DNA from: Actinomycetota bacterium
GTDB taxonomy: Bacteria; Actinomycetota; Acidimicrobiia; Spongiisociales; UBA11373
Assembly: GCA_020444505.1 (NCBI GenBank)
Contig: JAHLKU010000016.1
Location: forward strand, 1-48,489
Length of the DNA: 48,489 bases
Direction of reading: 5' to 3'
How positions within the stretch are numbered: the stretch's first letter is position 1; every line of letters begins with the position of its first letter. The position numbers and the translations under genes are program-made. Shown here piece after piece: positions 1 to 48,489 of this stretch. The notes beneath the pieces were generated by a model. It saw nothing but the letters and a program-made list of their open reading frames with translations, was not told where the DNA came from and did not search any database.

Positions 1-93
1 CTGCGCCGGCTCCTCCGCACCGGGACCGTCCCTCTCCCGGTACGCGAGGCGGGCGCCCGGTGACCGGGTACGTCCGGTGACCGGGCGCGCTCG

Positions 94-885
94 CTAGCCG
101 GGCGTGCCCTCCGCCGGCGCCTCCCTGCCGGAGGAGCGCCGGATCATGCGGGCGGCGACCACCACCAGCACCCCGGCGAACAGGCGGCGGAGGACCAGGC
201 CGTCCACCGACAGCGCGGACCAGGCGCCGAGGGCCCCGCCGGCCAGCGCCCCCGCCGACAGCGCCACGGCCCGCTCCCGGTCCACCCTGCCGGCGCGGGC
301 GTGGACCCAGGCGGCGATCGCCGTGGTGGGGGCGATGACGGCGAGCGAGGTCGCCTGCGCCGCGTGCTGCCCGAACCCGAACAGCGTCACCAGCGCCGGG
401 ACGAAGACGATGCCGCCGCCGATGCCGAGCATCGCGGCCAGCGACCCGGCCACCAGCCCCACCGACACCAGCCCGGCGCCGTCGAGGGGGCCGATGGTGG
501 GGAGCGCCGCAGGCCCGTCCGTCCCTCCTCCGCCGAGCCCCATCCGCACCGCGGCGGCGACCACCACCACGACGAAGGCGGCGGCCAGCCAGCGCTCCGG
601 GATGCGGGAGATCAGCCGTGCGCCGGCCGCGGCGCCCGCCATGCCGCCGGCCAGCAGCAGCCCGGCCACCTGCCAGTGGACCTGGCCGTCGAGCGCCAGC
701 GGCACGACCGCAGCCGTCGCCGAGGCGACGATGGCGGCCACCGAGGTGGCGTGGGCACGGTGCTGGGGCACCGCCATCAGCAGCACCATGCCGGGCACCA
801 TGACCAGCCCGCCGCCGACGCCGAACATGCCGCCGAAGACCCCACCTGCCAAGCCGAGCGCGGCCCCGGCGGCGAACCGCTGCAT
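94..885 (-). CDS. TauE/SafE family sulfite/anion exporter-like permease
   Basis: A 263-residue hydrophobic protein with the internal duplication typical of the TauE/SafE (DUF81) family. Repeat 1 carries GVGGGLVMVP at residues 22-31 and QHRAHATS at 41-48. Repeat 2 carries GIGGGIVFVP at 154-163 and QHAAQATS at 173-180. Each half holds about four membrane segments. Family members move small organic or sulfur anions across the cytoplasmic membrane; the substrate here cannot be read from sequence. The ATG follows the stop codon of the upstream oxidoreductase directly, with no gap, so the two are probably co-transcribed and translationally coupled. Confidence 0.88.
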   Translation of the reverse strand: MQRFAAGAALGLAGGVFGGMFGVGGGLVMVPGMVLLMAVPQHRAHATSVAAIVASATAAVVPLALDGQVHWQVAGLLLAGGMAGAAAGARLISRIPERWLAAAFVVVVVAAAVRMGLGGGGTDGPAALPTIGPLDGAGLVSVGLVAGSLAAMLGIGGGIVFVPALVTLFGFGQHAAQATSLAVIAPTTAIAAWVHARAGRVDRERAVALSAGALAGGALGAWSALSVDGLVLRRLFAGVLVVVAARMIRRSSGREAPAEGTPG

Positions 886-1872
886 CTACCCGAGGGCCCG
901 CAGCCGGGGGAGGACCTCGCTGCCGAGCATGGCGATGAGGCCCTCCTGGTCGAGCGACGTCATCTGCATCGCCACCGTGTCGGCGTGGACGTCGGTGATC
1001 AGCTCCCGGTAGGTGGCCACGATGTCGTCGGTGCCCGCCACCAGCGAGTACCGCTCCAGGACCTCGCTACGGGGCAGTGCGTCGGCGCGCTCCCGCAGTT
1101 CGGCGGGGTCCACCGCCTCGAGGCGCCCGGGCGCCCGCAGCCCGCGCCATGCCAGCAGCGCCTCCCAGGCGCCGTCCTCGTCGGCGGCGTGGATGGACCA
1201 GCGGGTGGCCAGGATGCGCGGTGCGGGGCGGCCGGCGGCGTCGGCCGCCTCGCGGGCCGGAGCGATCACCCGCTCGAACGTCTCGTCCGGCACCTTGACG
1301 CTGGTGATGATCCCCTCGGCCTTCTCCGCGGCGAGCGCCGCCGACTTCGGCCCGCCAGCGGCCATCAGCAGCGGCACCGGTCCCGGAGGCGGGCTGTAGA
1401 GGCGCGCCCGGTCGGTGCGGTACCAGTCGCCGTCGAAGGTCAGCTTCTCGCCGTCGAGCAGCCGGCGCATGATCTCGAGCGCCTCCCGCATGCGGGCGGC
1501 GCGTTCGGCGTACGCGGGGAACGGATAGCCGAGGGGGCCCTCGTTCAGGTTCTCGCCGGTGCCCACGCCCAGTTCGAACCGTCCGCCGGAGAGCCGGTCG
1601 ATGGTGGCGGCGGCCTGGGCGACGACGCCGGGGTGGAACCGGAACAGGGGCGTGGTGACCCCGGTGGCGATCTGCACCCGTTCCGTCGCCTGGGCGATGG
1701 CGCCGAGCGTGGAGAAGGCGAACCCGGCGGCGCCGTGGTCGTCCACCCAGGGGTGGAAGTGCTCGGAGACCAGCACCCCGTCGAACCCCGCCTGCTCTGC
1801 CAGGACCGCATGGCGCACCAGGGTCTCGGGCTGCCATTGCTCGTGTCCGCAGAAGTAGTAGAAGCGCGTCAC
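886..1872 (-). CDS. LLM-class F420-dependent oxidoreductase, G6PDH-like family
   Basis: A 328-residue protein of the luciferase-like TIM-barrel family, closest by eye to the F420-dependent glucose-6-phosphate dehydrogenase group. SEHFHPW (36-42) matches the DHFQPW active-site motif of mycobacterial FGD1, and GVGTGENLNE (102-111) matches the segment with its catalytic Glu (E107 here). The C-terminus LPRLRALG is also family-like. The substrate is unknown because the phosphate-binding residues could not be checked. The GTG at 1872 was chosen because AGAAAGG lies 7 nt upstream; longer upstream reading lacks coding character and runs into the aquaporin gene on the other strand. Its presence implies F420 use. 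Confidence 0.85.
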   Translation of the reverse strand: MTRFYYFCGHEQWQPETLVRHAVLAEQAGFDGVLVSEHFHPWVDDHGAAGFAFSTLGAIAQATERVQIATGVTTPLFRFHPGVVAQAAATIDRLSGGRFELGVGTGENLNEGPLGYPFPAYAERAARMREALEIMRRLLDGEKLTFDGDWYRTDRARLYSPPPGPVPLLMAAGGPKSAALAAEKAEGIITSVKVPDETFERVIAPAREAADAAGRPAPRILATRWSIHAADEDGAWEALLAWRGLRAPGRLEAVDPAELRERADALPRSEVLERYSLVAGTDDIVATYRELITDVHADTVAMQMTSLDQEGLIAMLGSEVLPRLRALG

Positions 1873-1998
1873 CGGCGGGCCTTTCTGAGGGCGGCGGACC
1901 CATGTTCGCGGCCGGGGGCGGCGAATCCCAACGGGTAACGGATCGGTGCCACCACGGGTCGAAGGGGTAGCAGGAAGGGAAAGAAGGGAGTTCCTGCA

Positions 1999-2733
1999 AT
2001 GAAGACGTGGCAGAAGTACGCCGCAGAGTTCTTCGGGACCCTGTTCGTCGTCGGCATCGGGACCGGCACGCTCATCGCCCTGGGGGCCCACAACCTCTCG
2101 GCAGACATCACGACCGTGGCGCTGGCCTTCGGCTTCGCCTGGATCATGGCGCTCTACACGTTCGGACGCGTGTCGGGCGGGCATTTCAACCCGGCGCTCA
2201 GCCTGGCGATGTTCCTCGACCGCCGGCTCAGCGCGGCCGACCTCATCGGGTACTGGATCGCCCAGATCGCCGGCGCCTTCGGCGCCTCGCTGATCTTCGC
2301 GTGGGTGCTCGACCGGGTGTCGGTGGGGATCAGCTACACCTACATCGCCGAGCCCACCGTGGGTGGCTTCTCCGGCTTCCTGGCCGAGGCCATCTTCACC
2401 ATGATCCTGGCCACGGCGTTCCTGGTGCTGTCGAAGAGCCAGGCGCACACCAAGTACATCGGCATGGGGTTCAGCCTGAGCGCGATCATGTTCCTGGGCC
2501 TGCGCTTCACGGGCGGGTCGATGAACCCGGCCCGTTCGCTGGCCCCGGCCATCGTCGGCTCGAGCTACCCCGATCCGAGCGCCTTCCCCTTCAGCGTGAC
2601 CAACGGCCTCTGGCTGTTCATCGTCGGACCGCTGGTGGGGGCCATCCTGGGATGGGTGCTCTACAAGTTCGTGGTGGTCGGCGACACCGATCTCATGGAC
2701 GACATGGCCGAGATCAAGGACGCCGTCGCCTAG
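1999..2733 (+). CDS. MIP-family aquaporin/glycerol-facilitator-like channel 1
   Basis: A 244-residue six-helix channel of the major intrinsic protein family. Both pore motifs are intact: GHFNPA with NPA at 64-66, and SMNPARS with NPA at 176-178, the second followed by the expected Arg of the selectivity filter. It should conduct water or small neutral solutes across the cytoplasmic membrane. Start ATG has GAAGGGAG 8 nt upstream. A second homologous channel follows 70 bp downstream; both start with MK(T/S)WQKY and end with a similar acidic tail (DTDLMDDMAEIKD here), so they look like a tandem duplication. The 126 bp upstream (1873-1998) is a divergent intergenic region in which no clear promoter was seen. 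Confidence 0.9.
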   Translation: MKTWQKYAAEFFGTLFVVGIGTGTLIALGAHNLSADITTVALAFGFAWIMALYTFGRVSGGHFNPALSLAMFLDRRLSAADLIGYWIAQIAGAFGASLIFAWVLDRVSVGISYTYIAEPTVGGFSGFLAEAIFTMILATAFLVLSKSQAHTKYIGMGFSLSAIMFLGLRFTGGSMNPARSLAPAIVGSSYPDPSAFPFSVTNGLWLFIVGPLVGAILGWVLYKFVVVGDTDLMDDMAEIKDAVA

Positions 2734-2756
2734 CCTGGCCCGGCGCAACGAGACCC

Positions 2757-2782
2757 GGTGGGGGCGGTTCGCCGCCCCCACC
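2757..2782 (+). terminator. 11-bp hairpin with TTCG tetraloop between the two aquaporin genes
   Basis: GGTGGGGGCGG (2757-2767), loop TTCG, then CCGCCCCCACC (2772-2782): a perfect stem closed by the very stable UUCG loop. It ends a few bases before the GAGGAGAGGGG ribosome-binding site of the second channel gene. No T-tract follows. It could be an attenuating terminator, a processing or stability element, or a translation modulator for the second gene. Confidence 0.5.
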
Positions 2783-2803
2783 ATCGCGAGGAGAGGGGAT
2801 CAG

Positions 2804-3502
2804 ATGAAGTCCTGGCAGAAGTACGTCGCAGAGGTGTTCGGGACGTTCGTCCTGGTGGGCGTCGGCACCGGGGCGATCCTGGGGATCGGCGGGGCCGGCG
2901 AGCCGGTGATCATGGGTGTCGCGCTGGCGTTCGGGCTGGCGCTCGCTGCCGCCCTCTTCACGGTCGGCGACGTGTCCGGCGGCCACTTCAACCCGGCGGT
3001 CACGCTCGCGATGTTCCTGGACCGCCGCATCGGGTTCTCCGACGCCGGGGCCTACGTGGTGTCGCAACTGCTCGGCGCCTTCCTGGCATCCGGGTTCCTG
3101 GCGCTGGTCCTGTCCCGTCAGGACGTGGCCGCCACGGCCACCGTCGTCGCACCGTCGCTCGGCAGCGCCGAGGGCGTCCTGGCGGAGGCGGTGTTCACGA
3201 TGATCCTGGCCTTCTCGATCCTGGTCATCTCGGCGCGGAAGCCGCCGGCCGCCTACCTGGGCATCGGCGCCACGCTGGCGGCGGTCATGATGCTGGGCAT
3301 CCCGTTCACCGGCGCGTCGCTGAACCCTGCCCGTTCGTTCGCTCCGGCGCTCGTCGGCGACGCCTGGGACGGGTTCTGGGTGTTCGTGGTCGGGCCGCTC
3401 GCCGGCGGCGTCGCCGCCTGGGTGCTCTACAAGCTGATCGTGCAGGGCGACACCGACTTCGGGGACGACCTCGAGGAGATCCGCGACTCGACGGTGACCT
3501 GA
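2804..3502 (+). CDS. MIP-family aquaporin/glycerol-facilitator-like channel 2
   Basis: A 232-residue MIP channel paralogous to the preceding gene. NPA motifs are at 63-65 (HFNPAVT) and 174-176 (SLNPARS). The loop between helices is shorter than in channel 1, and the C-terminal tail is again acidic (DTDFGDDLEEIRD). Start ATG is preceded by a strong GAGGAGAGGGG. The upstream hairpin at 2757-2782 may set its expression apart from channel 1. It converges on the DUF2277 gene with a 31-bp gap. The two channels may differ in solute preference, which sequence alone does not settle. Confidence 0.9.
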   Translation: MKSWQKYVAEVFGTFVLVGVGTGAILGIGGAGEPVIMGVALAFGLALAAALFTVGDVSGGHFNPAVTLAMFLDRRIGFSDAGAYVVSQLLGAFLASGFLALVLSRQDVAATATVVAPSLGSAEGVLAEAVFTMILAFSILVISARKPPAAYLGIGATLAAVMMLGIPFTGASLNPARSFAPALVGDAWDGFWVFVVGPLAGGVAAWVLYKLIVQGDTDFGDDLEEIRDSTVT

Positions 3503-3533
3503 GCGCGCGCCTCGGGTCCCGCCGCGTCCGGGC

Positions 3534-3746
3534 TCAGCGCCGGGGAGGCAGGACCACCAGCGAATCGAGCAGATCGGCGGTCGCCTCGGCGATGCGGGCG
3601 ACGGCGGCGTCGAACACGTCCCGGTTGGCCCGGGACGGCCTGGGATACCCGCTCACCTTCCTCACGTACTGGAGGGCGGCCGCCTCGATCTGGGCGGCGG
3701 TCGCCGGCGTGTCGTGGTCACGGAGCCTGACGATGTTGCGGCACAT
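3534..3746 (-). CDS. DUF2277 family small conserved protein
   Basis: A 70-residue protein that fits the DUF2277 pattern: N-terminal MCRNI, a central QYVRKVSGYPRPSRAN, and a C-terminal helix ending near LLDSLV. No function is established for the family. The ATG at 3746 has a TACGCT (-10-like) element 8 nt upstream at 3755-3760 on the minus strand and no evident Shine-Dalgarno, which suggests a leaderless mRNA and a promoter separate from the ABC genes behind it. Confidence 0.85.
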   Translation of the reverse strand: MCRNIVRLRDHDTPATAAQIEAAALQYVRKVSGYPRPSRANRDVFDAAVARIAEATADLLDSLVVLPPRR

Positions 3747-3754
3747 GGCCGGGG

Positions 3755-3760
3755 AGCGTA
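3755..3760 (-). promoter_or_regulatory. Leaderless-type -10 element (TACGCT) for the DUF2277 gene
   Basis: TACGCT fits the actinobacterial TANNNT -10 consensus and lies 8 nt before the ATG, so transcription would begin at or near the start codon. No convincing -35 was identified. Confidence 0.4.
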
Positions 3761-3769
3761 CCGCCCGGC

Positions 3770-4603
3770 TCAGGACACCGCCCGCCGGTACATCCGCACC
3801 GCCAGCGGTGCGAACACCGCCAGGATCCCCGCCGACCACGCCAGCGACAGGAGCACCGTCCCGGCAACCGAGTCGCCGGGCGGCAGGGCGTCGCCGCCCA
3901 GCATGAGCCCGCGCAGGGCGTTGACGGTTACCGTGATCGGCTGGTTCTCGGCGAAGGCCGCCAGCCACGACGGCATGGTCTCCACCGGCACGAACACCGA
4001 GGAGGCGAACACCATCGGGAACACCGGCAGGAACACCGCGGACTGTGCCGCCTCGGGGTTCTTCACGGCGAGGCCGATGGCGGCCATCACCCACGACAGC
4101 GCATAGGCGAACACCATGGCGACCAGCATCCCGGCCACCAGGCCCACGAAGCTGGTCTGCCACCGGAACCCGATGAGGTAGCCCACGGCCATCATCAGGG
4201 TGATCACGAACCCGTTGCGGACGAGGTCGGACAGCGTCCTCCCCGCCAGCACCGCGGAGCGGGCCATCGGCAGCGAACGGAACCGCTCGATCACGCCCTT
4301 GCTGAGGTCCTCGGTGAGGCCGAGGGCGGTCTGCCCGGCGCCGAACGCCGCCACCTGGATCAGCAGGCCGGGGACCAGCCAGTTCAGGTACTTGCCCCCG
4401 GCCGCCGCCGGGATGGAGGTGCCGATGGCGCCGCCGAACACGTAGTTGAACAGCAGCAGGAACATCACCGGCTGCACGGTGGCGAAGATGAGCAACTGGG
4501 GGAGCCGGACGTTGCGGAGCAGGTTGCGGCGGGTGATCACCCAGGTGTCCTTGGCGGCGTGGGCCAGCCCGACCCGGCTGCTGCTCCTCCCGGTGGTGGT
4601 CAT
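3770..4603 (-). CDS. ABC-2 type transporter permease (DrrB-like)
   Basis: A 277-residue membrane protein with the layout of DrrB-type ABC-2 permeases: a short cytoplasmic N-terminus, about six membrane segments, and the family-like stretch LSKGVIERFRSLPMARSAVLAGR. It would form the membrane channel for the ATPase encoded just upstream, with which it overlaps by 4 nt (ATGA at 4600-4603). Such pairs export drugs, lipids or other hydrophobic compounds; the cargo here is unknown. The start has GGAGG-type bases (GGAAGGAGG) about 6 nt upstream. Confidence 0.88.
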   Translation of the reverse strand: MTTTGRSSSRVGLAHAAKDTWVITRRNLLRNVRLPQLLIFATVQPVMFLLLFNYVFGGAIGTSIPAAAGGKYLNWLVPGLLIQVAAFGAGQTALGLTEDLSKGVIERFRSLPMARSAVLAGRTLSDLVRNGFVITLMMAVGYLIGFRWQTSFVGLVAGMLVAMVFAYALSWVMAAIGLAVKNPEAAQSAVFLPVFPMVFASSVFVPVETMPSWLAAFAENQPITVTVNALRGLMLGGDALPPGDSVAGTVLLSLAWSAGILAVFAPLAVRMYRRAVS

Positions 4604-5598
4604 CGCGACCTCCTTCCGCGGCGCCGCCCGCCGCCGTCGGCCCCGGCGGCCGCCGTCTCCTCCTCGGCGGCGCGGCCGGTCAGGGACAGGAACACGTCGT
4701 CGAGGGTCGGCTTGCGGAGCGTCACGTCCTCGAACGTCACACCGGCCTCGTCGAGCCTGCGCACCGCCTGCACCAGGGTGCCGGAGCCCCGCTGGGCGGG
4801 GACCGAGATGCGCTTGGTGGCCGGCTCGAAGACGGGCTCTTCGCCCTCGAGGGCGCCGAGGATCTCCATGCCCCGGGGCCGGTCCGCCTCGTCGATGGCC
4901 ATCTCGAGGAAGGCGCCCCCGAGGCGGTCCTTCAGCTCCTCCGGGGTGCCCTCGCCGATCAGCCGGCCCTGGTCGATCACTCCGATGCGGGCCGCCAGTT
5001 GGTCGGCCTCGTCGAGGTACTGGGTGGTGAGCAGGATCGTCGTCCCTCCGGCCACGAGATCGCGGATGAGGTCCCAGATGTCGATGCGGCTGCGGGGGTC
5101 GATGCCGGTGGTGGGCTCGTCGAGGAACAGCACCTCGGGCCGGCCCACCATCGAGGCGGCCAGGTCGAGGCGGCGGCGCATGCCGCCCGAGTAGGTGCGC
5201 ACGGGCCGGTCGGCGGCGTCGGTGAGGTGGATGGCCTCGAGCACCTCGTCCGCCCGGCGGGCGGCCTCGCGGGCTCCCAGGTCGTACAGGCGGGCCACCA
5301 TCACGACGTTCTCCCGGCCGGTCTGGTAGTCGTCCACGGCGGCGAACTGGCCGGCGAGCCCCAGGTGGGTCCGTGCCTCGGCCGCGTGGTGGACCGCGTC
5401 CACGCCTGCCACCCACGCCTCCCCGGAGTCGGGCTTGAGCAGGGTGGTGAGCACCCGGATGAGCGTGGTCTTGCCCGCCCCGTTGGGGCCGAGCAGGCCG
5501 TAGATGATGCCCGGTTCGAACTCGAGGGTCACCCCGTCGAGTGCCTTCACCTCGCCGAACGTCTTGACGACGTCCACGGCCCGCACGATCGGATTCAT
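4600..5598 (-). CDS. ABC transporter ATP-binding protein (DrrA-like, daunorubicin-resistance family)
   Basis: A 332-residue ATPase with Walker A GPNGAGKT (37-44), signature YSGGM (136-140), Walker B LFLDEP (157-162) and the DrrA-type C-terminal extension with the conserved RKPTLDDVFLSLTG. It pairs with the downstream permease through a 4-nt overlap. An in-frame GTG at 5619 exists, but the ATG at 5598 is preferred because a GAGGAGG motif lies 9 nt before it and would fall inside the coding sequence otherwise. The C-terminus is Ala/Gly/Arg-rich and low complexity. The gene lies downstream of rnpB on the same strand, separated by a hairpin. Confidence 0.9.
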   Translation of the reverse strand: MNPIVRAVDVVKTFGEVKALDGVTLEFEPGIIYGLLGPNGAGKTTLIRVLTTLLKPDSGEAWVAGVDAVHHAAEARTHLGLAGQFAAVDDYQTGRENVVMVARLYDLGAREAARRADEVLEAIHLTDAADRPVRTYSGGMRRRLDLAASMVGRPEVLFLDEPTTGIDPRSRIDIWDLIRDLVAGGTTILLTTQYLDEADQLAARIGVIDQGRLIGEGTPEELKDRLGGAFLEMAIDEADRPRGMEILGALEGEEPVFEPATKRISVPAQRGSGTLVQAVRRLDEAGVTFEDVTLRKPTLDDVFLSLTGRAAEEETAAAGADGGGRRRGRRSR

Positions 5599-5680
5599 CA
5601 CACCCCACCTCCTCGGCACGTCACAGAATCCGGGAGGCTAGTGGTGGGGGGAGCGCTACTCGCAGCCGGCGCAGGCGCGG

Positions 5681-5708
5681 GTGAGGGCCCCGTCGCCGGG
5701 GCCCTCAC
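5681..5708 (-). terminator. Perfect 11-bp hairpin downstream of rnpB, no U-tract
   Basis: On the plus strand GTGAGGGCCCC (5681-5691), a 6-nt loop, then GGGGCCCTCAC (5698-5708). It starts just past the RNase P RNA 3' end. The lack of a following U-run is common for terminators in high-GC actinobacteria. It probably ends rnpB transcription before the ABC genes. Confidence 0.6.
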
Positions 5709-5715
5709 CATCCCT

Positions 5716-6083
5716 GTGAGCCCGCCTGTAAGCCGGATTCTGTGCCGGGGCGGACCCCGGCGACGGCCATCTATCTGGGCCCGCCGTTGCCGGTCGGGCT
5801 CGTGCGGCCTACCCGGGACGTGGCGGGCGGGCCACCCTGTCCCTGCTCGGCCTTGCTCCGGGTGGGGTTTGCCGAGCCGCCCCGGTCGCCCGGGACGCTG
5901 GTGGTCTCTTACACCACCGTTTCACCCTTGCCTGTGCGCCGGTCCCGTGAGGGGCGGCGCCATCGGCGGTCTGCTCTCTGTTGCACTGTCCGTCGGGTCG
6001 CCCCGCCTGGGAGTTACCCAGCACCCTGCCCTGTGGAGTCCGGACTTTCCTCGGCTGACGCCGCGGCCGTCCGGCGGGCTCAC
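5716..6083 (-). ncRNA. rnpB: RNase P RNA (bacterial type A)
   Basis: Catalytic RNA of RNase P, which removes tRNA 5' leaders. On the minus strand the 5' region contains GAGGAAAGTCCGGACTCC (P4/CR-I), the middle contains GGGTGAAACGGTGG and GTAAGAGACCACCAGCG, and the 3' region contains ACAGAATCCGGCTTA (CR-V). The ends were set by the P1 helix: GTGAGCCCGCC at the 5' end pairs fully with GGCGGGCTCAC at the 3' end. The resulting length of about 368 nt fits an actinobacterial type A molecule. Several apparent reading frames across it are spurious. Confidence 0.96.
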
Positions 6084-6090
6084 GACTGAG

Positions 6091-6121
6091 ACGGTAGTCC
6101 CGGGGCGGGGGTTCTGGTCAC
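6091..6121 (-). promoter_or_regulatory. Possible rnpB promoter
   Basis: On the minus strand GTGACC (6121-6116) and TACCGT (6096-6091) are separated by 19 nt and the -10 sits 7 nt before the predicted rnpB 5' end. The -35 overlaps the stop codon of the upstream membrane protein gene. The match is modest and the spacer is long. Confidence 0.35.
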
Positions 6122-6480
6122 CTGCGGCGGGCCCAGGCGGCGGCGAGCACCCCGCCGGCGGAGCCGAGGACCAGGGCGACGACGGCGCTGAACGCGAGGG
6201 TGGCCAGGGCGGGGTCCCTCCCGACGGCGATGGCGACCCCGCCGGTGACCGCGAACGCCGCCTCGGCGGCCAGCCCGCCGTGCACGGCGTGGTCGGCCCG
6301 GACGAAGCGCCCCGCGGTGAACCCGGCGACGGACTGCCCGACGAACTGGGCGAGGATCAGCAGTGCCGGGCCGGCGAACCCGTCGGCACCGAAGACCGCC
6401 AGCACCGGGATGCCGAGCGCGACGGCCACCCCGATCCCGGAGGCTCCTCCGACGGCGACCGCACCCCAGTTCAGCGCCAC
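6118..6480 (-). CDS. Small four-helix membrane protein, function unknown
   Basis: A 120-residue Ala/Gly/Val-rich protein with about four predicted membrane segments and a short basic tail (AWARRR). I do not recognise a specific family; the pattern resembles small TIGR04086/DUF-type membrane proteins of actinobacteria. The GTG at 6480 was chosen because upstream sequence runs into the GGCT-like gene, which ends 19 bp earlier at 6500. No strong Shine-Dalgarno is present, so translation may depend on coupling to that gene. Confidence 0.6.
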   Translation of the reverse strand: MALNWGAVAVGGASGIGVAVALGIPVLAVFGADGFAGPALLILAQFVGQSVAGFTAGRFVRADHAVHGGLAAEAAFAVTGGVAIAVGRDPALATLAFSAVVALVLGSAGGVLAAAWARRR

Positions 6481-6499
6481 GGCAGGGCGGTCGCTTCGA

Positions 6500-6952
6500 T
6501 CAGAGCCCCTCGAGGTGTTCCTCGAGGCTGGCGATCCAGCCGGCGGGGAGGCGCCAGTGACGGCCGCCACCGACCATGCGGGCAAGGTACCCCTGCTCGG
6601 GGCGGCCCTCGGCGGCGGCGCCGTTGCCGGCCACGTGGACCAGCACGTCGTGGCGCCGGCCCTCCCGGTCCATGGCCTGTGTGGTGGTGGGCACCCGTCC
6701 CTCCTGCTCGTGCGCCTGGTTGAGGCCGTCGAGGTCGGAGGAGGGGAGGGAGAAGACCGCGCCCCACACGGTGTTGCCGCTCTCCGGGTGCACCGAGGGC
6801 AGCGACCCGTCCCCGTTGGGGATCGGGAAGGTGAGCCGCCACTCGGGGAGGTGGGCGATGAACTGGAACTCTGCGCCGGGGGCGACGTCGGCCAGGCGCG
6901 CGGGGTCGATGGTCGCGTCGTAGGCGAAGTACAGCTTCGGTCCGCGAGTCAT
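6500..6952 (-). CDS. Gamma-glutamylcyclotransferase-like (GGCT/AIG2-like) protein
   Basis: A 150-residue protein with the GGCT fold signature. The N-terminal KLYFAYDAT replaces the usual YGSN substrate-binding motif. VWGAVFSLPSSDLDGLNQAHEQEG (62-85) matches the segment that holds the catalytic Glu (E84 by position in the HEQEG motif). The C-terminal GYLARMVGGGRHWRLPAGWI matches the family's closing motif. Members release 5-oxoproline from gamma-glutamyl compounds, but the altered YGSN leaves the substrate open. An upstream in-frame start exists, but the ATG at 6952 fits the family start. TACAAT at 6967-6962 lies 9 nt before it. Confidence 0.72.
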   Translation of the reverse strand: MTRGPKLYFAYDATIDPARLADVAPGAEFQFIAHLPEWRLTFPIPNGDGSLPSVHPESGNTVWGAVFSLPSSDLDGLNQAHEQEGRVPTTTQAMDREGRRHDVLVHVAGNGAAAEGRPEQGYLARMVGGGRHWRLPAGWIASLEEHLEGL

Positions 6953-6961
6953 GGGCGGCTG

Positions 6962-6967
6962 ATTGTA
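6962..6967 (-). promoter_or_regulatory. -10 element (TACAAT) for the GGCT-like gene
   Basis: TACAAT on the minus strand is a 5-of-6 match to TATAAT and lies 9 nt before the ATG at 6952, consistent with a leaderless or nearly leaderless transcript. No clear -35 at normal spacing. Confidence 0.4.
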
Positions 6968-7062
6968 ACGGGGAAACCGGGCCCAACCCCCGGCCGGGGT
7001 CACGGGAACTTCCCACGGGCTTCACATCGTCATAACCGTCAAGCGATACAACAGGCGGTGCC

Positions 7063-7332
7063 ATGACCGATCGTGACCAGCCGAGGAGCGACGTGAGCCT
7101 GCTCGACTTCGAGGATCGCCCGTGGGCGGCCTTCGGCTCCTGCCGGGGCGCCGACCCCGACCTGTTCTTCCCCGGGTCCGAAGGCGACCCTCGCGAGGGC
7201 CTCAGGATCTGTTCCGGGTGCCCGGTCGCCGACGAGTGTCTGGACTGGGCGCTCGAGACCCGCATCCACTACGGGATCTGGGGAGGGATGACCGAGCGCC
7301 AGCGGCGCCGCCTGTTGCGCCGCTCCGCCTGA
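7063..7332 (+). CDS. WhiB-family Fe-S transcriptional regulator
   Basis: An 89-residue WhiB-like protein, a class restricted to actinobacteria and their phages. Four cluster-binding cysteines are present at positions 27, 50, 53 and 59 (C...CSGCPVADEC), followed by the turn GIWGG (71-75) and an Arg-rich C-terminus (ERQRRRLLRRS) for DNA binding. Such proteins bind a [4Fe-4S] cluster, sense redox state or NO, and act with the principal sigma factor. The compact form resembles WhiB1/WblE types; exact subclass is uncertain. AGGCGG precedes the ATG. A weak -35/-10 pair (TTCACA at 7021, TACAAC at 7047) is present with a 20-nt spacer. Confidence 0.95.
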   Translation: MTDRDQPRSDVSLLDFEDRPWAAFGSCRGADPDLFFPGSEGDPREGLRICSGCPVADECLDWALETRIHYGIWGGMTERQRRRLLRRSA

Positions 7333-7402
7333 GCCGGGAGACGGCCCGCAGCCCCTGCGACCGCGGCAGAATGGGCCCCCACACCCGATCAGAAGGGCCG
7401 CC

Positions 7403-8590
7403 ATGAGCACCCACGCAGTCCGCCCGGGGCTGGTCCACCCGCGCGACTTCCTGGAGACCGACCGGTTGCTGGACGACCAGGAGCGCCTGCTGCGCGACAC
7501 CGTCCGCCGGTTCGTGGACGACAAGGTGCTCCCCAACGTCGCCGAGTGGTTCGAAGCCGGGACCTATCCCAGGGAGATGGCCGCCGAGATGGGGGCGCTG
7601 GGCCTGTTCGGCATGCACCTCGACGGCTACGGCTGCGCCGGCACCTCGAACCTGGAGTACGGCCTCGCCTGCATGGAGCTGGAGGCGGGCGACAGTGGCA
7701 CCCGTTCCTTCGTGTCGGTGCAGGGCTCCCTGGTCATGTTCCCCATCTGGGCGTTCGGCTCCGAGGAGCAGAAGCAGGAGTGGCTGCCCCGCATGGCGGC
7801 AGGCGAGGTGATCGGCTGCTTCGGGCTCACCGAAGCGGATGCCGGCAGCGATCCCGGCTCGATGCGGACCACGGCGCGGCGGGACGGCGACGACTGGGTG
7901 CTCAACGGCTCCAAGATGTGGATCACCAACGGCAACCTGGCCGACGTCGCCGTGGTGTGGGCCAAGGCCGAGGAGGGGATCCGCGGGTTCGTCGTCCCCA
8001 CCGACACGCCGGGGTTCGAGGCCGTGGAGATCCATCAGAAGCTCTCGCTGCGAGCGTCGGTGACCAGCGAGCTGGTGCTGAACGACGTCCGCCTCCCCGC
8101 CGGCGCCGTGCTGCCCGGCGTGGTCGGGCTCAAGGGCCCCCTGTCGTGCTTGAACGAGGCCCGCTTCGGCATCCTGTTCGGCGCCGTCGGCGCGGGACGG
8201 GCCTGCTTCGAGGCGGCGCTGGACTACGCGGGTGAACGGGTGATGTTCGGCAAGCCGATCGCCTCCTTCCAACTGATCCAGCGCCAGCTGGCCGAGATGG
8301 CGGCGACCGTCAACCAGGGCACCCTGGTCTCGTACCAGATCGGCCGGATGAAGGACGCCGGGGACATCGACCCGGCGCACATCTCGATGGGCAAGTTCGC
8401 CAACGTGCGGGGCGCCCTCGAGGTGGCCCGCACCGCCCGGTCGGTGCTCGGGGCCAACGGCATCACCCTCGAGTACCCGGTGATTCGGCACATGAACAAC
8501 CTGGAGTCGGTGTACACCTACGAGGGGACCCACGAGATCCACACGCTCATCATCGGGCAGGCGCTCACCGGCATCGGCGCCTTCGAATGA
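7403..8590 (+). CDS. gcdH: Glutaryl-CoA dehydrogenase-like acyl-CoA dehydrogenase
   Basis: A 395-residue flavoprotein that follows glutaryl-CoA dehydrogenase closely. TRSFVSVQGSLVM (100-112) holds the Arg (R101) that binds the glutaryl carboxylate. GCFGLTEADAGSDPGSM and WVLNGSKMWITNG are FAD-contact segments. YEGTHEIHTLIIGQALTG places the catalytic base at Glu374. The reaction is oxidation and decarboxylation of glutaryl-CoA to crotonyl-CoA in Lys/Trp catabolism. AGAAGG lies before the ATG. It is the first gene of an 11-gene overlapping chain, and its stop overlaps the trpD start by 4 nt. Another acyl-CoA dehydrogenase specificity cannot be excluded. Confidence 0.88.
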   Translation: MSTHAVRPGLVHPRDFLETDRLLDDQERLLRDTVRRFVDDKVLPNVAEWFEAGTYPREMAAEMGALGLFGMHLDGYGCAGTSNLEYGLACMELEAGDSGTRSFVSVQGSLVMFPIWAFGSEEQKQEWLPRMAAGEVIGCFGLTEADAGSDPGSMRTTARRDGDDWVLNGSKMWITNGNLADVAVVWAKAEEGIRGFVVPTDTPGFEAVEIHQKLSLRASVTSELVLNDVRLPAGAVLPGVVGLKGPLSCLNEARFGILFGAVGAGRACFEAALDYAGERVMFGKPIASFQLIQRQLAEMAATVNQGTLVSYQIGRMKDAGDIDPAHISMGKFANVRGALEVARTARSVLGANGITLEYPVIRHMNNLESVYTYEGTHEIHTLIIGQALTGIGAFE

Positions 8591-9627
8591 GCGGTACCGC
8601 CTTCCCCTGGCCGTCCCTCCTGGCGCGCCTCCTCGCGGGCGAGGGCCTCGACCGGACCGAGGCCAGGGGGGCGATGGCCGAGGTCATGGCCGGCGCCGCT
8701 ACCCCGGCGCAGGTCGCGGCGTTCATCGTGGCGCTGCGGCTGAAGGGCGAATCGGTGGACGAGATGGCCGGCATGGTCGAGGCGATGTACGACGCAGCCG
8801 TGACGGTGGACGTAGGGGTGCCGGTGGTGGACGTGGTCGGCACCGGCGGCGACGGGGCGGGGACGTTCAACATCTCCACGACCGCGGGGCTGATCGCCGC
8901 CGGCGCAGGCGCCAGGGTGGCCAAGCACGGCAACCGGGCTGCGTCGTCGCGCTCCGGCTCGGCGGACGTGCTGGAGGCGCTGGGGCTGCCGCTGGACCTG
9001 CCCCCCGCCCTCACGGTGCGGATGATCCGCGAAGCGGGGTTCGGGTTCTTCTTCGCCCCGGCCTACCACCCGGCGATGCGGCACGCCGCCCCGGTGCGCC
9101 GCGAACTGGGCGTGCCGACCGTGTTCAACGTGCTGGGGCCGCTCGCCAACCCTGCCAGGGCCCGGATGATGGCCGTCGGCGTGGGCGACCCCCGGATGGC
9201 GGAGCGGATGGTGGGGGTGCTCGCCTCGCTGGGGTGTGAGACGGCATTCGTGTTCTACGGCGAGGACGGACTCGACGAGCTGACCACCGCCGGCACTTCG
9301 TTCATCTACCGGCTCAAGGACGGCGCCGTCACCCACGCCGAGTTCACCCCCGAGGACTTCGGGGTGGCGAGGGCCGTCCGGAGCGACCTCGCTGGGGGCG
9401 ACGCGGCGGAGAACGCGGCGATCACCCGCGCCGTCCTGGCCGGGGAGCCGGGGCCGCGGCGCGACATCGCGCTCGTCAACGCCCTGCCTGCGATCGTGGC
9501 GGCCGGCCTCGCCGAGGGGTTCTCCGAGGCGATGCCGCTGGCCGAGGCCGCCGTGGACTCCGGGGCCGCCGCCGCGGCGCTGGACGCCGCCGTCGCCATC
9601 GCACGGGAGGACGGCGCCGATGGCTGA
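8587..9627 (+). CDS. trpD: Anthranilate phosphoribosyltransferase
   Basis: A 346-residue enzyme of tryptophan synthesis joining anthranilate and PRPP. The PRPP-binding motif GTGGDG is at 85-90 in the stretch VDVVGTGGDGAGTFNIST. KHGNRAASSRSGSADVLEALG begins at 113, NVLGPLANPA is intact, and DGLDE carries the Mg-binding acidic residues. Length is normal for the family. No other trp gene is nearby, and it is embedded between gcdH and a Fur regulator, overlapping them by 4 and 8 nt, so its position is unusual but its function is clear. Confidence 0.95.
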   Translation: MSGTAFPWPSLLARLLAGEGLDRTEARGAMAEVMAGAATPAQVAAFIVALRLKGESVDEMAGMVEAMYDAAVTVDVGVPVVDVVGTGGDGAGTFNISTTAGLIAAGAGARVAKHGNRAASSRSGSADVLEALGLPLDLPPALTVRMIREAGFGFFFAPAYHPAMRHAAPVRRELGVPTVFNVLGPLANPARARMMAVGVGDPRMAERMVGVLASLGCETAFVFYGEDGLDELTTAGTSFIYRLKDGAVTHAEFTPEDFGVARAVRSDLAGGDAAENAAITRAVLAGEPGPRRDIALVNALPAIVAAGLAEGFSEAMPLAEAAVDSGAAAAALDAAVAIAREDGADG

Positions 9628-10084
9628 GGCCTCCGCCGACGCGCTGGTGGCGGGTCTGCGCCGGGCCGGCCTCCGCATCACCGAGCCGCGTCGTGCGGTC
9701 TGCGCCGTCCTGGCCGCCGCCCCCGACGCCCACCTCACGGCGGCGGAGATCGCAGCCCGGGTGGACCGGCCCGTGGACACCTCCACCGTCTACCGCACCC
9801 TCGAGGCGCTGGAGGGAGCCGGCCTCGTGGAGCACACCCACCTCGGCCACGGGCCCGGTGTCTACCACGTCACCCCGACGCCGCCACACCACCATCTGGT
9901 GTGCGAGGCGTGCGGGGCGACGTTCGACGTGCCGGGACGGGATCTGCAGCGGGCGGTGCGCGAGGTCACCGAGCCGATCGGTTTCGTCGCCGACGTCACC
10001 CACTTCGCGATCGTGGGGCGGTGCCGGGACTGCGCCGCACCCATCCCTACACTGCCGGGTGATCATGGCCACGAGGACCGCTGA
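9620..10084 (+). CDS. Fur-family metalloregulator (Zur/PerR-like)
   Basis: A 154-residue ferric-uptake-regulator family protein. An N-terminal winged helix includes RVDRPVDTSTVYRTLEALEGAGLV. The metal-sensing region has PHHHLVC, then the structural zinc pairs C95-x2-C98 and C135-x2-C138. The substitution of sensory ligands needed to tell Fur, Zur and PerR apart cannot be decided by eye. It overlaps trpD by 8 nt and the exporter permease by 20 nt, which may tie regulator synthesis to the operon. It could control this operon or metal genes elsewhere. Confidence 0.9.
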   Translation: MAEASADALVAGLRRAGLRITEPRRAVCAVLAAAPDAHLTAAEIAARVDRPVDTSTVYRTLEALEGAGLVEHTHLGHGPGVYHVTPTPPHHHLVCEACGATFDVPGRDLQRAVREVTEPIGFVADVTHFAIVGRCRDCAAPIPTLPGDHGHEDR

Positions 10085-10895
10085 CACGCGCCGCGTCTCC
10101 ATCCCCCGCGGGTACTTCCGGGCGCTCTGGGAGCGACGGTGGTTCATCCGGGAGCTGGCGTTCGGCAACATCATGGGCAAGCACGCCACCGACATGCTCG
10201 GGGTGCTCTGGTGGGTGCTGAACCCGTTGATGATGACCGGCGTCTACTTCCTGGTGTTCGGCGTCATCCTCGGCGGCCGCCGGGGAGACCCTGCCTTCCT
10301 CGCGTACCTGCTGGTCGGCGTGTTCGCCATGCGGTACATGTCGGGGACGATGGTCGGGTCGGCCAAGATGATCACCGGCGGGGGCAAGTTGATCACCACC
10401 ATCGCCTTCCCCCGCATGGTGCTGCCGCTGGCGGCCATGATCGAGGACGCCACGGCCTTCCTGGCGGCGCTCGGGTCGTTCTACTTCCTGGTCGCCCCCA
10501 TCAACAGCATCTGGCCCACCTGGTGGCTGCTGTTCTTCCCGGTGCCGTTCCTGCTCCACTCGATGTTCGTGCTGGGGATGGGGGCGCTGACGGCCCGGTT
10601 GGTGGTGCCGATCCGCGACATCCGCAACGTGGTCCCGCACCTCACGCGCATGTGGTTCTACCTGACGCCGATCCTGTGGACCCTGGACCGGATCGAGGGG
10701 GCCGCCACCTGGATCCAGGTGATGGTCAAGGCCAACCCGATGTTCTCGTTCCTCTCGCTGTACCGCACCGCGCTGATGAGCCGGCCGTTCGAACCGGTGT
10801 ACCTGGCCACCAGCGCCGCCTGGGCCGTGGTGATCCTGGTCTTCGGCGTGTGGACGTTCATCCGTCACGAGGGCTCGATGGCGAGGTACCTGTGA
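10065..10895 (+). CDS. ABC-2 type polysaccharide export permease (Wzm-like)
   Basis: A 276-residue integral membrane protein of the O-antigen/teichoic-acid export family. An N-terminal amphipathic region is followed by [34 protein letters not shown]-type sequence typical of Wzm/TagG proteins and about six membrane segments. It would form the channel for a lipid-linked glycan with the ATPase encoded next (4-nt GTGA overlap). The ATG at 10065 lies inside the end of the Fur gene; an in-frame GTG at 10059 is an alternative start. Confidence 0.85.
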
Positions 10896-11659
10896 CCGGC
10901 GCCACCCCCACCCCCGTGCCCACCGCCCCGGAGGACTACGCGATCCACGGGCAGGGGATCCGCGTCACCTACCGGCCCTACACCAGCAAGGTGCCGCTGC
11001 TGGGCAAGGTGCTCTCCTCCAGCGGGCCCGAGGTGCACGCCCTCGACGGCGTCGACATCACCGTGCCCGTCGGCACGTCGATCGGCATCCTGGGCCGCAA
11101 CGGGGCGGGGAAGAGCACGCTGCTGCGCGTGCTGGCCGGCACCCTGATGCCCGACGCGGGGAGGGTGGAGGTGCGGGGCCGCATCTCGACGCTGCTCTCG
11201 CTGGGGAGCGGATTCAACGGCGACCTGACCGGCCGCCGCAACGTCTGGCTCGGGTGCCTCGCCACCGGCCTGTCCCGGGAGGAGACCGCCGACCTCGTGG
11301 AACCGATCCTGGAGTTCTCGGGCATCGGCGAAGCCGCCGACCGCCCGCTCAACACCTACTCGTCGGGGATGGTCGCCCGGCTCGCATTCGCCATCGGCAC
11401 CACGATGAGCCCCGACATCCTGCTCATCGACGAGATCCTGTCGGTCGGTGACGAATCGTTCCGCGACAAGAGCCATCGGGCGATGCGCGACCTGGTGGAT
11501 CGGGCAGGCAACCTGGTCATCGCCTCCCACCGGCTCAAGATCTTCCGCGAGCTCTGCGAGCAGATCGTGTGGATCGACCGGGGCAAGGTGATCGAGGTGG
11601 GAGACCCGAAGACGGTGATCAAGGAGTACCGGAAGCACATCAAGGCGGGGATCGTCTGA
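10892..11659 (+). CDS. ABC polysaccharide export ATP-binding protein (Wzt/TagH-like)
   Basis: A 255-residue ATPase with Walker A GRNGAGKS (68-75), the Wzt-type segment [18 protein letters not shown] (101-118), signature YSSGM (156-160) and Walker B ILLIDE (176-181). The early part, [16 protein letters not shown], is also characteristic of Wzt proteins that act on polysaccharides. It lacks the long C-terminal carbohydrate-binding domain of some Wzt proteins, suggesting recognition of the lipid or of a non-capped chain. GTG start at 10892 with GAGG 5 nt upstream. Confidence 0.9.
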
Positions 11660-13281
11660 TGGGCGATGTGACTGGAACCGGGGGCACGCGGGGCGGGGCG
11701 GCCGTGAGGTTCGTGCCGCTGCGGCCGCTCGCCGCGGCGCCGGGAGGTGTCCTCGACGCAGCAGACGCCGTGATCGGCAGGGCCGGAGACGCCGGGTCCG
11801 CCGCCGACCTCGACCTGCTGATGGAGGCCCATGAGCGCTCGGGTGGTGCGGCGTACCTGGAGGCTGCGCTGCGGGGAGCGCTGGCGGTGCGCAGCACCGA
11901 GCCGGCCGACCGGTACCGGGATGCCTTCGTTGCCGCCGCGGGGCGCGGCGTCGCATCGCTCGCCGGACCCGCCGCCGAGCTCGCCGAGCACCTCGCCGCG
12001 CTCCCGCAGCAGACCGCGGGCGGCTCGATCGAGGAGGCGTGTGCCAGCCTGGCCGCGGCGGTGCTGCTGGACGTCGGGGATGCCGACGCAGCCCTCGGCG
12101 GCCTCCGTTCGGGGCTGGCCGGGCGCCTGGATGTGGTGAGGTTCCCCTTCGACGGCGGGGTCGCCGGGGTGGTGGCCCTCCACCGCGTCGCCGCAGCGAT
12201 CGAGCGAACCGGCCTGCTCGGCGACGGCGACCTGGGGCCGGTCCGGCTGCGCGTCGAGGAGGCGCTCGCATGGCTGATCGCACCCGACGGCGACCTGGTC
12301 CCGATCGGGGGCACCGCTCCCGTGCCGATGGGCACGGCGTGGCTGCGTACGCAGCGGCCCAAGTCCCTGGCCCAGAGGTTCAGCCATCCCGCCCTCCTCC
12401 ACGCAGTCACCCGGGGGGCGCTCGGCCTGGCTCCCGGGAGGGGGTGGAGGGTCTGGCGCGGCGCCGGCCTGGGCGTGGCACGCCTGGGCGGGCCGGCGGG
12501 CGAGGCGGCCGGCCCGTCGGGACAGGTCACGTTCGCCGCAGGCGGGAGCGGGCGGCACGACGACGCGCTGTCGGTGACGTGGCATCAGGACGGGCGCTGG
12601 CTGCTCACCGACGCAGGACGGCGCTCCGGCGATCTCGCATACCCGCCGGCGGACACCCCGCTGCCGCGTCGGGGGGAGTGGCCGGCTCCGGAGCGGATGG
12701 ACGCCTACCTCGCCTCGGCCGTGGCCCACACCACGTTGTCGGGCGCCGGTGAGGACAGCCGCCTCGTGCGCTGGGGGGAGTGCGGCGGTGTCCTCACGGC
12801 CGACGGCGCGGACGGCAGCGGCCGGCGGAGGCGGAGCATCGCCTACGGCGGCGACTGGCTCGTGCTGGTGGACGAGGCCGCGGCCCCCCGCACGGAGGCG
12901 GTGGTGCGGTCGTTCCATGCGCCCGCGGACCTCCTCGTGCAGCGGGCGGGACGCGGGTTCGTGATGTCGGCGGCGGGCGAGCCCGTGTGCTGGGTCACCT
13001 CGGTCGGCGATCGGGGCCGTGCGCTGCGGCCGGTGACGGCCGGGACCGGGAGGACGCTGCGCGGCTGGAGTACCGCCCCCGGAGGCCGGCCCGTCCCGGC
13101 GTGGGACTTCGGCTGGCACCACCGCGGCCCCTTCCGGGCGGCGACGCTGCTGACCACCTCCGGGCCGCCCTCCGACCGGGCGTTCGGCGACGGAGCGGTG
13201 TCGTGGTCGGCCGGCGGGCGGCGGATCACGCTCACGCTGGACGAGGTCGGCATCGGCGCCGTCCGGGAGGAGCCGGCCTGA
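11659..13281 (+). CDS. Heparinase II/III-like domain protein
   Basis: A 540-residue protein with a two-part layout seen in heparinase II/III and alginate-lyase type polysaccharide lyases. The first about 260 residues are Ala/Leu-rich and probably form the alpha toroid. A beta-sandwich part follows, with the recognisable HDDALSVTWHQDGRWLLTD (300-318) and SAVAHTTL (353-360), counterparts of HxHxDxLS and the AHNT segments in the family. The first His of the HxHxD pattern is not retained (GRHDD). No signal peptide is seen. Within a sulfated-glycan operon it may trim, epimerise or edit the polymer. The start overlaps the ATPase stop by one base (TGATG). Confidence 0.68.
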   Translation: MGDVTGTGGTRGGAAVRFVPLRPLAAAPGGVLDAADAVIGRAGDAGSAADLDLLMEAHERSGGAAYLEAALRGALAVRSTEPADRYRDAFVAAAGRGVASLAGPAAELAEHLAALPQQTAGGSIEEACASLAAAVLLDVGDADAALGGLRSGLAGRLDVVRFPFDGGVAGVVALHRVAAAIERTGLLGDGDLGPVRLRVEEALAWLIAPDGDLVPIGGTAPVPMGTAWLRTQRPKSLAQRFSHPALLHAVTRGALGLAPGRGWRVWRGAGLGVARLGGPAGEAAGPSGQVTFAAGGSGRHDDALSVTWHQDGRWLLTDAGRRSGDLAYPPADTPLPRRGEWPAPERMDAYLASAVAHTTLSGAGEDSRLVRWGECGGVLTADGADGSGRRRRSIAYGGDWLVLVDEAAAPRTEAVVRSFHAPADLLVQRAGRGFVMSAAGEPVCWVTSVGDRGRALRPVTAGTGRTLRGWSTAPGGRPVPAWDFGWHHRGPFRAATLLTTSGPPSDRAFGDGAVSWSAGGRRITLTLDEVGIGAVREEPA

Positions 13282-14228
13282 TGGCCGAGAACGCCGAGCT
13301 CAGGTTTCTGATCGCAGGCACCGCCCGGTCGGGCACCACACTGGTGCAGCGCCTGGTGTGCGAGCTCCCCGGCGTGTGGGTGCCACCGGAGACGCACTTC
13401 TGGTCGCATGCCGAGGTGCTGGCGAGCGAGTTCGACTGGCCGGTGCAGGGAGATGACCGCCTGCGCGTTGTCGAACGCGCGCTCCAGTTGTCGGCGGGCG
13501 GCGAGCTGCCGGTCACCTCGGCGGCGGTGATGCAGCAGGTCGCCGCCCGGAACCGGCGCACCGGGCTGTGGACTCTGTTCGAGAGCATCGTCGGCGCGAT
13601 GAGCCCCCCGGACCGCACCGTGCTGGGGGAGAAGACGCCCAACCACCTGTTCTGGTGGGAGCAGCTGGCCGAAGCGGTGCCCCTGCTGCGTTTCGTGGTG
13701 GTGGTCAGAGACCCCCGCGACGTCCTCCGGTCGCACCGGTCGGTGCCGTGGGGCGAGCGCGATGCCCACGCGCTCGCCGAGCGCTGGCTGCTGCACCAGC
13801 GCGCCGCGTTCGACGCCCGGAGGATCCTGGGCGGCGACCGGGTCCTTCTGCTTCGCTACGAGGACGTGACGTCCGACCCGGCGGGGGCGCAGACGCAGCT
13901 GGCGGGTCTGCTCGGGGTGCCCGATGCACCCGCCCCCCTCGACGAGTCCCTGCTCGCCCGTCACCCGCTGTTCCCGGAGCGGGAGGAGTGGAAGTCCCGG
14001 GCGCTCGAAGCCGTCTCCACCGAGCCCCGGCAGCGCGGCGAGCTCGGCGAGGACGACGCGGCGGTGATCGAGTCGGTGTGCGGGGGGTCGATGGCGGCCA
14101 TGCGATACTCGGTCCCTGCCGCACCGGCGACCGGGCTGCCGCCGGAGGGGGAATCGCTGGACCGCGTGCAGGCGTTCCGCCGGTGGTGTGCCGGCGTCGC
14201 AGCCGCCGACGACGTGCCGATCTACTGA
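13281..14228 (+). CDS. PAPS-dependent sulfotransferase 1
   Basis: A 315-residue sulfotransferase-fold protein. The 5'-phosphosulfate-binding loop is GTARSGTTLVQRL (13-25), GEKTP is at 116-120, and RDPRDVLRSHRS (143-154) is the 3'-phosphate-binding helix. It should move sulfate from PAPS to a hydroxyl or amine on a glycan or lipid acceptor. It sits between the heparinase-like gene and a second sulfotransferase, overlapping each by one base. The protein is cytoplasmic by appearance, so sulfation would precede export by the Wzm/Wzt-like pair. Confidence 0.85.
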   Translation: MAENAELRFLIAGTARSGTTLVQRLVCELPGVWVPPETHFWSHAEVLASEFDWPVQGDDRLRVVERALQLSAGGELPVTSAAVMQQVAARNRRTGLWTLFESIVGAMSPPDRTVLGEKTPNHLFWWEQLAEAVPLLRFVVVVRDPRDVLRSHRSVPWGERDAHALAERWLLHQRAAFDARRILGGDRVLLLRYEDVTSDPAGAQTQLAGLLGVPDAPAPLDESLLARHPLFPEREEWKSRALEAVSTEPRQRGELGEDDAAVIESVCGGSMAAMRYSVPAAPATGLPPEGESLDRVQAFRRWCAGVAAADDVPIY

Positions 14229-15145
14229 TGGACCCCACACCCAGCATCTCCGACGGACTCCAGGCCCTGCAGAAGCGCGGTGGGCTCCCCGAGTTCGGGG
14301 TGGGCGCCGCCCCGGTCTTCCTGCTCTCGGCGGGTTGGCGCTCGGGCTCGACGCTGGTGCAGCGCCTGCTCGCCTCGGACGGGACCGTCCTCATGTGGGG
14401 TGAGCCGTACGACCACTGCGGCCTGATCCGCAGCCTGTCGGGGTCGCTGCGGGCGTTCGGCGAACCGTGGCCTCCGGTCCGGCCGCGGGGCACCTGGCCG
14501 CCGGATCCGTACTTCGTCCGCCCGGACGAGCCGCCCACGGAGCGCACGTGGATCGCCAACGCCTACCCCGCCCTGCCCGACCTGCTGGCTGCACATCGCG
14601 CCTTCTTCGACCGCCTGTTCGACCGGCCGGCGCGGCAGGCGGGATTCGGCCGGTGGGGCATCAAGGCCATCCGGCTGCACGGCGAGCACGCCGACTACCT
14701 GCAGGCCCTGTACCCGGATGCACGGTTCGTGTTCCTCCATCGGAACCCGTGGGACGCGTGGATCTCGTACCGGCGTCGCCACGACGAGCGCTCCGCCGCC
14801 TACTGGTGGTACTGGTCGTGGCCCGACGAGCCGGTCTCGACGGCGGCGCATTTCGCCCGCATCTGGGCGGCGTCGGTGGCGTCGTTCCGGCAGTGGGCGC
14901 CGGTGCTGGGCGCTGCCGTGGTCGCCTACGAAGACGTGGTCACCGGCGACGCCACGCCGGTGCTGGCCGAGGCGGCGGGCGTCCGCATCTCGGACAAGGT
15001 GCTTCGCAAGCGGATCGGCGGGTCGGCGGCCGACGGATCGACGGCGTGGGCGCCCGATCCCGCCGACCTCCGGGAGATCGAGCGGGAGGCGGGCGAGGCG
15101 GCCCGGGAACTGGGCTACGCCGGCCCGTCGAAGGCGGCGTCGTGA
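14228..15145 (+). CDS. PAPS-dependent sulfotransferase 2
   Basis: A 305-residue sulfotransferase with PAPS loop GWRSGSTLVQRLL (36-48) and a 3'-phosphate motif in ARFVFLHRNPWDAWISYRR. The acceptor region is Trp/Pro-rich and differs from the neighbour's (WYWSWPDEP), so the two sulfotransferases probably act on different positions or sugars rather than being redundant copies. Overlaps: one base with the preceding gene, four with the following glycosyltransferase. Confidence 0.85.
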   Translation: MDPTPSISDGLQALQKRGGLPEFGVGAAPVFLLSAGWRSGSTLVQRLLASDGTVLMWGEPYDHCGLIRSLSGSLRAFGEPWPPVRPRGTWPPDPYFVRPDEPPTERTWIANAYPALPDLLAAHRAFFDRLFDRPARQAGFGRWGIKAIRLHGEHADYLQALYPDARFVFLHRNPWDAWISYRRRHDERSAAYWWYWSWPDEPVSTAAHFARIWAASVASFRQWAPVLGAAVVAYEDVVTGDATPVLAEAAGVRISDKVLRKRIGGSAADGSTAWAPDPADLREIEREAGEAARELGYAGPSKAAS

Positions 15146-16548
15146 AGGAGTGGCTCCGCCGCGTGCTGCCCGACCCGGTCATCCGGGTGCTGAAGCCGGT
15201 CTACCGCTGGTTCATCTCCGTCGGCAGATGGGCCCGGCGCATCGGGAGGCGGTTCCGCAGGGCGGGGCGCATCCTCGTGGGCCGCGACGACACGGCGGTG
15301 CAGGCGCTCGCCGACCGGGTGGACGCGGTGCGCGACGACCGGGACGCAGTGAAGGCCGAGTTGCGGCGGGTGCGCGGCGAGTTGAGAAAGGCGCGCGAAC
15401 GGTGGGCGGCGACGGAGCGCACCAGGGAGCCCTCCCCCGACGAGGTGTGGGAGGGGCAGCGGGCCCAGCTCGCCGGACGGCCCCCACTGGCCGACCTCGC
15501 CTACTTCCCGGGCGGCTCGCAGAACCCGTATCTGCGGTTGTTGTATGCCGGCCTCCCCGAGGTGGGCTACGACCCGCGGCCGCTGGGGTCCTACGAGCTG
15601 CTGGACAGGGCGCCGGGCGACGGGGTGTTCCACCTGCACTGGACCCGGGTGTTCCAGGCGGGGGCGCCCGACGAGGCTGCCGCGCGGGAGCAGACCGAAC
15701 GGGGCCTCGCCCGGCTGGAGGACTACCTGGGGCGTGGTGGGCGGTTGGTGTGGAGTGTGCATGAGTGGTTGCCGCATGATTGTGAGTTCCCTGAGGTGGA
15801 GGTGGGGTTGCGGCGTCGGTTGGTGGAGTTGGCGTCGGGGGTGCATGTGTTGCATGCCTCGACGTTGGGTGAGGTGGAGGGGTTGTATCCGTTGGATCCG
15901 GAGCGGACGTTCACGGTGGAGCATCCGTTGTATCGGGGGGTGTATCCGGAGTATGTGACGCGGGGGGCGGCGCGCCGGTTGTTGGGGGTGGATCCGGATG
16001 AGGTGGTGTTGTTGGCGTTCGGGGCGATCCGGCCGTACAAGGGGTTCGATCGTCTGGTGGGGTTGGTGCCGCGGTTGCGGGAGGTGTCGGGGGAGCGGGT
16101 GCGGGTGATGGTGGCGGGGCCGGTGTTCAAGTCGGTGGATGTGGGGCCGTTGGTGGAGTTGGCGGGGTCGGTGGATGGGGTGTCGATGACGGATCGGGCG
16201 GTGCCGGATGAGTACGTGCAGGTGTTGTTCCGGGCGGCGGATGTGGTGGTGTTGCCGTATCGGCAGGTGATGAACTCCGGGGTGTTGATGTTGGCGTTGT
16301 CGTTTGGGTGTCCTTCGGTGGCGCCTGAGAATCCGGTGACGCGGGATGCGGTGGGGTCGGGGTTGGTGCATGTGTTCGATCGGGAGTCGGATGAGTCGTT
16401 GTTGGGTGCGGTGGTGGAGGCGATGGGGCGTCGGGGGGATCGGGGGATCGCTTCGGATGCGTTCGTGGCCCGGTACGATCCCGTGACGATCGCCACCCAG
16501 TTCGCCCACGAAGTCGCCGCCCGGCTCGGGCAGCCCGATGCGCCGTAG
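15142..16548 (+). CDS. Glycosyltransferase 1 (GT4/GT1-type), mosaic gene
   Basis: A 468-residue protein. The first about 50 residues are strongly basic, then a charged coiled coil (about 55-100, with AVRDDRDAVKAELRRVRGEL), then a glycosyltransferase domain. In that domain WSVHEWLPHDCEFPEVE and FGAIRPYKGFDRLVGLVPRL resemble GT4/GumK-type enzymes, with a terminal donor-site helix around NSGVLMLALSFGCPSVAPENP. Residues about 127-460 are identical to the next gene's enzyme because 1005 bp are duplicated. Codon use changes abruptly inside the gene near 15730 and back near 16468. GTG start overlaps the sulfotransferase stop (GTGA). Donor and acceptor are unknown. Confidence 0.82.
   Translation: MKEWLRRVLPDPVIRVLKPVYRWFISVGRWARRIGRRFRRAGRILVGRDDTAVQALADRVDAVRDDRDAVKAELRRVRGELRKARERWAATERTREPSPDEVWEGQRAQLAGRPPLADLAYFPGGSQNPYLRLLYAGLPEVGYDPRPLGSYELLDRAPGDGVFHLHWTRVFQAGAPDEAAAREQTERGLARLEDYLGRGGRLVWSVHEWLPHDCEFPEVEVGLRRRLVELASGVHVLHASTLGEVEGLYPLDPERTFTVEHPLYRGVYPEYVTRGAARRLLGVDPDEVVLLAFGAIRPYKGFDRLVGLVPRLREVSGERVRVMVAGPVFKSVDVGPLVELAGSVDGVSMTDRAVPDEYVQVLFRAADVVVLPYRQVMNSGVLMLALSFGCPSVAPENPVTRDAVGSGLVHVFDRESDESLLGAVVEAMGRRGDRGIASDAFVARYDPVTIATQFAHEVAARLGQPDAP
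15519..16523 (+). repeat. 1005-bp direct repeat, copy 1 (in glycosyltransferase 1)
   Basis: Matches 16747-17751 base for base with a constant offset of 1228 bp; I found no mismatch on line-by-line comparison. The boundaries fall inside both glycosyltransferase genes, starting at the codons for QNPYLRLLYAG and ending after HEVAAR. Flanking sequence differs, apart from a short near-match upstream around ACTTCCC. Confidence 0.97.
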
Positions 16549-17794
16549 CCTCGCCTCCCGCCTCTACCGGCGCCTCGTCCCCGGCCGGGTCAAGGTGTGG
16601 CTGACGCCGCTGGTGCTGCGCCGCCGCCGTCGCCGCGACGCCGCCCGTGCCGCAGCGACCGCCCCCGACGAGGCATGGCGAGTGCAGCGGGCCGCACTCG
16701 GCGGGGGCGCGGGCCTCCGCCCGTACGCCTACTTCCCCGGCGGGCTGCAGAACCCGTATCTGCGGTTGTTGTATGCCGGCCTCCCCGAGGTGGGCTACGA
16801 CCCGCGGCCGCTGGGGTCCTACGAGCTGCTGGACAGGGCGCCGGGCGACGGGGTGTTCCACCTGCACTGGACCCGGGTGTTCCAGGCGGGGGCGCCCGAC
16901 GAGGCTGCCGCGCGGGAGCAGACCGAACGGGGCCTCGCCCGGCTGGAGGACTACCTGGGGCGTGGTGGGCGGTTGGTGTGGAGTGTGCATGAGTGGTTGC
17001 CGCATGATTGTGAGTTCCCTGAGGTGGAGGTGGGGTTGCGGCGTCGGTTGGTGGAGTTGGCGTCGGGGGTGCATGTGTTGCATGCCTCGACGTTGGGTGA
17101 GGTGGAGGGGTTGTATCCGTTGGATCCGGAGCGGACGTTCACGGTGGAGCATCCGTTGTATCGGGGGGTGTATCCGGAGTATGTGACGCGGGGGGCGGCG
17201 CGCCGGTTGTTGGGGGTGGATCCGGATGAGGTGGTGTTGTTGGCGTTCGGGGCGATCCGGCCGTACAAGGGGTTCGATCGTCTGGTGGGGTTGGTGCCGC
17301 GGTTGCGGGAGGTGTCGGGGGAGCGGGTGCGGGTGATGGTGGCGGGGCCGGTGTTCAAGTCGGTGGATGTGGGGCCGTTGGTGGAGTTGGCGGGGTCGGT
17401 GGATGGGGTGTCGATGACGGATCGGGCGGTGCCGGATGAGTACGTGCAGGTGTTGTTCCGGGCGGCGGATGTGGTGGTGTTGCCGTATCGGCAGGTGATG
17501 AACTCCGGGGTGTTGATGTTGGCGTTGTCGTTTGGGTGTCCTTCGGTGGCGCCTGAGAATCCGGTGACGCGGGATGCGGTGGGGTCGGGGTTGGTGCATG
17601 TGTTCGATCGGGAGTCGGATGAGTCGTTGTTGGGTGCGGTGGTGGAGGCGATGGGGCGTCGGGGGGATCGGGGGATCGCTTCGGATGCGTTCGTGGCCCG
17701 GTACGATCCCGTGACGATCGCCACCCAGTTCGCCCACGAAGTCGCCGCCCGCATCACCGGCGACGACGAGAGCCACCTCACGGAGGACGCATGA
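16538..17794 (+). CDS. Glycosyltransferase 2 (GT4/GT1-type), mosaic gene
   Basis: A 418-residue paralogue of the preceding enzyme. Its N-terminus is different: a short Arg-rich region (LVLRRRRRRDAARAA, about 26-40) and no coiled coil. From residue about 71 to 404 it is identical to glycosyltransferase 1. Its C-terminus ITGDDESHLTEDA is unique. Since the catalytic core is the same, the two proteins may make the same linkage with different partners or locations, or one copy may have recently overwritten the other. It overlaps the previous gene by 11 nt and the Stf0-like gene by 4 nt. Confidence 0.82.
   Translation: MRRSLASRLYRRLVPGRVKVWLTPLVLRRRRRRDAARAAATAPDEAWRVQRAALGGGAGLRPYAYFPGGLQNPYLRLLYAGLPEVGYDPRPLGSYELLDRAPGDGVFHLHWTRVFQAGAPDEAAAREQTERGLARLEDYLGRGGRLVWSVHEWLPHDCEFPEVEVGLRRRLVELASGVHVLHASTLGEVEGLYPLDPERTFTVEHPLYRGVYPEYVTRGAARRLLGVDPDEVVLLAFGAIRPYKGFDRLVGLVPRLREVSGERVRVMVAGPVFKSVDVGPLVELAGSVDGVSMTDRAVPDEYVQVLFRAADVVVLPYRQVMNSGVLMLALSFGCPSVAPENPVTRDAVGSGLVHVFDRESDESLLGAVVEAMGRRGDRGIASDAFVARYDPVTIATQFAHEVAARITGDDESHLTEDA
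16747..17751 (+). repeat. 1005-bp direct repeat, copy 2 (in glycosyltransferase 2)
   Basis: Second copy of the segment at 15519-16523, same orientation, apparently 100 percent identical. Such identity, including silent positions, means a very recent duplication or ongoing gene conversion. The copies are separated by 223 bp that hold the distinct ends of the two genes. Confidence 0.97.
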
Positions 17795-18519
17795 AGCATC
17801 TGTTGTTCGTCTGCACCACGCCCCGCACCGGCAGCAGCATGCTGCGCGGCGACATCCGCTCGACGGGAGCGATGGGCGACCCCCGCGAGTGGTTCAACAT
17901 GACCAAGGGGCGCCGGTACGACCAGTCGGCCAAGGAGTGGGGAGTGCGTTCCGGCGACCTGGCCGGCTACGTGGAGGCCCTGCAGCAGCACACCGCCACG
18001 CCCAACGGCGTGGTGGGCGTGAAGATCTTCGAGCTCCATCTCGAGCAGATGGTGCGGCGCGGGATGCTCCCGCCCGGCCCCGGGCGGCTGCGGGCCCTGG
18101 CCGAGGCCTTCGGGACCCCGGAGCCGGCGATCGTCACCCTGACGCGCAACAACAAGCTGCGGCAGGCGATCTCGCTGGTGCGGGCCAAGCAGACCGGGAA
18201 GTGGGGGACGCGCGGCACCGCCAAGCGGAAGGCCAAGTACGACCGCAAGGCGATCGAATCGGCCGTCTACGAGTTGATCGAACGGGAGAACCGCTGGGAC
18301 CGCGAGCTCGCCGCCTCCGGGTACGCCGCGGACCTGGACCTCATCTACGAGGTGCTGATGCACGAGCGCGACGAGGCCCTGCTGCGGATCGCCACGGCTC
18401 TCGAGCTCGACGACCCCCGGGGGATCGTCGCTGCCCGGAAGCGGGACGACGGCGGGCTCGAACGCCAGGCCGGCGAGGAGACCGAAGACTGGGTGAACCG
18501 GTTCATCGGCTGGGTGTGA
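17791..18519 (+). CDS. Stf0-type sulfotransferase
   Basis: A 242-residue protein of the Stf0 family, known from mycobacterial trehalose 2-sulfotransferase in sulfolipid synthesis. CTTPRTGSSML (8-18) is the PAPS loop. Further family segments are TPNGVVGVKIF, the RNNKLRQAISLVRAKQTGKW stretch (3'-phosphate binding and acceptor region) and the terminal ERQAGEETEDWVNRF. It is the third sulfotransferase of the operon and belongs to a different subfamily from the other two. Its likely acceptor is a sugar, but trehalose is not shown. GGAGG precedes the ATG, which overlaps the preceding stop (ATGA). Confidence 0.85.
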   Translation: MKHLLFVCTTPRTGSSMLRGDIRSTGAMGDPREWFNMTKGRRYDQSAKEWGVRSGDLAGYVEALQQHTATPNGVVGVKIFELHLEQMVRRGMLPPGPGRLRALAEAFGTPEPAIVTLTRNNKLRQAISLVRAKQTGKWGTRGTAKRKAKYDRKAIESAVYELIERENRWDRELAASGYAADLDLIYEVLMHERDEALLRIATALELDDPRGIVAARKRDDGGLERQAGEETEDWVNRFIGWV

Positions 18520-18531
18520 GGCACGCCTCAC
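18516..18531. promoter_or_regulatory. 16-bp palindrome at the end of the glycan operon
   Basis: GTGAGGC, AC, GCCTCAC forms a perfect palindrome over the stop codon of the Stf0-like gene and about 20 bp upstream of the next gene's -10. It could be an operator for the downstream thioredoxin-like gene or a short terminator (6-bp stem, 4-nt loop) without a T-tract. Confidence 0.4.
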
Positions 18532-18549
18532 ATATGCTGCCGGTGCCGC

Positions 18550-18555
18550 TACGGT
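18550..18555 (+). promoter_or_regulatory. Leaderless-type -10 element (TACGGT) for the candidate selenoprotein gene
   Basis: TACGGT fits TANNNT and lies 7 nt before the ATG at 18563. It overlaps an in-frame GTG at 18554, which argues that the ATG is the true start and that the gene has its own promoter apart from the glycan operon. Confidence 0.45.
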
Positions 18556-18562
18556 GCCGCCC

Positions 18563-19210
18563 ATGCGCCGCGCCGCCATCGCCATCGCCGTCCTCGCCCT
18601 GACCGCCGCGGCCTGCGGCGGTACCGCCGCCCCGTCGTCGACCGCACCGCCCTCCTCGACGACCACGACCTCCACCACCATCGCCGCTCCGCCGGAGCCG
18701 CCGTCCTCCACCACCTCCGCCCCGGGCCCGGGGTCGACGGCGCCTCCGTCGTCCACCACCTCCACCACCGAAGCGGCCCGGCCGCCGCTCCCCGACGATG
18801 CCGTCGCTGCGCCCCCCTTCGAACTGGCGCTCGGTGAGGGCGGCACCTTCGTGCTGGCCGACGCCCAGAAGCCCGTGTACATGGTGTTCTGGGCCGAGTG
18901 GTGAGGCGTCTGCAGACGGGAGTTGCCCGTCATCGATGCGGTCGCATCGGACTACCAGGACGCCGTCACCTTCCTCGCCGTGGCCGGCCGGTCCACGCCG
19001 GAGGCGTCCGCGGCGCGGGTGGGGGTGTGGTTCTCCCCGGATCGGGTCCTGTGGGGCTACTCGGACGAGATCTGGGACCTCTACGCCGTGCCCTACCAGC
19101 CGGTCAGCGTGCTCATCACCAGCGACGGGTACGAGGTGAACCGGTGGTTCGGCGAGGCGTCTGAGGAGGATCTCAGAGCGGCCCTCGACGAACTGGCCGC
19201 CTACGGCTGA
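18563..19210 (+). CDS. Thioredoxin-like lipoprotein with in-frame UGA at the CxxC motif (candidate selenoprotein)
   Basis: Read through a single in-frame TGA at 18902-18904, this is a 215-residue protein. It has a lipoprotein signal ending ALTAAAC (Cys18), a Ser/Thr/Pro-rich linker (about 21-75) and a thioredoxin-like domain. The UGA is codon 114, in VFWAEW-U-GVCRRELPVI, exactly where thioredoxins have the first Cys of WCxxC; Cys117 is the partner. The frame after UGA completes the fold, with a cis-Pro segment VPYQPVSVLI and the closing GYEVNRWFGEASEEDL, up to a normal TGA stop. Hairpins follow the UGA at once (18905-18949). It is probably an exported thiol/selenol oxidoreductase. Alternatives are a nonsense mutation or a base-call error. 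No sel genes are in the window. Confidence 0.75.
18905..18949 (+). promoter_or_regulatory. Candidate bacterial SECIS hairpins after the in-frame UGA
   Basis: Two alternatives. Hairpin A: GACGGG (18915-18920), loop AGTTG, CCCGTC (18926-18931), extended by a lower stem GCGTC (18906-18910) with GATGC (18935-18939) across a 4/3 internal loop; its loop begins 17 nt after the UGA. Hairpin B: CGATGC (18934-18939), loop GGTC, GCATCG (18944-18949); the GGUC loop equals that of the E. coli fdhF SECIS but starts 36 nt after the UGA. Known bacterial SECIS loops have a G in the first two positions at roughly 16-37 nt, which both satisfy. The lower stem of A and hairpin B exclude each other. Confidence 0.55.
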
Positions 19211-19881
19211 GCCCTGCCCGCCACCATCGACCACACGACGGACGCTGCGCCGGCGGACAGGCCGACCACGTACCACCATTCCGGACCGGCGCCGAGACCC
19301 ACCCGCATCGGCTCCGTGGCCAGCCGGACGGCCGCGGCCCAGGCGAGCGCCGCGCCGGCGGCCGTGCCTGCGGGAGCGCCGCGCCGCCGCCACAGCACCA
19401 GGGCCACCGCCCCGGCGGCCAGCAGCACTGCGGCGTAGGCCTCGACCGGGTGGCGGGCGACCGGACCGCCCTGCTCGGTGATCCCCCACGGGAGCGAGGT
19501 GGGCGTGCCGGCGCAGGCCCCGCGCAGCACGCACCCGCCGTGCCATCCGGCCAGCCCCGCCAGCGCCGCGGCGGCGACGGCGTCCAGGCGGCCCGCCACG
19601 TCGACGCGGGACAGCACGATCGCGGCGGCGAGCGCCCCCGCCGCGGCGAACCCGGTGTCGACGCCGCCCCGCAGGATCAGCAGGTCGCCGGGGTGGGTGA
19701 ACGGGTTGGTGCCGCCGCCGATCATGGCGGCGATCCGGCCGACGGCGAGGCCGGCCACGGCCGAGGACAGCACCAGGTCGAAGCGCTCCCGCACGCCCCC
19801 TTCGGTGCGGCCCTCCCACCACAGCACGACGGCGGCGCACGCCAGGGCGAGGGCGGCGGCTCCGAGCAGCGAGAACTCCAT
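19201..19881 (-). CDS. Lgt-like (prolipoprotein diacylglyceryl transferase family) membrane protein
   Basis: A 226-residue membrane protein with about seven hydrophobic segments and partial Lgt motifs: LLILRGGVDTGFAAAGA in place of the GGLxxHGG region, VARHPVEAYAAVL matching RHPxQLYEA, and AVRLATEPMR near the C-terminal RFxxEFxR region. The HGG His is missing, so it is probably not the housekeeping Lgt; it may be a divergent paralogue. It follows the TlpA-like gene with a one-base overlap, and its 3' end overlaps the candidate selenoprotein gene by 10 bp on the other strand. A role with thioredoxin-like lipoproteins is inferred from this context only. Confidence 0.68.
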   Translation of the reverse strand: MEFSLLGAAALALACAAVVLWWEGRTEGGVRERFDLVLSSAVAGLAVGRIAAMIGGGTNPFTHPGDLLILRGGVDTGFAAAGALAAAIVLSRVDVAGRLDAVAAAALAGLAGWHGGCVLRGACAGTPTSLPWGITEQGGPVARHPVEAYAAVLLAAGAVALVLWRRRGAPAGTAAGAALAWAAAVRLATEPMRVGLGAGPEWWYVVGLSAGAASVVWSMVAGRAQP

Positions 19882-20375
19882 CAGCCGGTCCCTGCGAGGA
19901 GGTCGTCGATGCGCAGGGCCAGCGTGCGTTCGTCGATCACGCCGATGTGGGTGGACGCCAGGCCGCCGCCGGGGGAGAAGAAGAACGTCAGCGGGACCCC
20001 GGTGGCGCCCAGCGATGCGGGGACGGCGCCGGTCCGATCGAAGTAGTGCTCGAACGAGGTCAGGCCGAACTCGGCGATGAACGCCCTCGCGCCGTCCTGG
20101 TCGTCGCGGACGTCGATCCCCACGAAGCGGACGTCGCCGCCCGCCTGGGCGGCTGCCTCCCGGAACAGCGGCGCCTCCGACCGGCACGGGCCGCACCACG
20201 AGGCCCACACGTTCACCACCACCGGCACCTCGGATGCGGACACGAGGGCCTCCAGTTCCGCCGGCGTGGTCGGCGGGAGCTCCGGCACGTCGGAGACGTC
20301 CACGTCGGGCCCGCCGCAGGCGGCGAGCACGAGTGCCAGGACGGCGGCGAGCAGCGGCAGGCGTCGGGCGGTCAT
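19881..20375 (-). CDS. TlpA-like thioredoxin-domain lipoprotein
   Basis: A 164-residue protein with a lipoprotein signal (LVLAACGG, Cys about 20) and a TlpA-type thioredoxin fold: VVVNVWASWCGPCRSEAPLF with an intact WCGPC motif, VRFVGIDVRDDQDGARAF, and the cis-Pro segment ATGVPLTFFFSPGG. It should reduce or exchange disulfides outside the membrane, for example in cytochrome c maturation or protein repair. It is the Cys-based counterpart of the candidate selenoprotein gene 700 bp away on the other strand. TAGACT at 20389-20384 lies 8 nt before the ATG. Confidence 0.9.
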   Translation of the reverse strand: MTARRLPLLAAVLALVLAACGGPDVDVSDVPELPPTTPAELEALVSASEVPVVVNVWASWCGPCRSEAPLFREAAAQAGGDVRFVGIDVRDDQDGARAFIAEFGLTSFEHYFDRTGAVPASLGATGVPLTFFFSPGGGLASTHIGVIDERTLALRIDDLLAGTG

Positions 20376-20383
20376 GGCCGGCG

Positions 20384-20389
20384 AGTCTA
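20384..20389 (-). promoter_or_regulatory. Leaderless-type -10 element (TAGACT) for the TlpA-like gene
   Basis: TAGACT, 8 nt before the ATG at 20375 on the minus strand. The 65-bp divergent region shared with the arginase-family gene also holds that gene's -10, so the two promoters are back to back. Confidence 0.4.
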
Positions 20390-20428
20390 CGGGGGCGCCG
20401 GGCGTGTGCGGCCGGAGAGGAGGGCGGG

Positions 20429-20434
20429 TAGCGT
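20429..20434 (+). promoter_or_regulatory. Leaderless-type -10 element (TAGCGT) for the arginase-family gene
   Basis: TAGCGT lies 6 nt before the ATG at 20441, and no Shine-Dalgarno is positioned for that ATG, consistent with a leaderless mRNA. Confidence 0.4.
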
Positions 20435-20440
20435 CGCCTC

Positions 20441-21175
20441 ATGCGGAGGATCGCCGTCCCCTGGTTCATGGGCGAGCCGATGCCCTTCCTGGGGCAGGTG
20501 CCGGCTGCCGCCGAGCTGGTCCCCGATCTGCCCGACGGCGCGCCGCAGGAACGGATGGCGGTGCTGTACCGCCATCTGGCCGATGCCGTGGCGGCCGGGG
20601 ATGCCGACAGCGTGTTCGCCGGCGACTGCGTGGCGGCGATCGGCGTGCTGGCGGGGCTCCAGCGCAGGGGAGTGGAGCCGACGCTGCTGTGGTTCGACGC
20701 CCACGGCGACTTCCACACCTGGGACACCACCTCCTCCGGCTTCCTGGGTGGCATGCCCCTGGCGATGCTGACCGGGCGGGGGGAGCAGACGATCGTCGAC
20801 GGCGCCGGCCTCCGCCCGCTGCCCGACGAGCGGGTCGTGCTGGTGGGGGCGAGGGACCTCGACCCCGGCGAGGACGAGGCCGTGGCGGCGTCCGGAGTCA
20901 CGGTGGTGGACGTGCCCGGCGTCACCGGTCTCCGTCTCGACGGCCCGGTCTACGTGCACGTGGACGTCGACGTGGTGGACCCGGCGTGCATGCCGGCCGT
21001 CAACTACCCGGCCCCCGACGGCCCGATGCTGTGGGACACCCGCGACGCACTGCAGCACCTGGCGGACACCGCCGAGGTGGTGGCGTTCTCGGTGTCGTCG
21101 TGGAACCCGGCCCTCCCCGATGCCTTGCGGGCGGCCGCCGCCACCCTGTCGCTGGCGGAGCCGTTCGGGGCGTGA
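20441..21175 (+). CDS. Arginase/agmatinase-family (ureohydrolase-fold) protein
   Basis: A 244-residue protein, shorter than typical arginases (about 300). Metal-site motifs are DAHGDFHT (86-93) and HVDVDVVDP (173-181). The usual GGDHS segment reads AGDCVAA (60-66), so the first metal-binding His is replaced by Cys63. Family enzymes hydrolyse guanidino compounds such as arginine or agmatine, or formiminoglutamate. The missing His and short length leave the substrate, and even hydrolase activity, in doubt. It converges on the AAA ATPase gene with a 4-bp gap. Confidence 0.8.
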   Translation: MRRIAVPWFMGEPMPFLGQVPAAAELVPDLPDGAPQERMAVLYRHLADAVAAGDADSVFAGDCVAAIGVLAGLQRRGVEPTLLWFDAHGDFHTWDTTSSGFLGGMPLAMLTGRGEQTIVDGAGLRPLPDERVVLVGARDLDPGEDEAVAASGVTVVDVPGVTGLRLDGPVYVHVDVDVVDPACMPAVNYPAPDGPMLWDTRDALQHLADTAEVVAFSVSSWNPALPDALRAAAATLSLAEPFGA

Positions 21176-21179
21176 GCCG

Positions 21180-23183
21180 CTAGGACCGTGGGATCCGCTC
21201 CAGGGCGGCCGTCAGGTCCTGGTTGCCGACCGTGATCGCGGTCGGGTCCCTCCGCAAGGTCCCGAGCGCCGCCTCGCGCAGCAGGCCCGTGAGGTCGGCG
21301 AACGACAACCCCGCGGTGCGCGCCGCCAGGTCGTCCAGGTCCACGTCGTCGGCGAACGGGACGTCGGAGATGCCGAGCAGGGCGCGCCGTGCCGACTGTT
21401 CGGGCAGGCCCAGTTCGAGGTGGGTCTCGAAGCGCCCCGAGCGGAGCAGCGCCGGGTCGATGAGGTCCTTGCGGTTGGTGGCGCCGATCACCACCACGTC
21501 GCCCCGCTCGCCGACGCCGTCCATCTCGGTGAGCAGCGCGGCCACCACTGAGTCGGTGACCGAGGTGGTGGACCGGCCCCGCACCGGGGCCAGTGCATCC
21601 AACTCGTCGAAGAAGAGGATGGAGGGTGCCACCGAGCGGGCCCTGGCGAACACCTCGCGGACGGCCCGCTCCGACTCGCCCACGAACTTGTCGAGCAGTT
21701 CGGCGCCCTTGACGGCGAAGAACGCCGCCCCCGACTCGTGGGCCAGCGCCCGTACCACGAACGTCTTGCCGGTGCCGGGCGGCCCGTACAGGAGCAGGCC
21801 GCGCGGCGGGTCGATGCCCATGCGATGGAAGCGCGCCGGGTCGGTGATCGGCCAGATCACCGCCTCGGTGAGCCGCTGCTTGACCTCATCGAGGTTGGCG
21901 ACGCGGTCGAAGCCGTAGGTGGGCATCTCCCCTGTGGGGACCGAGCCCAGCGAAGGCGTGGTGGCGGCGACGCTCTCGAGCAGGTCGGCGGTGTCGAGGG
22001 GGTCGCCGCTGCGGGCGACGGTGGCGCTCGCGTTGACGACCGCCGAGATGATGTCGGCGCCCGAGTAGCCGGCGGTGCCCGCCGCCAGTGCAGCGAAGTC
22101 GATCTCGTCGGTGGGCACCCTGCCGAGGGCCGCTTCGAAGAGCAGGCGGCGCCGTTCCAGGTCGGGCGGCGGGATGGCCAGGGCCTTGGGCAGCAGCTGC
22201 GATCCCGAGAGGGAGTCGTCGAGCCCGGCGACGGACGAGATGCCCAGCACGCAGGCCAGCCCGGCGCGCTCGGAGACGGCATCGAGGAACCAGCGCAGGA
22301 TCGCGGCCACCTGCGTGCGGAACATGCCCTCGTCGCCGGCCACGGCGTCGAGGCGGTCGACGAACAGCACGGCCGGCGTGGCGGTGGTCTTGACCGCCTT
22401 CTCCAGGAGGTCGATGAGCCGCTCCGGCTTGAACACCAGCTCCAGGGAGATCTCCTGCACCGCCGTGCCTGCCCTGGCGGCGGCGGCCGAGACCAGCTCG
22501 CTCTTGCCGCACCCTGCCGGCCCCTCGAGCAGCACCCCGGCCACCCGGGGCAGCCCCCAGGCGGTGGGGAGGTCCTCGGGCGAGGTGAGCAGGCGCAGCC
22601 AGCCGGTCAGCGTGTCGAGCTCCTCGTCCAGCCCGGCGAGCAGCGCCTGGGCCGTGGTCGGCGCCTCCCCGGTGATGCGGCCGGCGGGGTGACCGACCAG
22701 CGCCGCTTCGCGCTCCCCGGTCCCGTCGGGGTCCGGGCCGGCGACCACGGTGGCGTTGCCGACGAGTCCGGCACCGCCGGGCTCGACCCCGGCGACCGTG
22801 AGCGCCGCCGGCTCCTCGGGCCCGTCGTGGCCGCCGTACCCCGGAGCGATGTCCACCCGGTCCCCGGTGGTGACGGCGTGCCCCTGCAGCGCCCTGGCCA
22901 GGTGGCGGGGCTCGAGCCCGGCATCACCGTCGAGGACCACGCGCCTGGCCTGGGGCAGGTTGGCCCTCTTCACGTCGGCGGTGGCGCCGGCGGTGAGGCC
23001 GGAGTTGGCGAGCGCCCTGGGGTTGAGGGCGAGGGTGGTGGGGGATGCCACCTCGCCGGGGCGCACGATCAGGTGGGTGCGGCCGATACGGACCGCCCCG
23101 CCGCCGGGGAGGCCCATGGCGGCCAGGATCGTGGCGTCGGCGCGGGCCACGGCGTCGGTGCCGGTGCGGATGGTGAAACGCAT
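21180..23183 (-). CDS. Tandem AAA ATPase, CDC48/VCP-like
   Basis: A 667-residue protein with an N-terminal region of about 170 residues (double-psi-barrel-like by position in CDC48 proteins) and two AAA modules. D1 has Walker A GPAGCGKS (221-228), but Walker B reads VLFVDRLD (272-279): the catalytic Glu is Arg, and the arginine-finger region is also divergent, so D1 probably binds but does not hydrolyse ATP. D2 is intact: GPPGTGKT (467-474), pore segment KFVGESER (499-506), ILFFDELDALAP (522-533) and the sensor/Arg-finger region GATNRKDLIDPALLRSGRFE. Its expected role is unfolding or remodelling of proteins. TACGCT (23197-23192) is 8 nt before the ATG. Confidence 0.9.
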   Translation of the reverse strand: MRFTIRTGTDAVARADATILAAMGLPGGGAVRIGRTHLIVRPGEVASPTTLALNPRALANSGLTAGATADVKRANLPQARRVVLDGDAGLEPRHLARALQGHAVTTGDRVDIAPGYGGHDGPEEPAALTVAGVEPGGAGLVGNATVVAGPDPDGTGEREAALVGHPAGRITGEAPTTAQALLAGLDEELDTLTGWLRLLTSPEDLPTAWGLPRVAGVLLEGPAGCGKSELVSAAAARAGTAVQEISLELVFKPERLIDLLEKAVKTTATPAVLFVDRLDAVAGDEGMFRTQVAAILRWFLDAVSERAGLACVLGISSVAGLDDSLSGSQLLPKALAIPPPDLERRRLLFEAALGRVPTDEIDFAALAAGTAGYSGADIISAVVNASATVARSGDPLDTADLLESVAATTPSLGSVPTGEMPTYGFDRVANLDEVKQRLTEAVIWPITDPARFHRMGIDPPRGLLLYGPPGTGKTFVVRALAHESGAAFFAVKGAELLDKFVGESERAVREVFARARSVAPSILFFDELDALAPVRGRSTTSVTDSVVAALLTEMDGVGERGDVVVIGATNRKDLIDPALLRSGRFETHLELGLPEQSARRALLGISDVPFADDVDLDDLAARTAGLSFADLTGLLREAALGTLRRDPTAITVGNQDLTAALERIPRS

Positions 23184-23191
23184 CGTGGGGG

Positions 23192-23197
23192 AGCGTA
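23192..23197 (-). promoter_or_regulatory. Leaderless-type -10 element (TACGCT) for the AAA ATPase gene
   Basis: TACGCT 8 nt before the ATG at 23183 on the minus strand, in the short gap after the upstream lipoprotein gene. Confidence 0.35.
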
Positions 23198-23208
23198 GCG
23201 GTGGGCGT

Positions 23209-24282
23209 TCAGCCCCCCGCCACCAGCACGACGGGCTGCGGGTCGTCGGTGCCGGTGAAGCCGGAGGCGACCCTGGCGGAGGCGGTGGCGGCGGCGGCGA
23301 CCCCCACGAACCGGCGCCCGTCGACCACCTCGGTGAGCTCCAGCCAGCGCCCGTTGAACGAGAAGGCGACGGGGCGGCGATCGCCGGCGTCGCCCGCGGG
23401 GGCGGTGAGGTCGGCGGCCAGGTCGCCCCCGGTGCCGCGCAGGTGGCCGAACACGGTGTCCTGGTCGGCGCGCAGCACCCACGCCGTCCCGTCGGTGGAG
23501 GTCCACAGCGTGAAGGCGGCGTCGTCGGAAGGGTCGGCGAGCACGGCGACGTAGCCGGACGACGACGCCACCAGGCCGGTGAGGGCGGTGCGCCCGTCGA
23601 AGGGGTCGGCGACCGGCTCCCACGACCGCCCGTCGGCCGACACCCAGAGCAGGGCGGGTGCGCCGGCCGCCCCCTCGTCGGTGGCTGCGACGACGAACCC
23701 GGCGGGTCCCGCCGCGGCCTGGGCGGTGCGCAAGCCTTCGGGGAACGGAGCGACGGCGACGGCGGTGCCGTCGGTGCCTGCGAGCCACAGGACGGGGCGG
23801 CCGGCCGCGGCGTCGTGCCCGCACACCAGGATCGTCCCGCCGGCCGCGGCGATGCCCGCCGAGTGCAGTTCGGGGGCGGCGCCGCCGTCCCAGGGCAGGG
23901 CGATGCGCTCCCAGGTGCGGCCGTCGGCGGAGTACTCCACGGCCGGGTCGCCGTCCCAGACCCCTGCGGCGGCGTACCCGCCGTCCCACGCGGTCAGCCC
24001 GAACCCGGCGGTGGCGACCGTGCCGAACGGCGCTCCCGGGTCCCAGGTACGTCCGTCAGCCGAGTGGTAGGGGGCCATCTCCAGTGCGACGTCCCGGTCC
24101 TCGAGGGCGCCGGGCTCCAGCGGGCCCCCGATGCCGACGAAGCCGCCGGGGCCGGCGGCCAGCCGCCACAGTGCGACCTCGCCGCCGGTGTCGGCGGCGC
24201 CGTAGCCGGGTGACTCGTATAGGCCGGCGCCGCACGCCGCGGTGAGCAGGGCGAGGGCGGAGAGGAGGGCGGCGCGCCGCAT
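23209..24282 (-). CDS. Secreted lipoprotein with repeated S-x-DGRTW motifs (beta-propeller-like)
   Basis: A 357-residue protein with a lipoprotein signal (LALLTAACGAG). It has repeated BNR/sialidase-like motifs: HSADGRTWDPG, YSADGRTWERI, VSADGRSWEPV and TSTDGTAWVLR, spaced about 45-100 residues apart. This suggests a beta-propeller on the outer face of the membrane. No catalytic residues could be assigned; function unknown. The ATG at 24282 was preferred over one at 24291 because a TACCAT -10 element lies 7 nt before it and overlaps the upstream ATG. Confidence 0.75.
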   Translation of the reverse strand: MRRAALLSALALLTAACGAGLYESPGYGAADTGGEVALWRLAAGPGGFVGIGGPLEPGALEDRDVALEMAPYHSADGRTWDPGAPFGTVATAGFGLTAWDGGYAAAGVWDGDPAVEYSADGRTWERIALPWDGGAAPELHSAGIAAAGGTILVCGHDAAAGRPVLWLAGTDGTAVAVAPFPEGLRTAQAAAGPAGFVVAATDEGAAGAPALLWVSADGRSWEPVADPFDGRTALTGLVASSSGYVAVLADPSDDAAFTLWTSTDGTAWVLRADQDTVFGHLRGTGGDLAADLTAPAGDAGDRRPVAFSFNGRWLELTEVVDGRRFVGVAAAATASARVASGFTGTDDPQPVVLVAGG

Positions 24283-24289
24283 GCCGGGC

Positions 24290-24295
24290 ATGGTA
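24290..24295 (-). promoter_or_regulatory. Leaderless-type -10 element (TACCAT) for the propeller-like lipoprotein
   Basis: TACCAT, 7 nt before the ATG at 24282 on the minus strand. Because it includes the more upstream ATG, it decides the start choice. Confidence 0.4.
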
Positions 24296-24309
24296 GGTGG
24301 GCGCCCCGG

Positions 24310-25944
24310 TCAGACGGCCACCGATTGGAGCGCCTGCACCGGGCGGCGCGGCTCGGCGATCACGCCTCCCGCCTCCAGCAGCCGCACCCGTCCGGAGGTG
24401 AGCCAGCGCCACACCAGGTGGGCCTCCTCGGCGTCGCCGAGGTCGGCGGGGAGCGGCGGCGGATCCGGCTCGGGCGCCGAGATGCGCAGCAGCGGGGGGT
24501 GGCTGCCGTCTGCCCAGGCGGCCACCAGCCGGCCCCGTTCGATGAGTGCTGCGGAGGCGCCGTCGTCCTCGGCGGCGTGGATGGTCCCGGCCCGCTGCAG
24601 CGTCTGCCACGCCCGGCGCCGCTCCAGGCTCCTGGCAAGGGCGCGATGACGGTCGCGCACCCAGGCTGCCTCCTCGAAGCGCTCGGTGGCCGCCAGGGAC
24701 GCGATCCGCTGGGCGAGCGGGCCGAGCAGCAGGTCGGGCTCCGCGGAGACTCCGGCGACGATCCGCTCCACCACTTCGGCGTAGTCGCCTTCGGGCAGTG
24801 TGCCGTCGCAGGGGCACATCGCCACCCCGAGCTGGGCGGGAGCGCACGCCGCTTCCCGGGAGCCGGGCCTGCCGGTGCAGCGCCGCACCGGCACGGCGTC
24901 CCACAGCGCCTCCACCACCGGACGGGCGGCGGCGGCGCCGCGGAACGGCCCGAACAGCAGCGTGCCGGGCCCATTCGGCTTGCGCACCACCGAGAGCCGG
25001 GGGAAGGCCTCGTCGGTCAGCTTGATCCAGTGCGGGGCCTTGCCGGGCCGGGAGCGGCGGTTGTGGCGGGGCCGGTTTGCGATGATGAGCCGCACCTCGG
25101 CGACCTCGGCCTCGAGCTCGGTCGCGCACACCCGGTGCTCGATGTGGTCGAGCTCGCGCAGCATGGTCTCGATCTTGCGGCGGGTGTCGCCGTAGAAGTA
25201 GGACCGGACCCGGGTGCGGAGATTCTTCGCCTTGCCGACGTAGAAGACCTCGCCGTTGCGGTCGCGGAACAGGTACACCCCGGGCTTGCGGGGGAGGCCG
25301 TCGGTGAGGGCGATCTTGCCGTAGTGGGCCGAGCCCCGGGCCGTCGGGAGCGCCAGCAGGTCCTCGAGGTGGGTCACCCCGAGGGTCCCGGCGATCTCCA
25401 GCAGCCCCCACAGCACGTCGGCGGTGGCCCTGGCGTCCTCCAGGGCGCGGTGGTTGGGGACGGTGCGGGCCCGGAAGTGGGCGGCGAGCGTGCCCAGCTT
25501 CAGGTTCCGCACGTCCTTGCGCACCAGCCGGCGCGCCAGGCCGGCGGTGTCCACCGACCGGTTGGGGAGGCGCCCGTACCCGAGCCGCTCGGCGGCGGCG
25601 TTCAGGAACGAGAGGTCGAAGCGCACGTTGTGGCCGACGATGACGGCGTCGCCGATGAACTCGAGGAACGTGGGGAGCGCCTCGTCGATGCGAGGGGCCT
25701 CCACCACCATGGCCTGGGTGATGCCGGTGAGCACCGTGATGAAGGGCGGGATGGGGGCGCCGGGGTTCACGAGCGTCTGGAACGTGCCGGTGAGGGCGCC
25801 CCCCTGGTAGCGAACCGCCCCGATCTCGGTGATCTCGCACGAGGCAGCCGACCCGCCTGTGGTCTCCAGGTCGAGGATGCAGAACGGGACGTCGATGAGC
25901 GGGGCGCCGAGGTCGTCGAAGGTCTGCTGCCGGGGGAGTGCCAC
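24310..25944 (-). CDS. DnaQ-like DEDD exonuclease fused to UvrC/Cho-like GIY-YIG nuclease
   Basis: A 544-residue DNA-repair protein. The N-terminal DEDD 3'-5' exonuclease has CILDLETTG (D25, E27), HNVRFD (H105-D110) and NHRALEDARATADVL (H165, D170). A GIY-YIG endonuclease of UvrC N-terminal type follows: KPGVYLFRDRNGEVFYVGKAK from 220, then NLRTRVRSYF. A C-terminal region holds a Cys cluster (MCPCDGT) like those in UvrC-related proteins. It resembles E. coli Cho fused to a proofreading-type exonuclease, an architecture known in actinobacteria. A LexA box sits in its promoter. GTG start with TAGGCT 6 nt upstream suggests a leaderless mRNA. Confidence 0.92.
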   Translation of the reverse strand: MALPRQQTFDDLGAPLIDVPFCILDLETTGGSAASCEITEIGAVRYQGGALTGTFQTLVNPGAPIPPFITVLTGITQAMVVEAPRIDEALPTFLEFIGDAVIVGHNVRFDLSFLNAAAERLGYGRLPNRSVDTAGLARRLVRKDVRNLKLGTLAAHFRARTVPNHRALEDARATADVLWGLLEIAGTLGVTHLEDLLALPTARGSAHYGKIALTDGLPRKPGVYLFRDRNGEVFYVGKAKNLRTRVRSYFYGDTRRKIETMLRELDHIEHRVCATELEAEVAEVRLIIANRPRHNRRSRPGKAPHWIKLTDEAFPRLSVVRKPNGPGTLLFGPFRGAAAARPVVEALWDAVPVRRCTGRPGSREAACAPAQLGVAMCPCDGTLPEGDYAEVVERIVAGVSAEPDLLLGPLAQRIASLAATERFEEAAWVRDRHRALARSLERRRAWQTLQRAGTIHAAEDDGASAALIERGRLVAAWADGSHPPLLRISAPEPDPPPLPADLGDAEEAHLVWRWLTSGRVRLLEAGGVIAEPRRPVQALQSVAV

Positions 25945-25950
25945 GCCCGG

Positions 25951-25956
25951 AGCCTA
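25951..25956 (-). promoter_or_regulatory. Leaderless-type -10 element (TAGGCT) for the exonuclease/UvrC-like gene
   Basis: TAGGCT on the minus strand, 6 nt before the GTG at 25944. The LexA box lies immediately upstream, between where -10 and -35 would be. Confidence 0.45.
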
Positions 25957-25958
25957 GA

Positions 25959-25974
25959 GCGAACAGGTGTTCGA
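25959..25974. promoter_or_regulatory. LexA-binding SOS box
   Basis: GCGAAC-AGGT-GTTCGA. The core CGAACAGGTGTTCG fits the Gram-positive/actinobacterial pattern CGAACRNRYGTTYG and differs from the mycobacterial TCGAAC-N4-GTTCGA by one base. It is next to the -10 of the DEDD/UvrC-like nuclease, so LexA would block that promoter. It also lies 52 bp before the divergent membrane protein gene. Confidence 0.8.
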
Positions 25975-26011
25975 TGCGAGGAGGTTGGGCCCGCACTAGG
26001 CGGAAGTGTGT

Positions 26012-26034
26012 AGTAGTGTGAACCTATGACTACT
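26012..26034. promoter_or_regulatory. Dyad around the start of the PadR operon (possible PadR operator)
   Basis: AGTAGT (26012-26017) and ACTACT (26029-26034) are inverted repeats 11 nt apart, flanking the TAGTGT -10 element (26014-26019) and the ATG at 26026. The position fits autorepression by the PadR regulator encoded in this operon, but the link is inference. Confidence 0.4.
26014..26019 (+). promoter_or_regulatory. Leaderless-type -10 element (TAGTGT) for the PadR operon
   Basis: TAGTGT lies 6 nt before the ATG at 26026, and no Shine-Dalgarno is seen. It overlaps the left arm of the AGTAGT/ACTACT dyad. Confidence 0.45.
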
Positions 26035-27042
26035 GGGGCGCTGCAGCAGGAACCCCTCACCGGGAGCTCCCGGCTGCAGCGGTTGCGGCATTCGCCGGTC
26101 GCGTTCGTGTTCCTGGTGGCCCCGGCGCTCGGCGAGTTGCTCTCCTCGTCGTCGCCACTGCCGTGGTTCCTGGCGGGGTGGCTCCCGCTCGCCACCCTGT
26201 ACGGGTGCGGGGCCCTGCTCATCCGGGAGGCGTCGGTGCGTTGGGGAACCGGGTGGACGGCGATCGTCCTGCTCGGGATGGCCTACGGCATCTACGAGGA
26301 GGGCCTCGTGGTGCGGTCGTTCTTCGACCCCGCCTGGGGGGACCTCGGCGCCCTGGCCGTGTACGGCAGGGCGGCGGGCGTCAACTGGCTGTGGGCGGAA
26401 CTGCTCACCCTCTTCCACGCCGCGGTGCCGGTGGCCGCCACGCTGGTGCTCGCCGAGGTGGCGTTCCCCGCCGCCAAGGGGAGGCCCTGGCTCGGCCGGC
26501 GCGGCCTGCTGTGGTGTGCGGCCGGCGTGGGCGTCTGGCTGCCGATCGGCACCGTCGGCCTGATGGACGCCGCCGGCGTGCACCTCGCGGCGGCGGCCGC
26601 CGCCGTGGCGGTCCTGGTGCTGGCGTCACGGCGTGCCCGGTCGCCGCTGCTGGCTCCCCGGGCGGTTCGGGTGCCCCGCCCGAGATGGTTCTTCGGCGCG
26701 GGGCTGGTGGGGACGACGGTGCTGTTCCTGGGCATCTACGGCCCGGCCGAGGCGCACCTGGAGGAGACCGGCACGGTCGCACCGGCGTGGCTGACGGGGC
26801 TGGCGGTGGCCGCCGGGGTGGCGCTGGTGGGATGGTGGGTGGTCCGGAGGTCCGGCGCCGGAGGCTCGTGGGACGACCGGCACCGCACCGCGCTGGTGGG
26901 AGGGGCCCTGACGCCGATGGCGGTGCTGAGCGGGTTCGGCGGCGGGCCCCTGGGCCCGGTGGTGGGCGCCGGGGCGCTCGCCGGCCTCTGGTGGGCTCAT
27001 CGCACGGCCCGCCGCCGCTACGTGGAAGGGGTCGCGGTATGA
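26026..27042 (+). CDS. Polytopic membrane protein, possibly CPBP-like
   Basis: A 338-residue protein with about nine hydrophobic segments. I do not recognise it firmly. GIYEEGLVVRSFFDP includes an EExxxR pattern like the first motif of CPBP intramembrane proteases (Abi family), and a later membrane segment has ELLTLFHAAVP, whose His could be a second metal ligand. The remaining CPBP motifs are not clear, so it could also be an unrelated transporter-like protein. It begins an operon with a PadR regulator (ATGA overlap) and a HAAS/sensor membrane protein. Confidence 0.62.
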   Translation: MTTGALQQEPLTGSSRLQRLRHSPVAFVFLVAPALGELLSSSSPLPWFLAGWLPLATLYGCGALLIREASVRWGTGWTAIVLLGMAYGIYEEGLVVRSFFDPAWGDLGALAVYGRAAGVNWLWAELLTLFHAAVPVAATLVLAEVAFPAAKGRPWLGRRGLLWCAAGVGVWLPIGTVGLMDAAGVHLAAAAAAVAVLVLASRRARSPLLAPRAVRVPRPRWFFGAGLVGTTVLFLGIYGPAEAHLEETGTVAPAWLTGLAVAAGVALVGWWVVRRSGAGGSWDDRHRTALVGGALTPMAVLSGFGGGPLGPVVGAGALAGLWWAHRTARRRYVEGVAV

Positions 27043-27389
27043 CCGGCACGGTCCCCAAGTTCCGCAAGGAGCTCCACAGCGGCACCGTCGCCCTGGTGCT
27101 GCTGGCGCTGCTGGAGCGGTCCGACGGCGACATGTACGGGTACCGCATCGCCAAGCTCCTCGAGGAGGCAGGCGGCCTGCCGGTGAAGCAGGGCACGCTG
27201 TACCCGGTGCTCCGCTCGCTGGAGGCGCAGGGACTGCTGGAGAGCGGGATCGTCCCCTCGGAGAGCGGCCCGCCCCGCAAGGAGTACGCCATCACGCAGG
27301 CCGGTCGGGAGGCGCTGGCCCAGTGGACGGCCGTGTGGGTGGAGACGAGGGATTTCGTGGACGGATGGCTGGAGGACGATCGTGGCTGA
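27039..27389 (+). CDS. PadR-family transcriptional regulator
   Basis: A 116-residue winged-helix protein. YGYRIAKLLEEAGGLPVKQGTLYPVLRSLEAQGLLES is the characteristic PadR helix-turn-helix, with GTLYPVL as the recognition part, followed by the wing GPPRKEYAITQAGREAL and a short dimerisation helix. PadR proteins are usually repressors of transport or stress genes and often lie beside membrane proteins with a HAAS domain, as here. It overlaps the preceding gene by 4 nt and the following gene by 8 nt. Confidence 0.92.
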   Translation: MTGTVPKFRKELHSGTVALVLLALLERSDGDMYGYRIAKLLEEAGGLPVKQGTLYPVLRSLEAQGLLESGIVPSESGPPRKEYAITQAGREALAQWTAVWVETRDFVDGWLEDDRG

Positions 27390-28281
27390 CCCCATCGAGA
27401 CCTACCTGGACGCGCTGCGGGATGCGATGGCGGGGGCCGACCCCGCACTGGTGCACGACGCCGTCTACGACGCCGGGGAGTACCTGCGCAGCGCTGCCGA
27501 CGCCGACGGCCGGCCCCGGGACGAGGCGGTGGCCGCCGCCGTCGCCGGGTACGGCGCACCGGAGGAGATCGCCGAGGCGTACCTTGAGTTGGAGGGCACC
27601 GTGGCCGCCGCCCTGCGCGCCCCGGCGCGTCCCCGGCCCTCCGGCGTCCTCGCCCGGTTCTTCGGTGTCCTGGGCGGTGCCCGGGAGTGGGCGGCGCTCG
27701 CCTACCTGCTGACGGCGGCCGCCACCGGGTTCGCCTACTTCTTCCTCACCGTCGGGGGCGCCGCGGTCACCGCAGGGCTGGCGATCTTCGTCGTCGGCAT
27801 CCCCTTCGCCCTGCTGTACCTGGGCACCACCCGTGCCGTGTCGCTGGTGGAGGGCCGCATCGTCGAGGCGCTGCTGGGGGAGCGGATGCCCCGCCGGCCC
27901 GTCCTCGACCCGCCCGAGGAGGGATGGCTGGGGAGGTTCAAGCACTGGTTCACCAGCCGCCGCACCTGGACGACACTGGTGTACCTCGCAGCCCAGTTGC
28001 CGCTCGGCGCCGCCTACCTGGCCGTGTTCGGGGGCGGGCTGCTCCTCTCGCTCTGGATGATCGTGGGCCCGCTGGTGCAACTGGCCGGCGACGACGTGCC
28101 GTTCCTGCGGGACGGCACCACCGAGGTGTTCCTCACCGGGGGCGTCATCCCATTCGTGATGCTGGTGGGCGTGGTGGCCGTGCCCACGCTGTTCCGGCTG
28201 GCCCGGGTGGTCGGCGGGTGGCATGCCCGCTACGCCAAGTGGATGCTGGTCGGGTCCCTGCGCACCGGCCGCGAGGCCTGA
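27382..28281 (+). CDS. HAAS-domain / putative sensor membrane protein
   Basis: A 299-residue protein. The first about 75 residues form a helical HAAS-type domain (IETYLDALRDAM, then GYGAPEEIAEAYLELE), which in other species accompanies PadR regulators. Six or so membrane segments follow in two blocks with the Sensor-family pattern FFLTVGGAAVTAGLAIFVVGIP and RAVSLVEGRIVEALLG. It probably senses an envelope signal or modulates the PadR regulator. GTG start with GGAGG 8 nt upstream, overlapping the padR stop by 8 nt. Confidence 0.8.
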   Translation: MADPIETYLDALRDAMAGADPALVHDAVYDAGEYLRSAADADGRPRDEAVAAAVAGYGAPEEIAEAYLELEGTVAAALRAPARPRPSGVLARFFGVLGGAREWAALAYLLTAAATGFAYFFLTVGGAAVTAGLAIFVVGIPFALLYLGTTRAVSLVEGRIVEALLGERMPRRPVLDPPEEGWLGRFKHWFTSRRTWTTLVYLAAQLPLGAAYLAVFGGGLLLSLWMIVGPLVQLAGDDVPFLRDGTTEVFLTGGVIPFVMLVGVVAVPTLFRLARVVGGWHARYAKWMLVGSLRTGREA

Positions 28282-28310
28282 TCAAGCGGCGGACGGCAGG
28301 CCCCCCGACC

Positions 28311-28326
28311 ACGGCTGCGGAGCCGT
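28311..28326. terminator. Short hairpin between convergent genes
   Basis: ACGGCT, loop GCGG, AGCCGT: a 6-bp stem between the sensor gene and the RNA methyltransferase gene, touching the latter's stop codon. Weak and without T-tract; possible bidirectional terminator. Confidence 0.3.
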
Positions 28327-29138
28327 CACGCCGCCCCGGCCCGCTGCCGGACCGCCTCGAACAGCAGGATGCCGGCCGACATGGCGGCGTTGAGGCTGTC
28401 CACCGAGCCCGGCATGGGGATGACCACCCGCCGGTCGGCGCCGTGGAGCCAGGCGTCGGTGAGGCCGTACTGCTCGCTCCCCACCACGAGGGCGGCGGGG
28501 CCGGTGAGGTCGGCCTCGTAGTGGGGGACGGCTCCGGCCGGCGTGGCGGCGAAGGAGGCCACCCTCTGCTCCCGGAGCCAGGCGATCGTGTGGTCGGTGG
28601 GGGCGACGGCCAGCGGCACCCGGAACAGGGTGCCGAGCGAGGCCCGCACGACGTTGGGGTTGAACGGGTCGGTGGCCGGATCGCAGACGATCACCGCATC
28701 GGCGCCGGCCGCCTCTGCGGTGCGGAGCATGGTGCCGAGGTTGCCGGGCTTCTCGATCGACTCGGCCACCAGGAGCAGCGGGCGTGCGCCGGGGTCGAGG
28801 CGGTCGAGGCCGGTGGGGAACTGGCGGGCGACGCCCAGCAGGCCCTCCGGCCGATCCCGGTACGACGCCTTGCGGAACGGCGCCTCGGCCACCTCGACGA
28901 TCTCGGCCCCGGCGGCCCTGCAGGCCTCCAGCAGCGCGGGCTCGTTCTCGCCGAGCCACAGGCCGGGGCAGTGGTAGGCCTCGGTGATCTCGATGCCGGC
29001 GGCCACCGCGCGCTGCAGCTCCCGGTAGCCCTCGACGAGGAAGGCACCGGTGCGGTCGCGCTCCCGCCGGCTCCGGAGCCGCACCAGGCGCTTGATCCGG
29101 TCGTTGGTGAGACTGGTGATCGGCTCGGAGGGGCTCAC
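28326..29138 (-). CDS. SpoU/TrmH-family rRNA (tRNA) 2'-O-methyltransferase
   Basis: A 270-residue SPOUT-superfamily RNA methyltransferase. An N-terminal substrate-binding domain (RRERDRTGAFLVEGYRELQR) precedes the knotted SAM domain: ESIEKPGNLGTMLRTAEAAGAD (motif 1), ALVVGSEQYGLTD (motif 2) and PMPGSVDSLNAAMSAGILLFE (motif 3). It should place a 2'-O-methyl group on ribose in rRNA or tRNA; the site is not predictable here. The GTG start overlaps the TPM gene stop (GTGA at 29138-29135), so translation is likely coupled. A second SPOUT protein lies at 38243-38959. Confidence 0.92.
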   Translation of the reverse strand: MSPSEPITSLTNDRIKRLVRLRSRRERDRTGAFLVEGYRELQRAVAAGIEITEAYHCPGLWLGENEPALLEACRAAGAEIVEVAEAPFRKASYRDRPEGLLGVARQFPTGLDRLDPGARPLLLVAESIEKPGNLGTMLRTAEAAGADAVIVCDPATDPFNPNVVRASLGTLFRVPLAVAPTDHTIAWLREQRVASFAATPAGAVPHYEADLTGPAALVVGSEQYGLTDAWLHGADRRVVIPMPGSVDSLNAAMSAGILLFEAVRQRAGAA

Positions 29139-31411
29139 CAGCCGCTCCCGCCGCCCCCGCCGCCGCTGAAGCCGCCCCCGCCGCCGAACCCGCCGAAAGA
29201 GGTGCCGCCGCCGCTGCCCCAGGACGACCCGCCCCACGACGACCCGCTGCTCCCGAAGCCCCCGCCGCCGCCGAAGCCGCCCCACCACGAGCCCCGGTCC
29301 TTGCTCCACGAAGTGTCCCGGTACACCGGCTCCCAGCCGTAGGCGTCGCCGGTGCCCTTGGTGATGACCCAGTGGTAGTAGAAGAACGTGAACGGGTCGA
29401 ACGAGCCGTACGACGCGGGGATGGGGTCGCCGGTCCACGAGTCGGTCTGGCGGCTGGTGCCCTCGTGGGCCAGCTCGGGGGCGAAGCGGTCGGCGTCGTC
29501 GATCTCGGAGCGGGCGAGCGCCTGGCGCTGGGCGGCGTAGGCGAGGGCGAAGGCACGCGGCCCGCGGCGGTCGCTGGCGCCGAACGCCGCAGCCACGTCG
29601 GCGTAGGACCCCTGCAGCCCGAGCTCGGCCAGGGCGGCGCGTGCCTCCAGCCAGCGGCGCATCGCCTGGGCCGGCTCGAGGGAGATGGCCAGGATCCCGG
29701 CGACGGTGGGCAGCGTGTCGCCATCGAGGTGGCCGGCCAGCTCGTCGGCCAGCTCCTGGTACACCTCGGGGCCGTCGTCCCGCCGCCGCAGCAGTGCGGC
29801 GGTGATCGACACCGGCAGGGAGAGGCGCTTCGCCGCCTTGCGGATACGGCGGATCTCGTCGGGGTCCCGCAGGCCGGCGAGGGCGTACTCGACCGCCTCC
29901 GCCGGCTCGCTGCCCGCGTCGCGGCGGCGCCGGTAGGTGTCGGCGAACTCCGCCACGTTGCCCTCGTCGCGGTTCATGAGCAGCAGGGCGGCGATGGCCG
30001 GCAGCTGCAGGCCGTCGGCCTCCAGATCGCCTCCCCGGGACTCGAGATCGGTGCGGAGGTGCTCGTAGCGCTCGATGGCGGCGTCCGGGTCGTCGTCCAG
30101 GTCGGCGAGGGCGGCGGCCACGGCGGGGCGGGTGGTCGCATCCGGCAGCCGGTCGTAGAGGGCCTGGAGGCGCTCGGTCTTGGCCGCGGCCGCCCGGTAG
30201 GCGGTCTCCATCTCGGCGACCGCCTCGCTCAGGGTCGCCGATGCGTCGAGGGCGGGGGCGGCACGATCGAGCCTGCGCCCGAGGTCGGTGACCAGCACCG
30301 CCCCGATGCCGGTGTCGGTGAGTGCGTCGGCGATCACCGCTCCGGCGCGGCGCCTGGCGCCTGCGATGCGGTGGGGTCGGAGCGAGTTGACCAGCCGCCG
30401 GACGTGGTCGAGTGCGACGCCGAAGCCGTCCTCGTCCTTCGGGCCCACCTCGAGGGCGTCCCGGGCGGCCTGCTGCACCGCGTCCTCGAGCATGCCGCGC
30501 TCGTCGGCGGCCGCCAGCTCCAGGGGGACCGCTGTCTCCCGGAGCAGCCGGTCGCGCTCGAGCACGTCGAGCGCTCCGGCGCCCCACAACGCGCGGAGCG
30601 CCTCCTCGTCGGCGGCGGCATGCCGGTCGGCGAGGCCGCGGAGGACGGCCAGGCCGCGGGCCGCCTCCATCTCCTGGGAGGGGGGCGGGGCCGGGAGGGC
30701 GTAGTCGGCGGCCAGCGGGAGCTCGTGGCCGCCGGGCTCGAGGCGCTCCAGCTGGGCGTCCACGAGCTGGGTGCGGCGGCGGCGGATGCGGTCGCGCCGG
30801 GAGGTGCGCCCCCGGTTGACCAGCCAGGCGCCGCCGCCCACCAGGGCGACGCCGAGGACGATCGTGCCGACGCCGGGGCCGGACGGCGACGGCTCGCCCC
30901 CGGGGTCCACGGTGGGCACCGGCGCGGCGCCGCCTGCGAGGAGGGCATCGAGGCTGCCCAGGATGGCGGAGATCCCCCCGTCGTAGTCGCCGGCCCCGAA
31001 GAACGAGTTGCCGGCGGCGGCGACGTCGTCGAGCCCGCCGAGGGTGAGCCCGCTGCCGGTGACGATCTCGGTGCGGCGCTCGCCGATGGCCACCAGGACG
31101 ACGATGCCGTCGTTGGCGGCGGCGTCGCCGACCCCCCAGGTGTTGCCCAGGCCCTCGGCGAACTCCCGCGGCGACAGCGACCCGCTGCTCCCGATCACCA
31201 CCACCGCGATCTCGTGGCCGTGGGCGGCGACCACCCGTCCGACGGCCGCTTCGAGGGCGGCGTCGTCGGCCACGACGCCGGCGGTGTCGGTGACCCAGCC
31301 CTCGCAGGCCACGCCCTCGAACTCGGGGCAGGTGGGGCCCTCCTGGGCACCCGCCGGCAGGGGGAGGGCGAGGACGGCGAGGACGGCGAGGAGCGCGAGT
31401 CGTCTGGTCAT
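29135..31411 (-). CDS. TPM-domain secreted/membrane protein with Gly/Ser/Trp-rich tail (YgcG-like)
   Basis: A 758-residue protein. It has a signal peptide (LAVLALPLPAGAQ), then a TPM domain (WVTDTAGVVADDAALEAAV ... NDGIVVLVAIGERRTEIVTG ... GISAILGSLDALL), a transmembrane segment near 195-210 (GVGTIVLGVALVGGGAWLV), a long helical cytosolic region and an extreme C-terminal Gly/Ser/Trp/Phe tail of GG(F/S)G repeats. Family roles include photosystem repair phosphatase-like and envelope functions; none can be assigned here. TAGGCT lies 7 nt before the ATG. Length is greater than simple TPM proteins because of the central helical part. Confidence 0.85.
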   Translation of the reverse strand: MTRRLALLAVLAVLALPLPAGAQEGPTCPEFEGVACEGWVTDTAGVVADDAALEAAVGRVVAAHGHEIAVVVIGSSGSLSPREFAEGLGNTWGVGDAAANDGIVVLVAIGERRTEIVTGSGLTLGGLDDVAAAGNSFFGAGDYDGGISAILGSLDALLAGGAAPVPTVDPGGEPSPSGPGVGTIVLGVALVGGGAWLVNRGRTSRRDRIRRRRTQLVDAQLERLEPGGHELPLAADYALPAPPPSQEMEAARGLAVLRGLADRHAAADEEALRALWGAGALDVLERDRLLRETAVPLELAAADERGMLEDAVQQAARDALEVGPKDEDGFGVALDHVRRLVNSLRPHRIAGARRRAGAVIADALTDTGIGAVLVTDLGRRLDRAAPALDASATLSEAVAEMETAYRAAAAKTERLQALYDRLPDATTRPAVAAALADLDDDPDAAIERYEHLRTDLESRGGDLEADGLQLPAIAALLLMNRDEGNVAEFADTYRRRRDAGSEPAEAVEYALAGLRDPDEIRRIRKAAKRLSLPVSITAALLRRRDDGPEVYQELADELAGHLDGDTLPTVAGILAISLEPAQAMRRWLEARAALAELGLQGSYADVAAAFGASDRRGPRAFALAYAAQRQALARSEIDDADRFAPELAHEGTSRQTDSWTGDPIPASYGSFDPFTFFYYHWVITKGTGDAYGWEPVYRDTSWSKDRGSWWGGFGGGGGFGSSGSSWGGSSWGSGGGTSFGGFGGGGGFSGGGGGGSGW

Positions 31412-31418
31412 CGAGGCC

Positions 31419-31424
31419 AGCCTA
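31419..31424 (-). promoter_or_regulatory. Leaderless-type -10 element (TAGGCT) for the TPM gene
   Basis: TAGGCT, 7 nt before the ATG at 31411 on the minus strand; it includes the TAG stop codon of menC, so the element may be coincidental. Confidence 0.3.
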
Positions 31425-32495
31425 CGTGCCGGAGAAGGACTCCACGGACACGGTGTGGCGTTCGAGGGCGGCCGGGTCGGGGGCGGCGCCGGCACCCGGA
31501 ACCTCCGGCAGGGCGAGGTGGCCGTCCACCATCAGCCACGGCACGGCGGTCAGGTCGTCGGCGTAGTGCCGGGAGGACGGCGGCAGGTCGGCCGGCAGCG
31601 TCATCCCCGGCAGCGAAGCCAGCGCCAGCGCGGCCGCCTTGCCCACCCCGCTCTCCAGCATCCCGCCGCACCACACCGGCACCCCTGCGGCGACCGCAAC
31701 GTCGTGGGCGGCGGCTGCGGCGGCGAGCCCGCCCATCCGGGCCGGCTTCAGGTTGAGGGCTCCGGCCGCCCCGGCGGCGAGGGCCCGCACCGCGTCCTCC
31801 GGTGAGGCGATGGACTCGTCGAGGCACACCGGGGTGTCGATGGCGGCGGCGAGCCGGGCGTGGGCGCCCAGGTCGCCTGCGGCGAAGGGTTGCTCGATGA
31901 ACGACAGGCCGAAGCGATCGAGCGCCGCCGCCTCGGCGGGGTCGGCGGGGTCGAACGTGCCGTTGGCGTCCACCGCCAGGTCGTGGTGGGGCAGCGCGTC
32001 GCGGACCGCCCGGACGCGGTCGACGCTGCGGCCGGGGGCCACCTTCAGCTTGATGCGGCGGTAGCCCTCGGCGGCGAGGGCCTCGGCTGCGGCAGGCAGG
32101 CCGGGGAGCGCGATGCCGAGGCCCAGCACGGCACCGACGGCGACGCGGGGGCGGGAGCCTCCCAGGTGGCGCCACAGGGGCCGTCCGGCCGCCGCCGCCG
32201 CCAGGTCGGCGCGAGCGGCCTCGAGGGCGTGGCGGGCGGACGGGGGGCCGCCGCCTGCCGCGGCTCCGCCGGCCGCGAGGGAGGAGCGCAGCCATGCACG
32301 GCACTCCTCGAGCGTCTCGCGGCTGTACCCGGGGATCGGCCCGCACTCGCCCCATCCCTCGGCTCCTCGTGCCGTGAGGCGGAGGAGCAGGACCCGGTGG
32401 TCGCGCACCTCGGACGCGCCGCTGCGATGGGGACGGCGGAGCGGGAGGACGGCCTCGACCAGGAGCGCATCTGCAGGCGGGGTCGGGGAGGTCAT
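31422..32495 (-). CDS. menC: o-Succinylbenzoate synthase (enolase superfamily)
   Basis: A 357-residue enolase-superfamily enzyme with the OSBS pattern. K149-x-K151 sits in RRIKLKVAPG. The metal ligands are D176 (VDANGTF), E201 (IEQPF) and D226 (CLDES), and a second catalytic Lys is K250 (LNLKPARMGGL). The segment VPVWCGGMLESGVGKAAALALASLPG is characteristic of actinobacterial MenC. It forms o-succinylbenzoate for menaquinone synthesis, though N-acylamino-acid racemase activity is known in this group. No other men gene is in the window. TACCAT lies 8 nt before the ATG. Confidence 0.9.
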   Translation of the reverse strand: MTSPTPPADALLVEAVLPLRRPHRSGASEVRDHRVLLLRLTARGAEGWGECGPIPGYSRETLEECRAWLRSSLAAGGAAAGGGPPSARHALEAARADLAAAAAGRPLWRHLGGSRPRVAVGAVLGLGIALPGLPAAAEALAAEGYRRIKLKVAPGRSVDRVRAVRDALPHHDLAVDANGTFDPADPAEAAALDRFGLSFIEQPFAAGDLGAHARLAAAIDTPVCLDESIASPEDAVRALAAGAAGALNLKPARMGGLAAAAAAHDVAVAAGVPVWCGGMLESGVGKAAALALASLPGMTLPADLPPSSRHYADDLTAVPWLMVDGHLALPEVPGAGAAPDPAALERHTVSVESFSGT

Positions 32496-32503
32496 CGACG
32501 CCG

Positions 32504-32509
32504 ATGGTA
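32504..32509 (-). promoter_or_regulatory. Leaderless-type -10 element (TACCAT) for menC
   Basis: TACCAT, 8 nt before the ATG at 32495 on the minus strand, in the divergent region shared with the Thr-rich lipoprotein gene. Confidence 0.4.
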
Positions 32510-32521
32510 CCGGTGGTGCGG

Positions 32522-32563
32522 CGGCGCCCCGGGTGAGTGCGCCGGCGCCCCGGGTGAGTGCGC
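32522..32563. repeat. 21-bp tandem repeat, two exact copies
   Basis: Two head-to-tail copies (32522-32542 and 32543-32563) of a unit that begins CGGCGCCCCGGG and ends GTGCGC. It lies between the menC -10 and the TACCCT -10 (32581-32586) of the divergent lipoprotein gene, so it may be a regulator site or simple slippage. Confidence 0.9.
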
Positions 32564-32609
32564 CGGCCGGGTCCCGGCGATACCCTGGCGGCCGACACGA
32601 GGAGGAGCA

Positions 32610-33362
32610 GTGACGACACGATCCCGATGGGTGCCGATCGCGGCGGTGCTGGCGCTGGCACTGGCAGTGGTGGCATGCGGAGACGAGGGCAGCGTCCTGG
32701 GCGCCGGCTCCTCGACCACGTCCACCGAGGCGGCGGCGACGGCGCCGACGACCACCGAGGCGACCACGTCCACCGAGACCACGGCGACGACCGCCGCACC
32801 GACCACGACGACGACGGTGCCGCCGACGACCACCACCAGCACGACGACCACCACCACGACCACCGTGCCCGGCCCTGCGTTCGAGTTCCGGGTGGACGGC
32901 CTGGGCATCGCGGACTTCGGGGGCACTCCCTCCGACGTGGTGGATGCGGTACGGGCACGCCTGGGATTCAACGAGACCGCCGACAGCGGGTGGGGTCCCG
33001 CCTGGGGCTCCTACGGCGCCTGTCCCGGCACCGAGTATCGCCAGGTCGAGTTCCAGGGCCTGGTGCTGCAGTTCACCGACGCCGACCTGTTCCAACCGGC
33101 CGGCACCCGGCACTTCTTCGCATGGTCGTACGATGGGACCCCGGCGGGCATCGCCCCCGCCGGCATCGATGTCGGTACGACGGTGGCCGACCTGCAGGCC
33201 CTGTACCCGACGGTGGTGCTGGCCTACGACGACCTCTACTTCGGCGACGTGTTCCGGGTGGACCCCGGTGTGAACGGCCAGCAGTTGTGGGGGATGCTCA
33301 CCGGGCCCGACCCCGGCGACACGGTGACGTACCTCACCGGCGGCTACGGCTGCGGCGAGTAG
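32610..33362 (+). CDS. Lipoprotein with Thr-rich linker, function unknown
   Basis: A 250-residue protein: a lipoprotein signal (LALAVVACGD, Cys about 23), a low-complexity Thr/Ser/Ala/Pro linker (about 33-87, with long runs of T), and a globular domain with two Cys (YGACPGTEY and GGYGCGE at the very end) that may pair. The pattern FEFRVDGLGIADFGGTPSDVVDAV suggests a repeated alpha/beta module, but I recognise no family. Similar linkers occur in the candidate selenoprotein and are common in Acidimicrobiia-like genomes. GTG start at 32610 with GGAGGAG upstream and TACCCT 23 nt before. Confidence 0.75.
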   Translation: MTTRSRWVPIAAVLALALAVVACGDEGSVLGAGSSTTSTEAAATAPTTTEATTSTETTATTAAPTTTTTVPPTTTTSTTTTTTTTVPGPAFEFRVDGLGIADFGGTPSDVVDAVRARLGFNETADSGWGPAWGSYGACPGTEYRQVEFQGLVLQFTDADLFQPAGTRHFFAWSYDGTPAGIAPAGIDVGTTVADLQALYPTVVLAYDDLYFGDVFRVDPGVNGQQLWGMLTGPDPGDTVTYLTGGYGCGE

Positions 33363-33379
33363 GGGATCAGACGACGCGA

Positions 33380-33409
33380 CGGCGCCCGGGGCGGGAGCCC
33401 CGGGCGCCG
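33380..33409. terminator. 12-bp GC-rich hairpin, bidirectional terminator
   Basis: CGGCGCCCGGGG (33380-33391), loop CGGGAG, CCCCGGGCGCCG (33398-33409): a perfect stem midway between the convergent lipoprotein and binding-protein genes. It lacks a T-tract on either side. Confidence 0.7.
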
Positions 33410-33425
33410 CTGCGTGTGGGTGCGA

Positions 33426-34379
33426 TCAGCCCGCGGACGCGGCCAGGTCGCTGATGGAGTCGATGCCGTAGGAGGCGGCGACCTCGGCGGTCACCACCAG
33501 CGCGTTCTTGTCCTCTGCGGGAGCGGAGGCCAGCACCGAGATGCCGAGCCCCCCGTAGGCGATCGAGATGGCCTCGTGCACGGTGGCCGTGTCGCCCTCC
33601 GGGGAGACCCCCAGGAAGTTGGCGAGTGTGCCGGCGTACTCGGGCACGAAGTCGATCTCGCCGGACTCGAGGGCCGGCTTGACGATCTCGCGGCTGCCGA
33701 GGTTCAACTTCCGTTCCACCGCGTAGCCGGCGCCCTCCATGGCCTGGGCGTAGACCTCGGCGAGGATCTCGCTCTCGCCGAAGTTGAACGACGACACGAC
33801 GATCGGGTCGTTGCCCATGCCCTCGGCGGGGGCCATGGTCTCGTACCCGTGCTCGGTGAGCCACCGGGCGGCGATCGCTGCAGGGTCGTCTCCGTCGACG
33901 CTCTGCTGGCGGTTCAACTCGGTGAGCCCGGCGGTGTCGATCTGTGCGCTGACACCGTCGATCAGCGCCACGAAGTCGGCGCCGAGGGCATCCACGACGT
34001 CGGTGCGGACCACCGGCGTGATGTTCTCCACCGGGTTGAGGCCGATGTCGTCGTCGAGCAGCACCCAGCCGTTCACGGCGATCAGCGGGTTGGTGCTGAA
34101 CAGCAGCGCCACATCGATCTCGCCGCCCTCGAGGGCCGTGCTGGTGAGCGGGCCGCCCGAGTCGAGGGCCTTGAAGTCGGCGAACTCGATGCCGGCTTCG
34201 TTGAGGCCGATCATGCACGAGGGCCGGGTCGGGCACTCCGGCGGGCCGCCGAAGACCAGGTTGGACGCCACGGTGGCGTCGTTCGCACCTTCACCCGGCC
34301 CATCGTCGCCGCACGCTGCAGCCAGCAGCGCGAACGCCAGAAGGGCCGCCCCGAAGGCGCGCCAGCGGATGTTCCGCAT
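33426..34379 (-). CDS. Compatible-solute ABC transporter binding protein with circularly permuted lobes
   Basis: A 317-residue lipoprotein (LLAAACGDD, Cys23) of the OpuAC/ProX glycine betaine-choline binding family. Usual members start with the FNFxESEILAE segment and end with LNxxVDVDGxDPxxVAxxWL. Here the order is reversed. GGPPECPTRPSC comes at 44-55 and GEIDVALLFSTNP at 86-98, and LNRQQSVDGDDPAAIAARWL spans 155-174. Only then come FNFGESEILAEVYAQ (198-212), LNLGSREIVKPALESGEIDFVPEYAGT (from 225) and SISDLA (308-313). Each half appears once, so this is a circular permutation. The ATG at 34379 was chosen for its GAGGAG 9 nt upstream over a TTG at 34388. Confidence 0.87.
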   Translation of the reverse strand: MRNIRWRAFGAALLAFALLAAACGDDGPGEGANDATVASNLVFGGPPECPTRPSCMIGLNEAGIEFADFKALDSGGPLTSTALEGGEIDVALLFSTNPLIAVNGWVLLDDDIGLNPVENITPVVRTDVVDALGADFVALIDGVSAQIDTAGLTELNRQQSVDGDDPAAIAARWLTEHGYETMAPAEGMGNDPIVVSSFNFGESEILAEVYAQAMEGAGYAVERKLNLGSREIVKPALESGEIDFVPEYAGTLANFLGVSPEGDTATVHEAISIAYGGLGISVLASAPAEDKNALVVTAEVAASYGIDSISDLAASAG

Positions 34380-34467
34380 GGGTATCAACTCCTCACGATT
34401 GCAGTCTGGTCAACCTAACAACGTCGGGCGGCGGGGGATGATTCCGGCGGCGCACCGGCCGCCCCGG

Positions 34468-35217
34468 TCACCCGGCCGTCGCGGCAGCGCGATCCCCCGC
34501 GCCGGCGATGCCGCGGGGGATCGCCCACCGCTCGCCGAACGCGAAGAGCGCCTCGGTGGCCACGGCCAGCAGCGCCACCAGGACGGCGCCTGCGAACACC
34601 TGGACGTCGTCCTGCTGCGCGAACCCGTCGATGATGAAGCGGCCGAGGCCTCCCCACGCCACCAGCGCCCCCAGCGTGGCCGTGGCCACCACCTGCACCG
34701 AGGCCACCCGCATCGCGGCGTAGACGACCGGCATCGCCATCGGCACTTCGATGCTCCGCAGGATCTGCCGCTCGGTGAGGCCCATGCCCCTGGCGGCCTC
34801 GACCGTGCCCGGGTCGACGTCGCGCACCGCAGTGAACCCGTTGGCGAAGATGGGCGGCACGGCGAGGGCGAGCAGGGCGACGAAGGTGGGCCAGAAGCCG
34901 AGGCCGCTCGAGATGGGGGAGAACTCCCACCCGAAGAGGTCGATGCCCCTGGCCAGCTCGATCGTGAAGGGCAGCGCCAGGGCGAGGATGCCGAACGACG
35001 GGATCGCCCGCCCCAGATTGACCACCGTGACCACCAGTCCGCCGCCCCGATTGCGGTGCCCCAGCGCCAGGGCGGGCGGCAGGGCCACGGCGAGGGCGAC
35101 GGCCATCGTGAACGCCGACAACTGGACGTGCTCGAAGACCCGGTTCAGGATGCCCGACTCGCCCCACCAGTTGGCGGCGGTGCCGAACCACGAGGCCACG
35201 TCGCCGAGGAAGCTCAT
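34468..35217 (-). CDS. Compatible-solute ABC transporter permease 1 (OpuCB/ProW-like)
   Basis: A 249-residue inner-membrane permease with about six segments. The EAA-type loop that contacts the ATPase is EAARGMGLTERQILRSIEVPMAMPVVYAAMR. It pairs with the permease encoded upstream (ATGA overlap at 35214-35217), forming a heterodimer as in OpuC-type systems. The binding-protein gene follows 88 bp downstream. Expected substrates are glycine betaine, choline, carnitine or proline betaine. Confidence 0.9.
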   Translation of the reverse strand: MSFLGDVASWFGTAANWWGESGILNRVFEHVQLSAFTMAVALAVALPPALALGHRNRGGGLVVTVVNLGRAIPSFGILALALPFTIELARGIDLFGWEFSPISSGLGFWPTFVALLALAVPPIFANGFTAVRDVDPGTVEAARGMGLTERQILRSIEVPMAMPVVYAAMRVASVQVVATATLGALVAWGGLGRFIIDGFAQQDDVQVFAGAVLVALLAVATEALFAFGERWAIPRGIAGAGDRAAATAG

Positions 35218-35885
35218 CCCGCCCCCCTCCGGCGCGCCCACGGGGTGAGCGCCCGTTCGCCGCCCGCCAGCAGGAGGTCGATGATCACCGCCAGCAGCAC
35301 CGAGAGGGCCACGCCGACGATGATCTGGGTCCAGAAGAACGAGTTCAGGCCGCGCAGGATGAAGAAGCCGAGGCCGCCCTGGCCGATGATGGAGGTCACC
35401 GTCACCAGGCCGATCACGGTGACGGCGGCGATGCGGATGCCGGCCACGATCACCGGCATCGCCAGCGGCAACTCGATCTCGAAGAACAGCCTGCGTCGGG
35501 TGTAGCCCATCCCCACCGCCGCCTCTCGCACCTCGGGGGAGACGCCGTCGATGCCGGCGACGATGTTGCGGATGAGGATCAGCAGCGTGTACGACACGAG
35601 GCCGATCTCGGCGGTGAGCGTGCTGAGGCCGGTGAACGGCACCAGCAGGGCGAACAGCGCCAGGCTGGGGATGGTGTACAGGATGCCGGTCACCCAGGTG
35701 ATGGGCGCGTAGGTGCGGCGCCACCGCAGCGCCACCAGCGACAGGCCCATCGCGATCACGAGCCCGATGCCGATGGCGATGGCCGTCAGCGTCAGGTGCT
35801 CCACCACCCGGTCCCAGATGGCGCCCAGGTTGCGGCCCACCCAGTCCCAGCGGAAGAAGGGCCCGGCGGCCTGGGCGGTGATCAC
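35214..35885 (-). CDS. Compatible-solute ABC transporter permease 2 (OpuCD/ProW-like)
   Basis: A 223-residue permease with the EAA loop EVREAAVGMGYTRRRLFFEIELPLAMPVIVAGIR and the segment VTVTSIIGQGGLGFFILRGLN typical of OpuB/OpuC/YehW-type subunits. GTG start overlaps the ATPase stop (GTGA). It carries no fused binding domain, unlike OpuA-type subunits, in keeping with a separate binding protein in this operon. Confidence 0.9.
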   Translation of the reverse strand: MITAQAAGPFFRWDWVGRNLGAIWDRVVEHLTLTAIAIGIGLVIAMGLSLVALRWRRTYAPITWVTGILYTIPSLALFALLVPFTGLSTLTAEIGLVSYTLLILIRNIVAGIDGVSPEVREAAVGMGYTRRRLFFEIELPLAMPVIVAGIRIAAVTVIGLVTVTSIIGQGGLGFFILRGLNSFFWTQIIVGVALSVLLAVIIDLLLAGGERALTPWARRRGAG

Positions 35886-36988
35886 TGGACGATCTCCCTG
35901 CTGATCTCCTCGATCGTGAGCATGCCGAGGTAGCGGGCGCCGTCGAACACCGGGGCCACCCGGCTGTGGCTGGTGATGACGGCGTCCAGGGCGTCACGGA
36001 GCGAGTCGTCGGGGCCGAGCGCCGTTGCGAACGGGCGCGGCTCCAGGTCGGCGGGGGCGGCGCCGCCGTCCAGGTCGGAACCGGCTGCCCAGCCCACCAC
36101 GAGGCCGCCGCGGCGGATGCCGAACCAGTCCAGGCCGTGCTGCGCCATGGCGGCACCGGCCTCGGCGGCGGTGGCGGCCGCATCCACGATCGGCCCCTCC
36201 ACCAGCGTGGCGTCCCGCACCGCGATCAGCGACAGCCGCTTGATGCCCCGATCGGAGCCGAGGAACCCCTCGACGAAGGCATCGGCGGGGGAGCGGAGGA
36301 TCTCCGCAGGGGGGGCGTACTGCTCGAGCACACCGCCCACGTTGAGGATCGCCACCCGGTCGCCCAGTTTGATGGCCTCGTCGACGTCGTGGGTCACCAG
36401 CACGATCGTCTTGCGGAGCCGGGCCTGCAGGTCCAACAGCTCGTCCTGGAGGCGGGCCCTGACGATGGGGTCCACCGCCCCGAACGGCTCGTCCATCAGC
36501 AGCACGGGCGGGTCGGCCGCCAGCGCGCGCGCCACCCCCACCCGCTGCCGCTGGCCGCCGGACAGCTCCGACGGGTAGCGGTCCCGCATCGCAGGGTCGA
36601 GGTCGGCCAGGTCGATCAACTCGTCGATGCGCGCCTCGATCCGGGGGCGCTCCCACCCGAGCAGGCGGGGCACGGTGGCGATGTTGTCGGCGATGGTGCG
36701 GTGCGGGAACAGGCCGATCTGCTGGATGACGTAGCCGATGCTGCGGCGCAGCTCCGGGGCCGGCACCGCCGTCACGTCGGCCCCGGCGACCGTGATCGTG
36801 CCGGACGTGGGCTCGATGAGCCGGTTGATCATCTTGAGGGTGGTGGTCTTGCCGCACCCCGACGGCCCCACCAGCACCACCACCTCGCCCTCGGCCACCT
36901 CCAGGGTGAGCCGGTCCACCGCCGGGTGGTCGGTGCCGGGGAACACCTTGGTGACGGCGTCGAGACGGATCATCGGGCTGTCGCTCAT
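35882..36988 (-). CDS. Compatible-solute ABC transporter ATPase with C-terminal CBS domains (OpuCA/ProV-like)
   Basis: A 368-residue ATPase. Walker A is GPSGCGKT, the signature is LSGGQRQRVGVARALA and Walker B is VLLMDEPFGAVDP. After about residue 240 two CBS-type modules follow (LIAVRDATLVEGPIVD..., then SLRDALDAVITSHSRVAPVFDGARYLGMLTIEEI), which in OpuA-type transporters sense ionic strength or cyclic di-AMP. The start at 36988 has GGGAGG upstream; a start at 36973 would remove five residues. It is the first gene of the four-gene operon (ATPase, two permeases, binding protein). Confidence 0.92.
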   Translation of the reverse strand: MSDSPMIRLDAVTKVFPGTDHPAVDRLTLEVAEGEVVVLVGPSGCGKTTTLKMINRLIEPTSGTITVAGADVTAVPAPELRRSIGYVIQQIGLFPHRTIADNIATVPRLLGWERPRIEARIDELIDLADLDPAMRDRYPSELSGGQRQRVGVARALAADPPVLLMDEPFGAVDPIVRARLQDELLDLQARLRKTIVLVTHDVDEAIKLGDRVAILNVGGVLEQYAPPAEILRSPADAFVEGFLGSDRGIKRLSLIAVRDATLVEGPIVDAAATAAEAGAAMAQHGLDWFGIRRGGLVVGWAAGSDLDGGAAPADLEPRPFATALGPDDSLRDALDAVITSHSRVAPVFDGARYLGMLTIEEISREIVQ

Positions 36989-37034
36989 GGCCCTCCCGGC
37001 CGGGTGGCGCACCTTAGGCGATCCGGCGCGGGGG

Positions 37035-38171
37035 CTACCCGGGCGGCGGGCCGATGCGCTCCCAGGAGAACGTGCCGTCGGCGCCGGGCTCGCGGCCGAA
37101 GTGGCCGTGGTACGAGGTGGGCACGTAGATGGGGCGCCGCAGCCCGAGGTACTCGATGATCCCGTTCGGGGTCAGCGGGTACCCGCGGACGTAGGCCTCG
37201 ATGTCGGCGTCGTCGGCCCGCGCCGTGCCGAAGGTGTCGAAGGACACCGCCGTGGGGTCGGCCCGCCCGATGGCGTAGGAGAGGCGCACCTCGATCTCGT
37301 CGGCGAGGCCGGCCGCCACCGCGTTCTTGGCGACGTGACGGGCCATGTACGAGGCGGAGCGGTCCACCTTGGTCGGGTCCTTCCCGCTGAACGCCCCGCC
37401 GCCGTGGCGGCCCCAGCCGCCGTACGTGTCGACGATGATCTTGCGCCCGGTGACGCCGGTGTCGCCCTCGGGCCCTCCGGTGACGAAGCGCCCGGTGGGG
37501 TTGACGAGCACCTCCATGCCGTCCCGCCACCACCGTGCACCGAGCACCGGGCGGACGATCTGCTCGGTCACCCGGGCCTTGAACTCGTCGTCCTCGGAGT
37601 GCCAGGACTCGTCGTGCTGGGTGGACAGCAGCACCGAGCGGACCCCGACCGGCTCCCTGCCCTCGTACTCCACGGTCACCTGCGACTTGGCGTCGGGGCG
37701 CAGGCCTTCGAACTCGCCGCTCACCCGCACCTCCGCCTGGCGGGCGACCAGGCCGTGGGCGAGCATGATCGGCAGCGGCATGAGCGCCTCGGTCTGGCGG
37801 GCGGCGTGGCCGAACATCATGCCCTGGTCCCCGGCGCCCCCGGTGTCCACCCCGAGGGCGATGTCGCCGCTCTGCACCTGGAGCCGGTCGAGCACCTCGG
37901 CGCCGTCGAGGTCGAACCCCGTCCCGGCGTCGTAGCCGATGTCGGCGATCGTGGAGCGGACGATGCCCTCGAGGTGGGGGCCGATGGCGTGGCCGGAGCG
38001 GATCTCGCCTGCGACGACGACGGTGGTCCCGGTCACGAGGATCTCGCAGGCCACCCGGGCGCACGGATCGTGCTCCAGCATGTGGTCGAGCACCGCATCG
38101 GCGATGCGATCGGCCACCTTGTCGGGGTGGCCCATCGAGACCGATTCGGAGGTGAAGAGATGGCGCGTCAC
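37035..38171 (-). CDS. metK: S-adenosylmethionine synthetase
   Basis: A 378-residue enzyme making S-adenosylmethionine from methionine and ATP. Family signatures are SESVSMGHPDKVADRIADAVLD near the N-terminus, GAGDQGMMFG (ATP/metal loop), and GGGAFSGKDPTKVDRSASYMARHVAKN. The N-terminus is a few residues shorter than in some bacteria. GTG start at 38171; the upstream TATCGT (38208-38203) may be its -10, giving a short leader. No SAM riboswitch could be recognised in the 71 bp between this gene and the SPOUT methyltransferase gene. Confidence 0.96.
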   Translation of the reverse strand: MTRHLFTSESVSMGHPDKVADRIADAVLDHMLEHDPCARVACEILVTGTTVVVAGEIRSGHAIGPHLEGIVRSTIADIGYDAGTGFDLDGAEVLDRLQVQSGDIALGVDTGGAGDQGMMFGHAARQTEALMPLPIMLAHGLVARQAEVRVSGEFEGLRPDAKSQVTVEYEGREPVGVRSVLLSTQHDESWHSEDDEFKARVTEQIVRPVLGARWWRDGMEVLVNPTGRFVTGGPEGDTGVTGRKIIVDTYGGWGRHGGGAFSGKDPTKVDRSASYMARHVAKNAVAAGLADEIEVRLSYAIGRADPTAVSFDTFGTARADDADIEAYVRGYPLTPNGIIEYLGLRRPIYVPTSYHGHFGREPGADGTFSWERIGPPPG

Positions 38172-38242
38172 GTCGGGGCCGGCTCCCTGCGGTCGATCGG
38201 GCCACGATACCCGGGCCGGGGACGCTCCCCGAACATCCCCCG

Positions 38243-38959
38243 TCACCCGGCGTAGAGGGCCACCGCCACGGAGGTGGCGAGGTTCAGGCTCGACACGCCG
38301 GGCCGCATCGGGATGGCGACCACGAGGTCGGCCGCCTCCCGCACGCCGGCCGAGAGGCCGTGCCGTTCCGAGCCGAACGCCAGCACCGCGTCGGGCGGCA
38401 GCGGCGCCGACCCGAGCGGCTCGCCGGCGGGGTCGAAGGCCGCCAGGAGCCGTCCCGTGGAGGGCAGGGCGGGGACGGCGGCGACCCCGATCGCGTAGTG
38501 GAGGCCGGCGCTGCCCCGGAGCGCGGCCGGGTCCCACGGGTCGCGATCGCCCGTGCTGAGCACGCCGGCGGCGCCGGCCGCTGCCGCCACCCTGATCACC
38601 GCCCCGAGGTTGCCGAGGTGGTTCGGCCGATCCAGCAGCACCACCCGTCCGGGACGGGCGAGGACGGCGTCGGCGGAGGTGCGGGGGCGGCGGGCGACCG
38701 CGACGGCGGGGGTGGGGACGGGCCGGGCTGCCATCGCCGAGAAGGCCTCCGCCGGGACCTCCGAGGCGGCGGCGACGACCGGCGCCAGGTCGGGTGCCAG
38801 GGCGGCCGCCAGGGCGGCGAGCGCCTCCCGGTCGGGGGTGGCGACCATCAGCACGTCGGCGCCGAACCGCACGGCGTGCTTGAGGGCGTGGAAGCCCTCC
38901 AGGACGGCGAGGGCGGGATCCCTGCGGGCGGCTGCGACGGCGGCGGGGGTGGCGTCCAC
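38243..38959 (-). CDS. TrmH/SpoU-family RNA methyltransferase-like protein
   Basis: A 238-residue SPOUT-fold protein. Motif 1 reads LLDRPNHLGNLGAVIRVAAAAGAAG, motif 2 AVLAFGSERHGLS and motif 3 AIPMRPGVSSLNLATSVAVALY. Compared with the gene at 28326-29138, motif 1 has DRPNHLGN instead of EKPGNLGT, and the N-terminal domain is shorter. The target RNA is unknown. GTG start; it follows the nitroreductase by 33 bp and is probably co-transcribed. Confidence 0.87.
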   Translation of the reverse strand: MDATPAAVAAARRDPALAVLEGFHALKHAVRFGADVLMVATPDREALAALAAALAPDLAPVVAAASEVPAEAFSAMAARPVPTPAVAVARRPRTSADAVLARPGRVVLLDRPNHLGNLGAVIRVAAAAGAAGVLSTGDRDPWDPAALRGSAGLHYAIGVAAVPALPSTGRLLAAFDPAGEPLGSAPLPPDAVLAFGSERHGLSAGVREAADLVVAIPMRPGVSSLNLATSVAVALYAG

Positions 38960-38992
38960 GGGGCCATGATGCCGCCCCGGGCCGTCGTGCGC

Positions 38993-39574
38993 CTACCCGC
39001 CCCAGGTCTCGTGGTGGGTGGTCTCGCTCCGGGGCCGTCGCCCTCGCCGCACCGAGGCGGTCGGCTCCTCCGGCAGGGGGTGGCCCACCGTGACCACGCC
39101 GAGCACCTCCACGCCGTCGGGGACGCCGAGCAGCGGGGCGATGCCCTCCAGGGCATGGGCGCCCAGGAACCCCGCCCCCAGGCCCTCGTCCACCGCCGCC
39201 TGCAGCATCAGCATCAGGGCCGCCCCGCCGTCCACCCACCACCATGGGATCGCCAGCGCGGCCGGGTCCTTGTCCGCCTCGGCGTACCGGGCGCGGTACA
39301 CGCCGGGCTCCACGCACAGCACCAGGTGGGCCGGCGCCGCCGACAGCCACGGGTCGCGGCCCCGGGCCCTCCACGCCGCTTCGCCCGCGAGGTCGGCGAT
39401 CCGGGCACGGCGGGTGGGGTCGGTGACCACGACCACCGACACGCCCTGGGCGAATCCCGCCGACGGCCCGCGGTGGGCGGCGGCGGCGATCCGTTGCAGG
39501 GCGTCGGGCGGCACCTGCTCGCGGCGGAAGCGGCGCACCATGCGCCGCTTCCGCATCAGGTCCCGGAACTCCAT
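38993..39574 (-). CDS. Nitroreductase-family flavoprotein
   Basis: A 193-residue FMN-dependent nitroreductase-fold protein. An N-terminal RKRRMVRRFRREQVPPDALQRI (FMN phosphate-binding Arg) is followed by AAAHRGPSAGFAQGVSVVVV and a C-terminal DEGLGAGFLGAHALEGIAPLLGVPDGVEVLGVVTVGHP. Substrate unknown; relatives reduce nitro compounds or quinones or act in F420 or B12 metabolism. It begins 3 nt after pntB stops and is thus the probable fourth gene of the transhydrogenase operon, suggesting an NAD(P)H link. The C-terminal tail is Arg-rich. Confidence 0.87.
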   Translation of the reverse strand: MEFRDLMRKRRMVRRFRREQVPPDALQRIAAAAHRGPSAGFAQGVSVVVVTDPTRRARIADLAGEAAWRARGRDPWLSAAPAHLVLCVEPGVYRARYAEADKDPAALAIPWWWVDGGAALMLMLQAAVDEGLGAGFLGAHALEGIAPLLGVPDGVEVLGVVTVGHPLPEEPTASVRRGRRPRSETTHHETWGG

Positions 39575-39577
39575 GGC

Positions 39578-40990
39578 CTACACGTCGTGGATGGCCCGCT
39601 CCAGTTCGGTGATCGCCTTCTTGGCGTCCGAGAACAACATCTGGGTGTTGTCCAGGTAGAACAGCGGGTTGTCGATGCCGGCGAAACCGGGCGACAGGCT
39701 CCGCTTGATCACCACCACCGAGCGAGCGCTGTCCACGTTGAGGATCGGCATCCCGTAGATCGGGCTGCCGGTGTCGGTGCGGGCCGACGGGTTCACCACG
39801 TCGTTGGCGCCCACCACCAGCACCACGTCGGTGCGCTGGAGGAGGGCGTTGGCGGCGTCGATGTCGAGCAGCGCCTCGTAGGGCACGTCCGCCTCGGCGA
39901 GGAGCACGTTCATGTGCCCCGGCATCCGTCCCGCGACCGGGTGGATGCCGTAGGCCACCTTGACGCCGCGCTCTTGCAGCGCCTTGTCGAGCTCGCGCAT
40001 GGCGTGCTGGGCCTGGGCGACGGCGAGGCCGTAGCCCGGCACCACCATCACCTGCTCGGCGTAGGCGAGGGCGATGGCGACGTCGTCGGGCGTGGTCGAC
40101 CTGGCGCGCTTGTCACCCGTGGCGGCGGCGCCGCCACCACCGCCCGACGAGTCGGCGCTGCCGAACGCACCGAACAGCACGTTGGTGAGCGGCCGGTTCA
40201 TGGCGACGCACATCAGGTTGGTGAGGATCAGGCCCGAGGCGCCCACGAGGGCGCCGCCGATGATCAGTGCAGGGTTGTTGATCACGAACCCGGTCATCGC
40301 GGCTGCGATGCCGGAGAACGAGTTCAACAGCGCGATGACCACCGGCATGTCGGCGCCGCCGATCGGGATGACGAACAGCACGCCCAGCACCAGCGAGATC
40401 GCGCCGGCGACCCAGAACGGCAGGCCGTCCTGGGTGACGGCCGTCCACACCGAGAAGCCGACGATGCCGGCCAGGATCAGGCTGTTGACGATCTGCTGCC
40501 CCTTGTAGGTGATCGGGGCGCCGCTGATCAGGCCCTGCAGCTTGGCGTAGGCGATGAACGACCCGGTGAAGGTGACGGCGCCGACGATCACCGAGAGGAT
40601 GACCGTGATCATGGTGTCGAGCGGCATGTCGAGCGGAGCGCCGCCCAGCGCCGGCTTCAGGAACACCGCCCCTGCGACCAGCGCAGAGGCGAGGCCGCCG
40701 AAGCCGTTGAAGGCGGCCACCAGTTGCGGCATCTCGGTCATCTTCACCCGGAGGGCGAGGAGGGCGCCGATGCCGCCGCCCACCACGATGCCGAGCACGA
40801 CCCACTGCCAGTACAGGTCGATGCCCACCCGCAACTCGTCGAACAGCGTGACGACGATCGCCAGCAGCATGCCGAGGGCGCCGATCATGTTGCCCGAGCG
40901 GGCGGTGCGGGGCCCCGACAGCCGTTTCAGGCCGATGATGAAGGCGACGGCGGCGGCCAGGTAGAGGATGGCGCGGAGGTTCAGGTTCAC
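39578..40990 (-). CDS. pntB: NAD(P) transhydrogenase subunit beta
   Basis: A 470-residue subunit of the proton-translocating transhydrogenase: about eight membrane segments, then a cytosolic NADP(H)-binding domain. Family stretches include FNGFGGLASALVAG, the dIII motif VPGYGLAVAQAQHAMRELDKAL, GIHPVAGRMPGHMNVLLAEADVPYE and KRSLSPGFAGIDNPLFY. The enzyme uses the proton gradient to make NADPH from NADH. GTG start overlaps the pntAb stop (GTGA). A Gly/Ser-rich linker (SSGGGGGAA) joins the membrane part and the nucleotide domain. Confidence 0.95.
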   Translation of the reverse strand: MNLNLRAILYLAAAVAFIIGLKRLSGPRTARSGNMIGALGMLLAIVVTLFDELRVGIDLYWQWVVLGIVVGGGIGALLALRVKMTEMPQLVAAFNGFGGLASALVAGAVFLKPALGGAPLDMPLDTMITVILSVIVGAVTFTGSFIAYAKLQGLISGAPITYKGQQIVNSLILAGIVGFSVWTAVTQDGLPFWVAGAISLVLGVLFVIPIGGADMPVVIALLNSFSGIAAAMTGFVINNPALIIGGALVGASGLILTNLMCVAMNRPLTNVLFGAFGSADSSGGGGGAAATGDKRARSTTPDDVAIALAYAEQVMVVPGYGLAVAQAQHAMRELDKALQERGVKVAYGIHPVAGRMPGHMNVLLAEADVPYEALLDIDAANALLQRTDVVLVVGANDVVNPSARTDTGSPIYGMPILNVDSARSVVVIKRSLSPGFAGIDNPLFYLDNTQMLFSDAKKAITELERAIHDV

Positions 40991-41352
40991 GACGCCACCT
41001 CCTCACCCTTCTTCTTCGCCGGCTTGCGGAACATCTGCAGCATCCGGTCGGTGACCAGGAAGCCGCCCACCACGTTGATCGTCGCGGCCACCACGGCGGC
41101 GACTGCCAGGCCGGTGGCCAGGCCGCCGTCGGCGATCTTGGCCAGCGCCAGCAGGGCGCCGACGATGGTGATGCCGGAGATGGCGTTGGAGCCCGACATC
41201 AGCGGCGTGTGCAGCGTCGTCGGGACCTTGGTGATCACCTCGAAGCCGACGAACGACGCCAGCACGAACACGACGATCCCGACCACGAAGGGGTCGAGCC
41301 CGCGCGACACGGGGGCGTCGGAGAGGGCTGCGATCAGGGGGATGGGGATCAT
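40987..41352 (-). CDS. pntAb: NAD(P) transhydrogenase subunit alpha part 2
   Basis: A 121-residue membrane subunit corresponding to the three or so membrane helices at the C-terminus of E. coli PntA. Typical segments are GFEVITKVPTTLHTPLMSGSNAISG and NVVGGFLVTDRMLQMF. It overlaps pntAa (ATGA) and pntB (GTGA), so the three subunits should be made in balance. The split alpha subunit is usual for alphaproteobacterial and actinobacterial enzymes. Confidence 0.95.
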   Translation of the reverse strand: MIPIPLIAALSDAPVSRGLDPFVVGIVVFVLASFVGFEVITKVPTTLHTPLMSGSNAISGITIVGALLALAKIADGGLATGLAVAAVVAATINVVGGFLVTDRMLQMFRKPAKKKGEEVAS

Positions 41353-42467
41353 GAGCTTGCCTCCAGGGCGGCGCGCACCCGCTCGTTGGCGACGGCCCCG
41401 TCCTTGGCGACCGCACAGGAGGCGATCTCGTCGTCGGGGTCGAGGACCAGGGCGCCGTCGTCCCCGGTCAGGTAGGTGACGAGTTCCAGCACGTTGCGGG
41501 AGTACATCTCGCTGGCGTGCCCGGCCGTCCGGCTGGGCAGGTCGAACGGCCCGGCGACGGTGACGCCGTGGTGGACGATCGTCTCACCCGGCGACGTGAC
41601 GGCGCAGTTGCCACCGGTGGCGGCGGCGAGGTCGATGATCACCGAGCCCGGCTTCATCGATTCGACCATCTCGGTGGTGATCAGGATCGGTGCGGCCCTG
41701 CCCGGCACGGCGGCCGTGGTGATGATCAGGTCGGACTCCGAGACGTGCTTTGCGAGCGACGCCTGCTGCTGTGCCTTGACGTCCTCGGCCACCTCGGCGG
41801 CGTACCCACCGGAGCCGGCCTCCTGCTCCTGCAGCGGGCCGCCCACGAACGTGGCGCCGAGCGACTCGATCTGCTCGGCCGCTTCGGGGCGGATGTCGTA
41901 GCCGGCGGTCTTGGCGCCCAGACGGCGCACCGTGGCGATGGCCTGGAGGCCGGCGACGCCGGCGCCGAGCACCAGGGCCCTGGCGGGCGGGATGGTGCCG
42001 GCGGCGGTCATCATCATCGGCAGGAAGCGGGGGAGCATCGACGCCCCGAGCAGCACCGCCTCGTACCCGGCGGCGGTGGCCTGGGACGACAGGGCGTCCA
42101 TGGACTGGGCGAGCGTGGTGCGCGGGATCATCTCCATGGAGAGGGCGACCACGCCGGCTTCGGCGAACCGTGCGATCTCCGCAGGCTCCCCGAGGGGGTT
42201 GAGGAAGGCGACCACGCCCTTGGTGGGCGCCACGTCGTCGATGGTGACGGGCCCCACGGCGGCGACCAGGTCGGCCTCCGGGGCGGGCCCCTCGAACACG
42301 CTCGCCCCCGCTGCGGTGTACGCCTCGTCGTCGAAGCCGGCTGCGGCGCCGGCGCCGGCCGGCAGCACCACGCGGTGGCCGGCTTCTACGAGGCGCGCCA
42401 CCGTCTTCGGGACGAGTGCGACGCGACGCTCATCCGGGCGCGTCTCGCTGTGGATCCTGATGAGCAT
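41349..42467 (-). CDS. pntAa: NAD(P) transhydrogenase subunit alpha part 1
   Basis: A 372-residue soluble NAD(H)-binding subunit with the alanine dehydrogenase/transhydrogenase fold. Motifs are ETRPDERRVALVPKTVARL, LVLGAGVAGLQAIATVRRLGA (Rossmann loop) and IIDLAAATGGNCAVTSPGE. It joins PntAb and PntB in the membrane complex. TAGATT lies 6 nt before the ATG and there is no Shine-Dalgarno, so it likely begins a leaderless operon pntAa-pntAb-pntB-nitroreductase. Confidence 0.95.
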   Translation of the reverse strand: MLIRIHSETRPDERRVALVPKTVARLVEAGHRVVLPAGAGAAAGFDDEAYTAAGASVFEGPAPEADLVAAVGPVTIDDVAPTKGVVAFLNPLGEPAEIARFAEAGVVALSMEMIPRTTLAQSMDALSSQATAAGYEAVLLGASMLPRFLPMMMTAAGTIPPARALVLGAGVAGLQAIATVRRLGAKTAGYDIRPEAAEQIESLGATFVGGPLQEQEAGSGGYAAEVAEDVKAQQQASLAKHVSESDLIITTAAVPGRAAPILITTEMVESMKPGSVIIDLAAATGGNCAVTSPGETIVHHGVTVAGPFDLPSRTAGHASEMYSRNVLELVTYLTGDDGALVLDPDDEIASCAVAKDGAVANERVRAALEASS

Positions 42468-42473
42468 GGGGGC

Positions 42474-42479
42474 AATCTA
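42474..42479 (-). promoter_or_regulatory. Leaderless-type -10 element (TAGATT) for the pnt operon
   Basis: TAGATT is a good TANNNT match 6 nt before the ATG at 42467 on the minus strand, within the 69-bp gap after zwf. Confidence 0.5.
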
Positions 42480-42536
42480 ATGGCGATCGGCGCCCTTCCC
42501 GCCGTGACGAACGTCCCGAGGGGCCCCGCAGACGGC

Positions 42537-43979
42537 CTATCGGCCGCCCACGGCCCACCGCCCGCCGTCCACCAGGGCCGCGGCGGCCTCCGGGCCCCAC
42601 GACCCGGCCGGGTAGTCGTGGACGGGGAGATCGGCGTCCACCACCGGTGCGTAGACCCGCCACGACTCCTCGACCTCGGAGTCGTGGACGAAGAGCGTCT
42701 GATCGCCCTCCACCACGTCGCGCAGCAGGGTGCGGTAGGCGTCGGGGATCTCCCCGAACTCCTCCCCGTAGGCGAAGCGCAGCGGGATGCGCCGCAACCC
42801 GCCCGCCTCGCCCGGCGCCTTCACGTCGATGTCGAGGTCGAAGCCCTCGTCGGGCTGCAGGTGCAGGGTGAGCACGTCGGACAGTTGCACGCAGTCGCAG
42901 TCGTGGGTGTGGAACAGGCACACCGGCGGGGGCCGGAACCTCACCGTCACCTGGGTGGTCCGCTCGGCCATGGCCTTCCCCGTCCGCAGGTAGAACGGCA
43001 CGCCCTGCCAGCGCCAGTTGTCGATGCCGAGGCGCAGCGCGGCATACGTGGGGGTGGAGGACCCCGGGGCCACGCCGGGAGACTCCAGGTAGCCGGGGAG
43101 GGCGGCTCCTGCGGCCTCGCCCGCCGTGTACCTGCCCAGCACGACGTCCTCCGGCCGGATCGGTGCGATCGCCCGCAGCACCTTGGCCTTCTCGGCGCGG
43201 ATGGCGTCGGCGTCCATCGACCCCGGCGCCTCCATCGCCACCAGCGTCAGCACCTGCGTCAGGTGGCTCTGGATCATGTCGCGAACCGCTCCTGCGCCGT
43301 CGTAGTAGCGGCCCCGCGAGCCGACGCCCAGCGACTCGGCGACGGTGATCTCCACCCTGGCGACGCGGTCGCGGTTCCACGACGCCTCGAACACCGGGTT
43401 GGCGAACCGGAACACCAGCAGGTTCTGGACCGTCGCCTTCCCCAGGTAGTGGTCGATCCGGTACACCTGCGGCTCCGAGAACCAGCGGTGCACCACCTCG
43501 TTGAGGGCGCAGGCGCTGTCGAGGTCGCGCCCGAAGGGCTTCTCCACGACGAGGCGAGCCCACCCCGGCCCGCCGGCCAGGCCCGCCTCGCCGAGCCCGG
43601 TGATCGCATCGGGGAAGACCGGGGGAGGCAGCGCCAGGTAGAGCACCCGGTTGCCGCGCAGGCCGTGGGCCCGATCGAGGTCCTCGATCCGGCCCGCCAG
43701 CGCCCCGTAGTCGCCCCCCGCCACCTGCTGGTAGTGCACCCGCTCGGCCGCCCAGGCCGCCGCCTCGGCGGTGTCCACCCCGGCGGCGGCGAGGGCGTCT
43801 GCGGCGCGGCGGCGGAACCCCTCGTCGCCTCCCACGTCGGAGGTCGCCGCACCCAGCACCACCATCGGCGATGCGGAGGTCCGGGTGAGCTCGTGGAGCG
43901 CCGGCAGCAGCTTGCGGGCGGTCAGGTCGCCGGTGGCCCCGACGATCACGAAGAGGTGGGGGTCGAGTGGGCCGTTCAC
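42537..43979 (-). CDS. zwf: Glucose-6-phosphate dehydrogenase
   Basis: A 480-residue enzyme oxidising glucose 6-phosphate to 6-phosphogluconolactone with NADP. The nucleotide loop is FVIVGATGDLTARKLLPAL, VVEKPFGRDL is intact, and YRIDHYLGKATVQNLLVFRFAN holds the substrate-binding and catalytic residues. The GTG start overlaps the gnd stop (GTGA), so the two pentose phosphate enzymes are coupled. No 6-phosphogluconolactonase gene lies here. A typical NAD(P)-dependent enzyme, unlike the F420 enzyme at 886-1872. Confidence 0.95.
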   Translation of the reverse strand: MNGPLDPHLFVIVGATGDLTARKLLPALHELTRTSASPMVVLGAATSDVGGDEGFRRRAADALAAAGVDTAEAAAWAAERVHYQQVAGGDYGALAGRIEDLDRAHGLRGNRVLYLALPPPVFPDAITGLGEAGLAGGPGWARLVVEKPFGRDLDSACALNEVVHRWFSEPQVYRIDHYLGKATVQNLLVFRFANPVFEASWNRDRVARVEITVAESLGVGSRGRYYDGAGAVRDMIQSHLTQVLTLVAMEAPGSMDADAIRAEKAKVLRAIAPIRPEDVVLGRYTAGEAAGAALPGYLESPGVAPGSSTPTYAALRLGIDNWRWQGVPFYLRTGKAMAERTTQVTVRFRPPPVCLFHTHDCDCVQLSDVLTLHLQPDEGFDLDIDVKAPGEAGGLRRIPLRFAYGEEFGEIPDAYRTLLRDVVEGDQTLFVHDSEVEESWRVYAPVVDADLPVHDYPAGSWGPEAAAALVDGGRWAVGGR

Positions 43980-45427
43980 GCGTCGTACGTCCCCGACGAT
44001 GCCGTGCCCCCGGTGCCGGTCCAGTCGGTGTGGAAGAACTCGCCCCGGGGGCGGTCCACCCGCTCGTAGGTGTGGGCGCCGAAGTAGTCGCGCTGTGCCT
44101 GGATGAGGTTCGCAGGCAGCCGCGCGGTGCGGTAGGCGTCGAAGAAGGCGAGCGCCGACGAGTAGGCGGGCGCCGGGATGCCGGCGGCGGCCGCCCTGGC
44201 CACGGTGCGCCGCCATCCCGGCTGGGCGGCCTCCACGGCCTCCCGGAAGTAGGGCGCGAGCAGCAGGTTGGGGAGTCCGGGGTCGGCGGCGTAGGCGGCG
44301 CGGATCTCGTCGAGGAAGGCCGCCCGGATGATGCAGCCCTCCCGCCACAGCAGGGCGATGCCGCCGTAGTCCAGGTCCCACGCGTGCTCGGAGGCCGCTT
44401 CCTGCAGCAGCATGAACCCCTGCGCGTAGGAGACGATCTTGGAGGCGTAGAGGGCCTGCTCCAGGTCGGCGAGCGCTTCGGAGCGGTCGCCTGCGATCTG
44501 CGGGGACGGGCCGCGGAGGGCGCCGGCGGCCACCGTGCGCTGGTCCGCCAGCGCCGAGGTGATGCGGGCGAACACGGCCGAGGAGACCAGCGTCAGCGGC
44601 ATGCCGAGGCGCAGCGCAGACTCGGCGGTCCACCGCCCCGTGCCCTTCTGGCCCGCCGTGTCGAGGACCTTCTCGACCAGGGGCTCGCCGTCCTCGCGGA
44701 AGGCCATGATGTCGGCGGTGATCTCGATCAGGTACGACCGCAGCCTGCCCCGGTTCCACGAGGCGAACACCTCGGCCATCTCGTCGTGGGTCATCTGCAG
44801 GCCGCGGTGCATGAGGTCGTAGGCCTCGGCGATCACCTGCATGTCGCCGTACTCGATGCCGTTGTGCACCATCTTCACGTAGTGGCCGGCCCCGTCGCGG
44901 CCCACCCAGTCGCAGCACGGGGTGCCGTCGTCCACCTTGGCGGCGATGGCCTGCAGCACGTCCTTGACGATCGGCCACGCGTCGGGCGAGCCGCCGGGCA
45001 TGATCGAAGGCCCGTGGCGGGCGCCCTCCTCACCGCCCGAGACGCCGGTGCCCACGTACCGCAGCCCGGCCGCCTCGACCTCGGCGGTGCGCCGGATGGT
45101 GTCCTCGTAGTGGGAGTTGCCGCCGTCCACGATGACGTCGCCGGGATCGAGCAGCGGCACCAGGCCGGCGATCACGGAGTCCACCGGGGCGCCGGCGCGG
45201 ACCATCAGCACGATCCTGCGGGGACGCGCCACCGCCGCGACCAGGTCCTCGACGTTGGGCACCCCCACGATCGCCGCCCCTGCGGCCGGGCCGGCGACGA
45301 ACTGGTCGGTCACGGCCGTCGTGCGGTTGTAGACGGCCACCGTGTAGCCGTGATCGGCCATGTTGAGGGCCAGGTTCTGGCCCATGACGGCCAGGCCGAT
45401 CAGGCCGATGTCTGCGTGCTGGTCCAT
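43976..45427 (-). CDS. gnd: 6-phosphogluconate dehydrogenase, decarboxylating
   Basis: A 483-residue full-length NADP-type enzyme making ribulose 5-phosphate, CO2 and NADPH. Motifs: GLIGLAVMGQNLALNMADHGY (Rossmann), VYNRT, VDGGNSHYEDTIRR, GTGVSGGEEGARHGPSIMPGG, VGRDGAGHYVKMVHNGIEYGDMQ (catalytic Lys) and the C-terminal ANLIQAQRDYFGAHTYERVD. An AGCAGGAG-type site precedes the ATG and TAGCCT lies upstream, so this promoter probably drives gnd-zwf. Confidence 0.96.
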   Translation of the reverse strand: MDQHADIGLIGLAVMGQNLALNMADHGYTVAVYNRTTAVTDQFVAGPAAGAAIVGVPNVEDLVAAVARPRRIVLMVRAGAPVDSVIAGLVPLLDPGDVIVDGGNSHYEDTIRRTAEVEAAGLRYVGTGVSGGEEGARHGPSIMPGGSPDAWPIVKDVLQAIAAKVDDGTPCCDWVGRDGAGHYVKMVHNGIEYGDMQVIAEAYDLMHRGLQMTHDEMAEVFASWNRGRLRSYLIEITADIMAFREDGEPLVEKVLDTAGQKGTGRWTAESALRLGMPLTLVSSAVFARITSALADQRTVAAGALRGPSPQIAGDRSEALADLEQALYASKIVSYAQGFMLLQEAASEHAWDLDYGGIALLWREGCIIRAAFLDEIRAAYAADPGLPNLLLAPYFREAVEAAQPGWRRTVARAAAAGIPAPAYSSALAFFDAYRTARLPANLIQAQRDYFGAHTYERVDRPRGEFFHTDWTGTGGTASSGTYDA

Positions 45428-45468
45428 GGCTCCTGCTCCGGGCCGGGGATGGGAAGGCTACCGGGGTC

Positions 45469-46929
45469 TCACGGGGACGGAAGGGGCGGCAGCGGCGCCG
45501 CGTACAGCCAGGCGTCGAACAGGGCGCCGAGGTCCCGGCCGGACACCTCCTCGGCGAGGGCGACGAAGTCGGACGTGGCTGCGGTGCCTCCTGCGTGGCG
45601 CTCCACCCAGGAGCGCAGGATGGCGAAGAAGGCCTCGTCGCCGACGTCGGCGCGGAGGGCGTGCAGTGTCAGTGCTCCCCGCTGGTACACCGACGTCCCG
45701 AACAGCCGCTCGACGCCCGGGTCGCCGGTGAGGGCGTGGTCGGTGGCGGCCAGGTCGTCGTAGCGGCGGGCTGCCTCGGCCTGGCGCGCCTCCGGGCCGT
45801 AGAGGTGCTCCACCCACAGCAGTTCCCCGTAGGTGGCGAACCCCTCGTTGAGCCAGATGTCCTGCCAGGTGGCCGGGGTGACGGCGTCGCCGAACCACTG
45901 GTGCGCCAGTTCGTGGGCGACCACGAACTCGGCGTACGGCGTGGAGAACCACTCGTCCCCGAACACGGTCAGCGTCTGCGTCTCGAGGGCGGCGGGCAGG
46001 CCGGACACCACCACGTGGCCGTAGCGGTCGAAGGGGTACGGCCCGAACCACGCCGAGAACGCCTCGATCATCTCCCCGGTCCGGGTGAACGCTTCGGGGA
46101 CCTCGTCGGCCATGGCGGGGGGCAGGTAGTCGCCGAGGACGACGTCGCCGGCCGCCGGGTGCTCCACCCGCACCAGCGGGGCCACGACGACGGTGGCCAG
46201 GTAGGTGGACATCGGGTAGGCCATCTCCCAGACCGAGGTGGTGAGCCCCCCGGCGGTCTCGGTGCCGGCAGGGGCGCCGTTGGCGACCGCCGTGGTGCCG
46301 TCCGGCACGGTGATCCGGAACGTGAAGGTTGCCTTGTCGGTGGGGTGGTCGTTGGCGGGGAACCAGGTGCGGGCCCCGTCGGGCTCGGCGACCACGTAGG
46401 TGCCCTCGTCGTTGGACCGCCACCCCGTGGGGAAGCCGGGGCTCCCCGCGGCGAACGCACTCGGGACGCCGGCGTAGCCCACGGCCACCGAGAAGGCCTC
46501 CCCGGCGACGAGCGGGGCGCCCACCCACAACTCGGCGCCGTCCCGCCACCACTCCACCGGTGCCCCGTCGACGGTGACGGCGGCGACGTCGGGACCGGCG
46601 AAGTCGAGGGAGAACGCCGTGTGGTCGCCGGTGGCCGTGGCCGTGATGGTGGTGGTGCCGTCCAGGTGGCTGCGCTCGGGGTCGACCCGGAGGTCGATGA
46701 GGTAGTGATCCACGTCGTAGCCGCCGTTGCCGAGTGTCGGGAAGTACGGGTCGCCGAGGCCGGATGCCGCCGCGCCGGCCACCCTGCCGGCGGGCACCGC
46801 GGCCGTCCCCGTCGTGGTGGTGGGCGCCGTGCCGGGTGCCGGGGCGAGCGTGGTCGCAGGGCCGGGGCCGGAGCAGGCGGCGGTCAGAAGGGCGAGCACG
46901 GCGGCCCAGGGCCGCAGGACGGGGCGCAT
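45469..46929 (-). CDS. M1-family metallopeptidase lipoprotein
   Basis: A 486-residue secreted zinc aminopeptidase-like protein. A lipoprotein signal (LTAACSGP, Cys19) precedes an Ala/Pro/Thr linker (about 21-55), a beta-domain, and the catalytic domain with HELAHQWFGD (339-348, the zinc HExxH) and WLNEGFATYGE (359-369, third ligand Glu362). The GxMEN substrate-binding motif is altered to AALETQ (313-318). Tyr at the later VYQRG position is kept. It probably releases N-terminal amino acids from peptides outside the cell. TAAGGT lies 9 nt before the ATG. Confidence 0.92.
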   Translation of the reverse strand: MRPVLRPWAAVLALLTAACSGPGPATTLAPAPGTAPTTTTGTAAVPAGRVAGAAASGLGDPYFPTLGNGGYDVDHYLIDLRVDPERSHLDGTTTITATATGDHTAFSLDFAGPDVAAVTVDGAPVEWWRDGAELWVGAPLVAGEAFSVAVGYAGVPSAFAAGSPGFPTGWRSNDEGTYVVAEPDGARTWFPANDHPTDKATFTFRITVPDGTTAVANGAPAGTETAGGLTTSVWEMAYPMSTYLATVVVAPLVRVEHPAAGDVVLGDYLPPAMADEVPEAFTRTGEMIEAFSAWFGPYPFDRYGHVVVSGLPAALETQTLTVFGDEWFSTPYAEFVVAHELAHQWFGDAVTPATWQDIWLNEGFATYGELLWVEHLYGPEARQAEAARRYDDLAATDHALTGDPGVERLFGTSVYQRGALTLHALRADVGDEAFFAILRSWVERHAGGTAATSDFVALAEEVSGRDLGALFDAWLYAAPLPPLPSP

Positions 46930-46938
46930 CAGGCGGCC

Positions 46939-46944
46939 ACCTTA
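46939..46944 (-). promoter_or_regulatory. -10 element (TAAGGT) for the M1 peptidase gene
   Basis: TAAGGT 9 nt before the ATG at 46929 on the minus strand; divergent from the NYN gene's -10 about 40 bp away. Confidence 0.35.
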
Positions 46945-46981
46945 TCCCGGCGGCCACGGAGCGGGCCCCGCCGGCGGTGGC

Positions 46982-46987
46982 CATAAT
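46982..46987 (+). promoter_or_regulatory. Leaderless-type -10 element (CATAAT) for the NYN gene
   Basis: CATAAT matches TATAAT at 5 of 6 and lies 6 nt before the ATG at 46994; no Shine-Dalgarno is seen. Confidence 0.45.
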
Positions 46988-46993
46988 CCCGGC

Positions 46994-48220
46994 ATGGGCA
47001 TCGCGCTGCACTCCCTGCTGTCGGCCGCCGTGGAGGCGGCCAGGGCGGCCCTGCGCGACCTGGACGGCGACCAGGTGCCCAACGACCTGCGCCGGGCTGC
47101 GGCGGCCAGCGGGACCCTGCCTCCGCCGCTGGCGCGCTCGGTGGTGAAGGGCCTCGACCAGTACGGATGGCTCCGGGAGCAGGCGGCCCCGCACCTCGGT
47201 GAGGCCCAGGGGCCCCGCAGGGACGCCGCCGAACTGTTCCTCGAGCGCCCCGAGGGCTGGGAGCTCCGGCTCGCGGTGCTCGCCGCCCGCCTCGGCGAAG
47301 AGGCGGGCTCGGGAGCGGCACAGGCGTCCGCCGGGAAGGAGCGGGAACTGAGCGAGGCGCTGAAGGCCGCCCGGGCGAAGGCGAGGTCGGTGCAGAAGGA
47401 GTCGGCTGCGGCGGTGGCCGCGCTGGAGCAGAGGCTGGCCGGCCTTGCGGCCGCGCGGCGCGCCGAGGCGGCCGGGGAGGCGCGCGGCGAAGCGGACGCC
47501 CGCAAGGAACTGCAGGCGGCGGAAGCGGCGGCACGGGAGGCCTCCCGCGGCAGGGGCGAGGCGGAGGCCGAGGCCAGGCGGCTGCGCCAGGAACTGAAGG
47601 ACGAGCGTGCCCGCCGCCGCCGGGAGGCGGCCGCCGCCGCCGAGACGGCGGCAGGCGAGGCGTGGGTGGCCGAGCCCGCAGCGCTGGCGGAGCGCCTGGA
47701 CGAGACGGCCCTGATGGCGCGTCCGGCGGCCCGGAGCGCCGGCCCGGCCCGGGCCCCCAAGGGCCCCGGCGAGCCGTGGCGGCTCCCGGCGGGTGTGCTG
47801 CCCGACGCCAGGGCGGCGGTGGACTGGCTGCTGTCCGGCGGCGCCCCGGCGGCCGTGCTGGTGGACGGCTACAACCTCGGCTACCTGATGGCCGGCGAAC
47901 GGGCGCCCGCACCCGCCAGGGCCCGGGTGACGGCGGTGGCACAGCGGCTGCACACCATGGGGGGCGGGGCGCTCCGGGTGACGGTCGTGTTCGACTCCGA
48001 CATCGGGCCTGCGGAGACGCCGCCCGCCCCGGGGCCGGTGACGGTGCGGTTCAGCGAGGCGGGGGAGACGGCCGACGACGAGATCGTACGCCTCGCCGCC
48101 GAGAGTGCCGGCCCGGTGGTGGTGGTGAGCAACGACCGGGCCGTCAGGGAGCGCTCGGAGGCCCACGGGGCGCTGGCGATCTGGTCCACGGCCCTGGCGG
48201 CCTGGGCCGGGTCGCGGTGA
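46994..48220 (+). CDS. NYN/YacP-like PIN-fold RNase domain protein with coiled coil
   Basis: A 408-residue protein. A helical N-terminal domain (about 1-105) is followed by an Ala/Glu/Arg-rich coiled coil (about 115-225), and from about 285 by a NYN domain: VLVDGYNLGYL (DGYN 291-294), VTVVFDSD (FDSD 333-336), TADDE (359-363) and VVVVSNDRAVRE (SND 379-381). The acidic residues match those that bind metal in PIN-like RNases. It resembles actinobacterial NYN proteins with a coiled coil, probably an RNA-processing or decay factor. CATAAT lies 6 nt before the ATG. Confidence 0.88.
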   Translation: MGIALHSLLSAAVEAARAALRDLDGDQVPNDLRRAAAASGTLPPPLARSVVKGLDQYGWLREQAAPHLGEAQGPRRDAAELFLERPEGWELRLAVLAARLGEEAGSGAAQASAGKERELSEALKAARAKARSVQKESAAAVAALEQRLAGLAAARRAEAAGEARGEADARKELQAAEAAAREASRGRGEAEAEARRLRQELKDERARRRREAAAAAETAAGEAWVAEPAALAERLDETALMARPAARSAGPARAPKGPGEPWRLPAGVLPDARAAVDWLLSGGAPAAVLVDGYNLGYLMAGERAPAPARARVTAVAQRLHTMGGGALRVTVVFDSDIGPAETPPAPGPVTVRFSEAGETADDEIVRLAAESAGPVVVVSNDRAVRERSEAHGALAIWSTALAAWAGSR

Positions 48221-48296
48221 GCGGCGCCGTTCCTGTCACACCCCCGCCGTAGCGTGCCCGGTGGATGGGCAGTGCCGCCGGACCCGGAGGGCCGAC

Positions 48297-48488
48297 ATGC
48301 TGATCGACTGCAACGAGTGCGCCATGCAGGACACGAGGGCCTGTCACGACTGCGTCGTCACCCACGTCCTCCACGACCTGAGCCGGCCGCTGGAACTGGA
48401 CGACGACCACGCCGAGGCGCTCGAACTGCTCGCCGAGGAGGGGATGGTGCCGGTGCTCCGGCTGCTCCCCAGGTCCGCCACCGGCTAG
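48297..48488 (+). CDS. Small Cys-rich conserved protein (putative zinc ribbon)
   Basis: A 63-residue protein with Cys at positions 5, 8, 16 and 19 (IDCNECAM ... RACHDCVV), a probable zinc or Fe-S site, and an acidic tail (DDDHAEALELLAEEG). Proteins of this form are common beside NYN genes in actinobacteria; no function is established. GGAGG lies 7 nt before the ATG. It ends one base before the window end and is complete. Confidence 0.7.
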   Translation: MLIDCNECAMQDTRACHDCVVTHVLHDLSRPLELDDDHAEALELLAEEGMVPVLRLLPRSATG

Positions 48489-48489
48489 C

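Follow-up and report, generated by a model that had tools for sequence, protein, structure and literature searches.

In a lipoprotein gene that belongs to an uncultured order of Acidimicrobiia, an internal UGA almost certainly encodes selenocysteine (Sec), as judged from four features that can be read in the DNA itself: the correspondence of this codon with UGA or Cys codons in relatives, the Sec machinery of the genome, a SECIS hairpin after the UGA, and the predicted fold. The gene lies in the window, by which we mean the whole 48,489-nucleotide stretch of DNA that was analyzed (Table 1). Its frame contains one internal stop, the TGA at codon 114, and closes with another TGA at 19208–19210; the numbering of Sec114 holds if translation starts at the ATG at 18563, an alternative start being the GTG at 18554. 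The surrounding motif is VFWAEW-U-GVCRRELP, with the UGA where thioredoxins have the first cysteine of CxxC. Read with the standard code, the gene becomes a truncated lipoprotein and an orphan fragment. An initial annotation of the window had joined the two segments into one thioredoxin-like lipoprotein with a single in-frame UGA at the first CxxC position, had noted high GC3 past this codon, and had proposed decoding as Sec. The comparisons described below bear out all of these proposals, and GC3 is indeed 0.92 downstream of the UGA and 0.91 upstream.

Table 1. Features of the Sec lipoprotein gene and its neighbors in the window
Feature	Position	Strand	Detail	Basis
Selenoprotein gene (almost certain)	18563..19210	+	215 residues + stop, Sec at 114	Internal TGA; same codon in 101 homologous loci
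Signal peptide and lipobox (predicted)	18563..18616	+	Lipidation Cys18 at 18614–18616	Pattern match
Ser/Thr/Pro-rich linker	18617..18796	+	Limits approximate	Translation; similar linkers in homologues
Thioredoxin domain (predicted)	18797..19207	+	ResA/TlpA type	Pfam, AlphaFold, Foldseek to ResA
UGA, almost certainly Sec114	18902..18904	+	First residue of UxxC	TGA at 101/110, Cys codon at 9/110 loci
Codon of putative resolving Cys117	18911..18913	+		Cys in 99/99 distinct UGA sequences
Bacterial SECIS hairpin (predicted)	18915..18931	+	Stem GACGGG/CCCGUC, loop AGUUG, 16 nt after UGA	Folding, published model, covariation
Divergent Lgt-like membrane protein	19201..19881	−	Convergent to Sec gene	PF01790, 46.8 bits
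Cys-type TlpA-like lipoprotein	19881..20375	−	WCGPC	PF00085, 48 bits

The Sec protein is predicted to be a bacterial lipoprotein, lipidated at Cys18; a simple pattern finds the signal peptide and lipobox in 99 of 107 homologues, and 6 of the other 8 are truncated where the stretch ends. With Cys placed at the UGA, the Pfam models Thioredoxin (36.4 bits), AhpC-TSA (33.9 bits), and Redoxin (27.5 bits) all match above their gathering cut-offs, and the matches run across the UGA. In the AlphaFold model a single domain is predicted with confidence (pLDDT 95.3, pTM 0.90), and the closest solved structures found for it by Foldseek are ResA-type (TM-score ~0.84). The WAEW-U-xx-C motif does not vary across 32 sequences, nor does a Gln-Pro pair located where the cis-Pro is expected.

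The account that best explains these observations, and in which as a whole we have high confidence, is SECIS-directed insertion of Sec114 into a lipoprotein whose extracytoplasmic ResA/TlpA-type domain would work by Sec114/Cys117 redox chemistry. SelB with Sec-tRNA-Sec would decode the UGA through the hairpin to yield the 215-residue lipoprotein, which would be exported and then lipidated at Cys18, and the Ser/Thr/Pro linker would position the thioredoxin domain outside the membrane. Sec114 would attack an oxidised group of the substrate, such as a disulfide, and the resulting selenenylsulfide would be resolved by Cys117. The Sec lipoprotein is most likely a thiol:disulfide oxidoreductase that is anchored in the membrane, acts outside the cytoplasm, and uses Sec as the attacking residue; Sec insertion, export, and the direction of the redox reaction are what we infer here.

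As to direction, our best guess, made by resemblance, is a reductase to which a CcdA/DsbD-type membrane protein would pass reducing power from the cytoplasm. A selenoprotein that instead serves as an oxidase or isomerase in extracellular disulfide formation, like the mycobacterial Dsb proteins, seems to us a possible but rather unlikely alternative. The best PDB sequence match is Mycobacterium tuberculosis DsbF (3ios, E 2.6e-16), MPT53 (1lu4) is also close, and secreted actinobacterial relatives such as DsbF are Dsb-type; the closest folds, however, are ResA-type, and the source genome encodes one DsbD_TM protein. Sec at the attacking position, moreover, usually suits a reduced enzyme. A reductase role for the Sec lipoprotein is also plausible because the redox partner of the pneumococcal thioredoxin lipoproteins Etrx1 and Etrx2 is a methionine sulfoxide reductase (PMC3914529).

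The reading of the UGA itself draws on an order-level alignment of 110 homologous loci, the window's own included, from 138 genomes, the homologues coming mostly from metagenome assemblies of uncultured Acidimicrobiia or Actinomycetota. The initial annotation had suggested looking for Cys or Sec at residue 114 in homologues, and every locus carries one codon or the other: TGA at 101 and TGC or TGT at nine. The nine comprise three paralogues with WASWC and six direct counterparts with VFWAEWC, the sixth of which is an extra copy in one genome (G052) alongside a UGA copy. Within the family (14 genomes), the UGA form is present in eight genomes and a stop-free form in two (G001 and G012), neither of which has a tRNA-Sec or selA match. 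Across the order, selA was detected in 114 of 138 genomes, and the UGA form goes with it (Fisher p = 0.0009, relatedness not corrected): selA was detected in 84 of the 93 genomes with the UGA form and in one of the five with a Cys counterpart only, none being detected in the other four. Most of the nine UGA-form genomes without detected selA are incomplete assemblies. The single Cys-only genome with selA (G136) keeps it despite the Cys form of its homologue (G136:C64:4204-4605; G136:C9:2075-3223). In four genomes the gene occurs in three neighboring copies, all of them interrupted by an in-frame TGA (G105:C62, G108:C33, G109:C31, and G110:C39). In a class sample of 395 genomes, just two weak matches were found outside the order, both without the stop.

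A tree built on all 110 rows nests Cys forms inside Sec forms at no fewer than three places as read off the drawing, a rough count given midpoint rooting and a bootstrap that had not settled; the program's own group count covers the rows other than the Sec ones. The nested forms include three clustered in family f8, and G001 and G012 in family f1, on supported branches. This arrangement suggests that Sec is the older state in the order and that Cys replaced it later.

The nucleotides downstream of the UGA are constrained as well. The 25-nt stretch that holds the hairpin has a folding energy of −10.7 kcal/mol. The published bacterial SECIS model calls for a loop of 3–9 nt with a G at one of its first two positions, a stem of 4–16 bp, a UGA-to-loop spacing of 16–37 nt, and an energy of at most −7.5 kcal/mol (PMC13188914), and the window's hairpin fits it with 6 bp, AGUUG, 16 nt, and −9.2 kcal/mol. 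The same model is satisfied at 85 of 99 distinct UGA loci, compared with none of the nine Cys loci and ~4% of synonymous-codon-randomised controls; the 14 UGA loci that miss the strict model have weaker stems and mostly lie just above the energy limit. Stems of at least 5 bp are present in 94% of distinct UGA loci versus 9% of the synonymous-codon controls, and in no Cys form, and pairing in the named stem reaches 91.8% versus 61% in the synonymous-codon null. At the second position from the base of the stem, 65 sequences have G-C and 22 have A-U, a two-sided (compensatory) change, and 88% encode the loop Leu with TTG or TTA, codons that account for ~14% of Leu codons elsewhere in the same genes. 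These patterns show constraint at the RNA level beyond that on the protein. RNAalifold gave only a weak consensus over the whole locus set (−0.59 kcal/mol), which a shifted hairpin register in a minority of loci probably explains. The folding energy of the whole 45 nt is not discriminating (mean z −0.9 at UGA loci, with some Cys forms equally low), and an Rfam search returned a single chance match on the opposite strand.

The genome holding the window (2.54 Mb, rated 97.6% complete) encodes the full Sec machinery. The initial annotation had proposed this search and had counted absence of selB, selC, or selD against its own reading; a tRNA-Sec (74.2 bits, above cut-off; anticodon tca by ARAGORN), adjacent selA and selB on contig 53, and selD on contig 9 were all found, the protein matches likewise above their cut-offs. 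An early codon of the selD gene is an in-frame TGA (L017:305-307, G000 contig C9), as in known Sec-containing SelD proteins, and a stable hairpin follows, so SelD of this genome is probably a selenoprotein too. Elsewhere in the order, one genome (G008) has two above-cut-off tRNA-Sec matches (C4:40768-40856 and C2:139699-139786), and another, which has a UGA-form lipoprotein, has a selA match with an internal TGA (G054:C24:10358-11668), a sequencing error or decay.

UGA readthrough happens in bacteria, and the codon could be read as a residue other than Sec (Trp, Gly, or whatever near-cognate suppression would insert). We consider this very unlikely: UGA ends neighboring genes and the Sec gene itself, so the genetic code is unchanged; Cys is the only alternative residue in relatives; and tRNA-Sec, selA, and selB are present together with a hairpin of the SECIS type. 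That the gene is decaying and the TGA a true stop, or that the TGA is a sequencing error, with the downstream frame a remnant, is scarcely credible, for although a 101-codon open run at 73% GC has a ~20% chance in one genome alone, so that openness of the frame is weak proof by itself and the argument must rest on conservation, the same codon is TGA in ~93 genomes, which refutes sequencing error, the half downstream of the UGA is under purifying selection (dN 0.15, well below dS 0.47, for codons beyond the tenth after the UGA, against a same-genus homologue), the predicted fold spans the codon with confidence, and the homologues have no other stops and no decay of the kind that the initial annotation had told readers to look for.

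The Lgt-like gene that faces the Sec gene overlaps its end by 10 bp. This arrangement is seen in 17 genomes (families f1 and f7), with the TlpA-like gene also present in 16 of them; the convergent Lgt-like/TlpA-like pair was also noted at L157, L159-L163, L165, L173, L177, and other loci. A second, canonical Lgt is encoded elsewhere in the source genome (contig 75, 202 bits). Outside families f1 and f7, no Lgt-like gene turned up next to the Sec gene, which is thus not dependent on it. The Cys pair of the Lgt-like neighbor was considered for a redox function, an idea dropped because some homologues lack both cysteines. A broader proposal, in which an undescribed, order-wide, ancestrally Sec-containing selenolipoprotein family would form the outer end of a dedicated membrane redox relay with Lgt-like and TlpA-like partners, strikes us as improbable. 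Separately, positions 15431-16523 and 16659-17751 of the window form a 1.1-kb tandem repeat (97.8% identical) that covers most of two adjacent glycosyltransferase genes and may be a recent duplication, gene conversion, or an assembly artefact.

A secure selenoprotein and its SECIS can now be placed in an uncultured Acidimicrobiia order whose members generally use Sec. Actinobacteria were among the phyla rich in selenoprotein families in a 2006 count (PMC1794560), and a literature search for selenoproteins and Acidimicrobiia together found no paper. The one expectation of the initial annotation that found no support is that such a protein would be out of the ordinary for bacteria of this type: within the order, the Sec-containing form of the lipoprotein is the norm, and UxxC thioredoxin-like selenoproteins, lipoproteins included, are known (PMC13188914). 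The gene is common to most of an uncultured Actinomycetota order, and a stop-to-stop reading splits it in two. The replacement of Sec by Cys in lineages that have apparently lost the Sec machinery offers a natural comparison of the two residues in a single enzyme, and in an extracytoplasmic setting where the main risk is oxidation.

Several known systems lie close to the Sec lipoprotein. ResA of Bacillus and the related TlpA/CcmG-type oxidoreductases are extracytoplasmic and membrane-tethered and share its fold, but they have Cys where it has Sec, are 22–27% identical to it, and differ from the Sec lipoprotein family in the latter's WAEW and Gln-Pro motifs. The structural matches Etrx1 and Etrx2 are surface thioredoxin lipoproteins with a Cys motif (~25–27% identity), and DsbF and MPT53 are actinobacterial extracytoplasmic thioredoxin-fold proteins, again with a Cys motif (~26–28% identity). 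No curated NCBIfam model covers the Sec lipoprotein above its cut-off: it scores 41.3 bits against the curated cut-off of 170 for ResA (NF002854), and although NF041057 (Rcas_1661 family thioredoxin-like (seleno)lipoprotein) likewise describes a thioredoxin-like selenolipoprotein, the score there is 26.5 bits against 190 and the match ends just past the motif, so the protein is not a member. More than 110 prokaryotic selenoprotein families have been listed, many of them UxxC thioredoxin-fold proteins, TlpA-like and redoxin proteins included (PMC13188914; PMC2398784). One table names a "thiol-disulfide isomerase-like protein" (cd02966), a "redoxin family protein" (PF08534), and Sec-thioredoxin (PF00085) (PMC13188914), and "Trx-like 1" and "Prx-like 3" are further UxxC thioredoxin-like selenoproteins (PMC2398784). 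The Sec lipoprotein resembles these UxxC thioredoxin/TlpA-like selenoproteins in its thioredoxin fold, in having Sec first in UxxC, in its Cys counterparts, and in a SECIS directly after the UGA, and, compared with those families by their descriptions, it is probably a new subfamily among them.
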